Source: an uncultured Bryobacteraceae bacterium
GTDB taxonomy: Bacteria; Acidobacteriota; Terriglobia; Bryobacterales; Bryobacteraceae
Assembly: GCA_937924525.1 (NCBI GenBank)
Contig: CALDSU010000006.1
Coordinates: 25,350-89,349 of the forward strand
Length of the DNA stretch: 64,000 bases
Direction: 5' to 3'
Shown here in pieces: positions 1-64,000 of this stretch (positions are counted from its first letter, which is position 1; every line of letters starts with the position of its first letter). The position numbers were made by a program, and so were the translations under genes. The notes beneath the pieces were generated by a model, which ran no database searches, was not told where the DNA came from, and was given only the letters and a program-made list of their open reading frames with translations.

Positions 1-906
1 GAGGCGGTTTCCGACCAAGTGGCCGCGCTGGCGGCCAAGGCGTACCTGGCCGCTGTCCGGGCGCAGGCCGACATAGACGTGGTCCAGGCCAATATTACGC
101 TGGCCGAGGCCGTCCTGAAGCAGGCGCGGAATCTGAAAGAGGCCGGGACCGGCACCGGCATCGAGATCACGCGCGCGGGAGTGCAACTGGCCAACGAGCG
201 CCAGCGCCTCCTGGTGGCGGAGAACCAGTTCCGGCGCGCGCGCTGGCAACTGCTGCGCGTGCTGAACGCCGACCTGTCCACGCGCCTCTGGCTGAACGAG
301 CGGCTGGCTTATCATCCGGTGGATGCCGAACTGCTGGCGAAGGCCGAAGAACTGGCGCTGGGGGCGCGGCCCGAGCTGAGGGCGCAACGCGAGCGCGAGG
401 AGTCCGCCCGCCTCGCTGCGGCCGCCGCCCGTTGGGAGCGCATTCCGTCGGTGGCGGCCTTCGGCGACTATGGGACCATTGGCACGGGCGTGGACGCGAC
501 CCTGCCCACGCGGACCGCCGGCATAGCCATGAAGATTCCCCTGTTCGACGGGGGCCGGCGCGACGCCCGCCGCGCGGAAGCCGCCTCGCAGTTCCGGCAG
601 GAGCAGATCCGCACGCACGATCTTGCGGAACAGATCCGCCTGGAGGTCATCCTGGCGGCCGACGCGCTCCGTTCCGCCGACGAACAGGTGAAGGTGGCGG
701 CCGAGGGCTTGAAGCTCGCCGAAGCCGAACTGGCTCAATCCCGCCGCCGCTACGACGCCGGGGTGGCGAATTCCCTCGAGGTCACCGACGCGCAAGCCCG
801 GCTGGCCCGCGCGCGGGACAACCACATCAGCGCGCTCTTCAATCACGAAGCCGCCCGGATCGACTTCGGCCAGGCCACGGGCTTGCTCGACCGTTTGTTG
901 GATTAG
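1..906 (+). CDS. TolC family outer membrane efflux protein (5' end outside window)
   Basis: Open frame from base 1 (EAVSDQVAALAAKAYLA...); heptad-rich helical OEP repeats (AEAELAQSRRRYDAGVANSLEVTDAQARLARARDN); followed by HlyD and ABC genes. Confidence 0.88.
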   Translation, partial: EAVSDQVAALAAKAYLAAVRAQADIDVVQANITLAEAVLKQARNLKEAGTGTGIEITRAGVQLANERQRLLVAENQFRRARWQLLRVLNADLSTRLWLNERLAYHPVDAELLAKAEELALGARPELRAQREREESARLAAAAARWERIPSVAAFGDYGTIGTGVDATLPTRTAGIAMKIPLFDGGRRDARRAEAASQFRQEQIRTHDLAEQIRLEVILAADALRSADEQVKVAAEGLKLAEAELAQSRRRYDAGVANSLEVTDAQARLARARDNHISALFNHEAARIDFGQATGLLDRLLD

Positions 907-922
907 TTTTCGGGAATGAGCC

Positions 923-2104
923 ATGAAGAAACGTCTGATTCCTGTTTTGGTCCTGGCCGCGTTGGGCGCGGCCGCGGCCATCGCTTACCGCGCCTTCCGG
1001 AGCAAACCGGACCACGCGATCCGTTTTTCGGGCAATCTGGAGCTGACGGAGATCCATCTCGCGTTTCAGATCCCGGGGCGTATCGTGGAGTTGAACTTCG
1101 CCGAGGGCGGCGCGGTGAAAGCGGGAGAAGTGCTGGCCCGCCTGGACCCGGCTCAACTTCTCCGGCAACGCGAGCGGGAGGCGGCCGCGGTGGCCGCCGC
1201 CCGGTCGCTGCTGGCCCAGTCGCTGACGGCGGTGGAACTCCAGCGCCGGGTGTGGACCAGCGATCTGGCAGCGCGCCAAGCGGAATTGGCCGCGGCCGAA
1301 GCCCGGTTGCGCGAGTTGGAAACCGGCTCGCGCCCACAGGAAATCGTGGAAGCGACCGCCGCCGTGGCCGCCGCCCACGCGGAAGCCACCCGGGCAGCGA
1401 AGGACTGGGGGCGCGCCCAGACGCTGCATCAGCAGGACGACATCTCCACCGCGCAGTTCGACCAGTACCGGACGCGCCACGAGGCCGCCCGCGCGGCGCT
1501 GCGCCAGGCCGAGCAGCGTCTGGCGCTGGTGCGCGAGGGGCCTCGCCAGGAGGTGATCGCCGCCGCGCGGTCGCAGGTCGAGCGCGCGCGCGCCGCCCTG
1601 GCGCTTGCCGAGGCCCAGGGCCTGGAACTGAAGCGGCGGGAACAAGAAGTCCTCGCCCGCCGGTCCGAGGTGGAGCGCGCCCGCGCTCAGACCGCGGTGC
1701 TGGACTCCCAAATCGATGACACGCGCGTTGTGTCGCCGGTGAACGGCGTGGTGCTGGTGAAGTCCGCCGATGCCGGCGAGGTCGTGGCCGCCGGCACCAC
1801 CATCGCCACCGTCGGCGACCTGGACCGTCCCTGGCTGCGCGGCTACATCGGTGAGCGGGATCTCGGGCGCGTCAAACTGGGCCAGCGTGTCAAGGTGACC
1901 ACCGACTCCTATCCCGGCAAGGTCTACGAAGGCGTGCTCTCCTTCATCGCCTCTGAGGCGGAGTTTACGCCCAAACAGATCCAAACGCCCGAGGAACGCG
2001 TGAAGCTGGTGTACCGGGTAAAGGTCGACATTCCCAATCCCCGCCACGAGCTCAAGTCCAACATGCCCGCGGACGCCGAGATCGTGCTGAGTGAGGACCG
2101 GTGA
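923..2104 (+). CDS. HlyD/YbhG-like periplasmic adaptor (membrane fusion) protein
   Basis: N-terminal TM anchor, biotinyl-lipoyl-like halves (PGRIVELNFAEGGAVKAGEVLARLD; VVSPVNGVVLVKSADAGEVV), coiled coil between them. Confidence 0.9.
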   Translation: MKKRLIPVLVLAALGAAAAIAYRAFRSKPDHAIRFSGNLELTEIHLAFQIPGRIVELNFAEGGAVKAGEVLARLDPAQLLRQREREAAAVAAARSLLAQSLTAVELQRRVWTSDLAARQAELAAAEARLRELETGSRPQEIVEATAAVAAAHAEATRAAKDWGRAQTLHQQDDISTAQFDQYRTRHEAARAALRQAEQRLALVREGPRQEVIAAARSQVERARAALALAEAQGLELKRREQEVLARRSEVERARAQTAVLDSQIDDTRVVSPVNGVVLVKSADAGEVVAAGTTIATVGDLDRPWLRGYIGERDLGRVKLGQRVKVTTDSYPGKVYEGVLSFIASEAEFTPKQIQTPEERVKLVYRVKVDIPNPRHELKSNMPADAEIVLSEDR

Positions 2105-3048
2105 TCCACTCCATGCCGACTTCTGACTTCATGATTCGGGCTCTCGGGTTGACCCGGCGGTTTGGAACCCTCACCGCTCTAGACGGTCTGCACCTGGAAA
2201 TTTCCCGGGGCGAGATTTTCGGCCTGGTCGGACCCGACGGGGCGGGAAAGACCACCGCGCTGCGCTTGCTGTGCGGTCTGCTGGACCCTACCGCAGGCAT
2301 CGCGGAGGTGGCGGGCTACGTGGTCAGCCGCCAGCCGGAGCGCGTCAAGGAGCATCTGGGCTACATGCCCCAGCGGTTCGGCCTGTATCCCGACCTGACG
2401 GTAAGCGAGAACCTGGCCTTCTTCGGCGATCTGTTCGGCATCTCCCGCGCGGAGCGGGCGACGCGGACCCCGCGCCTGATGCGGATGACCCGCATGGCGC
2501 CCTTCGCTGGCCGTCCCGCGGGCCAGCTCTCCGGCGGCATGAAGCAGAAGCTGGCCCTGATGTGCACGCTGCTGCACCAGCCGGATGTCTTGCTCCTCGA
2601 CGAACCGACCAACGGCGTGGATCCGGTGTCGCGCCGGGACTTCTGGGCGATCCTTTATCAACTGGTCCGCGACGGCATCACGGTGCTGGTGACCACCGCA
2701 TACTTGGACGAAGCCGAGCGCTGCAACCGCGTGGGCTTTCTCGCCGGTGGAAGACTGGTGCGGTGCGATGATCCCCGCGCCCTCAAGCAGGAACTGGCTG
2801 GCGACTGTTTCGAGGTGGAGACTGAGGACGTGCGCGCGGCCCGCGCTTGCCTTCGCTCCCAACCCGGCGTGTTCAGCGCGGAGGCGTCCGGCGCGGTCCT
2901 GCATGTCCTGCTGCGGCGCGGGGAGACTTCGCCGGCGCGCCTGGAGTCGGCGCTCGCGGCGGCGGGCGTCCGCGCGCGGCCGTTCCGTCCGCTGGAGCCC
3001 TCGCTGGAAGACGTCTTCCTGGCCCTGGCGAAAAAGGAGGCGGCATGA
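2101..3048 (+). CDS. ABC transporter ATP-binding protein (YbhF-type, first)
   Basis: Walker A-like GPDGAGKTT, signature LSGGMKQK, Walker B LLLDEPTNGVD; overlaps upstream stop by 4 nt. Confidence 0.93.
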   Translation: MIHSMPTSDFMIRALGLTRRFGTLTALDGLHLEISRGEIFGLVGPDGAGKTTALRLLCGLLDPTAGIAEVAGYVVSRQPERVKEHLGYMPQRFGLYPDLTVSENLAFFGDLFGISRAERATRTPRLMRMTRMAPFAGRPAGQLSGGMKQKLALMCTLLHQPDVLLLDEPTNGVDPVSRRDFWAILYQLVRDGITVLVTTAYLDEAERCNRVGFLAGGRLVRCDDPRALKQELAGDCFEVETEDVRAARACLRSQPGVFSAEASGAVLHVLLRRGETSPARLESALAAAGVRARPFRPLEPSLEDVFLALAKKEAA

Positions 3049-3989
3049 GCGAGCCCCCGGTACGTCTTGAGCGGCTCACCAAGCGCTTCGGCGCTTTCCT
3101 CGCCGTGGACGAAGTGACCCTGGAGGTCCGCCGCGGCGAGATCTTCGGTTTCCTCGGCCCCAACGGCGCGGGCAAGTCCACCACCATTCGCATGCTCTGC
3201 GGCCTGCTCGCCCCGTCGGGGGGGCGCGGCAGGGTGGCGGGCTACGATGTCGCCACCCAACCGGAGCTGGTTCGCGCGCACATCGGCTACATGTCGCAGA
3301 AGTTCTCCCTTTACGACGACCTGACCGTGGAGGAGAATCTGGACTTCTTCTGCGGCGTCTACGGCGTGCCGCCCGCGCGGCGGGAGGCGCGCAAAGAGTA
3401 TGCGCTCGACATGGCCGGCCTGCGCGGCCGCCGCGCGACGATGACCCGCCTGCTCCCAGGGGGCTGGAAGCAGCGCCTCGCGCTGGGCGCCGCCATCCTG
3501 CATGAGCCGCCGATTCTGTTCCTCGACGAACCCACCTCCGGGGTCGACCCGGTGGCGCGGCGTTCGTTCTGGGAAATGATCAACGACATGTCCGCCGCGG
3601 GCCAGACTATCTTCGTCACCACGCATTACATGGACGAAGCCGAATACTGCCACCGCGTGGCGCTGATGTATCGCGGCAAGGTGATTGCCCTGGGCGCGCC
3701 GTCCGAACTGAAGCGGAGTCTGGCCGAACGCCAACTGTTGCGCGTGGAAACGCCGGACCTGCTGGACACCATGCGCGCGTTGGAAACGATGCCCGAAGTG
3801 CTGGAGGCCGCGGTCTTCGGCAGCGGATTGCACGTCAGCGTCCGCGACGCCGCGGCAGCGGCGCCCCTGCTCCGCCAGGCGCTGGCCGCCCGCGGCTGGC
3901 CGCCCGCGCGGCTCGCACCGATTGAGCCCTCGCTGGAGGATGTTTTCGTCGCGCTCATCGAGGCCGAGGAACGGAGGGCCGCCGCATGA
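3045..3989 (+). CDS. ABC transporter ATP-binding protein (YbhF-type, second)
   Basis: MSEPPVRLERLTKRFGAF; Walker A GPNGAGKST; Walker B ILFLDEPTSGVD; signature degenerate (LLPGGWKQR). ATG overlaps the preceding stop; the longer listed ORF start is not needed. Confidence 0.92.
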   Translation: MSEPPVRLERLTKRFGAFLAVDEVTLEVRRGEIFGFLGPNGAGKSTTIRMLCGLLAPSGGRGRVAGYDVATQPELVRAHIGYMSQKFSLYDDLTVEENLDFFCGVYGVPPARREARKEYALDMAGLRGRRATMTRLLPGGWKQRLALGAAILHEPPILFLDEPTSGVDPVARRSFWEMINDMSAAGQTIFVTTHYMDEAEYCHRVALMYRGKVIALGAPSELKRSLAERQLLRVETPDLLDTMRALETMPEVLEAAVFGSGLHVSVRDAAAAAPLLRQALAARGWPPARLAPIEPSLEDVFVALIEAEERRAAA

Positions 3990-5128
3990 ACTGGCGTCGC
4001 ACCCGCGCCGTCGCGCGGAAGGAGCTCCGCCACATTGTGCGCGACTGGCGGAGCCTCGGCATGGCCCTGGCGGTCCCGGTGGTGATGCTGATGATGTTCG
4101 GCATGGCGCTGTCGCTCGACGTGGACCGGATCCCCGCCGTGATTTTTGACCAGGACGGCACGCCCCCCAGCCGCGAGTTGGCCGAACGCTTCCGCGGCTC
4201 CCGCTTCTTCTCGGTGACCGGCCAGGTGCGGGCGTACCGGGAAATCGAGAAACAGATCGAACGCAACGGGGTCCTGCTGGCGGTGGTCATTCCGCGCGGT
4301 TTCGCCGCCGACGTGCGCGCCGGGCGCGAAGCCCGGGTGCAGCTGCTCTTCGACGGCAGCGACTCCAACACCGCGTCCATCGCCAGGAGTTACGCCGAGA
4401 GCCTGGTGCGGGCGCACAGCGCCTTTGTCCGCCAGCAGGGCCAGAACCGGCGGGGCGTCATCACCAGCCTCCACGGCGCACCCGCCCTCGATATCCGCTT
4501 GCGCATCTGGTATAACGCCGAACTGGAGTCGCGTAACTACATCGTCCCCGGCCTCGCCGCGGTGATCCTGATGATTATCGCCGCCCTGCTGACATCCCTT
4601 ACCGTGGCGCGGGAGTGGGAGCAGGGTTCCATGGAAATGCTGCTGGCCACGCCCGTCCGCCCGGCCGAGATCGTGCTGGGCAAGATGCTGGCCTTTTTCG
4701 CCGTGGGCGTCGCCGACGCGTTTGTCACCCTGGTGATCGGCGCCTGGTATTTTCAGGTCCCCTTCCGCGGCCACGCCTGGTTGGTCGCCGTCTCAACAGC
4801 GATCTTTCTGTTCGGAGCGCTTTTCTGGGGCATCCTGATTTCCGCCATCGCGCGAAGCCAGTTGCTGGCGTTTCAAATGGGGCTGATCTCCTCGTTTCTG
4901 CCCGCGTTTCTGCTCTCGGGATTCGTCTATGCCATCGAGAGCATGCCTTGGACTCCGCAGCTCATCAGCTACCTGGTGCCGTCGCGCTATTTCATCGCCA
5001 TTCTGAAAGGGAGCTTTCTGAAGGGCGCCGGACTCGAAGTGCTGGGTTTCGATCTGCTGTTTCTGGGCGCGTACGCGCTCGTGATTTTTCTGGCCGCGAC
5101 CCGCAAAATGCGGCAGAAACTGGCGTAA
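3986..5128 (+). CDS. ABC-2 type permease (YbhS/YbhR-like)
   Basis: N-terminal TM, large periplasmic domain, YIVPGLAAVILMIIAALLTSLTVAREWEQGSMEMLLATPVRPAEI motif. Confidence 0.92.
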   Translation: MNWRRTRAVARKELRHIVRDWRSLGMALAVPVVMLMMFGMALSLDVDRIPAVIFDQDGTPPSRELAERFRGSRFFSVTGQVRAYREIEKQIERNGVLLAVVIPRGFAADVRAGREARVQLLFDGSDSNTASIARSYAESLVRAHSAFVRQQGQNRRGVITSLHGAPALDIRLRIWYNAELESRNYIVPGLAAVILMIIAALLTSLTVAREWEQGSMEMLLATPVRPAEIVLGKMLAFFAVGVADAFVTLVIGAWYFQVPFRGHAWLVAVSTAIFLFGALFWGILISAIARSQLLAFQMGLISSFLPAFLLSGFVYAIESMPWTPQLISYLVPSRYFIAILKGSFLKGAGLEVLGFDLLFLGAYALVIFLAATRKMRQKLA

Positions 5129-5132
5129 ACCG

Positions 5133-6284
5133 ATGTGGTCCCGTATCCGCGAAATCATCCGCAAGGAGTTCCTGCAAGTAGCGCGCGAGCCGCGCATGCG
5201 GGTCGTGCTGGTGGTGCCGCCCGTCTTGCAATTGATCCTGTTCGGCTACGCGGTCAGCCTCGACCTGGACAACGCCCGCATCGCGTGGATGGACCAGGAC
5301 GGGACCCCCCAGAGCCGGGAACTGGGCGCGTCGCTGGAATTGTCGCCCTATCTGACCATTGCCGCCCGTCCCCGCGACGGGCGGCAAGTTCAGGAACTGC
5401 TCGACCGCGGCGAAGTGCTCGCCGCCGTGCGCGTCGATCCCGGGTTCGCCCGCGACCTGCTCCGCGGACTTCCCGCCGAGGTGCAGGTCCTGGTGGACGG
5501 CGCCAATTCCAACACCGCCTCGCTCGCCGCCCAGTACGCCAGCGAAGTGGTGGCCGCGTTCGGCCGCCGCATCCAGCGCGAACAGACCGCCCGCCAGCCT
5601 CTGGCGCGCGGCCTAGTCACGCCAGTGTCGCTGAGCCTGCCGGGCGTCGCCGCGGAGAGCCGCGTGTGGTTCAACCCCGACCTCCGCAGCCGGAACTACT
5701 TTGTGCCCGGCGTCATCGTCAACATCCTGATGCTGGTCACCATGAGCCTCACCTCCCTGGCCGTCGTCCGCGAGAAGGAAATCGGCACGCTCGAACAACT
5801 GATGGTCACCCCGCTGCGCCCCGTGGAACTGATGATCGGCAAGACCGTTCCGTTCGCCCTCATCGGGCTGTTTGACCTCGTGCTGGTGACCAGCCTCGCG
5901 CTGGCGATCTTTCACATTCCCTTCCGCGGCAGCGCGCTGGTGCTGCTGGCCAGCGGCGTCTGCTACCTGATGACCACGCTGGGCGCGGGGCTGTTCATTT
6001 CCACCGTTTCGCACACGCAGCAGCAGGCCATGATGGCGTCGTTCTTCTTCACCATGCCCGCGTTTATGCTGAGCGGCTTCGCCTTCCCGATTCGCAACAT
6101 GCCGGAGTGGATCCAGTACCTGACCTACCTCAACCCCTTGCGCTACTTTGTGGAGATTGTGCGCGGCGTTTTCCTGCGCGGGTCCGGCGCCGACGTGCTC
6201 TGGCCGCAGATGACCGCGCTGTTTGCATTCGGCTTGCTGATTCTGCTCTTCAGCGCGAGCCGGTTCCATAAAAGACTGGACTGA
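5133..6284 (+). CDS. ABC-2 type permease (YbhR-like)
   Basis: NYFVPGVIVNILMLVTMSLTSLAVVREKEIGTLEQLMVTPLRPVELMIGK; paralogous to the preceding gene. Confidence 0.92.
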   Translation: MWSRIREIIRKEFLQVAREPRMRVVLVVPPVLQLILFGYAVSLDLDNARIAWMDQDGTPQSRELGASLELSPYLTIAARPRDGRQVQELLDRGEVLAAVRVDPGFARDLLRGLPAEVQVLVDGANSNTASLAAQYASEVVAAFGRRIQREQTARQPLARGLVTPVSLSLPGVAAESRVWFNPDLRSRNYFVPGVIVNILMLVTMSLTSLAVVREKEIGTLEQLMVTPLRPVELMIGKTVPFALIGLFDLVLVTSLALAIFHIPFRGSALVLLASGVCYLMTTLGAGLFISTVSHTQQQAMMASFFFTMPAFMLSGFAFPIRNMPEWIQYLTYLNPLRYFVEIVRGVFLRGSGADVLWPQMTALFAFGLLILLFSASRFHKRLD

Positions 6285-6292
6285 AGACCTTC

Positions 6293-6847
6293 ATGCGCAT
6301 CATCGCCGGCGAGTTCCGCTCGCGCCGTCTCAAGGCCCCGAAGGGACTCGCGGTCCGCCCCACGCCAGACCTGCTGCGGCAGGCGTTGTTCAACGTGCTG
6401 GGCAGCCGCGTGAAGGGAGCGGTATTCGTCGACGCCTACGCGGGTACCGGCGCGGTGGGCCTGGAAGCCCTCAGCCGGGGCGCGGCTCGCGTGGTCTTTA
6501 TCGAGAAAGCCGCCGCGGCCGTCGCGCTGATTCGCGCCAACGCAGCCGCGCTGAACGTGACGCCGCGATGCGTGTTCGTGCAGGGCCCGGCCGCGACGCT
6601 GGCCGCGCGCCATCCGGCGGATATCGTCTTTCTCGATCCCCCTTACCCGCTGAGCGGGGAGTACGGCCGCGCCCTGGAGGAGCTGGGACGGAGGCCCCCC
6701 GCGCTGGCCGTCGTTCAACATGACCGGCGGCAGGAGTTGCGGGAAGCCTACGGTCAACTCCGCCGCACCCGGACCCTCCCCCACGGCGATAACTGCCTGA
6801 CGTTCTACGAACCGGCGCCCCCCGAACCGGAAGCGGCGGAAGAATGA
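6293..6847 (+). CDS. rsmD: 16S rRNA (guanine(966)-N(2))-methyltransferase RsmD
   Basis: MRIIAGEFRSRRLKAPKG...RPTPDLLRQALFNVLGSRV...FVDAYAGTGAVGLEALSRGA...VFLDPPYPL. Confidence 0.92.
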   Translation: MRIIAGEFRSRRLKAPKGLAVRPTPDLLRQALFNVLGSRVKGAVFVDAYAGTGAVGLEALSRGAARVVFIEKAAAAVALIRANAAALNVTPRCVFVQGPAATLAARHPADIVFLDPPYPLSGEYGRALEELGRRPPALAVVQHDRRQELREAYGQLRRTRTLPHGDNCLTFYEPAPPEPEAAEE

Positions 6848-8200
6848 GCTTTTGGCGCGAGCTGCTTTGGGTGTGCTTCTCGCGCTGGGCGCGGGAGGCT
6901 GTGGCCGCCCGCATCCCCATGCGCCGAACGCGCCTTCCGGCACCGCCACCCGCGACGGGCGCCTGTCGCCGCTGCTTAAGAATCTGGGGGAGTTCGAGCG
7001 CAGGGTCTCCACCCGCTCGGAGAGGGCGCAGAAGTACTTCCCGCAAGGCCTGGCCTTAGTGTACGGGGTTCAACCACGCCGAGGCGGTGCGGAGTTTCCA
7101 GGAAGCGGCGCGCAACGATCCCAAGCTGGGCATGGCCTATTGGGGAAAGGCGCGCCGTGGCGGCGCTCGAGCGGGCGATGGAACTGGCGGCCAAGCACCC
7201 GGGGGCGCACCACTACTCCATTCATGCGGTTGAGGCCTCCCCGAATCCGGACCGCGCGGTTCCGAGCGCCGACGTGCTGGGGACTCTGATGCCGGGCGCC
7301 AGCCACCTGGTTCACAGGCCCTCGCACATCTACGTGCGGGTGGGCCGCTACCGCGACGCGACGGAGGCCAACCTGCGGGCGATTGCCGCCGACGAGGATT
7401 ACCTCACTCAATGCCGCGTGCAGGAGATCTACCCGGCCGCCTACTACCCGCACAATGTGCACTTCCTCACCGCGTCGCTCGCCATGGAAGGCCGCTCGGC
7501 GGAAATGATCGAGGCGGCGAAAAAGGTGGGCCATCTCCACGGCGACGACAGGATGCACCAGCCGGGATTCGGATTCCCGCACCTGCTGCGCTCGATCCCT
7601 CTCTTCACCGACGTCCGTTTCGGGCGCTGGGACCAGGTCCTGGCGGCGCCTCGGCCGGAGCACTCGGCCTTCCAGACCGCGGTCTGGCACTACGCGCGCG
7701 GGCTCGCTTACGTCGCGCAGGGCAAGCTGACCGAGGCTGGCCGGGAGTTGGCGGCACTGCGCCGGCAGGCGGCGTCCCCCGAGCTGCAGGAGCTGAAAAT
7801 CTTTGATCTGAACTCGCTCGGGGCGATCGCCCTGATTGGCGTCGACGTTCTGGAGGGCGAGTTACAGGCGGCGCGGAAGCGCTATCCGCAGGCGATCGCG
7901 GCGTTGCGGCGGGCAGTCTCCCGGGAGGACGCGCTGCTGTACAGCGAACCGCCCGACTGGCCGATTCCGCCGCGGCATAACCTGGGGGCGGTCTTGCTGG
8001 CGGCTGGACAGGCACGGGAAGCCGAAGGGGTCTTCCGTGAAGACCTGACCCGGCACCGGAACAACGGCTCGAGGCGCAGGGCAAGGACTCGTCGGACACG
8101 CGGGAGGCGTTTCGCAAGGCTTGGGCGCAAGCCGATATCCAGATTCAGGCGGCGCCGTTTTCATCGTCAGGGCCCGGCGCCTCAGGGCGGAGCGGCGACA
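6844..8200 (+). pseudogene. Degraded TPR-repeat protein gene with frameshifts and internal deletion
   Basis: Homologous-looking segments occur in different frames: ERAQKYFPQGLALVYG (frame of ORF 6852-7289), GFNHAEAVRSFQEAARNDPKLGMAYWGKA (other frame, about 7066-7155), ALERAMELAAKHPGAHHYSIHAVEAS...REDLTRHRNNG (7157-8065), LEAQGKDSSDTREAFRKAWAQAD (another frame, about 8070-8140). Confidence 0.75.
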
Positions 8201-8250
8201 GGGGGCTGCGCCTCGCGCTTGGCGCCAGAAGTCCTGCGACTCCTCCCCGG

Positions 8251-9690
8251 CTACGCCAGCACTTCCATGATGATGCGCCCGCCAATGTCCGTCAGCTTCT
8301 TGTAGCGCCCGGCGTGCAGGTAAGTCAGCCGTTCCTGTTCCAGGCCCAGAAGGCGCAGGAGCGTCGCGTGCACGTCGCGCAGCGGGATCGGGTCTCCGGT
8401 GGCCCGCACGGAGAATTCGTCCGTCTCGCCGAAGGTCGCGCCCGCCCGGACGCCGCCGCCGGCCATCCACACCACCAGGCCGTACTGGTTGTGGTCGCGG
8501 CCGGGTTTGTCGGTGATCAGGTTGTTGTCGAACGGCGTGCGGCCCATTTCGGAGGCCCAGACCACCAGCGTTTCGTCCAGCAGGCCGCGTGCCTTCAGGT
8601 CCTTGACTAGACCGGCGACGGGCTGGTCGACCTCGCGGCAGTGCTTGGGCATGCGGCCCTTGATGTCGCCGTGGTCGTCCCAGCGGTCGCCGCCGGCTCC
8701 GTGCAACGCCATCACGAAGCGAACCCCGCGCTCCACCATGCGGCGCGCCAGCAGGCACTGACGGCCGAACGGCGCCGCCACCGGGTCATCCAGGCCATAC
8801 AGTTTGCGCGTCGCCTCGGACTCCTGGCCGAGATCCACCAGTTCCGGCGCCTTCGCCTGCATCCGGAAAGCCAGTTCGTAGGCCGCGATGCGGGCTTCCA
8901 GTTCCGACGCATTTGTGCGCGCATCGCGGTGGCGATCGTTGAGCCATTTCAGCAGGTCGAGTTCGGCCCGCTGGGCTTCCGGCGTGAGGCGCCGCGGGCG
9001 TTTCAAGTCGACGATCGGCGTGTCGCCGTTGCGGAACAGCGTGCCCTGGTAGGCGGCCGGCAGATATCCGTTGCCCCACACGCCGGCGCCGCCGATGGTG
9101 GCGCCGCGGGGGTCGCCCAACACAATGAACCCGGGCAGGTCCTGGTTCTCGCTGCCCAGCCCGTAGGTGACCCACGCCCCCACCGAGGCGCTGCCGGGGA
9201 ACTGGCTGCCGGTCAGGGTGTGGTAAACCGCCGGTCCGTGGTTGTTGTTATCGACCTTGATGCCGTGAATGAAGGCCAATTCGTCGGCGACCGTAGCTAA
9301 CTGCGGCAGCAGGGTCGACATCCAGCGGCCGGAGGCGCCCACCTGGCGCAGCGGCGCCACCGGAGGGATCACGCGATTCGGCGCTGCGGAAAACGTCGCG
9401 ATCTCGCCCTCGGTTCCCTGCGCCGGGGGCATCTGCCGCCCGGCCATCCGCAGCAGGGCGGGCTTGTGCTCGAACAGGTCCATCTGGCTGACGCCGCCTT
9501 CCATGAACAGGAAGATGCAGCGTTGGGCCTTCACCGGAACGTGCGGCGGCCGCGGATCGAGCGGCCGGTCCACGCGTCCCGCGCGCGCCTCCTGGCCGAG
9601 CAGGTGCGCAGCGGCGAGCCCGCCCAGGCCAAGATACGAACGCGTCAACAGTTCCCGGCGCGTCAAAGGCGGCCGCTTGCTGAAATCCAT
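8251..9690 (-). CDS. DUF1501 domain-containing protein
   Basis: MDFSKRPPLTRRELLTRSYLGLGGLAAAHLL (Tat-like leader), CIFLFMEGGVSQMDLFEHKPAL, SEMGRTPF..., HATLLRLLGLEQERLTY. Confidence 0.9.
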   Translation of the reverse strand: MDFSKRPPLTRRELLTRSYLGLGGLAAAHLLGQEARAGRVDRPLDPRPPHVPVKAQRCIFLFMEGGVSQMDLFEHKPALLRMAGRQMPPAQGTEGEIATFSAAPNRVIPPVAPLRQVGASGRWMSTLLPQLATVADELAFIHGIKVDNNNHGPAVYHTLTGSQFPGSASVGAWVTYGLGSENQDLPGFIVLGDPRGATIGGAGVWGNGYLPAAYQGTLFRNGDTPIVDLKRPRRLTPEAQRAELDLLKWLNDRHRDARTNASELEARIAAYELAFRMQAKAPELVDLGQESEATRKLYGLDDPVAAPFGRQCLLARRMVERGVRFVMALHGAGGDRWDDHGDIKGRMPKHCREVDQPVAGLVKDLKARGLLDETLVVWASEMGRTPFDNNLITDKPGRDHNQYGLVVWMAGGGVRAGATFGETDEFSVRATGDPIPLRDVHATLLRLLGLEQERLTYLHAGRYKKLTDIGGRIIMEVLA

Positions 9691-9725
9691 CGCCTTTCCT
9701 CCGCGTGGTCTCCATCCCTCATGCT

Positions 9726-11177
9726 TCAACCCGTCAGTTCGCGCAGGACGTGGCCCTTGATGTCGGTGAGGCGGAAATCGCGCCCCTGGAACCTGAACGT
9801 CAGTTTGGTGTGATCCAGGCCCAGCAGGTGCAGGATGGTGGCATGCAGGTCGTGCGTCTCGATCGGCCTATCGAGGGGCGAGAAACCCAGTTCGTCGCTG
9901 GCGCCGATCGCCTGCCCGGCGGGCAGACCGCCTCCTGCCATCCAGAGCGAGAACGAATCGATGTGATGATTCCGGCCGATCTTGCCTTCTTCCCGCGCCT
10001 CGCCCATTGGCGTGCGGCCGAACTCGCCGCCCCAGATCACCAGCGTCCGGTCGAGCAGGCCGCGGCGCTTGAGGTCTTTCACGAGCGCCATCGAGGGCCG
10101 GTCGACTTCCCGGCAAACGTCGTCGAGCGGCTGGGAAAGGTCGGCGTGGTGATCCCAGTCGGTGTGATAAAGCTGCACGAACCGGACGCCGCGCTCCACC
10201 AGCCGGGCGGCCAGCAGGCAGTTATTGGCAAACGAGGCCTGCCCGGCTTCGACGCCGTACATCTCCAGCGTCTCCCGGCTTTCTTTCGAAAAATCGATCA
10301 GTTCCGGACCGCTGGTCTGCATGCGGTAGGCCATCTCGTAGGCGGCGATGCGCGTCGCAATTTCGGAGTCGCCGGTCTCGGCCAGACGCGCCAGGTTGAG
10401 TTCGCGGATGGTTTCGAGCGTCTGCTTTTGCGCACGCTCGGTGACGCCTTGGGGCCGGGAAAGATCCAGAATCGGATCGCCGGTGGAGCGGAAGGGGACT
10501 CCCTGGTAAACCGTCGGCAGGAAACCGCTGGCCCAAAGCGCGGCGCCGCCGCGGGGACCGCGCGGGCCGCTTTGCAGCACCACAAAGCCGGGCAGCTCCT
10601 GCGAGGGGCTGCCGACGCCGTAGGTGATCCACGCGCCCATGCTCGGTCGGCCGAACCGGAAGGAACCGGTGTTGGCGAAGCACTTGGCCGGACCGTGATT
10701 GAAGTTCTCTGTGTTGACGCCGTGGATCACGGTCAGTTCGTCGGCAATGCTCGCCGTGTGCGGCAGCAGTTCGGAAAAGTACAGCCCGTTCTTGCCATAG
10801 CGCTGGAACTTGCGGCGGGTGCCGAGCAGCTTGGGCTTTTCCTTGGAGAACGTGTCCATGAAGGCGAAACGCTTGCCTTTCAGGACCGAATCCGGCGTCG
10901 GCTGCGCGTCCAGTTCCTGGAGCTTAGGCTTGTAGTCAAACAGTTCCAGGTGGCTGGGACCGCCGGCCATGAACAGGTAGATGACATGGTCGATGCGAGG
11001 CGGGAAATGCGGAGGTTTTGGCGCCAGGGGACCGGCCGCCACGGCGGTCTGGGACGCCGACCAAAGCGCCCCATCGGTCAGCAGAGAAGCCAGCGCCACC
11101 CGGCCAAGGCCCATGCCGCAGCGACTGAAGAAGTGACGGCGGGTCTCGCGCTTTAGCGGGTTTTCTTCAAGCATCAC
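9726..11177 (-). CDS. DUF1501 domain-containing protein (paralog of neighbour)
   Basis: Tat-like RETRRHFFSRCGMGLGRVALASLL; VIYLFMAGGPSHLELFDYKPKL; GGEFGRTPMGE; HATILHLLGLDHTKLTFRFQGRDFRLTD. Confidence 0.9.
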   Translation of the reverse strand: MMLEENPLKRETRRHFFSRCGMGLGRVALASLLTDGALWSASQTAVAAGPLAPKPPHFPPRIDHVIYLFMAGGPSHLELFDYKPKLQELDAQPTPDSVLKGKRFAFMDTFSKEKPKLLGTRRKFQRYGKNGLYFSELLPHTASIADELTVIHGVNTENFNHGPAKCFANTGSFRFGRPSMGAWITYGVGSPSQELPGFVVLQSGPRGPRGGAALWASGFLPTVYQGVPFRSTGDPILDLSRPQGVTERAQKQTLETIRELNLARLAETGDSEIATRIAAYEMAYRMQTSGPELIDFSKESRETLEMYGVEAGQASFANNCLLAARLVERGVRFVQLYHTDWDHHADLSQPLDDVCREVDRPSMALVKDLKRRGLLDRTLVIWGGEFGRTPMGEAREEGKIGRNHHIDSFSLWMAGGGLPAGQAIGASDELGFSPLDRPIETHDLHATILHLLGLDHTKLTFRFQGRDFRLTDIKGHVLRELTG

Positions 11178-11178
11178 A

Positions 11179-13578
11179 TCACTCCCGGGTCAGAAAGTCG
11201 TCGAGATTCAGCACCACCCTGGCCAGTTGCGTCCACGCGGCGAACCGCGGCAGATCCCGCGCATCGGCGCCCAGTTGGCCGGCGAGTTCCGCCGCGGTTC
11301 CGGGTTCGGTCTGGAAAGCGTCCAGTTGCGCCGCCAGGAACGACTGCAAGCGTTCCTGTTCAACGCTGCTCGGCGGACGGCCGGCGGCCAGCAGGAACGC
11401 GCGCCGCAACCGCGCCCCGTCGTCGGATTCCTCGCGAAGCAGGCGCGCCGCCAGGCCCTGCGCGAATTCGACAAACGCCTCGTCGTTGAGCAACGTCAGC
11501 GCCTGGAGCGGAGTGTTGGAGCGCACGCGGCGCGTGCAGGACTGGGTGGCGTCGGGAGCGTCGAACACGATCAGGCCCGGATGCGGCGCCGAGCGCCAGA
11601 AGAACGTGTAGAGGCCCCGCCGGTAGCGGTCCGCGCCGGTTGCGGTCGGCCACTCGCGCTTCACCTGAGTCACCGACATGGCTCCTTCCGGAATCGGCGG
11701 GTAGACGCTCGGGCCGCCCACCGCGGGCGTCAGCAGGCCGCTGGCCGCCAGCGCCGCGTCGCGCACGATCTCGGCGTCCAGACGGAGGCGGGTCTGCCGG
11801 GCCAGCAGCTTGTTATAGGGATCCACTTCCGCGGCATCGTCGCGAACTTTCGAGGATTGCCGGTACACCGCCGACGTCACGATCAGGCGGTGGATTTCCT
11901 TCATGCTCCAGCGCCGGGCCACCAGTTCGCCCGCCAGCCAGTCGAGCAATTCGGGATGGGTGGGAGCCGCGCCCATGACGCCAAAGTCGTTCTCCGTCTC
12001 CACCAGGCCTTTTCCGAAAAAGTGCTGCCACCAGCGGTTCACCGTCACGCGCGGCGTCAGCGGGTTCGTGGGACTGACCAGCCAGCGCGCCAGGTCCAGG
12101 CGCGTGCCGCCTCCGGTTTCGATGGGCGGCAGCACCGCGAACCCGCCCGGCTTTACCGCGATTCCTTTGCGGAGGAAGTCCCCGCCCAGATGGATGTAGT
12201 TCTCCCGCGGCGTCGCGCGGTCGCGCATCACCAGCGCAACGGTCACCTTCGGCTCGCTGCGGCGCAGCGCGCGGAGATTCTTCACGCGCTCTTGCAGGCC
12301 CGGATCTTTCCCGGGTTCGGCCAGGTCTCCGCGGCGCGCCAGCGCCCGGACATACTGCACCAATTCCCGGCTCAGCGCGCGGAACTGCGCCCGGAAGGCC
12401 TCGCGCCGGACGGCCTCCTCCGGCGTGGGGATCTCCATCGTCGGCCGCCAATAGTCGGGCCGGTCGTCTTCGTGATCGATTTCGTCCGCCTGGTTGTAAA
12501 AGGCGAACATCTGGTAGAACTCTTTCTGCGTAATCGGGTCGTACTTATGATCGTGGCAGCGCGCGCAGCCCACGGTCAGGCCGAGAAAGACCGCGCCCGT
12601 GGTCGCGACGCGATCCGCCACCGCCTCCACGCGGTACTGTTCCCAGTCGATGCCCCCCTCGAAATTGCTGGGGGTGTTGCGGTGGAACCCCGTGGCGATC
12701 AGTTGCTCCTCGGTAGGATTCGGCAGCAGGTCGCCGGCGATCTGCTCGATGACGAACTGGTCGAACGGCATGTCGCGGTTGATGGCGCGAATCACCCAGT
12801 CGCGATACCGCCACATGGTGCGCGGGCTGTCAATGGTGTACCCGTCGGAGTCGGCGTAACGCGCCAGGTCGAGCCAGTGGCGGCCCCAGCGCTCGCCGTA
12901 ATGCGGCGAGGTCAGCAAACGTTCCACCAGCCGCTCGTAGGCGTCCGGCCGCGAGTCGGCGAGAAAGGCGGCGATCTCCTCCGGCGCCGGGGGAAGGCCG
13001 GTCAGATCGAGGCTGACCCGTCGCAGCAAGGTCAGCCGGTCCGCTTCGGGCGACGGCGGGAGCCGTTCCTTCTCGAGACGGGCCAGGATGAACCGGTCGA
13101 TCGGCGTGCGGACCCAGGCGGCATTCGCCACCGCGGGGGGCGCGTCGCGCTTCACCGGTTGAAAGGCCCAGTGCGTGGTCCCGGGCTTCTTCTTTGCCAA
13201 AGGCGCGGCGGACCAGGGGAGGCCCATGCCCACCCACTTCTTCAACGCCTCGACCTGCTCCGGTTTGAGCGGCCCCGCCGGCGGCATTTTCAGATCGCCG
13301 CTACGCAGGACGGCTTGAATCAGCAGGCTGTCTTCCGGCTGGCCCGGAATCGCGCCCGCGCCCCGGTTGCCGCCTTCGAGCAGCGCTTCGCGGGAGTCCA
13401 TCGCCAGACCGCTGGAGCGGTTGCCTGGGTTGTGGCAGCCCAGGCACTGCGCGCGCAGCAGCGGGCGGATGGTGGATTCGAAAAACGCCACGCCGCCGGG
13501 GTCTGCGGGCTGCGCCCACGCCGCCGCGGCGGCCAGCAGGAGCAAAGGTAGAAAGTTCCTCAGGGTGCTCGCGCGCAC
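11179..13578 (-). CDS. PSD1/DUF1549-DUF1553 protein with N-terminal planctomycete-type cytochrome domain
   Basis: Signal peptide; heme motif CLGCH; PTDRFILARLEKE-type DUF1549 segment; VNRWWQHFFGKGLVETENDFG...HPELLDWLA DUF1553 motif. Confidence 0.92.
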   Translation of the reverse strand: MRASTLRNFLPLLLLAAAAAWAQPADPGGVAFFESTIRPLLRAQCLGCHNPGNRSSGLAMDSREALLEGGNRGAGAIPGQPEDSLLIQAVLRSGDLKMPPAGPLKPEQVEALKKWVGMGLPWSAAPLAKKKPGTTHWAFQPVKRDAPPAVANAAWVRTPIDRFILARLEKERLPPSPEADRLTLLRRVSLDLTGLPPAPEEIAAFLADSRPDAYERLVERLLTSPHYGERWGRHWLDLARYADSDGYTIDSPRTMWRYRDWVIRAINRDMPFDQFVIEQIAGDLLPNPTEEQLIATGFHRNTPSNFEGGIDWEQYRVEAVADRVATTGAVFLGLTVGCARCHDHKYDPITQKEFYQMFAFYNQADEIDHEDDRPDYWRPTMEIPTPEEAVRREAFRAQFRALSRELVQYVRALARRGDLAEPGKDPGLQERVKNLRALRRSEPKVTVALVMRDRATPRENYIHLGGDFLRKGIAVKPGGFAVLPPIETGGGTRLDLARWLVSPTNPLTPRVTVNRWWQHFFGKGLVETENDFGVMGAAPTHPELLDWLAGELVARRWSMKEIHRLIVTSAVYRQSSKVRDDAAEVDPYNKLLARQTRLRLDAEIVRDAALAASGLLTPAVGGPSVYPPIPEGAMSVTQVKREWPTATGADRYRRGLYTFFWRSAPHPGLIVFDAPDATQSCTRRVRSNTPLQALTLLNDEAFVEFAQGLAARLLREESDDGARLRRAFLLAAGRPPSSVEQERLQSFLAAQLDAFQTEPGTAAELAGQLGADARDLPRFAAWTQLARVVLNLDDFLTRE

Positions 13579-13694
13579 TCTAGCTGCCTCCCGGAAGTCT
13601 TCTTAGTCTAGTAAATCGCTGGGGTTGGGCGCAAATCCAGGGTGCACCGCCGGCAGGCGGCTGAGAGTTTTGTTTCCCTCTTCGCACTACCACT

Positions 13695-15548
13695 GTGTGG
13701 GCCTGGGACCTGTCCGTTCTGACGCGTCTGCTCGATCCGTGGCTTGACCGCGCGATGTTGCCGCTGGTCTGCTGGGCGCTGCTGAATACGCTGGACGACC
13801 TGGTCATCGACTTGGCTTGGTGGTGGGGTTGGATCCGGGAGCGGCTCTTGCGCTGGCCGAAGGTTCCGTATCCGTTCGAGGCCGCGCTGGATCGGGCGCC
13901 CGTGCGGCGCATTGCGATCTTCGTGCCGCTGTGGCAGGAGCACGCCATTATTCAGGGCATGATCGAACACAACATCGCCGCCCTGCGCTATCCGGACTAC
14001 GAGTTCTTCATCGGCGCCTACCCGAACGACCCGGCGACGGTGCGCGCCATCCGAAAACTGGAGGCGCGGTTCGCGAACGTGCACCTCGCCTTGTGTCCCC
14101 ACGGCGGACCAACCTCGAAAGCTGACAACCTGAACGCGATTTACGCGGCCATGGTGGAATTCGAACGCACGCGCGGGCAGCGGCGTTTTGACTTGGTGGT
14201 GACCCATGACGCGGAGGACCTGATGCACCCCGAGTCCCTGCGCTGGGTGAACTATTATGCGCAGTTCTGCGACATGGTGCAGATTCCGGTCCTGCCGCTG
14301 CCCACCCCGCCCTGGCATTTCACCCATGGCGTCTACTGCGACGAGTTCGCCGAGTTTCAGAGCAAGGAGTTGCCGGCGCGTCAACTGTTGGGCGGGTTTC
14401 TGCCTTCATGCGGGGTCGGCACGGCTTTTTCCCGTGACATCATTGAACGCTCCCGCCGGCTCGGGAGGCCCTTCTTTGATCCATGCTGCCTGACGGAGGA
14501 TTACGAGAACGGCTTCCGCGTGCGGCGTCTGGGCGGCCGCCAGGTGTTCGTGCCCATCCGCCACCTGCACGGCGCGCCCGTAGCGACCCGGGAATACTTT
14601 CCGCGGCGATTCCGGCAGGCCGTCCGGCAGCGCACGCGGTGGATGACGGGCATCGCGCTGCAATCCTGGGAACTACACGGTTGGAACGATACCCTGTCGC
14701 AGGCGTACTGGTTCTGGCGCGACCGGAAAGGTCTGCTGGCCAGCCTGGCGGGGCCCTTCACCACCGTGCTGTTCGGGCGGGCCATTTACCGGTGGTGCTG
14801 CGTAGCCGGGGGGCCGCTGTGGGATTCCTCCGGGCCGGCGGGATGGATGGCCGGGGCGTTCGCCTTCTCCCTGGGCGTACAACTGGTCCACGTGGCGATG
14901 CGCATCGGTTTTGTGGCGCGCATCTACGGGCTAGGGTTCGCCCTGCTGGCGCCTCTGCGGCTTCCGTTCGGCACGCTCATCAACTTTTTGGCCGCTGTCT
15001 CGGCGGTGGCGCGCTACGCGGCGGCGCGGGTGCGCGGCCGGCAGTTGCAGTGGCTCAAGACCGAGCATTCCTATCCCGGGCGGGCGGCGCTGGCGGCACA
15101 CAAACGCAGGCTGGGGGAAATCCTCATCGAGTGGGGTTACCTGACCGCGCGGGAACTGGAAGCCGCGCTGACTTCGCGCCCGTACCATCGGCGGCTGGGC
15201 GAGCATCTGCTCACGCTCGGTTACGTGACGGAAGCACAGCTGTACCGTGCGCTCAGCCACCAGCAGGGAATTCCGCTCGAACAAGTGCCGCGGCGGGCGG
15301 TGTCCCGCCACGCCACCCGCGCCCTCCCCGTGGAGGTGGCGCGACGCTGGCAGGTGGTGCCCTTCCAGATTGAAGAAGGACACCTGTGCCTGGCCGGTCC
15401 CGAGCCCCCTGCGGACGCGATGCGCGCGGAACTGGCCAGGTACACTTCCCTGGGCCTGCGCTTTCATTGGGTGACGCCCAGCGCCTACGAAGAACTGCGG
15501 CGGGAGTTTCTGCCCAGCGCCGCAGCGGAGGAGGCGGGGGTCCGGTAA
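13695..15548 (+). CDS. NfrB-like family 2 glycosyltransferase with C-terminal MshEN/GspE_N-like domain
   Basis: GT2 core (FIGAYPNDPATVRAI, THDAEDLMHP, TEDYENGFRVRRLGGR, RQRTRWMTGI), TM segments, then RLGEILIEWGYLTARELEAAL and RLGEHLLTLGYVTEAQLYRALSHQQGIPL repeats. Confidence 0.85.
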   Translation: MWAWDLSVLTRLLDPWLDRAMLPLVCWALLNTLDDLVIDLAWWWGWIRERLLRWPKVPYPFEAALDRAPVRRIAIFVPLWQEHAIIQGMIEHNIAALRYPDYEFFIGAYPNDPATVRAIRKLEARFANVHLALCPHGGPTSKADNLNAIYAAMVEFERTRGQRRFDLVVTHDAEDLMHPESLRWVNYYAQFCDMVQIPVLPLPTPPWHFTHGVYCDEFAEFQSKELPARQLLGGFLPSCGVGTAFSRDIIERSRRLGRPFFDPCCLTEDYENGFRVRRLGGRQVFVPIRHLHGAPVATREYFPRRFRQAVRQRTRWMTGIALQSWELHGWNDTLSQAYWFWRDRKGLLASLAGPFTTVLFGRAIYRWCCVAGGPLWDSSGPAGWMAGAFAFSLGVQLVHVAMRIGFVARIYGLGFALLAPLRLPFGTLINFLAAVSAVARYAAARVRGRQLQWLKTEHSYPGRAALAAHKRRLGEILIEWGYLTARELEAALTSRPYHRRLGEHLLTLGYVTEAQLYRALSHQQGIPLEQVPRRAVSRHATRALPVEVARRWQVVPFQIEEGHLCLAGPEPPADAMRAELARYTSLGLRFHWVTPSAYEELRREFLPSAAAEEAGVR

Positions 15549-15613
15549 GCGCTGCCGCTTCCAGGCGAGAGCGGTGGTGCGCCCTGCGGGCGCTGCGTCC
15601 GTCCTGCCCCGGC

Positions 15614-18600
15614 TCAGAACCGGTAGAACAGCCCTACCTGCATTTGCCGCTCGCTGTCGCCCACCGTACTCATAAAGTAGCCGAAGATCACGGAATTGAT
15701 GTCCTGGTTCCGGGCGACGAACGCGGGCGAGTTGAAGACGTTGCGCGCTTCGAAGCGGAACTCGAGCGCGTGGGATTCAAACAGCCGGGTGGACTTGATC
15801 AGGGAAGCGTCGGCGGTAGCGATCCACGGTCCGTTGAAACGGCGCTGCTGGAGCGAGCCGACCGAGCCCGGTTCGGGGTTGAAGAACACCTGGGAGGCGA
15901 ACGGGCGCTCGCCGGGGTCCACCGCGCCGCGGCCGAACAGATTGGTGACGGACGCGGCGATCATCGTGGGCCCGAACCCGGTCTTGTGGAACCGGACGAC
16001 GTCCTTGAGTTGCGCCGCGTTCCGCAGGGTAACCGCCTGGTTGGTTTGGGCGCGGTTGACGAAGCCGGTGTAGGCGCCGGAAACCGTCATGGTTCCCCGT
16101 CCCGAGTAGATGGAGAACGGCGTGCCGGAGTTGGCGATGACCATGCCGCTCAGGCCCCAGCCTTCCCAAAACCGGCGGCCCAGGCGCGAGCGCCCGCGGG
16201 CCCAGCGGCCAAAGGGCAGTTCATAAAGGAAGTTGCCCTTGAGCACATGAGTCAGATCGAAGACCGCGCGGGCGCGTTCAATGGCGGGGTTGCCGGCATC
16301 GGCATAGGCTTCGAAGCGCGTGGCGCCCCAGTTGCGCGAATCGGTCAGCACCTTGCTGAACGCGTAGTTGGCCTGAAATTGCAGGCCGCGGCGGAGCCGC
16401 CGCTGGACCTCGGCCTGCAACCCGTGAAACGAAGTGTGGGAGCGGTTGGCGAGCAGGAAAGCGCCCCCCAGCGCCAGCGGATTCCGGTAAAGCGAGTTGG
16501 GCGGGAACCCGGCTACTTCGTACAGAGCGCCCAACTCGGCGGCTTCGCCGCGGCGGATGATCTCCCGCACGATCGGCGCCGTCAGGGCTCCTCCGCCCGG
16601 CAGGCGCGAGAGGTAAGGCAGGTTCTGGCTGCCGGCAATGGCCGGGTGGTAGCGCGGGTCGAAGACCCCCAGCGCATCCTGCGCCAGACGGCCGTTCTGG
16701 AGCGCGCGGCGGAAATCGTCGAGGAACCCGTCCTGCTGGAGGTTGATCTGGTTGTAGTCGACGGCGCGGAATCCCTTCAGCGCATGGCTGCCCACGTAGC
16801 GGACCTCCAGCAACATGCCCCGGACATCGCGCTGGATGCCCAGGTTCCACTGCTGCACGTACGGCGTGCGCAAGCCGGGATCGATCAGCGCCACGCCGGT
16901 GCCCACATCGTCGCCCACCGCGTCGCGGAGCCGCAGCGGGGCGCTGAACCTCGGCGCGGCGGGCGTCAAATTCTCATTCAGGAAGCGGACCTCATCGAAA
17001 AACGAGCGGGTAAGCGTGAGAAAGAGCCCGGGATTGAATTCCTGGGTGGCCGACGTGGCGCGAATGTGCTCGTCGTTGACGTAGTAGATGCCGTAGCCGG
17101 CCCGGAGCACCGTGCGGCGATTCCCCTTGAAGTCCCAGGCCAAGCCAAGCTGGGGCGCGAAGTTGTTCCGGTCCCGCGGGTACCAGGGCCGCCCGGCGGA
17201 GTTGCCGGAAAAGTCGAAACGGATGTCACTCCCCAGCGTCGCGACGGCGTCGCCGTTCACCAGTTGCGGGGCGAAGGCGAGACTGTCGCGCTCGGTCACC
17301 ACGCCGAACCAGTCGTAGCGCAAACCGGCGGTGACCGTCAGGCGCGGATGAGCACGCCAGGTGTCGAACACGTAGCCGGACCATTGGGGAAAGCTCAGCC
17401 GGCGCTCGTAGGGCGCACCGCTCGTGTAGCCGGAAGTGCGCGAGGTCGGATAGAACGAGGCGCTCGTGAAGCTGACCACCCCTGCCAGCGTGGTCGCCCA
17501 GGCATTGGCGCTGGCGACAGTGAACGCGTCCGCTCCGGGCAGCAGTTCGGCGGGAATGGCCCCGGCGGTAAAACCGAGCGAATAGGTAGGCAGCGTGAAC
17601 TGGTGATCGGAATAATTGGCCACCAGGCGCTGATACTGAAAACCGAACTGGAGCGAGTGCCGCCCCCGCATCCAACTGGCGTGATCCTGGAGCGAATACG
17701 CCTGGTCGCGGCGCGTTTCACCCAAAAAGGGGTTCACGGGGTTTGTAAAGAGCGGGGGAGCCGACGACAAGGGCAGCGTCGGCAGGTTGATCAGGCGGGA
17801 TCCCACGGGCTCGTTGGGACGGAGGTGGATGCGGAGCAGGTGCGCGCCGCCGCGCACTTCATTGGTGAACTGGGGGGTGGGATTCCAGCGCCACGCCGCC
17901 GATCCGAAGATGCGCCGGTCACCGCTGAACACCGGGATGTTCGCATAGCCCTCGGTATAGAAAAGCGGTTCGTCGCGCTCGTCGCGCGCGTAGTTGAAGC
18001 TGGCGGTGACGGCGTGGGTCGCGTTCAGGATCCAGTCGGGCTTGAGCAGCACGCTGTTGCGGTCGAGGTTGCGGCGGAGGGGAAACGAATAGCCGCCGGT
18101 GTTCAGCGGGATGCCAAAGAGCGAGTCGCCGCGCAGGTTGAGGTCGTTGATCCGGTCGGCGGGGGGCAAGGCGTTGAGCATCGCTTGCACGTCCGGGTGA
18201 ATGGGCGCTCCGGTCGCGCGGGGCAGGTCGAGTTGGCGGACGTTGCCGGCGTTGTCGAGGTAGCGGAAGAGTCCCTGGCGGATGGTGGCGGTGGGCAGCA
18301 CGCGCGTAACCTGGTTCCGCTGCCGCCGCCGGACCCCTTCGAAGGTGCCGTACAGCAGGAAACGGTCCTTCCGCACCGGTCCCTGCAACGCGGCGCCGAA
18401 CTGATTCTGGACGAAGGCGGGCTGTTCGAGCCCCCGGGAATTATCAAGCCAGTTGTTGGCCACCAGGGCTTTGTTGCGGTGATACCAGTACAGCGCCCCG
18501 TGGACCCGGTTGGTCCCGGAGGGCGTGACCAACACCACCTGCGAAGCGCCCATGGGCTGGGCCGCCGACGCGTTGGAGGTCAGCACCGTGAACTCCGAGA

Positions 18601-19354
18601 CGTGATCGAGATAAAAGCGGTTGAATTCGGAGCCGAGGGCGTTGTCGCGCGAAAGATTGGGTTGGATGTTGATGCCGTCGAGGGTGAGATTGGCGTACGA
18701 GGCGCGCTGTCCGTTGACGATGGTGGTGAGAAAAGTGTCCACCGCGACGAGGTTGATGCCCGCCTGGGTGCGGAGCAAGGCCATCGGGTCCCGGTCAATG
18801 GCGGGCAAGGCGCGCACCTGGTCCCGGGTGAAGGTGGAGGCGACTTCGACGCTCTCGGTGCGCGGCCCCTGTTGCTGCTCACTGATCTCGAGCGGCGCAG
18901 CCGTGGAGCCGAGGCCGAGCCGGAACTGCTCTCCCGCCACCACCACCGCCGCGGCCACGGGCGGCGCCGCGGCCTGCGCCTGGGGCGCGACCGTGGCCGC
19001 CGCCGCGCCAAAGGACCCGGTTTGCATCACCACGGGCGCGAGCAGCGTCTCCCGCGCGGGATCCACCTTGAGCGCCCGTACGGTCTGCCGCGCGAAGCCC
19101 TGGGCGTCGACGGTTAAATCATAAAACTCGGGGCGCAGCGCCGCGAACTGATAGCGCCCTTCCCGGTCGGTGCGGGTGGCGGCGACGGGTTGGCTGCCGG
19201 CGGGAAGATAAAGCCGCACGGCGGCGTCGGGCACCGGCGCGCCGGAGCCATCCACCACCTGTCCCGCGGCGCGGCCGGCCACCTGGGCAGACAGATTCCC
19301 CGCCCCGGCCAGAAAAAGTCCAGCCCAGCAAAAAAGCGCGCACCGTTTCGCCAT
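15614..19354 (-). CDS. TonB-dependent receptor, Oar-like, with N-terminal carboxypeptidase-regulatory-like domain
   Basis: Signal peptide MAKRCALFCWAGLFLAGAG; GAPVPDAAVRLYLPAGSQPVAATRTDREGRYQFAALRPEFYDLTVDAQGFA; plug domain; C-terminal QVGLFYRF. Confidence 0.9.
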   Translation of the reverse strand: MAKRCALFCWAGLFLAGAGNLSAQVAGRAAGQVVDGSGAPVPDAAVRLYLPAGSQPVAATRTDREGRYQFAALRPEFYDLTVDAQGFARQTVRALKVDPARETLLAPVVMQTGSFGAAAATVAPQAQAAAPPVAAAVVVAGEQFRLGLGSTAAPLEISEQQQGPRTESVEVASTFTRDQVRALPAIDRDPMALLRTQAGINLVAVDTFLTTIVNGQRASYANLTLDGINIQPNLSRDNALGSEFNRFYLDHVSEFTVLTSNASAAQPMGASQVVLVTPSGTNRVHGALYWYHRNKALVANNWLDNSRGLEQPAFVQNQFGAALQGPVRKDRFLLYGTFEGVRRRQRNQVTRVLPTATIRQGLFRYLDNAGNVRQLDLPRATGAPIHPDVQAMLNALPPADRINDLNLRGDSLFGIPLNTGGYSFPLRRNLDRNSVLLKPDWILNATHAVTASFNYARDERDEPLFYTEGYANIPVFSGDRRIFGSAAWRWNPTPQFTNEVRGGAHLLRIHLRPNEPVGSRLINLPTLPLSSAPPLFTNPVNPFLGETRRDQAYSLQDHASWMRGRHSLQFGFQYQRLVANYSDHQFTLPTYSLGFTAGAIPAELLPGADAFTVASANAWATTLAGVVSFTSASFYPTSRTSGYTSGAPYERRLSFPQWSGYVFDTWRAHPRLTVTAGLRYDWFGVVTERDSLAFAPQLVNGDAVATLGSDIRFDFSGNSAGRPWYPRDRNNFAPQLGLAWDFKGNRRTVLRAGYGIYYVNDEHIRATSATQEFNPGLFLTLTRSFFDEVRFLNENLTPAAPRFSAPLRLRDAVGDDVGTGVALIDPGLRTPYVQQWNLGIQRDVRGMLLEVRYVGSHALKGFRAVDYNQINLQQDGFLDDFRRALQNGRLAQDALGVFDPRYHPAIAGSQNLPYLSRLPGGGALTAPIVREIIRRGEAAELGALYEVAGFPPNSLYRNPLALGGAFLLANRSHTSFHGLQAEVQRRLRRGLQFQANYAFSKVLTDSRNWGATRFEAYADAGNPAIERARAVFDLTHVLKGNFLYELPFGRWARGRSRLGRRFWEGWGLSGMVIANSGTPFSIYSGRGTMTVSGAYTGFVNRAQTNQAVTLRNAAQLKDVVRFHKTGFGPTMIAASVTNLFGRGAVDPGERPFASQVFFNPEPGSVGSLQQRRFNGPWIATADASLIKSTRLFESHALEFRFEARNVFNSPAFVARNQDINSVIFGYFMSTVGDSERQMQVGLFYRF

Positions 19355-19438
19355 CTGTCCCCCCTCCGATGGTGACCAGTTCAGCGTATCAATTCCGGCG
19401 CGCGAGCGTGGTCCAGCAGGCGGGCTATCATCGGAAGG

Positions 19439-20854
19439 ATGCGGAACGCAGATCGACCGGTGGTGGTGATCCTGGCGGCCGGGCTGGGCACCCGGATGAA
19501 GTCGGCCAGAGCGAAGGTGCTCCACCAGGCCGGCGGCAAGACGCTGATCGAGCACGTGGTGGACACGGCTTTGCGGCTGACCTCACCCGAGCGAATCCTC
19601 GTCGTCGTCGGCCACCAGGCGGAGGCGGTCCGCGAGAAGGTGGCGGGGCGCGGCGTGCGCTTCGCGTGGCAGGCGGAGCAGAAAGGAACGGGCCACGCCT
19701 TGCTCTGCGCGCGGAACCAACTGGAGCCGTTTGGCGATCCTTTGCTGGTGCTGTATGGCGATTGTCCGCTGATTTCCGAGCCGACGCTGCGGCGCTTGCT
19801 CGATGCGCAGGCGGAAGCGGCGGCGGCCGGGACGGTGCTCACTACGGTCCTGGCTGACCCCTCCGGGTACGGGCGCATCCTCCGGGCTCCTGACGGCGGC
19901 GTGGCGGCGATTGTCGAGCACAAAGCCGCAGGGCCGGAGCAGTTGGCCATCCGCGAGATCAACTCGGGGATTTATTGCTTTCGCCCCGAACCGTTCTGGC
20001 GCGCGCTGGACCGCGTCCGGCCGCACCCCGCGAGCGGCGAGTACTACCTGACCGACGTCATCGAGCAGTTGCGCGCAGCTGGGGAAGGCGTGGCGGCGCT
20101 TATGACGCCGGACAGCGGCGAAGTCCTGGGGATCAACAACCGGATCGAACTGGCCGCGGTGGACCGCCTTCTGCGGGAGCGGAAAGTCCGGGAACTGATG
20201 GCGGAGGGGGTCACAATCGAAAAGCCGGAAACGGCCACGGTGGATGCGGATGTCCAGGTGGGCATGGACTCGGTGCTGGAGCCCTTTGTCCAACTGCGCG
20301 GGCGCACCGTCGTCGGCTCGAATTGCCGGATCGGCGCGGCCTCCATCCTCGACGATACCGTGGTGGAGCAGGACGCGGAGATTCTTCCCTTCTGCGTCGT
20401 TGCTTCGGCCACGATCGGCGCGGGGAGCCGCATCGGACCCTTCACCCGAATTCGCCCGGGCACGGTCATCGCGGAGGGCGCGCACGTCGGCAATTTCGTG
20501 GAACTGAAGAACACCCGGCTGGGCAAGAGATCCAAGGCGAACCACCTCGCTTACCTGGGCGACGCGGAGATCGGCGCGGGCGTCAACATTGGCGCCGGCA
20601 CCATCACTTGCAACTTCGACGGGGAAAAGAAACACCGGACGACGATCGCGGACCGGGCGTTCGTCGGAAGCAACTCCACCTTGGTCGCTCCTCTGGAACT
20701 GGGAGAGGACTGCTATATCGGCGCCGGAAGCGTAGTCACCCACGCCGTTCCCCCGGAGGCCTTGGCCGTGGGCCGCAGCCGGCAAGTCAACAAGGAAGGA
20801 TGGAGGCGGAAGAGAAGGGCGCCGAACGTCGCCGACGCCCTTCCCCACTCCTGA
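19439..20854 (+). CDS. glmU: Bifunctional UDP-N-acetylglucosamine pyrophosphorylase / glucosamine-1-phosphate N-acetyltransferase
   Basis: VVILAAGLGTRMKSARAKVLHQAGGKTLIEHV; left-handed beta helix with GAGTITCNFDGEKKHRTTIADRAFVGSNSTLVAPL. Confidence 0.96.
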   Translation: MRNADRPVVVILAAGLGTRMKSARAKVLHQAGGKTLIEHVVDTALRLTSPERILVVVGHQAEAVREKVAGRGVRFAWQAEQKGTGHALLCARNQLEPFGDPLLVLYGDCPLISEPTLRRLLDAQAEAAAAGTVLTTVLADPSGYGRILRAPDGGVAAIVEHKAAGPEQLAIREINSGIYCFRPEPFWRALDRVRPHPASGEYYLTDVIEQLRAAGEGVAALMTPDSGEVLGINNRIELAAVDRLLRERKVRELMAEGVTIEKPETATVDADVQVGMDSVLEPFVQLRGRTVVGSNCRIGAASILDDTVVEQDAEILPFCVVASATIGAGSRIGPFTRIRPGTVIAEGAHVGNFVELKNTRLGKRSKANHLAYLGDAEIGAGVNIGAGTITCNFDGEKKHRTTIADRAFVGSNSTLVAPLELGEDCYIGAGSVVTHAVPPEALAVGRSRQVNKEGWRRKRRAPNVADALPHS

Positions 20855-20865
20855 CTGTCCGGCCG

Positions 20866-21174
20866 TTAATGCGCGGCCGCCGTCGCCGCGGCAGGAACTT
20901 TTCTGCCCTGGAAACACTCCCGGCAGTAAACCGGCCGGCCTTGGGTAGGCCGGAACGGGACGGTGGTCTGCCGCCCGCACTGGTCACAAAGAGCGGACGT
21001 TTCCACCTTCGCGAACGGCGCGCCCGCCGCCTGCCGCTTGGTCTTGCACGCCTTGCAGCGTTTGGGCTCGTTCTTGAAGTTCTTGTCCCGAAAGAACTGC
21101 TGCTCGCCCGCGGTGAACACGAACTGCGCTCCGCAGTCGACGCAAGTAAGGTTGCGATCTTGAAACTCGGACAT
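20866..21174 (-). CDS. Small double zinc-ribbon protein
   Basis: MSEFQDRNLTCVDCGAQFVFTAGEQQFFRDKNF...RCKACKTKR...CDQCGRQTTVPFRPTQGRPVYCRECF; four CxxC knuckles. Confidence 0.85.
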   Translation of the reverse strand: MSEFQDRNLTCVDCGAQFVFTAGEQQFFRDKNFKNEPKRCKACKTKRQAAGAPFAKVETSALCDQCGRQTTVPFRPTQGRPVYCRECFQGRKVPAAATAAAH

Positions 21175-21274
21175 TGGCACCTGGCTCCCAAGTTCGAATG
21201 GTGGCGCACCGCACTGCCCCACGATTCGAAGACGATTTCGTGTCGCCCTGCCTGAGCGGGTTCCGGCGCTTGGG

Positions 21275-21478
21275 TTATTCGAAATCGCGACGGCTCTTCT
21301 TGCGATTTCGTTTACGCGCCAGCGCTTGCTTGACGCGCTTCTTCTCTCCCGGCTTCAGATAGAAGGAATGCTTCTTGACCTCTTTGATGATGTCTTCCTG
21401 CTGGACCTTCCGCTTGAACCGGCGCAAAAGATTCTCAAGGGTTTCGCCCTCTTGAATCCGGACTTCTGCCAAACTCAC
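21275..21478 (-). CDS. rpsU: 30S ribosomal protein S21
   Basis: GTG start MSLAEVRIQEGETLENLLRRFKRKVQQEDIIKEVKKHSFYLKPGEKKRVKQALARKRNRKKSRR. Confidence 0.93.
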   Translation of the reverse strand: MSLAEVRIQEGETLENLLRRFKRKVQQEDIIKEVKKHSFYLKPGEKKRVKQALARKRNRKKSRRDFE

Positions 21479-21538
21479 TTCACCTCCCCCCTGTGTCAAT
21501 CTGAGGCCAGGCTTCCCGCCCGGCCCGGGCTCCGCACC

Positions 21539-21562
21539 CATATCAGGCAAGGTACTGATATG
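21539..21562. repeat. Perfect inverted repeat CATATCAG-N8-CTGATATG at the rpsU promoter
   Basis: 8-bp arms 21539-21546 and 21555-21562, spacer gcaaggta. Confidence 0.9.
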
Positions 21563-21587
21563 ATAGGTGTTCGACGGATAAAGTCAA
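21560..21587 (-). promoter_or_regulatory. Predicted sigma70-type promoter for rpsU
   Basis: Minus strand TTGACT (21582-21587), 16-nt spacer, TATCAT (21560-21565), reading toward rpsU. Confidence 0.6.
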
Positions 21588-21683
21588 GAACTATTTTTGC
21601 GGCGGGCGTTGGGAACGTTCGTCGCGCGAGGATCATCCCGGACAGCAGCCACCCCGGACAAGCCCTGCAACCCAACCCCGGAT

Positions 21684-22922
21684 ATGGACAACGTACTGGC
21701 GATTCTTCTTGCAGGCGGGGCTGGGGAACGTCTGTTTCCCCTGACTCGCGACACCGCCAAGCCGGCGGTGCCCTTCGGCGGAACCTACCGCATCATCGAC
21801 TTCACGCTATCCAACTGCATTAACTCCAACCTTCGCCGTATCTTCATCTTAACACAGTACAAAGCCCTCGACCTGAACCGGCATATCCGCTACGGCTGGA
21901 ACATCGTCTCGCGCGAACTCGGCGAGTACATCGAAGTGATTCCGCCCATGAAGCGGGTGGGCAACGACTGGTACCAGGGCACGGCGGACGCCGTCTTCCA
22001 AAACTCACAGAGCATCGAGGTGGAAAACCCCGCGTACACCTTGATCCTCTCGGGAGACCACATTTACAAGATGAACTACGGCGACATGGTGGCCTGGCAC
22101 CGGGCCAAGGCGGCGGATGTGACCATCGCCACCATCCTGGTGCCCCGCGAAGAGGCGGGGCGGTTCGGGATTTGCCACATTGAGGAGGACTACCGGATTT
22201 CCGGTTTCGAGGAAAAACCGCAGCATGGGAACCCCTTCCCGTCCATCTTCGACCCCGGCAAGGTGAGCGCGTCGATGGGCGTGTACGTGTTCAATACGGG
22301 GCTGTTACTCGAAGCCCTGCACGAGGATTCGCTGAATCCGGAGTCGACGCATGATTTCGGCCACGATGTGCTGCCCGGATTGTTGAACAGGGCGCGGGTG
22401 GTTGCCTATAACTTCCTGGACATGAACCGCAAGGAGTCTCTCTACTGGCGGGATGTAGGCACGTTGGACGCCTACTACGAAGCCAACATGGACCTGGTTG
22501 CGGTCTCGCCGGAGTTCAACCTGTATGACCAGACGTGGCCGATCCGCGCTTTCCTGCCCCAGCAGCCTCCGGCCAAGTTTGTTTTTGCGCAGGAAGGCCG
22601 CCGCATGGGCGTGGCGCTCGATTCGATCGTATCGGCGGGGTGCGTGGTTTCCGGCGGGCGGGTGTTGCGCAGCGTACTCTGTCCCGGGGTCCGGATCAAC
22701 AGCTATTGCGAGGTGGAGTACTCCATTCTGCTGCCGTACGCTCAGGTCGGACGTTACAGCCGGATCCGCCGGGCCATCATCGACACGAGCGTGCAGGTCC
22801 CGGAGGGCGCCAATATCGGTTTCGATCGCGAGGCCGACCTGGCGGCGGGCTACCACGTCACCGAAAGCGGCATCGTGGTGGTCAGCGCCCGGCAATATCG
22901 GACCGGGGAGGCGAGGGCCTGA
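21684..22922 (+). CDS. glgC: Glucose-1-phosphate adenylyltransferase
   Basis: MDNVLAILLAGGAGERLFPLTRDTAKPAVPFGGTYRIIDFTLSNCINS; ILSGDHIYKMNYGDMV; GFEEKP. Confidence 0.95.
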   Translation: MDNVLAILLAGGAGERLFPLTRDTAKPAVPFGGTYRIIDFTLSNCINSNLRRIFILTQYKALDLNRHIRYGWNIVSRELGEYIEVIPPMKRVGNDWYQGTADAVFQNSQSIEVENPAYTLILSGDHIYKMNYGDMVAWHRAKAADVTIATILVPREEAGRFGICHIEEDYRISGFEEKPQHGNPFPSIFDPGKVSASMGVYVFNTGLLLEALHEDSLNPESTHDFGHDVLPGLLNRARVVAYNFLDMNRKESLYWRDVGTLDAYYEANMDLVAVSPEFNLYDQTWPIRAFLPQQPPAKFVFAQEGRRMGVALDSIVSAGCVVSGGRVLRSVLCPGVRINSYCEVEYSILLPYAQVGRYSRIRRAIIDTSVQVPEGANIGFDREADLAAGYHVTESGIVVVSARQYRTGEARA

Positions 22923-22981
22923 GGACTGGGCCGGCCGGCTCCGGCAAATCAGCCAGTGGTTCGAATTCATAAGGAGTCTGA

Positions 22982-24295
<1,314 letters not shown>

Positions 24296-24325
24296 GCGGA
24301 GCATCCGTCAGAGATCGAGGAGACC

Positions 24326-25072
24326 ATGTACAGACTCGTATTGTTGCGTCACGGCGAAAGCACCTGGAATAAGGAGAACCGGTTCACCGGCTGGACGGAT
24401 GTGGACCTGTCCCCGCGGGGACGCGAAGAAGCCCTCGAGGCCGGCCGCGTCCTCCACGCCGAAGGGTTCACCTTCGACGTGGCTTACACCTCCGTGCTGA
24501 AGCGCGCGATTCGCACGCTCTGGATCGTGCTCGACGAAATGGACCTGATGTGGATTCCCGTGCACCGCTCGTGGCGTCTGAACGAACGCCACTATGGGGC
24601 GCTGCAAGGACTCAACAAGGCCGAGACCGCGGCCCAATTCGGCGAAGAGCAGGTCAAGATCTGGCGGCGCAGCTACGATATCCGGCCGCCGGCGTTGACG
24701 CCGGAGGATGAGCGGTATCCGGGCCGCGACCCGCGTTATGCATCGCTCTCGCCGGAGGAGCTGCCCCTCACCGAATGCCTGAAGGATACGGTGGCGCGTT
24801 TTCTGCCGCTCTGGCACGACACGATCGCGCCCGCCGTCACGAGCGGGCGGCGGGTGCTGATTGCCGCGCACGGCAACAGCCTGCGCGCGCTCGTCAAATA
24901 TCTGGACAACGTGTCCGACCAGGACATCGTCGAATTGAACATCCCCACCGGCATCCCGTTGCTCTATGAACTGGACGCCGGCTTGCGTCCCCTGGACCGC
25001 CGCTACCTGGGCGATCCGGAGAAGGTCAAAGCCGCTCAAGAGGCGGTGGCGGCGCAGGGCAAGAAGAAGTAG
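24326..25072 (+). CDS. gpmA: 2,3-bisphosphoglycerate-dependent phosphoglycerate mutase
   Basis: [62 protein letters not shown]. Confidence 0.96.
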
Positions 25073-25144
25073 CGGCAGGCCAGGCCGCGCGCGGCGGGCC
25101 CGTAGATGGAACCCGCCTTGCGAACCGGGTATGCTGAAAAAAAG

Positions 25145-26272
25145 ATGATGCAGGGCGCTCCAGCACGGCTGCTGGCACTGATCTGCGCGTTCACACTGGG
25201 GGCGGTGTTCGCCGACGCGAAAAAGAAGAAGAAAGGCGACGAGGAACCGGTCACCCAGACCCTCGAGGTGATCCCCGACCCGCCGCCGGTGATCACGGCG
25301 GAAACGCGGCGCCTCGCTTTTCACGTGACGCCCCTCAGCACCAAGGGTCTGCTTTCCCAGCAGACCAGGGATGCCGTCAAAGCTCTGATGCGCCAGGCGC
25401 GGGGGAGTCAGGTGGTTAAGGTCCGGGCATTTGTCGCGGGGAGCGCCGATTTGCGCCGGGTGCCGTCCATCGTCGCCGAGTTGTTCAGCGAGAAGCGGCA
25501 GCCGCTGCCCGTGGTGTCGGTGATTCAGGTCGGCGCCTTGCCGCTGGTCGGTGCGCAGGTGGTGCTGGAGGCGACCACCGTGGTAAACAAGGAGGTCAAC
25601 CCCTTCGGGTTGGCCTGGATTTCCGGGCAGGGCCAGACGGATGCCGATCCTCTGGCGAATGTGATGCCGCTGGCCGAGACCGCCTACGCGAACCTGCTGA
25701 AGGCGGTGACGGCGGTGGGAAGCGAACCTGCCGATGTGCTGCGCGTGACGTGCTTTCACAGCAATCTCGAGTCGGCGCGCGAGGCGCCGGCGCTTGCGTT
25801 CCGTTATTTCCCCAAGGCCGTGTTCCATCAGGTGCAGACGCAGCGCGCCCCGCATCGCGCGGTGGCCGAGTGCGAGGCCGTGGCCAGGCTCCGCAAACCG
25901 ACGGCGCCGCCCTATGAACTGGTGAACCCGGATACGCTGCGCAAGTCCCCCGCCTATTCGCAGATTGCGGCGGTGAGCTCGCCGAAGGTGATCTTCACGG
26001 GCACGCAGATGGAGTTCGGTTTTCGGGACGAGGACGCCAGACTCGCCTTCCAACGCATGGAACGGCTCCTGGCGGGCGCGGGCAGTTCGCTCAAGCACGT
26101 CGCGTTCTCCAGCGTGTATCCGCTGTCGCCGTCGCTGGCGGAACAGGTGCGGCGGATCCGCTTCGATTTCTTCGACCCGGCGCGGCCGCCGGCGTCCACC
26201 CTGCTAGTGTTCGAGGGGTTGCCGGCGATGGAGGCCGGTTTCGCGCTGGAAGTGGTGGCCGTCCCGCAGTGA
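25145..26272 (+). CDS. Exported protein with three tandem RidA/YjgF-like segments
   Basis: Signal peptide [25 protein letters not shown]; repeated RidA-like blocks ending ...[16 protein letters not shown], ...[15 protein letters not shown] and ...[16 protein letters not shown]. Confidence 0.7.
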
Positions 26273-26300
26273 CGGCCGGTTCTCTTTGGAGGCTCTTTTT

Positions 26301-27326
26301 ATGTTGACGGTGACGTTTGGCGAAATCATGCTGCGGCTGGCGCCGCCGGGTTTTGAGCGGTTCCTGCAATCTCCGATGTTCCTGGCGACGTTCGGCGGCG
26401 GCGAAGCGAACGTGGCCGTGGCGCTGGCCGGGTTCGGGCAGCCCGCGCGCTATGTGACGGTGCTGCCCGCCAATCCCATCGGCGACGCGGTGGTGGCCGA
26501 GTTGCGCCGGTTTGGCGTGGACACTTCCTGCATCGTGCGCGGCCAGGGCCGGATGGGCGTGTACTACGTCGAGCCCGGCGCCAACCAGCGACCCTCGAAG
26601 GTCGTCTACGACCGTGACTATTCGGCGATTGCTCTCGCCAAGCCGGGCGATCTCGACTGGAACCGCTGCTTTGACGGCGCCGGCTGGTTCCACGTCACCG
26701 GCATTACCCCCGCGATTTCCGCCTCGGCGGCGGACCTCGCCCTGGAGGCGGCTCAGACCGCCAAGGCCAAGGGCCTCACCGTTTCGTGCGACCTCAACTA
26801 CCGGAAAAACCTCTGGAAGTGGGGCAAGCCGGCGCACGAGGTGATGCGGGAACTGGTGCGGCACGTCGACGTGGCCATCGCCAACGAGGAAGACTGCCAG
26901 ATGGCGTTGGGCGTGAAGGCCGACATCGACGTCCACTCCGGCCAGCTCGACCGGGCCGAGTACCGCAAGCTCGCCGAGATGGTGTTGGCCGAGTTCGCCA
27001 ACTTGAAGAAGATCGCCATCACGCTGCGCGAATCCAAGAGCGCTTCGCACAACGGCTGGTCGGCGTGCCTGCATGACGGCCAGGAGTTCCGGCTGAGCCG
27101 GCACTACGAGATCACGCACATCGTCGACCGGGTGGGCGGCGGCGACTGCTTCGCGGGCGGGCTGATTTACGGCCTCCAGACGATGGATTCGGCGCAGGAC
27201 GCGCTTGAGTTCGCCGTGGCGGCGTCCTGTCTGAAGCACTCGATTCCCGGCGACTTCAACCGGTTCACCGCAGACGAAGTCCGCAGCCTCCTCAAGAGCG
27301 GCGGTTCGGGAAGGGTGCAGCGGTAG
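26301..27326 (+). CDS. PfkB-family sugar kinase, likely 2-dehydro-3-deoxygluconokinase
   Basis: [21 protein letters not shown]...[33 protein letters not shown] PfkB signature. Confidence 0.88.
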
Positions 27327-27531
27327 CCGGGACGGGTGCGGCGCCTCGCGGCCGTAATCGCCACAGTGCCATACCCAATCATCACGGCGGGCTTCGGGTC
27401 GGGTTACCTCAACGCCGCCTTGCCGCAGATGGAACACTAAGGTTGGCCTGCCGGGCGGCTTATGGTCCCTCCTTCTGATGGCTGCTCCGTGGTCCGCGCC
27501 CGCGCTAGGCTTTACCCAGAGGAGGGACAGT

Positions 27532-27948
27532 TTGGTACGGCAAGAAACGATACGGGTTGCGACCCGAGGAGAGGGCGACACCCACGACCTGACCGAGCGG
27601 GTGGCCCGGGTGATCGCCTCCAGCGGCATTGTTACGGGCGTCGTCAACGTCGCCGGCAAGGGCTCCACCCTGGCGATCACGACGATCGAGTATGAGCCGG
27701 GAGCGGTCGCCGACTTGCAACGTGCCCTGGAGACCATCGCACCCCGCAACGACGACTACGCCCACAACGCCCGCTGGGGCGATCACAATGGCTACGCCCA
27801 CTTGCGGAGCGCCTTGCTGGGGACCACCGAGACCTTCCCGGTGCGCGAGGGGCGGCTGTGCCTGGGCACGTGGCAGCAAATTATCCTGTGTGAATTCGAT
27901 GACCGGCCCCGCCAGCGCGAGATCACGGTGACCGTGGTAGGCCAATGA
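27532..27948 (+). CDS. YjbQ/UPF0047 family protein (secondary thiamine-phosphate synthase-like)
   Basis: TLAITTIEYEPGAVADLQRAL...NDDYAHNARWGDHNGYAHLRSALLGTTETFPVREGRLCLGTWQQIILCEFD; strong GAGGAGGG ribosome site before a TTG start. Confidence 0.9.
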   Translation: MVRQETIRVATRGEGDTHDLTERVARVIASSGIVTGVVNVAGKGSTLAITTIEYEPGAVADLQRALETIAPRNDDYAHNARWGDHNGYAHLRSALLGTTETFPVREGRLCLGTWQQIILCEFDDRPRQREITVTVVGQ

Positions 27949-27985
27949 CCTCCCTCCGCCTCGGGCTGGGCGAGAATGAGAAGAA

Positions 27986-29245
27986 ATGGATAAGTTCGTC
28001 ATCGAGGGCGGCCATCCCCTCCAGGGGGAGATCGTCACGAGCGGCTCGAAAAACGCCGCGCTGCCGGCGCTGGCGGCGACGCTGCTCACCGAAGAAGCGG
28101 TCACCCTGCGCGGTCTGCCGCGCGTGCGGGACATCGGCACCATGGAGCGACTGCTCGAAGAAATCGGGGCGGCGGTCGACGCGGCGAACGGCTGCGTGCG
28201 GGTGACGGCGCGCGAACTGCGCAGGCCGGAGGCGCCCTACGAACTGGTCAAGACGATGCGGGCGTCAAGCCTGGTGTTGGGGCCGCTGGTCGCGCGGTGC
28301 GGCCAGGCGCGCGTTTCCCTGCCCGGCGGTTGCGCAATTGGCGCGCGGCCCATCGACCTCCACATCCGGGCGCTGGAGGAATTGGGCGCCCGCGTCGGCC
28401 AGGAGCACGGCTACGTGGTGGCCACGGCTCCGGCCGGCGGTTTGCGCGGCGCCACGATTGCGTTCGACCGCATCACCGTTACCGGGACCGAAGACGTGAT
28501 GATGGCGGCTACGCTGGCTCGCGGCGAAACTGTCATCGAAAATGCCGCCCGCGAACCCGAAGTCTCCGATCTGGCGGAGTTGCTTGCCAAGATGGGAGCG
28601 CGGATTGAGGGCGCGGGCAGCTCCACCATTCGGGTGCAGGGCGTCGAACGGTTGCATGGCGCGGAGCACCAGGTGATCACCGACCGGATTGAGGCCGGCA
28701 CCTTCCTGCTGGCCGGCGCCATCACCCGCGGACGGCTCACCGTGCGCCACGCGCCCGTCGCCCACCTGACGGCGCTGCTGGCGAAACTGCGGCAGGTGGG
28801 AGTTCCCGTGACCCAGGAGGACAGCGAGACCCTGACCGTCCACCCCGGCGATGCGCTGCATTCGGTCGACATGACTACCGAAGAGTACCCTGGTTTCGCA
28901 ACCGACTTGCAGGCACAGTACATGGCGCTGATGACCCAGGGCGACGGCATCGCCATCATCACCGAAACCATTTTCGAAAATCGGTTCATGCACGCGCTGG
29001 AACTGGCCCGCATGGGGGCCAAGATCCGGCTGGACGGGCGCAAGGCCCTGGTGGCCGGCGGTCCGTTATCGGGCGCGGCGGTGCTGGCCTCGGACCTGCG
29101 CGCCAGCGCCGGACTGGTGCTGGCCGGACTGTGCGCCAAGGGCCAAACGGTGATCGACCGCGTCTATCATATCGATCGCGGCTACGAGAGAATCGAAGAA
29201 AAGCTTGCCGCCGCCGGCGCGTGCATCCGCCGGGTGGAAGACTGA
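27986..29245 (+). CDS. murA: UDP-N-acetylglucosamine 1-carboxyvinyltransferase
   Basis: MDKFVIEGGHPLQGEIVTSGSKNAALPALAATLLTEE; LPGGCAIGARPIDLHIRALEELGA; YPGFATDLQAQYMAL. Confidence 0.96.
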   Translation: MDKFVIEGGHPLQGEIVTSGSKNAALPALAATLLTEEAVTLRGLPRVRDIGTMERLLEEIGAAVDAANGCVRVTARELRRPEAPYELVKTMRASSLVLGPLVARCGQARVSLPGGCAIGARPIDLHIRALEELGARVGQEHGYVVATAPAGGLRGATIAFDRITVTGTEDVMMAATLARGETVIENAAREPEVSDLAELLAKMGARIEGAGSSTIRVQGVERLHGAEHQVITDRIEAGTFLLAGAITRGRLTVRHAPVAHLTALLAKLRQVGVPVTQEDSETLTVHPGDALHSVDMTTEEYPGFATDLQAQYMALMTQGDGIAIITETIFENRFMHALELARMGAKIRLDGRKALVAGGPLSGAAVLASDLRASAGLVLAGLCAKGQTVIDRVYHIDRGYERIEEKLAAAGACIRRVED

Positions 29246-29270
29246 AGAGGAGACGGAAGAAGAACGCCGT

Positions 29271-29639
29271 ATGGCACACAACCCTGGATTTCTGAAGCTG
29301 GTTAACGACGCCAAGAGCCGGATCCGCGAGATCGGAATCGATGAGTACCAGCGCATGGTCGCGGCTGGCGAGCCCCATATCCTGATCGACACGCGCGAGG
29401 AGAGCGAGTGGCACGCCGGCCACGCCCAGGGCGCGATTCACCTGGGTAAGGGCGTCATTGAGCGGGACATCGAAACCAAAGTGCCGGACAAGACGGTCCC
29501 TCTGGTGCTGTATTGCGGGGGTGGCTATCGGAGCGCCCTGGCGGCGGACGCCTTGCGCCAGATGGGCTACCAGCAGCCCATCTCGCTGGCGGGCGGCTGG
29601 CGGGCGATCCTTCAGGCAGGGCTCCCCGTGGAGAAGTGA
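29271..29639 (+). CDS. Rhodanese-like domain protein
   Basis: ILIDTREESEWHAGHAQGAIHLGKGVIERDIE...VLYCGGGYRSALAADAL with active-site Cys. Confidence 0.9.
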   Translation: MAHNPGFLKLVNDAKSRIREIGIDEYQRMVAAGEPHILIDTREESEWHAGHAQGAIHLGKGVIERDIETKVPDKTVPLVLYCGGGYRSALAADALRQMGYQQPISLAGGWRAILQAGLPVEK

Positions 29640-29652
29640 CGCCGGAGACGGT

Positions 29653-29997
29653 TCAGTCGGTCCCCGGCCGCGCGGCTCCCTCGGTGGACTGCCGGCGCCG
29701 CGCCCCGATCCGGCGAATGGTTGCGCGACGCAATTCGAGCGCCGCCCGTTGATTCGCAAAACCAAGCAGGTCCTCGTTGGTAAGCTGGTGGCCGCCTTCC
29801 GCCGTAAGCGGCGGGCCCGCGGAGAGCTTGCGGGCGCAGAGTCCCGGGCCCTCCTGCAACGACACCTGGTGTTTGCGGAAAAGGTCGAGATCCGCGGAAA
29901 TCAGAACCCGCGCCGCGGGCTCCCCTTTCACCATCCGGTCAAAGCGATAGGTCCGGATGTTGGCGTGCTGATCGAAACCCAGGTAACGCAGTTCCAC
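29653..29997 (-). CDS. Conserved-looking small hypothetical protein
   Basis: Intact 114-aa ORF MELRYLGFDQHANIRTYRFDRMVKGEPAARVLISADLDLFRKHQVSLQEGP; not antisense to a known gene. Confidence 0.6.
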   Translation of the reverse strand: MELRYLGFDQHANIRTYRFDRMVKGEPAARVLISADLDLFRKHQVSLQEGPGLCARKLSAGPPLTAEGGHQLTNEDLLGFANQRAALELRRATIRRIGARRRQSTEGAARPGTD

Positions 29998-30115
29998 TGG
30001 CTGCCTCCTCTCGTTTCGCGCCGGCGGGTCCGGCGGTAAATTGCCATCTCCCGCTCCGCGCGCGCCATGCCCGCGCGGGTGGGAATCCCGGGTGATATGG
30101 CTTTACTTAGCCGGG

Positions 30116-30445
30116 CTACCAGCGGGGTTCCCGCCGCTGCCGGGGACCGCGCCCGCCCCCCTGCGGCCGGCCGCCGCCTGATCCGCGCCCCCAGGAATCC
30201 GTCTTGGGACGCGCTTCGTTCACGTTCAGCGCCCGGCCGTCCAATTGGTAGCCATTCAACGCGGCAATGGCGCGTTCGGCTTCGCCCGCGTCGGTCATCT
30301 CGACAAACGCGAAGCCCCGGGAACGGCCGGTCTCGCGGTCTGTCACGAGGCTGACGCGCTCCACAGCGCCGTAGGCCTCAAACAAGGAGCGAATGGAAGC
30401 TTCCGTCGCCCCGAAATCCAGGTTGCCGACAAAGATGTTTTTCAT
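30116..30445 (-). CDS. RRM-type RNA-binding protein with Gly/Arg-rich C-terminus
   Basis: MKNIFVGNLDFGATEASIRSLFEAYGAVERVSLVTDRETGRSRGFAFVEM (RNP2 and RNP1), tail RGSGGGRPQGGGRGPRQRR. Confidence 0.93.
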   Translation of the reverse strand: MKNIFVGNLDFGATEASIRSLFEAYGAVERVSLVTDRETGRSRGFAFVEMTDAGEAERAIAALNGYQLDGRALNVNEARPKTDSWGRGSGGGRPQGGGRGPRQRREPRW

Positions 30446-30574
30446 AATGACCTTTCCGCCTTTGATTGCTCAGCGCGACGTGGCGAAAAAGAAACAGCAC
30501 CATGTTCTGCGGGACGATCACAAAAGCTTCCCAAAGTGTAGCAGCTTCCCGGCGGGTTAGAATGCGGTACGGCG

Positions 30575-32053
30575 ATGACACGCAGACAGGCCCTCATCCT
30601 TCCCGCCTCCGCGCTGGCGGCGGACGAGACGTCGCGGATGCCGGAGCTATGCCGGATGCCCGCCCGGGAACTCGCGCGGCGGATGCGGCGCAAGGACGTT
30701 TCCGCGCGCGAGGTGCTGGCGGCGCACCTGCGGCAGATCGCACGGGTGAACCCCCAAGTGAATGCGATGGTGACGCTGGTGGCGGAGGAGGCACGCAAAG
30801 CCGCCGCCCGCGCCGACGAAGAGGCCGCCCATGGCCGATTCCTGGGTCCCCTGCACGGACTGCCGATCGCGCACAAGGACCTGCAAGACACCAAGGGCAT
30901 CCGCACCACGTACGGCTCGCCTCTGTTTCGCGACCACGTCCCGGACCGGGACACGCTGCTGATCGAGCGGATCCGCCAGGCGGGCGCCGTCACGTTGGGC
31001 AAAACCAACACCCCCGAATTTGGCGCTGGTTCACAGACGTTCAACCCCGTGTTTGGCGCCACGCTCAACCCTTACGACCTGACCAAGACGTGCGGCGGCA
31101 GCTCCGGCGGCGCCGCCGTGGCCTTAGCCTGCGGGATGCTGCCGATCGCCGACGGCAGCGACACGGGAGGATCGCTGCGCAACCCGGCCGCGTTCTGCAA
31201 CGTAGTCGGCTTCCGGACCTCGCCCGGGCGGGTGCCGCGCGTTCCCACCAGCTCGGCGTGGAACACGATCAGCGTTCTGGGGCCGATGGCGCGGGACGTG
31301 GCCGACGCGGCGCTGTTGCTGAGCGCCATCGCCGGCCCGGACGCCCGTGCGCCGCTGGCGATCCCGGAGCCCGGCGCCCGCTTCGCCCACCCCCTGGACC
31401 GGGACTTCAAGGGCGTCCGCGTCGCCTGGTTCCAAGACCTCGGCGGGCTGCCCTTCGACCGGCGCGTGCGCGAGGCGGTGAACGCCCAGCAGCGCGCGTT
31501 CACCGCGCTGGGCTGCATCGTCGAACAGGCGGAACCGGACTTCCGCGAGGCGGACCGCGTCTTCAAGGTGCTCCGCGCGCTGAGCTTTCACGGACAACAC
31601 GCCGACAAGGTGCAGCGGCATCGGGCGAAGATCAAGGCCACGGTGATCGAGGAGGTCGAGCGCGGCGCGCGCCTGACCGGACCGGACATCACCGCCGCGG
31701 AAACGCAACGTTCCCGGCTCTACGCCCGCTTCGCCGAATTCATGGCGCGTTACGAGTTCTTCGTTCTGCCTACCACGCAGGCGCCGCCTTTCGACGTGAA
31801 CCAGCCCTACCTGACGGAGATCGAGGGCGTGCCCCTGGAGGGCTACATCGACTGGATGCGGTCCTGCTACTACATTACGGTTACGGGGCATCCGGCGATC
31901 TCTGTGCCCGCCGGCTTCACGGCGGAAGGGTTGCCCGTCGGCCTGCAAATCGTGGGCCGGCGTCAGGACGATTTCGGGGTTCTCCAGATGGCGTATGCTT
32001 TTGAGCGGACGCAGGGTCCGGCGCGGCGCTGGCCCGCCGTCGCGAACCCCTGA
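30575..32053 (+). CDS. Amidase (amidase-signature family)
   Basis: LPIAHKDLQDTKG; TCGGSSGGAAVALACGMLPIADGSDTGGSLRNPA. Confidence 0.93.
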   Translation: MTRRQALILPASALAADETSRMPELCRMPARELARRMRRKDVSAREVLAAHLRQIARVNPQVNAMVTLVAEEARKAAARADEEAAHGRFLGPLHGLPIAHKDLQDTKGIRTTYGSPLFRDHVPDRDTLLIERIRQAGAVTLGKTNTPEFGAGSQTFNPVFGATLNPYDLTKTCGGSSGGAAVALACGMLPIADGSDTGGSLRNPAAFCNVVGFRTSPGRVPRVPTSSAWNTISVLGPMARDVADAALLLSAIAGPDARAPLAIPEPGARFAHPLDRDFKGVRVAWFQDLGGLPFDRRVREAVNAQQRAFTALGCIVEQAEPDFREADRVFKVLRALSFHGQHADKVQRHRAKIKATVIEEVERGARLTGPDITAAETQRSRLYARFAEFMARYEFFVLPTTQAPPFDVNQPYLTEIEGVPLEGYIDWMRSCYYITVTGHPAISVPAGFTAEGLPVGLQIVGRRQDDFGVLQMAYAFERTQGPARRWPAVANP

Positions 32054-32060
32054 GGCGCGC

Positions 32061-32948
32061 TCAGGCGTGGAGCGCGGCGCGAATCGCCTCGATCTGTGCG
32101 GCCGAACTGGCCGGCATGGGCGCGCGCGGCGCTCCGCCGTCCCGCCCTTGCAGGGCCATGGCGGTCTTGGTGTTGGCCGGCAGGTTCGGCTCGTTCAGCA
32201 CATTCCACAATCGCAGCAGCTTACGGTGCAGCGCCCGCGCGGTCGCGTGGTCGCCGCGGTGCGTGGCGTCCCAAAGCTCGACGCACCAGCCCGGCGCCGC
32301 GGTCAGCACCGCCGCGATAGCCCCGTGCGCTCCCAGCAAAAACGACGGGTACAGAAGGGCATCCACCGCGGAGAAGATCCGCTTGCCCGTACCCACCCGC
32401 CCTTCGTCCAGGAGCAGCAGCAGGTCGGCCAGCGCCTTCATGTCGTAGGCGCTTTGCTTGACGCCTAGCACGCCGTCCACTTCGCGCATGATGCGCGCCA
32501 GCAGCGGCGGCAGCAGGTACGACCAGGGCACCACGTTGTAAATGATCACCGGGATGCCGGCGGCGTGATGAATGGAAGCGAAAAACTCCAGCATGGCGTC
32601 GTCGCTCGGCCGGAATACATAGTGCACCGGGGTCACCTGCAATGCCGCGACGCCCAGGTCGGCTACGGCGCGCGCCTTGGCGATCGCCGCCTGGGTGCTG
32701 TCGGCGATCACGCCCGCGATCACCGGCGTGCGGCCCGCGCTCTCCTCGACGGTCCAGCGCACGACCAGGCGAAGCTCGTCCGGCGACAGCGTATGTCCTT
32801 CGCCGGTGCTGCCGCCTACCGCGACGCCGTGCACCCGGGCGGTTTCGATCATGTAGCGCACGTCCGCCCGGTGGGCGCGCTCCATCAGGTTGCCGTCCGC
32901 GTCGAAAGGGGTGACTAGCGGGGGGATGATGCCGCTCAGCACTTGCAT
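32061..32948 (-). CDS. Dihydrodipicolinate synthase/NAL family protein
   Basis: PPLVTPFDADG; VGGSTGEGHTLS; VIIYNVVPWS; GVLGVKQSAYD. Confidence 0.88.
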   Translation of the reverse strand: MQVLSGIIPPLVTPFDADGNLMERAHRADVRYMIETARVHGVAVGGSTGEGHTLSPDELRLVVRWTVEESAGRTPVIAGVIADSTQAAIAKARAVADLGVAALQVTPVHYVFRPSDDAMLEFFASIHHAAGIPVIIYNVVPWSYLLPPLLARIMREVDGVLGVKQSAYDMKALADLLLLLDEGRVGTGKRIFSAVDALLYPSFLLGAHGAIAAVLTAAPGWCVELWDATHRGDHATARALHRKLLRLWNVLNEPNLPANTKTAMALQGRDGGAPRAPMPASSAAQIEAIRAALHA

Positions 32949-32969
32949 TCTTTCAGTCTAGGCCGTGGC

Positions 32970-32998
32970 GCCGGCGGAGGCCACCGGCGTCCGCCGGC
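32970..32998. repeat. Perfect 9-bp inverted repeat in divergent spacer
   Basis: GCCGGCGGA (32970-32978), 11-nt spacer, TCCGCCGGC (32990-32998). Confidence 0.9.
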
Positions 32999-33075
32999 CG
33001 CGGTTTGCTTTGCGCGCTCGCCGGGCGCCATGAAACAATGGCGGATTCTCCGGATCATCGGGGAAAGGAACCGGT

Positions 33076-34026
33076 ATGCGAAGAACGCGCACCACGATCG
33101 AGGACTGGCGGAACGTGCTGCCCGTACCGCCGTTGGCGAGGCGCCGGGACGGCGGCCGGACTTTGGATTGGGCAGCGAACGACGCGCTCGCCGCCCACCT
33201 GCAGGCGGGCGGCATGCGGCATTTGCTTTACGGCGGGAATGCGTTTCTCTACCACATTCCCCTGGCCGAGTTCGGCCAACTGCTGAGCTGGCTGGCGGGA
33301 CTGCCCGATGACGTCCTGGCGATTCCCAGCCTCGGCCCCTCGTATGGGCGGGCCATGGACCAGGCGCCGCTGGTGCGCAGGCACGGCTTCCCCCTCGTGA
33401 TGATGTTGCCGTGCAGCGACCCGCGCGATGCCCGCGGCCTCGAACAGGGCTACCGCGAAATTGCGAGCGAAGCGGAAGCGCCGCTGATGGTGTACCTGAA
33501 GGACGAGGACAGTTTTGGCGCGGACCGGGAGGCGGGATTGGACGCCGTGGCCCGCCTGGTCTCCGACGGGGTGTGCCAGGTGATCAAGTATGCCGTGGTC
33601 CGCGAGGATGCCGCGCGAGACCTCTATCTGGACAGCCTGTTGAGCCGGGTCGACCGCCGGGTGGTGATCAGCGGAATCGGGGAGCGCCCCGCGATCGTCC
33701 ACCTGCGGGACTTCGGCCTGCCGGGCTTCACCTCCGGCTCGGCCTGTCTGGCGCCCCGCTTTTCCGGAGCGATCCTCCGCGCCGCCGCGGCGGGACGGTG
33801 GGAGGAGGCCGAAGGGTACCGGGCTGCGTTCCTCCCTTTGGAGGATCTCCGCGACACGTGGGGCGCCGCCCGGGTGTTGCATGCCGCCATCGAACTGGCT
33901 GGCATCGCCGGAACGGGGCCCGTGCCCCCCTTCGCCTCCGAATTGGAGCAAGACCAGCGCCAGCAAGTGCGGGGGACCGCGCTGGCATTGGCGGAGGCTA
34001 ACCGGGCCGGAGGCGTGTGGAGATAA
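33076..34026 (+). CDS. Divergent dihydrodipicolinate synthase-like protein
   Basis: GGMRHLLYGGNAFLYHIPLAEF...PLMVYLKDEDSFG...VCQVIKYAVVRED...VISGIGERPAIVHLRDFGLPGFTSGSACLAP. Confidence 0.72.
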   Translation: MRRTRTTIEDWRNVLPVPPLARRRDGGRTLDWAANDALAAHLQAGGMRHLLYGGNAFLYHIPLAEFGQLLSWLAGLPDDVLAIPSLGPSYGRAMDQAPLVRRHGFPLVMMLPCSDPRDARGLEQGYREIASEAEAPLMVYLKDEDSFGADREAGLDAVARLVSDGVCQVIKYAVVREDAARDLYLDSLLSRVDRRVVISGIGERPAIVHLRDFGLPGFTSGSACLAPRFSGAILRAAAAGRWEEAEGYRAAFLPLEDLRDTWGAARVLHAAIELAGIAGTGPVPPFASELEQDQRQQVRGTALALAEANRAGGVWR

Positions 34027-34053
34027 AATCAAAAGTTCGGCCAGCTCAGATGT

Positions 34054-34071
34054 TCAAGCCTGCCGGCTTGA
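34054..34071 (+). promoter_or_regulatory. Stem-loop immediately upstream of sulP start codon
   Basis: TCAAGCC-TGCC-GGCTTGA, perfect 7-bp stem, ending 10 nt before ATG 34082. Confidence 0.6.
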
Positions 34072-34081
34072 TCTTTGCGAT

Positions 34082-35842
34082 ATGAACTTTCTTGCGACTC
34101 GACTCGGCCAGCTTTGGGCCGCGCTAGCGGCATTTGATCCTTTCCGAAACTGCCGGCCGAAGTTGCTCTCCCTCTTGCCTGGCTACCGCCGCGAGACTTT
34201 GGTATCCGACCTGATTGCCGGACTTACGGTCGGGATGGTGGCTTTACCGCTCGCCATGGCGTTTGGCGTCGCCTCCGGGGTGACGCCCCAAGCCGGGATC
34301 TACACCGCGATCGTCGGTGGCCTGCTGGTCGCAGTCCTCGGCGGGTCGTCCATCCAGGTCGCCGGCCCGACCGGCGCCTTCGTCGTCATCGTGGCGGGCA
34401 TCATTGCCCGGCATGGTCTGTCGGGTTTGCTGATGGTGACGATGATGGCGGGCGTCATTCTGATGATCCTCGGCCTGACTGGTCTCGGCGCCGCCGTGAA
34501 GTATATTCCCCGGCCGGTGGTCCTGGGTTTCACCAACGGCATTGCGGTCTTGATCGCGTCCACGCAAGTGAAGGATTTCCTCGGACTCGCCATCCAGGAT
34601 GTCCCCAGCGAGTTTTTCGCGCGGATGGAGGCGTACGCGAGGAATCTGGGTACGCTCGACTGGCGGGCGGCCGCGTTGGGGCTGTGCTCGCTGGCGATCA
34701 TTCTGCTGGCGCCGCGCATCGCGCCCCGCCTGCCCGGTTCGATCGCGGCGCTGCTGGCCGGCACCGCGGCCGTGGTGGCGCTGAATTTGCCCGTCGAAAC
34801 CATTGGAACCAGATTCGGCGGCATTCCCAGCGGACTGCCTCGCTGGGAGGTCCCCGCGTTTCGCGCGGATCTAATTCTGCCCCTGCTGCCGTCCGCGCTC
34901 ACGGTGGCGATTCTTGCCGCCGTGGAAAGTTTGCTGTCCGCGGTGGTCGCTGACTCCATGACCGGCGACCGGCACAACTCGAACGCCGAACTGATGGCGC
35001 AGGGGGTGGCGAACGTGATCGTGCCGATGGTGGGCGGCATTCCGGTGACCGGCGCCATCGCCCGGACGGCCACCAATTTCCGAGCAGGCGCGCGCACTCC
35101 CGTAGCCGCCATCGTCCATTCGCTGACGCTGGCCCTGGTGATGCTGGTGCTGGCGCCCTGGGCGAAATTCATCCCGCTGGCGACGCTGGCGGCGGTGCTC
35201 CTGGTGGTGGCCTACAACATGGGGGAATGGCGGGAGATCGCTCCGATCCTCCGTCTGGATTGGGCCGACAAGACGGTTTGGGCGCTGACTTTCGCCTTGA
35301 CCGTGGTGGCGGATCTGACTCTGGCGGTCGAAGTGGGCATCGCCCTGGCCGCCTTGCTTTACATCCACCGCGTGGCCCAGACGACGACCGTATCCACCGT
35401 AACCAGAGAGTACGTCGAAAACGCCAGACCACACGTGTTGCAGGACAAGACCATCCCGCCTTACGTGAAGATCCTGCGGATCCATGGGCCGTTTCTGTTC
35501 GGGACCACCGACAAACTGGCGGAGGAAACCGCGGATCTTAGCCGCTTTCCCGCGATTGTTGTCTTGCGCCTGAGGAACATGACCGCGATCGACGCCACCG
35601 GGCTCCACGCCTTGGAGATGCTCCAGCAGCGGCTGAAGAGGTCGGGCCGCACGTTGCTGCTCTGCGGCGCGCGCCATCAACCGGCGGAGTTTCTGGCCAA
35701 AGCGGAGTTCGTGGAGCACATTGGCAGGGAAAATATCCTGCCACATGTGCAGGCGGCGCTGGCGCGCGCCCAGGAGATTTATCAGGGGTTTTCCGGCCTC
35801 GGGGAAGATTTCGCCGCGGACATCCGCAAGGCGCGCATGTAA
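34082..35842 (+). CDS. SulP family anion transporter with STAS domain
   Basis: LIAGLTVGMVALPLAMAFGVASGVTPQAGIYTAIVGGLLVAVLGGSSIQVAGPTGAF; C-terminal STAS VLRLRNMTAIDATGLHALEML. Confidence 0.94.
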   Translation: MNFLATRLGQLWAALAAFDPFRNCRPKLLSLLPGYRRETLVSDLIAGLTVGMVALPLAMAFGVASGVTPQAGIYTAIVGGLLVAVLGGSSIQVAGPTGAFVVIVAGIIARHGLSGLLMVTMMAGVILMILGLTGLGAAVKYIPRPVVLGFTNGIAVLIASTQVKDFLGLAIQDVPSEFFARMEAYARNLGTLDWRAAALGLCSLAIILLAPRIAPRLPGSIAALLAGTAAVVALNLPVETIGTRFGGIPSGLPRWEVPAFRADLILPLLPSALTVAILAAVESLLSAVVADSMTGDRHNSNAELMAQGVANVIVPMVGGIPVTGAIARTATNFRAGARTPVAAIVHSLTLALVMLVLAPWAKFIPLATLAAVLLVVAYNMGEWREIAPILRLDWADKTVWALTFALTVVADLTLAVEVGIALAALLYIHRVAQTTTVSTVTREYVENARPHVLQDKTIPPYVKILRIHGPFLFGTTDKLAEETADLSRFPAIVVLRLRNMTAIDATGLHALEMLQQRLKRSGRTLLLCGARHQPAEFLAKAEFVEHIGRENILPHVQAALARAQEIYQGFSGLGEDFAADIRKARM

Positions 35843-35901
35843 GAGGCGAGCCGCCTCACCTTGTGTCCGGCCGCAGCCTCAGGCATCCTCAGAAGTGGGT
35901 C

Positions 35902-37638
35902 ATGACGGCGCGAAAACGGGTGGTGGTGGTGGGTGGAGTGGCGGGCGGGGCGTCCTGCGCGGCGCGTTTGCGGCGTTTGGACGAGAGCGCGGAAATCACG
36001 GTGCTGGACCGCGGCCCTTACGTCTCGTTCGCCAACTGCGGGCTCCCGTACTACGTCGGCGACGTGATCCGGGACGAGGGAAAACTGCTGGTGGCCACTC
36101 CCGAGTTGTTCCGCCAGCGGTTCAACATTCAGGTGCGCACGCGGCACGAGGTGCGGAGAATCGACCGGGCCGCGCGCGCGCTCGAGGTCTGCGAACTGAC
36201 CTCGGGCAGCGTCTACCGCCAGGGTTACGATGCGCTGGTGCTGTCGCCGGGGGCGGCCCCGGTCCGCCCGCCGCTGCCGGGTATCGACCTGCCCGGCATT
36301 TTCACGCTCCGCACTGTCCCTGACAGCCGCCGCATTCGCGAGTGGATCGAAAGCCGCCGCGCGCGGCGGGCGGTCGTGGTGGGAGGAGGTTTTATTGGCC
36401 TGGAGATGGCGGAGAACCTCGTCCACCGGGGTCTGGAGGTCGCCGTCGTCGAGATGGCGGCTCAACTGATGCCTGCGCTCGATCCGGAGATGGCGGACTA
36501 CGTGTTGCGGCGCGTCCGGGCGCACACCGCCGCGGTGCGGTTGGGCGACGCGGTGGCAGCCTTCGAGCCGGATCCCGGGGGCGAACTGCTGGTCCGCACG
36601 CGGGAGGGCGCGGCGCTGTCCGCCGACCTCGTCATCCTCGCGATTGGGGTGCGGCCGGAAACCGCGCTGGCGCGCGACGCGGGTCTGGAAATCGGCGTGC
36701 GGGGCGGGATCCGTGTAGATGAGCAGATGCGGACGAGCGACCCGCACATCTGGGCGGTGGGAGACGCGGTGGAAGTACGGAACTTCGTCACCGGCGAACA
36801 GGAGTTGATCGCGCTGGCCGGCCCGGCCAACCGCCAGGGACGAATCGCCGCCGAGGTCATTTGCGGGCGGGATTCGCGTTTCCGCGGCGTGCAGGGGACC
36901 GCGGTCTGCGGTTTCTTCGGAATGACGGTAGCGATGACCGGCGCCACGGAACGGTCGCTCCGCCGCGCGGGCCGGGCAGACTTTTCCGCGGTCTATTTGC
37001 ATCCCGGCCACCATGCGGGCTACTACCCCGGCGCGCGTCCCATTCACCTGAAACTGCTCTTCCGCCCCTCCGATGGGCGCATCCTCGGCGCGCAGGCGGT
37101 GGGCGAGGAGGGCGTGGAGCGCCGCATTGACGTCATTGCGATGGCGATGCAACAATCCGGCACGGTGTTCGACCTCGAAGAAGCCGAACTTTGTTACGCC
37201 CCGCAGTATGGAGCGGCAAAGGATCCGGTGAACCTTTGCGGCATGCTGGCCGCCAACGTCGCGCGCGGGGACGTCGCGCTGGCCGATTGGAGCGATCTGC
37301 CGGCGACGGACGCGCTCTTGCTGGACGTTCGCGAACCGGCGGAATTTGCAGCCGGCACTTTGCCGGGAGCCGTCAACCTGCCGCTCGGTCAACTCCGCGG
37401 CCGGCTGGCGGAATTGCCGCGCGACCGGGAAATTTGGGTCCATTGCGGCGTCGGCCAGCGGGCTTACTATGCCAACCGCCTGCTCGCCCAGCACGGTTTT
37501 CGCGTGCGCAACCTGTCGGGCGGTTATCAGACTTACCGCGCCTGGTATCCTCAGGGTGCGGGAAACGAGCACTCAGGAGAATCCCATGATCGACAAAGCG
37601 AAGAGCATCGATCTGCTGAACAAGGCAGTCGCCGATGA
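35902..37638 (+). CDS. CoA-disulfide reductase / persulfide reductase-like flavoprotein with C-terminal rhodanese domain
   Basis: VVVVGGVAGGASCAARLRRL; SFANCGLPYYVG active Cys; FAD/NAD motifs; rhodanese LLDVREPAEFAAGTLPGAVNLPL...WVHCGVGQRAYYANRLL. Confidence 0.92.
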   Translation: MTARKRVVVVGGVAGGASCAARLRRLDESAEITVLDRGPYVSFANCGLPYYVGDVIRDEGKLLVATPELFRQRFNIQVRTRHEVRRIDRAARALEVCELTSGSVYRQGYDALVLSPGAAPVRPPLPGIDLPGIFTLRTVPDSRRIREWIESRRARRAVVVGGGFIGLEMAENLVHRGLEVAVVEMAAQLMPALDPEMADYVLRRVRAHTAAVRLGDAVAAFEPDPGGELLVRTREGAALSADLVILAIGVRPETALARDAGLEIGVRGGIRVDEQMRTSDPHIWAVGDAVEVRNFVTGEQELIALAGPANRQGRIAAEVICGRDSRFRGVQGTAVCGFFGMTVAMTGATERSLRRAGRADFSAVYLHPGHHAGYYPGARPIHLKLLFRPSDGRILGAQAVGEEGVERRIDVIAMAMQQSGTVFDLEEAELCYAPQYGAAKDPVNLCGMLAANVARGDVALADWSDLPATDALLLDVREPAEFAAGTLPGAVNLPLGQLRGRLAELPRDREIWVHCGVGQRAYYANRLLAQHGFRVRNLSGGYQTYRAWYPQGAGNEHSGESHDRQSEEHRSAEQGSRR

Positions 37639-38077
37639 GTTACAAGCCGTCCATCAGTACATGTATTTCCACTTTCACCTGGACGACCAGGGCTTTGCGC
37701 CCCTGGCGGACTTGTTCAAGCGGGTGGCCATCCAGGAGATGGGCCACGTGGAGAAACTGGCGGAACGGATTCTGTTTCTGAAGGGCGACGTGACCATGGC
37801 GCTCGCCGGACCGGTGGAACGCATCACCGACCCGGCGGGCATGCTGGAAAAGGCCGCACAGCTGGAGGAAGGCAGCGCGCACGACTACAACCTGGCCGCG
37901 GTGGAATGTGGCGCGAACGCCGACGCCGCTTCTCGCCAGGTATTCGAACAACTGGTGACCGACGAAGAAGGGCACTACGACCTGTTCGACAAGCAACTCG
38001 ACAACATTCGCCGTTTCGGCCCGAACTACCTGGCGTTGCAGTCATTTTCAGCCGAGCCGCCCGAGGAAGAGGCCTGA
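37586..38077 (+). CDS. Ferritin-like/bacterioferritin family protein
   Basis: LNKAVADELQAVHQYMYFHFHLDDQGFAPLADLFKRVAIQEMGHVEKLAERI...EEGHYDLFDKQLDNIRRFG; four-helix EXXH pattern. Confidence 0.88.
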   Translation: MIDKAKSIDLLNKAVADELQAVHQYMYFHFHLDDQGFAPLADLFKRVAIQEMGHVEKLAERILFLKGDVTMALAGPVERITDPAGMLEKAAQLEEGSAHDYNLAAVECGANADAASRQVFEQLVTDEEGHYDLFDKQLDNIRRFGPNYLALQSFSAEPPEEEA

Positions 38078-38078
38078 G

Positions 38079-38525
38079 CTAGCGGGACTCTTCCGGCTTG
38101 GCTGCCGGCCTGCTATGCTCCGGGCCCAACCCCAGGGCAATCAAAGAAAGGGAGTTGATTTTGCCCGTCGGCTCCAGATGCTGATCTTGCTGGAACCGCT
38201 TCAGCGCTTCGATCGATTCCGGACCCCACTGGCCATTTGTTTCGGCGGAAAAGTACCCTTTTTCCGCCAGCGCTTGTTGAATTTGCTTATAACGGTCCGC
38301 CGACGGCGCCGTTTGCGTTGCCCGGCGGGGAGGCTGCGTCCCCTGGGAGCCCGCAGGTTTCTTTTTGGCCGCAGTTTTCCTCGCGGCGCTGGAGGACTTG
38401 GAGGTTCCCGCGCTCTTTGCGGTTCCTTTCGCCGGGGCAGGATTTTTCTTGGCGGGAGGAGCGGCCCACGCCGCTCCTCCCCACCACAGCCAAACGCCCG
38501 CCAGCAAACAGACTGCCGCCTGCAT
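38079..38525 (-). CDS. Exported protein with Lys/Ala-rich linker and C-terminal peptidoglycan-binding domain
   Basis: Signal peptide MQAAVCLLAGVWLWWGGAAWAA; basic linker; RYKQIQQALAEKGYFSAETNGQWGPESIEALKRFQQDQHLEPTGKINSLSLIALGLG. Confidence 0.85.
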   Translation of the reverse strand: MQAAVCLLAGVWLWWGGAAWAAPPAKKNPAPAKGTAKSAGTSKSSSAARKTAAKKKPAGSQGTQPPRRATQTAPSADRYKQIQQALAEKGYFSAETNGQWGPESIEALKRFQQDQHLEPTGKINSLSLIALGLGPEHSRPAAKPEESR

Positions 38526-38530
38526 GCCGG

Positions 38531-40111
38531 TTATTGGCTTTCCTTCAGCGTGCCGGCCAGGAACAGGGTGGTCCATTCACCGCGCCCCCTACCCAGGGGA
38601 CTGGTCGAGCGCAACACTCTGAACGCCACGGGGTCGCCGGGTTTCAGGGTCGCCTGAATCCTGCGCACATCCGCCACCGACGAAACCTCCTGCTTGTTGA
38701 CGGAGACGATCACATCGTTCGGAAGGATGCCGATGTCGTCGGCGAAGGAACCGGGCGACACACTGCGCACCAGCACTCCGTGGGCGTCCGTCAGCCCCAT
38801 TTCCTGCCGGCGGGCCGGCGTCAGTTCCTCAATCATGATGCCGAACTTGGCGGGAGAATTTTCCTCTTCCGCGCCTGGACCGGACGATTCAGGACTGCGT
38901 TCGCCGGAAACAATCGAGGCCCGATCGCCGACCGAGACCTTGAAATCCATTTTCTTGCCGTCGCGCAGGACGCTCACCACCGTGGTCGAGCCGACCGGCA
39001 GATCCGAGATGTGGTTGACCAAGTCCTGCCCGTTCCGCACCGGCTTCCCATCCACGGCCGTAATAAAGTCGCCGGCCTTAATGCCGGCTTTCTCCGCGGG
39101 CGTGCCGGGGTTGACGGTGATCACCACCACGCCCTGACTGACCCCGTACACCTGGAGCAGTTCGGGCTTGGCTTCCTGGAAGTTCACGCCAATCGCGCCG
39201 CGCGTCACGCGGCCCGTCTTAATGATCTGGTTGTAAACCTTCACCGCCGTGTTGCTGGGCAGCGCGAAGCCGATACCTTGATATCCGCCGGTCCCGCTCG
39301 CGATGGCGGTGTTGATGCCGATCACTTCGCCGCGAATATTGATCAGCGGGCCGCCGGAGTTCCCGGGGTTGATGGCGGCATCCGTCTGGAGAAAGCGTTG
39401 GAAGATGGAGCTGTTGCCGCCGCCCTCGATGCTGCGCTCCTTGGCGCTGATGATACCCGCCGTGACGGTGGCCTGCAAACCGAACGGGGAGCCGATCGCC
39501 ACCGCCCAGTCGCCCACCTGCATCGCATCGGAATTGCCGATCTTGGCCGCCGGCAACGGACGCTTGGCGTCGATCTTGATCACCGCCAGGTCGGTGTCCG
39601 GATCCGAGCCGATCAGTTTCGCATCCAGCTTGTCCTGGCTCTCGTGCAGCGTCACCTGGATGCGGTCCGCCTTTTCGACGACATGATAGTTCGTCAGGAT
39701 ATACCCGGACGGGTCGACGATCACGCCCGAGCCCAGCCCCCGGCGGGGCATCCGGGGACCTTCCGGCGCGCCGAACCCAAAAAAGCGCTGGAACAGATCG
39801 TTCATGTCCTCATCCTCGCCGGGCCCCGGCCGGCGCCGGCCGCGGGCTTGCGCCGGCGCTTTGGGCTCCGAGGTCACGGAGATATGCACGACGGCAGGCT
39901 CCAGTTGCTTCGCCAACTGGGAGAAAGAGTTCTGCATCTCGACGGGGTCCGGAATCGTGAGGGGCTTGGCCCCCGGAGCCGCCGGCTGGTCCTTGGCGGC
40001 CTTCACGCCTGTGTCGAGCAAGGTGCCGATTACGATGCCGACCGATAGAGTAAAGAGGATCAACGTAAACGACAGCAGCCTCTGCCTGCGTAAAGTGTCA
40101 AACCAATTCAT
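38531..40111 (-). CDS. HtrA/Deg family serine protease with two PDZ domains
   Basis: ILTNYHVVEKAD, DTDLAVIKID, INPGNSGGPLIN triad; PDZ segments; N-terminal TM. Confidence 0.95.
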   Translation of the reverse strand: MNWFDTLRRQRLLSFTLILFTLSVGIVIGTLLDTGVKAAKDQPAAPGAKPLTIPDPVEMQNSFSQLAKQLEPAVVHISVTSEPKAPAQARGRRRPGPGEDEDMNDLFQRFFGFGAPEGPRMPRRGLGSGVIVDPSGYILTNYHVVEKADRIQVTLHESQDKLDAKLIGSDPDTDLAVIKIDAKRPLPAAKIGNSDAMQVGDWAVAIGSPFGLQATVTAGIISAKERSIEGGGNSSIFQRFLQTDAAINPGNSGGPLINIRGEVIGINTAIASGTGGYQGIGFALPSNTAVKVYNQIIKTGRVTRGAIGVNFQEAKPELLQVYGVSQGVVVITVNPGTPAEKAGIKAGDFITAVDGKPVRNGQDLVNHISDLPVGSTTVVSVLRDGKKMDFKVSVGDRASIVSGERSPESSGPGAEEENSPAKFGIMIEELTPARRQEMGLTDAHGVLVRSVSPGSFADDIGILPNDVIVSVNKQEVSSVADVRRIQATLKPGDPVAFRVLRSTSPLGRGRGEWTTLFLAGTLKESQ

Positions 40112-40169
40112 GTGCGACTTGTAACCTCCGCGTTTCTTGGGAAGGGCTATCCTTGATTATATTCCCGCG

Positions 40170-41060
40170 CTAGTGGGATGGATGGTTGAATCGCCGGATT
40201 GGTTTCAATTCCACCAGCAGGATGCCCGCCAAAATCAGGACGGCTCCGCTGATTCCCCGCCCGCTGAGGGTCTCGCCGGTCAGCGCGTAGGACGCCGCCC
40301 AGGCAAATAGCGGCTCCGAGGAAAAGATCAAAGCCGTTCTCACCGGCGTGGTGTGCTGCTGGGCCCACGCCTGGATGGTGAATCCCAGCGCCGTGGCGAA
40401 CACCGCGGTGATGCCCACCGCGGCCCACCACTGGGGCGAAGGGCGCCAGAACGGCGTTTCCAGAAATGGAAACAAAAGCCAAGCCAAAAGCGCGCAAACG
40501 CTCAACTGCCATACCGCAACCCGCTCGAACTGCGCCCGCCCGGCGAACCGGCCAATCACCAGCACGTGGGCGGCGTAAGCCACGGTGCAACCGGAGGTGA
40601 TCAGGTCGCCGTAGCCGGGAAGCCACGCGCCGGGTGGCAGCGTCATCAGCGCCAGGCCGGCCGCCGCCAGGAGTGCGCCCATCGCCTCCGGCAGCGCGGG
40701 AACACTGCGATAGACGGCGGCGGCAAGGAAAGGTACCACCACCACCGTCAGACCCGTGACAAACGCCGACTTGGTGGGCGTCGTGAACCGCAGCCCGACC
40801 GTCTGGAAGCCGTAGCCGACAAACAGACAAAAACCCGCCAGCAGTCCGCAACGCGCTGACATCCGCGCCCGGGGATCCGGCTTCCAGCGGCGCGCGAACA
40901 GGGCTCCCACCAGCGCCGCCGCCAGGGTGAAGCGGACGGCGAGAAACACAAAGGTGGAGGAATCGTCCAGGGCTTGCTTCACCACCGCGAAGGTGACTCC
41001 CCAGAAGAAAGTGGCGACGACGAGGGCCGCGTCGGCGCGCCAGTCGGGGAGACGGGTCAC
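40170..41060 (-). CDS. EamA/DMT superfamily transporter
   Basis: DAALVVATFFWGVTFAVVKQALDDSSTFVFLAVRFTLAAAL...ALIFSSEPLFAWAASYALTGETLSGRGISGAVLILAGILLVEL; GTG start overlaps upstream stop. Confidence 0.9.
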   Translation of the reverse strand: MTRLPDWRADAALVVATFFWGVTFAVVKQALDDSSTFVFLAVRFTLAAALVGALFARRWKPDPRARMSARCGLLAGFCLFVGYGFQTVGLRFTTPTKSAFVTGLTVVVVPFLAAAVYRSVPALPEAMGALLAAAGLALMTLPPGAWLPGYGDLITSGCTVAYAAHVLVIGRFAGRAQFERVAVWQLSVCALLAWLLFPFLETPFWRPSPQWWAAVGITAVFATALGFTIQAWAQQHTTPVRTALIFSSEPLFAWAASYALTGETLSGRGISGAVLILAGILLVELKPIRRFNHPSH

Positions 41061-42310
41061 GAGCGGCGGGCGAAGCCTTCGGCGAGCACGGGATCGCGCA
41101 GCAGCAGGATGGCCGTCAGGAGAATCCGTTTCAACGCCAGGTCGCGGCGGTCGGGAAGAAACCACTCCTGCGGCGTGTGAGCGCCTCCCCCTTGCCCCCC
41201 GGCGCCGATGGATACCGCGGGAATGCCCAGCGATAAGGGAATGTTCGCGTCGGTAGAGGCGCAATCCAGGCGCGAGCGGATGCCCAGATGCGCGTCGACG
41301 GCCCTGAGATAGTCGATTACCGCGGCGCCTTCCGGCAGGCTTCCCGCGGGCCGGGCGCCGATCTCGCGGAGACGTCCCGTCACCCGTCCGGCCACCGCGC
41401 GCTCGTTCTCCGCCGCCTGCGCATGTTCAACCGCGGCGTTCAGGATCGCCACCAGTTCGTCCATCTTCTGGTTGCTTTCACTGCGAATGTCGACCTTAGC
41501 GCGCGCCTGCGAGGGAATCGCGTTGATGCTGGTGCCGCCTTCCAGGATGCCCACGTTCACCGAAGACCGCGGATTGCCGTTCAAGCGCAGTTCGGTGAAT
41601 TCGGCCACGGCGCGGCTGAGGGCGTGGACGGGATTGCCCGTGCCGTAGTCGCTCCAGCTATGGCCGCCCGGCCCGCTAAAGATGACTTCGAATCGCCGGC
41701 TGCCCAGCGCCTGGGTAGTGATGTGATCGGAGCCCGCGCCATCGAGCACGATAAAAGTGGCCGCCCGCCGGGCAAACCCCGACGGCCGGCACAGGTGCCG
41801 CATCCCGCTCAGATTGCCTTCGCCTTCCTCGCCGACGTTAGCGATCAAAACCAGCCGCGAGCACAAACCGTCCAGCGGCGGGGCGGATTTGAGCGCGCGC
41901 GCGATCGCCATCAACGCGGCCAGCCCGGCGCCGTTGTCGGAAACTCCCGGCCCCAGAAAGCGGCCATCCGACGCGATGGCGACGTCGTCCCGGTTCCGCG
42001 GCGCCAGCACGGTGTCCAGATGCGCGGTCACCGCGACATACGGCCCGCGCGCGTCCGGGTCCAGGAACGCCAGCACGTTGCCCGCCCGATCGAGTTGCAC
42101 TTCGCATCCGTAGCTCCGGAATTGCTCCGCCATCCACTCCGCCCGCCGGCTTTCCAGGAAGGTCGGCGCGGGGATGCGGCACACCTCCAGATGCTGCTCG
42201 TTGATCCACTGCTTCTCGCGCGTGAGAAACTGCAACGCCTCGCGCACGCTGCGGGACTCGGCCAGTTCGCCGACCGAGACTACCCCCGCGCTGAGCAATG
42301 GATTCCCCAT
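41057..42310 (-). CDS. M20 family metallopeptidase
   Basis: VAVTAHLDTVLAPRN; GPGVSDNGAGLAALMAIA; LIANVGEEGEGNLSGMRHLC; SIGAGGQGGGAHTPQEWF. Confidence 0.9.
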   Translation of the reverse strand: MGNPLLSAGVVSVGELAESRSVREALQFLTREKQWINEQHLEVCRIPAPTFLESRRAEWMAEQFRSYGCEVQLDRAGNVLAFLDPDARGPYVAVTAHLDTVLAPRNRDDVAIASDGRFLGPGVSDNGAGLAALMAIARALKSAPPLDGLCSRLVLIANVGEEGEGNLSGMRHLCRPSGFARRAATFIVLDGAGSDHITTQALGSRRFEVIFSGPGGHSWSDYGTGNPVHALSRAVAEFTELRLNGNPRSSVNVGILEGGTSINAIPSQARAKVDIRSESNQKMDELVAILNAAVEHAQAAENERAVAGRVTGRLREIGARPAGSLPEGAAVIDYLRAVDAHLGIRSRLDCASTDANIPLSLGIPAVSIGAGGQGGGAHTPQEWFLPDRRDLALKRILLTAILLLRDPVLAEGFARRS

Positions 42311-42518
42311 TTATTCGTCAGTGTACCGCGCGGCGCGGCGCGCCCCGCCGGGCGGCGGATGCGGCGCCATGTCGCTTCGCTGCGCGGGATCCCGGCCTAT
42401 CCCGACCCCGGCCGGTCTTTCGCCCGCGCGGCTCGACCGAGTTACGGGCGACGATCTTGGGCTCGCGCAGGCACGCCCGCTCCGGCCGTGACCGATTTGC
42501 GCCGGAAGCCGGGGGAAC

Positions 42519-43187
42519 TCACCGGAAGAATTTGGAGGGATCGTTCAGCTTCGGCGGGCCGAACCGCAACCTCGGCGGGCGCAGCCCCCGCCGGCTGCTC
42601 TCCGACAGGAGCGACCGCTGCATGCGCGCCTGGGCGCGGATCACCTGGGAGATGACGTTGCTCATGCCCAATGCCGCGTACATCATCTGGTAGCCCTTGA
42701 GCTGCTCTTGCTGTTTTTCGCCCAGCATCAACCGCTCAGCGTCTTTCAACATCTGGTCGATCCGCGCGCCGACCGTGGCGATCGTCTCGTACGCGCCAGC
42801 TACCGGACCGGTGAACGGCTGGAAGTTGCTCAGGTTCGAGGCGAGTCGCTGGACCGCCTGCGCCGCCGGGCTTTGGCTGATTGGTGCGAGCGCCGCCGCC
42901 ACCTGAGCGGCGGCAGCGGGAATCCGGGCGCTCGCCTCGTCAATGGCCGCGGGCAGCAGTCCCGGCGCCGCGAACGGCGCCGGCCGATGCGCGCAAGTCT
43001 CCACCGGCGCGGCCCGCTCTTGCTGCTGGAACAGAGTCGCGAACGCCTGGCTGATCTGGTCCGCCAACTGGGCGGGCGACGGCGAGGCTCCGGCGGCGCT
43101 GCCCGCTGGTTCAAGCACGCTGCTCACAACCGGTCCCACCGGTCCGGCAAAGATGGCGCGAATAGGACCACCGATTGGTGACGACAT
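42519..43187 (-). CDS. Orphan hypothetical protein
   Basis: Intact ORF MSSPIGGPIRAIFAGPVGPVVSSVLEP...; no motif recognised; helix-rich C-terminal half. Confidence 0.6.
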   Translation of the reverse strand: MSSPIGGPIRAIFAGPVGPVVSSVLEPAGSAAGASPSPAQLADQISQAFATLFQQQERAAPVETCAHRPAPFAAPGLLPAAIDEASARIPAAAAQVAAALAPISQSPAAQAVQRLASNLSNFQPFTGPVAGAYETIATVGARIDQMLKDAERLMLGEKQQEQLKGYQMMYAALGMSNVISQVIRAQARMQRSLLSESSRRGLRPPRLRFGPPKLNDPSKFFR

Positions 43188-43661
43188 CCGATGAACACTC
43201 CCCACTCAAAAAACCTGGCCGCGGGCACGCAACCCGCCCTCCTCTGTTATCGGGGCAAAGCGCGCCGGGTTGCGTTTTTGTGAGACGGATTTTCGTTACT
43301 ACGAGGACGAGGACCTGGGCATTGTCTGATCGAACGACCCGCAGACCCCAGTCGGGCGGCTGGCGCAGCCACTCGAGTTGCGGGAGGCCGACGAGGGGCT
43401 GGCGCGCGTGCGCGCGGCCTGGCGCGCAGCCGGCGTCCTGGACTACGGCAGGGCCGCGCCGGGGGGATAAACTGCCTCCGGCCCGCGCAAGGATCGCGTG
43501 GCAGGGTCACGCATACCGAGCGGCCCGCCCGCGCCCGGGCAAGCAACCTGGCCGCCCGGCGCCGCCGTGCTGGCGCCAGCCGAGTCCAGCGCACGGCGCA
43601 ATTTGCTCAAATGGTCGAGGAAGATTTTCCGGCCGAAGCCGTACCGCAAGGAGATGGACAA

Positions 43662-44957
43662 ATGCCGAATCCGAGCCGCCGTGTGTTTCTGGGAGCCGCC
43701 CCGGCGGGGGTGGCATGGGCGCAGGGCGCCGCGTCGCGCCCGGGGCCGAATGACCGCGTCAATCTCGCGGTGGTGGGGATCCGCGGCCGCGGCAAGGATC
43801 ACATCCGCAACTTCGCCAAGATCCCCCATGCGCGCGTCGATACGCTTTGCGATGTCGATGAGCGACTGTGGCCGGAGGCGGCGGAGCTGGCCGAGCAGGC
43901 CACAGGCCAGCGCCCGCGCTTCCAGGGAGACCTGCGGCGGGTGCTGGATGACAAGAGCATCGACGCCGTATCCCTGGCGCTTCCGAACCATTGGCACGCG
44001 CTCGCCTGTGTGTGGGCCTGCCAGGCGGGCAAGGACGTCTACCTGGAGAAACCCGGCTCGCACAACCTGTGGGAGGGCCGCAAGACGGTCGAGGCGGCCA
44101 ACAAGTACAACCGCATCGTACAGATCGGCACCCAATATCGGAGCCGCCCCGGCATCCGCGCGGCCATGGACTTCCTCCATGCCGGAAAGCTCGGCAAGCT
44201 CTACATGGTCCGCGCGGTGGTCTTCCGCCCGCGCGAACGTCTGGAGCGCCGGGCGGAGGCGCCCGCGCCGAACGGGGTCGCCTACGACCTCTGGCTGGGA
44301 CCAGCCCCGTGGCGTCCGTTCAACCCCGGACGCTTTCATTACAACTGGCATTGGTTCTGGGATACCGGCAATGGCGAAACCGGCAACAACGGCCCCCACG
44401 CGATGGATCTGGCGCGCTGGGCGCTGCACAAGTACGAGCATCCGGCGCGCATCCAGAGCATGGGGGGACTCGACGGCTGGGACTCGTTTCAGGAGACTCC
44501 GAACAGCCAGATCTCGGTCCTGGAATACGCCGGGGGCGAACGGGTGCAACTGGAGGTCCGCAACCTCTACACGAATGCCGAGGACGGCGTGGGCGAGGGC
44601 CTGTTTTTTTACGGTTCGGAGGGGTGGATGCGCACCAATTACGGCAGTTGGGCGACTTTCTTCGGACGCAAGCACGAACCGGGTCCGGCCGGCGCGCCCG
44701 AACCGCGACCGCTGCCGGAACCGCATTTTGAGAACTTCCTCCACGCGGTCCGCACGCGCAACCGCGACCTGCTGCACGCGCGGATCGAGGAGGGGCACCT
44801 CACCTCCGCGATGTGCCATCTCGCCAATATCGCCTACCGGACCCGCCGCACGCTGGTGTTCCAGTCCGACCGCGAGGAGTTTCCCGGCGACGCGGAGGCC
44901 AACAGCTACCTGCGCCGCAGGTACCGCTACCCGTACGTGATGCCCGACCCGGTGTGA
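43662..44957 (+). CDS. Gfo/Idh/MocA family oxidoreductase with Tat-like leader
   Basis: NPSRRVFLGAAPAGVAWAQGA; VNLAVVGIRGRGKDHIRNFAKIPHARVDTLCDVDE; KDVYLEKPGSHNLWEGRKTVEAA. Confidence 0.92.
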   Translation: MPNPSRRVFLGAAPAGVAWAQGAASRPGPNDRVNLAVVGIRGRGKDHIRNFAKIPHARVDTLCDVDERLWPEAAELAEQATGQRPRFQGDLRRVLDDKSIDAVSLALPNHWHALACVWACQAGKDVYLEKPGSHNLWEGRKTVEAANKYNRIVQIGTQYRSRPGIRAAMDFLHAGKLGKLYMVRAVVFRPRERLERRAEAPAPNGVAYDLWLGPAPWRPFNPGRFHYNWHWFWDTGNGETGNNGPHAMDLARWALHKYEHPARIQSMGGLDGWDSFQETPNSQISVLEYAGGERVQLEVRNLYTNAEDGVGEGLFFYGSEGWMRTNYGSWATFFGRKHEPGPAGAPEPRPLPEPHFENFLHAVRTRNRDLLHARIEEGHLTSAMCHLANIAYRTRRTLVFQSDREEFPGDAEANSYLRRRYRYPYVMPDPV

Positions 44958-44997
44958 ACCAGGCGCGCCCCGGGGATGCTATGAAGAGAAGAAAGCG

Positions 44998-45900
44998 ATG
45001 ATCGCTCCCGCCCGGCGCAAATCAGTGTTCTTCTTCGTCGCGCTCGGCATCGCCATCACGGCGCTGGCCGTGGCGTTGAACGTCGGCTGGATCCTGCTGA
45101 ACTGGCGCACCACCGTGCTGCTGGTGCTGGGCGTGCTGTTCTTCAGCGTGATCATTACTGGCGTCGTGTTGAACACCATCTTCCTGGTGCGGGAGATCCG
45201 GCGCAACGAGCAGCACGACGCATTCATTAACGCGGTGACGCATGAGCTCAAAACGCCGGTGGCGTCTATCCGGCTGTACCTGGAAACGCTGCAAACCCGG
45301 CCGGTGGAAGACGCTAAACGCCAGGAAATCTACGGAGTCATGCTGGCCGATTGCGATCGCCTGCTGCACACCATCGAGCAGGTGCTGCGCGTGGGGCGCG
45401 CCGGACGCCAGCGGCGCCGGACCCGCGTGGACCTGGAGGCGCTAGCCGCCGAGTGCGTCGCGATGGCCGAGCGGCGGCATCACCTCTCCCCCGGGGCGAT
45501 GGAGTTTGTCCGGCAGGCCGCCGCAGGCGCGCGGCTGGAAGTGGTGGGCGATCCCGACGAGTTGTCCGCGGCCATCTCGAACCTGCTGGATAACGCCGTG
45601 AAGTATTCGGGCCCCCGGTTGCGCATCGTGGTCGAGTTGGCCGCGCTCGGCCGGGGGCAGGTGGCGGTGCGGGTCAAGGATCACGGCATAGGCATTCCCG
45701 CTTCGGAGCTCAAGCGCATCTTCAAGCGCTTTTACCGGATTCAGAACAGCGTGGCGGCGCGCATCAAGGGCACCGGCTTGGGTTTGTACCTGGTGCGTTC
45801 GGTGGCGGAACGCCATGGGGGACGCGCGTTCGCGGAAAGTGAGGGCACGGGCAAAGGCAGCACATTTACGCTCCAGTTGCCCCTGGCGCCCCCGGCATGA
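44998..45900 (+). CDS. Sensor histidine kinase with two closely spaced TM helices
   Basis: FINAVTHELKTPVASIRLYLETLQ H-box; N, G1 and G2 boxes (LLDNAVKYSG, VKDHGIGIP, KGTGLGLYLV). Confidence 0.93.
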   Translation: MIAPARRKSVFFFVALGIAITALAVALNVGWILLNWRTTVLLVLGVLFFSVIITGVVLNTIFLVREIRRNEQHDAFINAVTHELKTPVASIRLYLETLQTRPVEDAKRQEIYGVMLADCDRLLHTIEQVLRVGRAGRQRRRTRVDLEALAAECVAMAERRHHLSPGAMEFVRQAAAGARLEVVGDPDELSAAISNLLDNAVKYSGPRLRIVVELAALGRGQVAVRVKDHGIGIPASELKRIFKRFYRIQNSVAARIKGTGLGLYLVRSVAERHGGRAFAESEGTGKGSTFTLQLPLAPPA

Positions 45901-46619
45901 ACCGCATCCTGATTGTCGAGGACGAAACGCACCTGGCCGAAGGGCTCCGTTTCAACCTGGAGGCCGAAGGATATGGCGTGCGCGTGGTGGACAACGGCGA
46001 AGAGGCGCTGGCGCTGCTGCCGGCCGGCGAGGCGCCGTTCGACCTGGTGGTGCTGGACATCATGCTGCCCGGCATCGACGGCTTCAGCGTGGTGACGGAG
46101 TTGCGCCGCCGCGAGCAGTTTGTGCCGGTGTTGATTCTCACCGCCCGCGGGCGTCCGGAAGAAGTGCTGCGCGGCTTCGAATGCGGGGCGGACGACTACC
46201 TGTCCAAGCCGTTCGAACTGGCGATTCTGCTGGCGCGGATCCGGGGACTGCTGCGGCGGCGCGAGTGGCTCGCGCGCGCGGCGGCGCCCGAGCCGGCCGC
46301 CCCGCCGGAAGTGTACCGGTTCGCGGACGTCATCATCGACTTCACCACGCTGGAAATCCGCGCCCGCGGGGAGAAGCATCAGCTCACCCTGATGGAGGCC
46401 AACCTGCTCCGGTACCTGGTCCAGCACGAAGGGCGGGCGGTCAGCCGGAAGGCCATGATCGAAGACGTCTGGGGACTCCGCGAGGACACCGACACGCGAC
46501 CGATTGACAACTTCATTGTTAGGCTGCGCCGCTACATCGAGCGGGAGCCCTCCCGGCCGCGGTATCTGCGGACCGTGCGCGGCGTTGGCTACCGGTTCGT
46601 CGCGCAGCCCGAGGATTAA
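45897..46619 (+). CDS. OmpR-family response regulator
   Basis: ILIVEDETHLAEGL; LVVLDIMLPGIDGFS; C-terminal winged helix RPIDNFIVRLRRYIEREPSRPRYLRTVRGVGYRF. Confidence 0.95.
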   Translation: MNRILIVEDETHLAEGLRFNLEAEGYGVRVVDNGEEALALLPAGEAPFDLVVLDIMLPGIDGFSVVTELRRREQFVPVLILTARGRPEEVLRGFECGADDYLSKPFELAILLARIRGLLRRREWLARAAAPEPAAPPEVYRFADVIIDFTTLEIRARGEKHQLTLMEANLLRYLVQHEGRAVSRKAMIEDVWGLREDTDTRPIDNFIVRLRRYIEREPSRPRYLRTVRGVGYRFVAQPED

Positions 46620-47791
46620 GGATTCACCTCCGGCCACGCCGTTTGGGCGCGCCGGTCCAGTTCCTCTTCGATCCTGCGGAGAGCGCTCAGAAACTCTCGC
46701 GGCGTGCTGATATTGAAGATCCGGCCGCCGGCCGCGCGGACCAGTTTCTCGAGCGAATCCGGAAAGGGAGAGACCCGCCAGAAGAAACTGTAGCGGAGAT
46801 AGAAAAAGAGCGGCCGCCGTTCGGGCGGCTGGGCGAGCAATTCGCGAGGAAACTTTTCGTCGTAGCGATTGTGCGGACCCACGAACACGATGGCGTCGGG
46901 GGGAGGGGTGGCATCCTGCTCGCGGTTCACCAGGTCGGCCAGGAGTTCCAGATACCGCTTGGGGTTTTGCAGGGCGCGAAGATCGACGGCTCCGATTTGC
47001 AGGTCATCCAGCAGATCCAGCAAACGCTCGAGCGCGCCGGGGGTAATGGCCGGCGCACGAAACAGTTCTTTCTGCTGCTGCAAGTTGAAAGCGACCAGAG
47101 AAACGGCCTCAAAAGGGGTGTGCTCGAACAGCGAAGTGAGCGTGGTGAGCAGGATGGACTGGTCGAAGGGAGACAGAACGGCGGCGCGCGGCCGGATGGG
47201 AGCCGCATGCAACAGCACCGCGACGCGGTAGGGACGCGGCGCCGGGTCGGGCTGCCAGCGCGTCAAACGCAGCGAAGCCACTTCGCCCGGACCCAGCGGG
47301 ACCCGCTCGGGCTGGTCTTGTGTTTTGGGCTTCAGCTCGATGCGCCACTGGCTGCGGCACTCGCGGCCGGCGAGGTCCGTCAAGACCCAGTCCACCGTGT
47401 AGGCGCCGGCTCCAAGGAAGAAGCCGCCGTCGAGCAGCGCCCGCAGCCGGGTCTTTTCCGGCAGTTCGGGAAAGCGGTAGATCTGGCGAAAGTAGCTGGG
47501 CCTGGCCGGCGCTGCCGGCTGCACGCGGAAAAAGGCCACGAGCACGGCGTTCTGGCGGGGTAACGCGGAGAGGGGAATCTCGGCGCGATATCCGGCCTGG
47601 TAGCGCAGGGCGAAGTTCAGCGATGGAGGCAACGCATCCACCCGGCAGGGGAGGCGGGCGGCCGCGGGAGGTTTCACGAAAAGAGCTGCCGCGGCTTGCT
47701 CCGGCCGCGAGGCCGGCGGAAGAAGATGCTGCGCTGCGCCCGGCTCGAGCAACCTCAGCGAAAGAAGCAGGAAACAGGAGAGCCGGGACAT
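46616..47791 (-). CDS. Exported VWA-like hypothetical protein
   Basis: Signal peptide; VALVAFNLQQQKELFRAP...DAIVFVGPHNRYDEKFPRELL...AAGGRIFNISTPREFLSALRRIEEELDRR; resembles acidobacterial VWFA-related proteins. Confidence 0.6.
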   Translation of the reverse strand: MSRLSCFLLLSLRLLEPGAAQHLLPPASRPEQAAAALFVKPPAAARLPCRVDALPPSLNFALRYQAGYRAEIPLSALPRQNAVLVAFFRVQPAAPARPSYFRQIYRFPELPEKTRLRALLDGGFFLGAGAYTVDWVLTDLAGRECRSQWRIELKPKTQDQPERVPLGPGEVASLRLTRWQPDPAPRPYRVAVLLHAAPIRPRAAVLSPFDQSILLTTLTSLFEHTPFEAVSLVAFNLQQQKELFRAPAITPGALERLLDLLDDLQIGAVDLRALQNPKRYLELLADLVNREQDATPPPDAIVFVGPHNRYDEKFPRELLAQPPERRPLFFYLRYSFFWRVSPFPDSLEKLVRAAGGRIFNISTPREFLSALRRIEEELDRRAQTAWPEVNP

Positions 47792-47913
47792 TGCAAGCGC
47801 TTGCTTTCATTGTACGGGGCTCTTGCAGGAATCCTCCCTATTGGGAGGGCGGCTTTCTGCCGAAGTGGAGACTAGGAGGGAAGACCTCGCGACCGCAGGG
47901 GCCAGACGCCGCC

Positions 47914-49440
47914 GTGCCCGCACCACCCGTCCAACCCGGTCCCGACCGCCTGGAACAGGCCGTCAAACGGATCCTTCACGACCCGAGTTTCCCGGGCTGC
48001 TCGGAGAACATCCGCTCGCTGCTGGCGATGGCGGCCAGTCCGGACACCACGGCAAAGGCAATGACGGCCATCGTCCTGAGAGACGTGTCCCTCACCCTGC
48101 AGGTGCTGCGGACCGCGAATTCGGCTTATTTCAACCGGTCCGACCAGCCGATTCTGAACGTCTCCCATGCGGTCACGATGTTGGGCGTCGAACGGGTGGT
48201 AAAGATTGCCTCGGGCTTGAAATTTCTGGAGCATTTGGCGGTGCGGTCCCCCGGCATTCGGGAACTGGTGCTGCTGTCGCTGCTGACGGGCAGCCAGGCT
48301 CGGAGCGTGGCGGAACGTGTAGACTATCCCCGGCCCGAGGAGGCGTACCTGTGTGGCCTCTTGCGCAACTTGGGCGAATTGCTGGTCTCCTATTACGACC
48401 CGACCAGCTACGCGCAGGTAGTGGTCAGCATGCTGGAAGAAGGGCTGACGGAACGGCAGGCGTGCCGGAAGATCCTCGGTTTCTTCTACGAAGACCTGGC
48501 CGCCCAGGTGCTCCAGCAGTGGAACCTGGGCCCGAAGGTGCTGGTGGGCATTCGCGGAGAGGCCGAGCCCGCGCCGCGGGGGCTCATGTGTGAACAGAGT
48601 CTGTTATCGCTGATCACATCGTTCAGCCACCAGTTGACCCGCGTGGTGCACCGGGGGGATCCCGACCGCGTGCGCGGCCAGATGCGCCGGCTGCTCGAAC
48701 GCTTCGGGCCAGCGTTGCGGCTGGACGAGAAGTGGATTCAGTCCATGATGAGCGACGCCGTGGCGGACGTGCAAGACGTTTTCCGTTCTTTTGGTCTCAA
48801 AGTGGATGGTCTGCGCCTGCGCGGGCAGGTGCTGGCGGCCTTGGACGTTCTCGAGAAGGCCGGGCAACCCGGAACCGAGGGCGCGGTTTCCGGCTCGTCT
48901 CCTCTCGACCGCGCCGCAGTGCGCTTGCGCGCCGTGCTCCGGGAGGGGTCGGACTTCGACCTGAACGAGTTCCTCGGCTCTGCCCTGGAGGCAATCGTCG
49001 AAAGCGGGTGTTTTGAGCGCGCCGTATTCGCCCTGCTCAACGAGCGGAAGACGGCCATCGCGGCCAAGGCGGGGCGAGGAAAAGACGCGGACCGCCTGCT
49101 GGAACAGTTCCGTCTGCCCGTCTCCAGCCGGGTGGCGCCGCTGGGCTGGGCTATTCTCCAGCGCAAGGACTTCTGGGTGGACCTGGAACGCGACAACCGC
49201 TTTGAAGACTCTCCCCTGGTGGCGCTCACCAACCCGCGGGCGTTCGCCGTGCTGCCCGTCGTGGTGGGCCAACTGGCGATCGGCTGTCTCTACCTGGACC
49301 GCGAAGCGGCCATGGCCCGCCTTTCCGAGGCGGACATGCAAAAGATCGGGCTGCTCCGTGAACTGGTGGCGGCGGCCGTCGACCGCAAACGAAGCCGCCG
49401 GCCAGCGGAAGAAGCGGAATCGCCTCCGCTCGCCGTGTAG
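47914..49440 (+). CDS. HDOD domain protein with C-terminal GAF-like domain
   Basis: SFPGCSENIRSLLAMAASPDTTAKAMTAIVLRDVSLTLQVLRTANSAYFNRSDQPILNVSHAVTMLGVERV; later AVFALLNERKTAIAAKAGRG...VLPVVVGQLAIGCLYLDREAAM. Confidence 0.85.
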   Translation: MPAPPVQPGPDRLEQAVKRILHDPSFPGCSENIRSLLAMAASPDTTAKAMTAIVLRDVSLTLQVLRTANSAYFNRSDQPILNVSHAVTMLGVERVVKIASGLKFLEHLAVRSPGIRELVLLSLLTGSQARSVAERVDYPRPEEAYLCGLLRNLGELLVSYYDPTSYAQVVVSMLEEGLTERQACRKILGFFYEDLAAQVLQQWNLGPKVLVGIRGEAEPAPRGLMCEQSLLSLITSFSHQLTRVVHRGDPDRVRGQMRRLLERFGPALRLDEKWIQSMMSDAVADVQDVFRSFGLKVDGLRLRGQVLAALDVLEKAGQPGTEGAVSGSSPLDRAAVRLRAVLREGSDFDLNEFLGSALEAIVESGCFERAVFALLNERKTAIAAKAGRGKDADRLLEQFRLPVSSRVAPLGWAILQRKDFWVDLERDNRFEDSPLVALTNPRAFAVLPVVVGQLAIGCLYLDREAAMARLSEADMQKIGLLRELVAAAVDRKRSRRPAEEAESPPLAV

Positions 49441-49466
49441 TCGCCGCCCTGCCCGCGGATAGCTAA

Positions 49467-50996
49467 TTGACACTATCGACAACGTTCCTAGTCGGCCGTC
49501 ATACTGGCAAAGTTGTGGCACGGATCGCGGATCTCTTCCTCCTGGCGGCAGCGCTAACGGTGAGTTGCCCGGTGGCTTGGGCGCAAACGGCCTTCGAGCC
49601 GGTTCGTCTTGGCTCCTCCGGAATTGTGTTGAGCGGCATGGTCCGCTCCCGCCTCGAGAACTGGACCTGGTTCACGGCGGATTCAGGGGATCACGCGTAC
49701 GGTTTCTCCGGCAACCACCTCCGCCTAGGTCTCTCCCGCTCCGGCAAGCGGTTCGACTGGATGGCCGAATTGGCGTCGCCGTTGCTGCTGCGCCTGCCCG
49801 AGGACGCCGTGGGAGCGGGTGCGCAAGGGCAGCTTGGTATGGGTGGGGCGTATTTTTCCTCCAGCGGGGGCCGGAGCCGGAATGTGGGCATGGTGTTTCC
49901 GAAGCAAGTGCACGTGCGCGTGAAAAAGCTCTTTGGCGGGGAATGGAACAGTTTGCGGGTGGGACGTTTCGAATTCCAGGACGGCAGCGAGGTGACCGCC
50001 AGGAACCCCACGCTCGGGGTGATCAAACGCGAGCGCGTCCAGCAACGTTTGCTGGGACCGTTTGTCTTCACGCACGTCATGCGGAGCTTCGACGGTTTCC
50101 ATCTGGTTCGCGACACCCCGCGGCGCAACTACACGCTCGTTGGCGCGACGCCGACGCGGGGCGTCTTCCAGGTAGACGGTTGGGGTTGGTTGAAAACGGC
50201 TTTCGCCTACGGGTCGATCACCGGGCAAACGTCGCCCGCCCCGGGACACAGCGGGGAGTGGCGGGTATTTGGCGTTTATTACCACGATTGGCGCAAGGTA
50301 CTGAAACAGGACAACCGGCCTGCCGGAGCGCGCGCGGGCGACGGCGGCAATCTGGCGATCACGACCTGGGGCGGGCACTACGCGCACGTCGTGGCGGGGG
50401 CGGGAGGCGAGTATGACTTCCTGGTCGATGGCGCGTTGCAACATGGGCGGTGGGGTTCGCTGGATCACCGCGCGGCCATGATCAACCTGGAAGTCGGCTT
50501 CCAGCCGAAGATCCTGCCGAGGTGGAAACCCTGGTTCCACGGCGGCTACTACTTCGGCTCCGGCGACCGCGATCCGGCCGACCGGCGGCACGGAACCTTC
50601 TTCCAGATGCTGCCGACGCCGCGGCTCTATGCGCGCTTCCCGTTCTTCAACATGATGAACAACATCGATCGCTTCGGCACGTTCCAGGTGAAGCCGCATC
50701 CGCAGGTAACGTTGAAAACCGAAGGCCACTGGCTGCGCCTGGCGAGCCGCCAGGATCAGTGGTATCTGGGCGGCGGCGCGTTCCAACCGTGGACGTTCGG
50801 GTTTCAGGCGCGCCCGTCGGGCGGCGCGGCGTCGCTGGCTGCGCTTTATGACATCAGTCTCGATGTGAGGATCAATCGTCATCTGTCGTTCCAGCCCTAC
50901 TTCGGCTACGCCCAGGGCAGGTCTGTGGTGCAGTCCTTGTACCCGCGCGGGCGCCATGGCCGCTTCGGCTATCTTGAACTGAGTTATCGGTTCTGA
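49467..50996 (+). CDS. Outer membrane beta-barrel protein (porin / alginate-export-like)
   Basis: Signal peptide RIADLFLLAAALTVSCPVAWAQ (GTG at 49515 may be the true start); alternating beta strands; C-terminal GYLELSYRF. Confidence 0.65.
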   Translation: MTLSTTFLVGRHTGKVVARIADLFLLAAALTVSCPVAWAQTAFEPVRLGSSGIVLSGMVRSRLENWTWFTADSGDHAYGFSGNHLRLGLSRSGKRFDWMAELASPLLLRLPEDAVGAGAQGQLGMGGAYFSSSGGRSRNVGMVFPKQVHVRVKKLFGGEWNSLRVGRFEFQDGSEVTARNPTLGVIKRERVQQRLLGPFVFTHVMRSFDGFHLVRDTPRRNYTLVGATPTRGVFQVDGWGWLKTAFAYGSITGQTSPAPGHSGEWRVFGVYYHDWRKVLKQDNRPAGARAGDGGNLAITTWGGHYAHVVAGAGGEYDFLVDGALQHGRWGSLDHRAAMINLEVGFQPKILPRWKPWFHGGYYFGSGDRDPADRRHGTFFQMLPTPRLYARFPFFNMMNNIDRFGTFQVKPHPQVTLKTEGHWLRLASRQDQWYLGGGAFQPWTFGFQARPSGGAASLAALYDISLDVRINRHLSFQPYFGYAQGRSVVQSLYPRGRHGRFGYLELSYRF

Positions 50997-51243
50997 CGGC
51001 CCGGGGAGGATTGCAGAGCTGGCTGGAAAGCTTTCGCCATGCGTGGGGACAGGAACTCCGGGTCAGATGGGACTTGCTCAGATTTCCAGGCTTCCGCGAG
51101 CGGCGCCGAATTCATCCCGGGCCTTGATTGTCGTTGATCCGATTGCACTTACCCCGGAACCCGGCGCGGGCGCACCCTCCTACCCCGCATAGCCGCGTTC
51201 GCCAACAAGCAAGACGCGTATCAGACGGCAGTTTCTCGCTCAT

Positions 51244-51261
51244 CCACCCGACTACGGGTGG
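51244..51261. repeat. Perfect stem-loop in rpoC/porin convergent spacer
   Basis: CCACCCG-ACTA-CGGGTGG; no U-tract on either strand. Confidence 0.85.
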
Positions 51262-51383
51262 TCGATGGGTTCTTCGGCCCGGTTCAGGGGCGTCAGATGG
51301 GAAACCAAGCCCGGGCAAGTTCGATCTGACAAAGGTTTTGGGTGTGAGGTCGCACTGGTGCGCCCCTCTTCACCGCCGCTCCG

Positions 51384-55598
<4,215 letters not shown>

Positions 55599-55636
55599 GT
55601 TGTCTCCTTGCTTGATTTTTTACGCCCGGCCGGCGG

Positions 55637-59941
<4,305 letters not shown>

Positions 59942-60109
59942 TCAAACTCCTTGACAGACCGAAGGGTCCTCAAAACGCAACCCACCAGCCCCCGCGCGCA
60001 TTGAGTGGCCGGGCGGGGGTCTTTGTGGAATCAATCCGGGGACGATGCTGGCGAGGCTCCCCCGGCGGGCATACTTCCTGGCTGGATTCTGGACGGGCGG
60101 GCGCACACG

Positions 60110-60131
60110 AAAAGCAGGGGCGAACGCCTGC
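60110..60131 (-). promoter_or_regulatory. UUCG-capped hairpin plus short U-tract in rplL-rpoB spacer
   Basis: Minus strand GCAGGCG-TTCG-CCCCTGC followed by TTTT; one C/C mismatch. Confidence 0.45.
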
Positions 60132-60255
60132 ACCGCCCCGCGGGACAGCGCCGGCGCAAGACAGGCCGGCGGAATGCGCGTAACTGGACTGAAATCGAAT
60201 GGATCCGACGCTCACGGAATGCGGAATGGCCCGTTGACACCCGACGCCAGCAAAT

Positions 60256-60285
60256 AGTGTACCAAAGTCCGAAAACAGACGTCAA
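60256..60285 (-). promoter_or_regulatory. Predicted sigma70-type promoter upstream of rpoB
   Basis: Minus strand TTGACG (60280-60285), 18-nt spacer, TACACT (60256-60261). Confidence 0.55.
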
Positions 60286-60375
60286 TCCAGTCCGAACCGG
60301 CAAACAATACGCGCGTTACCCGCCCGCGGCGAGGCAACACGCGACAAACAAAACGTGAGAGGAACGAGGTCGCCG

Positions 60376-60759
60376 CTACTTGACTTCCACCGTGGCGCCG
60401 GCGTCGACGAACTTCTTCTTGATCGCCTCGGCTTCTTCCTTCGAGATGCCTTCCTTCACCGGCTTGGGGGCGCTGTCCACCAAGTCCTTGGCTTCCTTCA
60501 AGCCCAGGCTCGTGACCTCGCGTACGGCCTTGATGACGTTGATCTTGTTCGCGCCCGCCGCCGTCAGGACCACGGTGAACTCGGTCTTTTCCTCGGCTGG
60601 GGGAGCCGCCGCCGCCCCAGGCGCCGCCCCGGCCACCATGACCGGAGCCGCCGCCGCCGCTGACACGCCCAACCGCTCCTCGAGCAGCTTCACCAGTTGG
60701 GAAGCTTCCAGGAGAGTGAGACCTTGAATCTGTTCTGCAATCGCGTTGATGTCCGCCAT
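60376..60759 (-). CDS. rplL: 50S ribosomal protein L7/L12
   Basis: [72 protein letters not shown]. Confidence 0.98.
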
Positions 60760-60822
60760 AACTCTTCTTCCAACTCCTTGTGCGCGCCGCGTCCCCGGCG
60801 CGCCTCCATCATGTCCCCAGCT

Positions 60823-61350
60823 TTACTCGGAGAACTTGTTTTCCTTGACGCCCTGATCCAAGACCACGGCCAAATCCCGGCCCACGGCATTGATGGCGCC
60901 CAGCAACCGCTGCGCCGGCGCGTTGATCAGGAACAGCAACCTGGCCAGGATTTCCTCTTTCGAGGGCATGCTGGCCAATTCTTCGATGCTCTTTACCTCT
61001 ACGGCGCGGCCTTCCACCAAACCAGCCTTGAAGGTAATGGCGGGGTTCGCTTTCGCGTAGGCGGTCAGGGCTTTTGCCAGCGCCACCGGATCGCCGGAGG
61101 TGTAGGCAAGCGAGGTCGTCCCTTTCAGGCCCTGCAACACCGCTTCGGCCGGCGTGCCCCGGGACGCCTTATCGGCGAGGGTGTTCTTCACCACCTTGTA
61201 AGTTCCGCCCGCCCCGCGCACCGCCTTGCGCAGCTCAAAATCCTGCCCCACCTTCAGCTTATGAAAGCCCGCCACAAACAGGTGGTTGGTTTGCTGTAAG
61301 TCCTGGCGCAGCGACTCGAAGTCTTTTTTCTTGTCTTCTCTGCGTTTCAT
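60823..61350 (-). CDS. rplJ: 50S ribosomal protein L10
   Basis: QTNHLFVAGFHKLKVGQDFELRKAVRGAGGTYKVVKNTLADKAS; position in the operon. Confidence 0.95.
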   Translation of the reverse strand: MKRREDKKKDFESLRQDLQQTNHLFVAGFHKLKVGQDFELRKAVRGAGGTYKVVKNTLADKASRGTPAEAVLQGLKGTTSLAYTSGDPVALAKALTAYAKANPAITFKAGLVEGRAVEVKSIEELASMPSKEEILARLLFLINAPAQRLLGAINAVGRDLAVVLDQGVKENKFSE

Positions 61351-61368
61351 GGTTTCTCTCCGTGCCGG

Positions 61369-62073
61369 CTAGGCCGGGCGCGTGTTCATGGCGGTGGTGT
61401 CCAGCGGAATCCCGGGGCCCATCGTCGAGCAAACGGTCGCGCTCTTCACATACTTCCCTTTGGCCGCCGCGGGCTTGGCGCGCACCACCGCCTGCACCAG
61501 ACTGTTGATGTTCTCCACCAGTTTGTCCGGCGAAAAACTCGCCTTGCCGACGGGCGAGTGCACGATCCCAGTCTTGTCGACCCGGAACTCCACCTTACCC
61601 GCCTTGATTTCCTTCACCGCCTTGCCTACTTCCACCGTCACCGTGCCGGTCTTCGGATTGGGCATCAGCCCGCGCGGTCCCAGGATCTTTCCCAGGCGGC
61701 CCACCGAACGCATCATGTCCGGTGTCGCCACCACGGCATCGAAGTCTAGCCAGCTCTCCTGCTGGATCCGATTGACCATCTCTTCGCCGCCCACGAAATC
61801 CGCACCCGCTTCTTCCGCTTCTTTCGCCCGGTCGGGACCGCAAATCACCAGCACCCGCTTGGATTTGCCCAATCCATGCGGCATCACGACCGTGCCGCGC
61901 ACCATTTGGTCGGCGTGCTTGGGGTCGACGCCCAACCGCAGATGCACTTCCACGGTCTCGTCAAACTTTGCGAACCGGACTTTTTGGAGGAGGGTGACCG
62001 CTTCTTCGAGTTGGTAAGCCCGCGCTTCGATTTGCTGGAGCGCGGCCTGGTACTTTCTGCCGTTCTTCGCCAT
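61369..62073 (-). CDS. rplA: 50S ribosomal protein L1
   Basis: [12 protein letters not shown]...[57 protein letters not shown]. Confidence 0.98.
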
Positions 62074-62223
62074 GCGTCCTCACTGGTCCGAGCGGCGCTC
62101 CTTACCTAAAGCTTGCGCCTCCCATTGAGTATCTATTTTGATCGGGCCGCTCCGCCGGATTGGACCGGTGGAACCAGCCAAACTTTAAAAGCTTAGCAAA
62201 CTTCGCGCCAAACTGTCCAGAAA

Positions 62224-62652
62224 CTACACCACGTCCACGCCCATGCTGCGGCACGTGCCTTTGACGCTCTCCATCGCCGCTTCCAGCGTGAAGCAGTTCA
62301 GGTCCGGCATCTTGATCTTGGCGATTTCTTCCACCTGCTGCAAAGTGATCGTGCCGACCTTGTTCTTGTTCGGCTCCGCCGATCCCTTGGCCAAATTCAC
62401 CGCCCGTTTCACCAGCACGGGAACGGGCGGGGTTTTGGTGACAAAGGTGAAAGACCGATCGGAGTAAATGGTGATCACCACCGGGATGATCAGCCCTTCC
62501 TGGTCCTTCGCGGACGTCTTAGCGTTGAACGCCTTGCAGAAGTCCATGATGTTGACGCCCTGCGGGCCCAGCGCCGTCCCCACCGGAGGCGCCGGGGTCG
62601 CTTTCCCCGCCGGAATCTGCAGCTTGACCTGCGCAGTAACCTTCTTCGCCAT
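62224..62652 (-). CDS. rplK: 50S ribosomal protein L11
   Basis: [43 protein letters not shown]. Confidence 0.98.
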
Positions 62653-62709
62653 GAAATCCTGTTTCCTTCCTTCGCGAGCCCTCTTCCACCACCCTGGCGT
62701 TCAGCGGCT

Positions 62710-63417
62710 TCAGGTTTTCTCTACTTGCAAAAAATCCAGCTCGACCGGCGTGGCCCGGCCGAAAATCGTCACCAGCACCCGAAGCGTGTTCCGCTCCGTG
62801 TTCACTTCATCCACCTTGCCGGAGAAATTCGTAAACGGCCCGTCGACAATCCGCACGGTCTCGTTCCGTTCAAAGGACATCGCCGGACGCGGGCGCACTT
62901 CCGAACTGGCCTGCCGGTGGAGGATCTGATTCACTTCGTCCGCCGTCAGCGGAACCGGCTGAGCGCCGCCGCCCACAAAACCTGTCACCCGGGGGGTGTT
63001 CTTGATGGCGTGGTACAAATCGTCGTTCATGTCCAACTGGATCAGCACGTATCCCGGATAGATCAGCCGTTTGCTGGTGACTTTCTTGCCTCCCCTCAGT
63101 TCCACCACTTCCTCGGTTGGAATGAGGATCTCACCCACGCGGTCGGCGAAGCCGAAAGCTTCCGCGCGGCCGCGGATCGATTCGGCCACCTTGTTCTCAA
63201 AGCCCGAGTACGTGTGGATGATGAACCAATTCCGGCCCGGCGCGGCGGGCTCACCCGCGGCTGGTTCCGCTTCCTGGCCAGCGCGAATCTCTTCCGCTGG
63301 CGCCGGCGCTTCTCCCGCCGCTTCGGCGGTTTCCGCCGCGGCTTCCACCCCGCTCTCGGCTTCCTCCGGAGCCGGCGCGGACGCCGGTTGCTCCCAGCGC
63401 TCGTCGTCGTACGTCAT
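62710..63417 (-). CDS. nusG: Transcription termination/antitermination protein NusG with acidic N-terminal extension
   Basis: NWFIIHTYSGFENKVAESI; YPGYVLIQLDMNDDLYHAIKNTPRVTGFVG; KOW VDGPFTNFSGKVDEVN. Confidence 0.97.
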   Translation of the reverse strand: MTYDDERWEQPASAPAPEEAESGVEAAAETAEAAGEAPAPAEEIRAGQEAEPAAGEPAAPGRNWFIIHTYSGFENKVAESIRGRAEAFGFADRVGEILIPTEEVVELRGGKKVTSKRLIYPGYVLIQLDMNDDLYHAIKNTPRVTGFVGGGAQPVPLTADEVNQILHRQASSEVRPRPAMSFERNETVRIVDGPFTNFSGKVDEVNTERNTLRVLVTIFGRATPVELDFLQVEKT

Positions 63418-63423
63418 GCGCCC

Positions 63424-63684
63424 CTACTTCGTAAATGCCATTTGGATACTGGTGATCAACCGGGCGAGCAGCAGATCCACAAAATAAAAAAACACCGCGA
63501 ACGCGAACACGGTGGCAATCACCACCAGGGTGGTCGCCCGCACCTGCTTCCGCGACGGCCAGGTGACGCGTCGCATCTCGTTCCGGAGTTCGTCAAAGTA
63601 GTTCTTGACCTGCTGGGGCCACGCCTGAACCCGTTGGGCTAGGGGCTTGTCCCTTTCTTCGCTCGCTGCCTGTGCTGCCGCCAT
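63424..63684 (-). CDS. secE: Preprotein translocase subunit SecE
   Basis: QQVKNYFDELRNEMRRVTWPSRKQVRATTLVVIATVFAFAVFFYFVDLLLARLI. Confidence 0.95.
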   Translation of the reverse strand: MAAAQAASEERDKPLAQRVQAWPQQVKNYFDELRNEMRRVTWPSRKQVRATTLVVIATVFAFAVFFYFVDLLLARLITSIQMAFTK

Positions 63685-63728
63685 AACTCCTTACTTCGCT
63701 TCGTTCGACCGAGTCTGGAATGGATTGG

Positions 63729-63800
63729 CAGGGGCGGAGGGATTCGAACCCCCACTCGCGGTTTTGGAGACCGCTGGTCTGCCGTTAAACCTACGCCCCT
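63729..63800 (-). tRNA. tRNA-Trp (CCA anticodon)
   Basis: AGGGGCGTAGGTTTAACGGCAGACCAGCGGTCTCCAAAACCGCGAGTGGGGGTTCGAATCCCTCCGCCCCTG folds as cloverleaf; anticodon CCA; G discriminator. Confidence 0.96.
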
Positions 63801-63897
63801 GGATTCAGGGTTGGTCCGACCGAAACTTCCGAAACCTTTCCCTTAGTGTACTCGATTTTCCCCCGTCCGGCGCGCCTTGGCCGCGGCGCCGCGGCCG

Positions 63898-64000
63898 CTA
63901 CGCGAGAATTTCGGTCACCGTCCCGGCGCCTACCGTGCGGCCCCCTTCGCGAATCGCGAACCGCAGCCCTTTGTCCATCGCCACCGGCGTGATCAGCTCC
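63898..64000 (-). CDS. tuf: Elongation factor Tu, C-terminal fragment (continues past window)
   Basis: Minus-strand [33 protein letters not shown] stop at 63898-63900. Confidence 0.95.

Follow-up and report, generated by a model that had tools for sequence, protein, structure and literature searches.

The window, which is the whole 64,000-nucleotide stretch analysed here from contig CALDSU010000006.1 of an uncultured Bryobacteraceae bacterium, carries on its forward strand a gene for a 375-amino-acid protein, labelled RID3 in this analysis. The gene, the elements predicted in and before it, and its downstream neighbour are located as follows.

25145..26272, forward strand: RID3, a putative exported triple-Rid protein without the catalytic Arg, 375 aa
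25130..25140 (region 25130-25144), forward strand: putative degenerate -10-like box just 5' of the RID3 ATG, from comparison of upstream regions
25145..25219, forward strand: predicted signal peptide, residues 1-25, with predicted cleavage between ADA and K (sequence rule; helix at residues 7-22 in the model)
25220..25288, forward strand: disordered Lys-rich linker, residues 26-48, conserved in most orthologues and with low pLDDT over most of its length
25289..25585, forward strand: RidA fold 1, residues 49-147 (model, profile match, orthologue conservation)
25601..25891, forward strand: RidA fold 2, residues 153-249, SGQ motif retained (model, profile match, orthologue conservation)
25901..26266, forward strand: RidA fold 3, residues 253-374, PAST in place of PARS (model, profile match, orthologue conservation)
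26301..27326, forward strand: PfkB-family sugar kinase (KDG-kinase-like), 28 bp 3' of RID3

An alternative in-frame ATG at 25106 would give a protein of 388 aa. The start at 25145/25148 is favoured by the orthologues and by the promoter-like box at 25130-25140. A TGNTANAAT-like -10 box could be recognized approximately 12 nt before the ATG in most RID3 orthologues (upstream regions L076-L155), a spacing which suggests that the RID3 mRNA is leaderless or has a very short 5' leader. That RID3 is an artefact or a shadow ORF could be ruled out, as 34 further genomes of the family have orthologues with an open frame and no internal stops.

The original prediction had described this ORF as three successive RidA-like blocks in one chain, and the domain analysis bore out that description. 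The Pfam profile PF01042 matched RID3 in three stretches (E 2.8e-20; 73 bits against a cut-off of 27.3); with a score above the gathering threshold and a predicted RidA fold, the protein belongs to the RidA/YjgF (Rid) superfamily. Comparison of each third with RidA by profiles, a check proposed at the outset, gave a match for all three (P 1.5e-6, 1.8e-15, and 3.3e-6 for thirds 1, 2, and 3) when a 32-sequence alignment was used as the RidA profile. The AlphaFold2 model, built from a 36-sequence alignment, likewise returned the three RidA folds that had been expected of a structure prediction, with a mean pLDDT of 93.2 and a pTM of 0.87; the three blocks quoted initially are, in order, the C-terminal portions of the three domains. 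Three RidA-type domains in tandem in a single chain constitute the arrangement by which the 3x-RidA architecture is recognized. The NCBIfam RidA subfamily model TIGR00004 scored 38 bits, below its 106-bit cut-off, as expected for a divergent member of the RidA family. A recent internal duplication of one domain was rejected, the profile scores of domain 1 to 2, 1 to 3, and 2 to 3 being weaker than those to RidA. Because each domain is more like RidA than like the other two, the fusion must be old.

The equivalents of Arg105 were located by aligning each RID3 domain to E. coli RidA (NC_000913), in domain 3 through the match of PAST to PARS, and were V124 in domain 1, F227 in domain 2, and S351 in domain 3. 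Residue conservation was counted over 97 non-redundant RID3 orthologues, among which Arg occupied the catalytic position in 0, 2, and 1 sequences for domains 1, 2, and 3, respectively. Domain 1 had L, V, I, or F in this column, domain 2 was variable, and domain 3 mostly had S, G, or A. The loss of the catalytic Arg from all three blocks, judged by eye before, was confirmed by these counts. In the same 97 orthologues R94, D102, R104, and R105 were near-invariant in domain 1, C203, Q231, R234, C243, and E244 in domain 2, and Q288 and R304 in domain 3, the charged residues being gathered in particular motifs such as RAFVAGxGDxRRV. Of the three Glu120 equivalents, that of domain 2 alone was retained, with E in 68 of the 97 orthologues. 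Since R94, D102, R104, R105, C203, R234, and R304 are nearly invariant, RID3 is maintained under strong constraint. It lacks the catalytic Arg (Arg105 of E. coli RidA) by which the RidA/Rid1-3 imine deaminases are recognized, and it is probably not a classical deaminase. In RidA, the exchange of this Arg for Ala almost abolishes imine hydrolysis (PMC4433059), and the non-deaminase role that we infer for RID3 would be consistent with these published data.

The trimer of Arabidopsis RidA is held together in part by a salt bridge between Lys and Glu (K136-E182; PMC4960622). The acidic half of this bridge was kept in all RID3 domains (E142 in 99%, E244 in 97%, and E or D at 369 in 98% of orthologues), and the basic half in two of them (K at K92 in 88% and R at R200 in 89%). 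Because these interface residues are retained, a closed intramolecular pseudo-trimer is likely. Against the explanation favoured below, the full-length Foldseek matches of the model reached a TM of only about 0.25 with an rmsd of approximately 19–20 Angstrom, and a single domain superposed at a time; such a value could arise if the domains follow another order around the axis, or if the arrangement is not closed.

The top Foldseek match was to chorismatases (5a3k, 5ag3, and 4bps; E 4.5e-10 over approximately 390 columns), which like RID3 are RidA-related multi-domain chains. However, the TM was 0.25 with one superposed domain, the identity was 13%, and chorismatases were not among the RID3 matches in a profile search of PDB sequences. 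Cyanuric acid hydrolase and barbiturase, which share the Toblerone fold, also matched the model over its full length (E 2.2e-9), but with a TM of about 0.23, and no match of RID3 to these cyclic amide hydrolases was found in the sequence searches. Cyanuric acid hydrolase, whose structure has been solved, joins three YjgF-like units in one chain and has put them to another chemistry (PMC3758960). Its active site lies in the central barrel and is accompanied by a metal site, neither of which was identified in RID3; the Toblerone hydrolases are recognized by this metal site together with a Ser-Lys catalytic dyad.

The signal peptide was called by a rule requiring a hydrophobic core and an AxA-type signal peptidase I site. 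All 36 aligned family members had a hydrophobic N-terminal core, and 30 of the 36 had an A-x-A-type site after it, compared to 12 of 36 in a control stretch. The signal peptide claimed for the ORF was in this way supported across the family, and RID3 has the features from which Sec export is predicted, namely a putative signal peptide and, behind it, a predicted site for signal peptidase I. A lipoprotein reading based on Cys14 was rejected, because no lipobox is present and the orthologues do not share the Cys. A literature search on periplasmic RidA proteins gave no direct precedent among its top matches. The Lys-rich stretch that follows the hydrophobic segment directly is unusual for an exported protein and counts against export. 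According to the positive-inside rule, a Lys/Arg cluster behind a hydrophobic segment would favour a C-in topology, and such a cluster is present in most RID3 orthologues; the N-terminus could in that case be an uncleaved N-out/C-in anchor, holding the folds on the cytoplasmic side of the inner membrane, near PLP enzymes. This is considered quite improbable in view of the AxA-type sites in most family members, which often have a Q behind them, a feature shared with a further exported-looking Rid protein of the window's genome. Moreover, some orthologues have no Lys cluster behind the hydrophobic segment, and an acidic run after the cluster balances its charge.

RID3 orthologues were found in 35 of the 37 genomes of the window's family (Bryobacterales, Acidobacteriota). 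The best 80 named records with RID3 belonged to Bryobacterales/Solibacteraceae-type Acidobacteriota or to less precisely labelled Acidobacteria bins, with a few odd MAG labels among them. A phylum-wide draw of 297 genomes gave only partial or distant matches outside the window's family. Additional or truncated RID3 copies were seen at L056 and L052 (genome G024) and at L057 14816-15211 (genome G021); in G024 the two copies are divergent, and pdxR had no strong match there. The window's genome (G000) encodes a second triple-RidA at C1:422485-423522 (L211, L216, and L217), a 408-codon frame with a signal-peptide-like N-terminus and with Arg in all three domains (PARAL, PARAT, and PTRTT), while its canonical RidA is encoded on contig C8. 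Further single-domain Rid proteins of this genome (L209, L212, L213, and L214) were observed to have export-like N-termini, for example MRILSFALAAALLALPAFAQKK. Because several Rid N-termini of the genome are export-like, extracytoplasmic Rid proteins seem to be common in the lineage.

Both the 3x-RidA architecture, named in 2015 with EF_0115 as an example, and Rid4-7 proteins without the catalytic Arg are already known (PMC4433059), and the structure of one triple-YjgF chain, cyanuric acid hydrolase, is available (PMC3758960). RID3 shares with EF_0115 and the C1 paralogue three tandem RidA folds in a presumed covalently linked trimer, and with the paralogue the signal-peptide-like N-terminus too. 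It differs in that the paralogue keeps Arg in all three domains and RID3 in none, and in that RID3, with a subfamily score of 38 against 106 bits and without the Arg, falls outside the RidA subfamily expected of 3x-RidA domains, whose members mostly have the Arg. The nearest relatives outside the window's family were Arg-less triple-Rid proteins of approximately 400 aa from another Bryobacterales family (L058, L060, L061, and L062; E about 1e-15 to 1e-8). They resemble RID3 in their three PF01042 stretches, export-like N-termini, and replacement of the Arg in every domain examined (V/I, V/M, and A/S), but show just 24–32% identity to it over part of the chain. When the neighbours of these genes were checked, neither pdxR nor pfkB was found beside them. 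Rid4-7 have the RidA fold and no catalytic Arg, so that they presumably have another role than imine hydrolysis (PMC4433059), which is not expected of RID3 either. They are, however, single-domain proteins with Trp or a variable residue at the Arg position and the Glu kept, whereas RID3 is a triple chain with a predicted signal peptide and the Glu120 equivalent in domain 2 only. Since the 3x-RidA architecture has been published and Arg-less triple-Rid proteins occur in another Bryobacterales family, RID3 represents a diverged branch of an architecture already known and does not itself introduce a new one. What is new here is the predicted export together with the family-wide loss of the Arg from all three domains of a triple-Rid chain, and a conserved divergent pairing of RID3 with pdxR.

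RID3 was divergent from pdxR and located within 8 kb of it in 18 of the 37 genomes of the family, each from another genus; 14 of these were recognized by neighbourhood reading and four (G005, G006, G016, and G019) by coordinate comparison. Given the genome size, about 0.1 genome would be expected to show such proximity by chance. In the linked genomes RID3 and pdxR stand head to head, followed on the pdxR side by pdxS, pdxT, and a gene resembling low-molecular-weight phosphatases and arsenate reductases. The last gene was seen after pdxT in most of the operons, for example at L055 12493-12948. The regulator passed the NCBIfam PdxR cut-off (322 vs 320). Among the best 80 named records, the pairing was present at 23 of the 65 loci with at least 2.5 kb upstream, and the opposite pdxR-RID3 orientation was found at none of the 65 loci with enough flank. 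Bryobacterales bacterium F-183 (locus L150) is one relative in which the two genes are linked. The window's upstream genes glmU, glgC, eno, and gpmA stood beside no other RID3 copy, and the gene order around RID3 is therefore otherwise scrambled. A KDG-kinase-like PfkB gene lay closely downstream at 26 of 72 named loci. Behind the RID3-pfkB pair there was often a gene for an exported-looking protein with a VWA domain, and another conserved gene (L044 5058-7009 and equivalents).

The linkage to pdxR was scattered over the whole family tree, including deep branches, with 18 changes. This scatter fits a pairing that is probably ancestral and was repeatedly lost, the tree itself being compatible with gain as well as loss. 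It is absent from the window's genome, in which pdxR-pdxS lie on contig C13, unlinked from RID3. No RID3 remnant was found beside pdxR in the two genomes without RID3 (G034 and G036), and unlinked pdxR loci had various genes and no other constant divergent partner. A ACCATATTGG motif was present upstream of RID3 at 19 of 28 linked loci but at 2 of 52 unlinked loci, so this operator-like motif belongs to pdxR, not to RID3, and co-regulation of RID3 would be possible only where the two genes are linked. In the shared intergenic region ACCATATTGG was often followed by CCAAT (e.g., L076, L112, L141, and L145), as an inverted repeat in L141; this is a candidate PdxR site in Acidobacteriota. A motif scan found no operator-like site upstream of RID3 in the window and gave no support to trans-regulation by PdxR in the window's genome, which was rejected. 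With no motif and an unlinked pdxR, RID3 in the window lacks the shared operator of a PdxR regulon member.

In the cytosol, RidA proteins protect PLP enzymes. For RID3, we lean with slightly better than even confidence towards a 3x-Rid protein that is exported and asymmetric, lacks the Arg, has a reworked binding site, and possibly plays a part in B6 homeostasis. The protein would be exported by the Sec pathway, its mature part consisting of three RidA folds in one chain, which would most likely close in the envelope into an intramolecular pseudo-trimer, the counterpart of the RidA homotrimer. As a single chain is no longer symmetric, each of the three clefts between domains could evolve separately. 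All three have lost the Arg that grips the carboxylate, and classical 2-aminoacrylate deamination would for that reason not be expected; both the closed trimer and the lack of deaminase activity are inferred here. From the strong conservation of R94, D102, R104, and R105 together with C203, Q231, R234, C243, and E244, a single reworked site may be placed around domains 1 and 2, where a small metabolite of anionic or carbonyl type would be bound, and possibly transformed, outside the cytoplasm. The head-to-head order with pdxR-pdxS-pdxT, probably the ancestral state, points to a possible connection of the ligand, or of a stress, with vitamin B6 (PLP) homeostasis. Ligand and B6 link are both speculative, the lead to B6 coming from gene order only, in a pairing that the window's genome lacks. 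A fuller version, in which this family-specific Bryobacterales envelope protein is a fused RidA trimer without the deaminase Arg, serves as an extracytoplasmic component of B6 homeostasis, binds or transforms a B6 vitamer or a PLP-damaging carbonyl or amine, and was once controlled together with pdxST by a divergent PdxR, is regarded as unlikely.

Whether the pairing carries any functional meaning bears on the B6 part alone. That it is merely inherited gene order has a chance not far short of even, as linkage was lost many times, in the window's genome too, without loss of either gene. Since the linkage was lost in half of the genera, divergent control by pdxR is not essential for RID3. On the other side, the divergent pair persisted in 18 of 37 genomes while other neighbours were scrambled between genera, and MocR regulators are usually divergently paired with their targets (PMC5320631). 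A survey of MocR regulons elsewhere placed RidA-family members in five regulogs, which gives the association a precedent (PMC5320631).

The function itself could be read differently. If another Arg (R94, R104, R105, or R234) gripped the carboxylate, one envelope cleft might still act as an imine or enamine deaminase, and near-invariant Args are indeed available, domain 2 keeps SGQ and in most orthologues the Glu120 equivalent, and the exported-looking, Arg-bearing 3x-RidA of the same genome makes it seem that extracytoplasmic deamination is used in the lineage. However, the RidA residue to which R234 corresponds in the alignment is the VARLP Arg and not Arg105, and the near inactivity of the RidA Arg-to-Ala variant (PMC4433059) further makes this reading improbable. 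RID3 might instead be a structural, scaffold, or chaperone-like envelope protein without a small-molecule site, whose Lys-rich linker binds anionic envelope polymers. N-chlorinated E. coli RidA acts as a chaperone (PMC4284807), and both the conserved linker and the clefts without the catalytic Arg would suit such a role, in which conservation would reflect the packing of a single-chain barrel and a partner-binding surface. Near-invariant charges clustered in motifs (RAFVAGxGDxRRV) are, however, more typical of a specific site than of packing, and the pdxR and sugar kinase neighbours point to metabolism; this structural reading is held to be rather unlikely.

With the exported, Arg-less 3x-Rid reading, RID3 would show how a symmetric trimer can fuse and evolve an asymmetric site, an idea already put forward for cyanuric acid hydrolase. 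The role of RID3 becomes testable through the pdxR divergon and the constraint seen across the family, and its long-lived pairing with a regulator of PLP synthesis offers a testable lead to the role of an Arg-less Rid protein, which may be relevant to Rid4-7 too.
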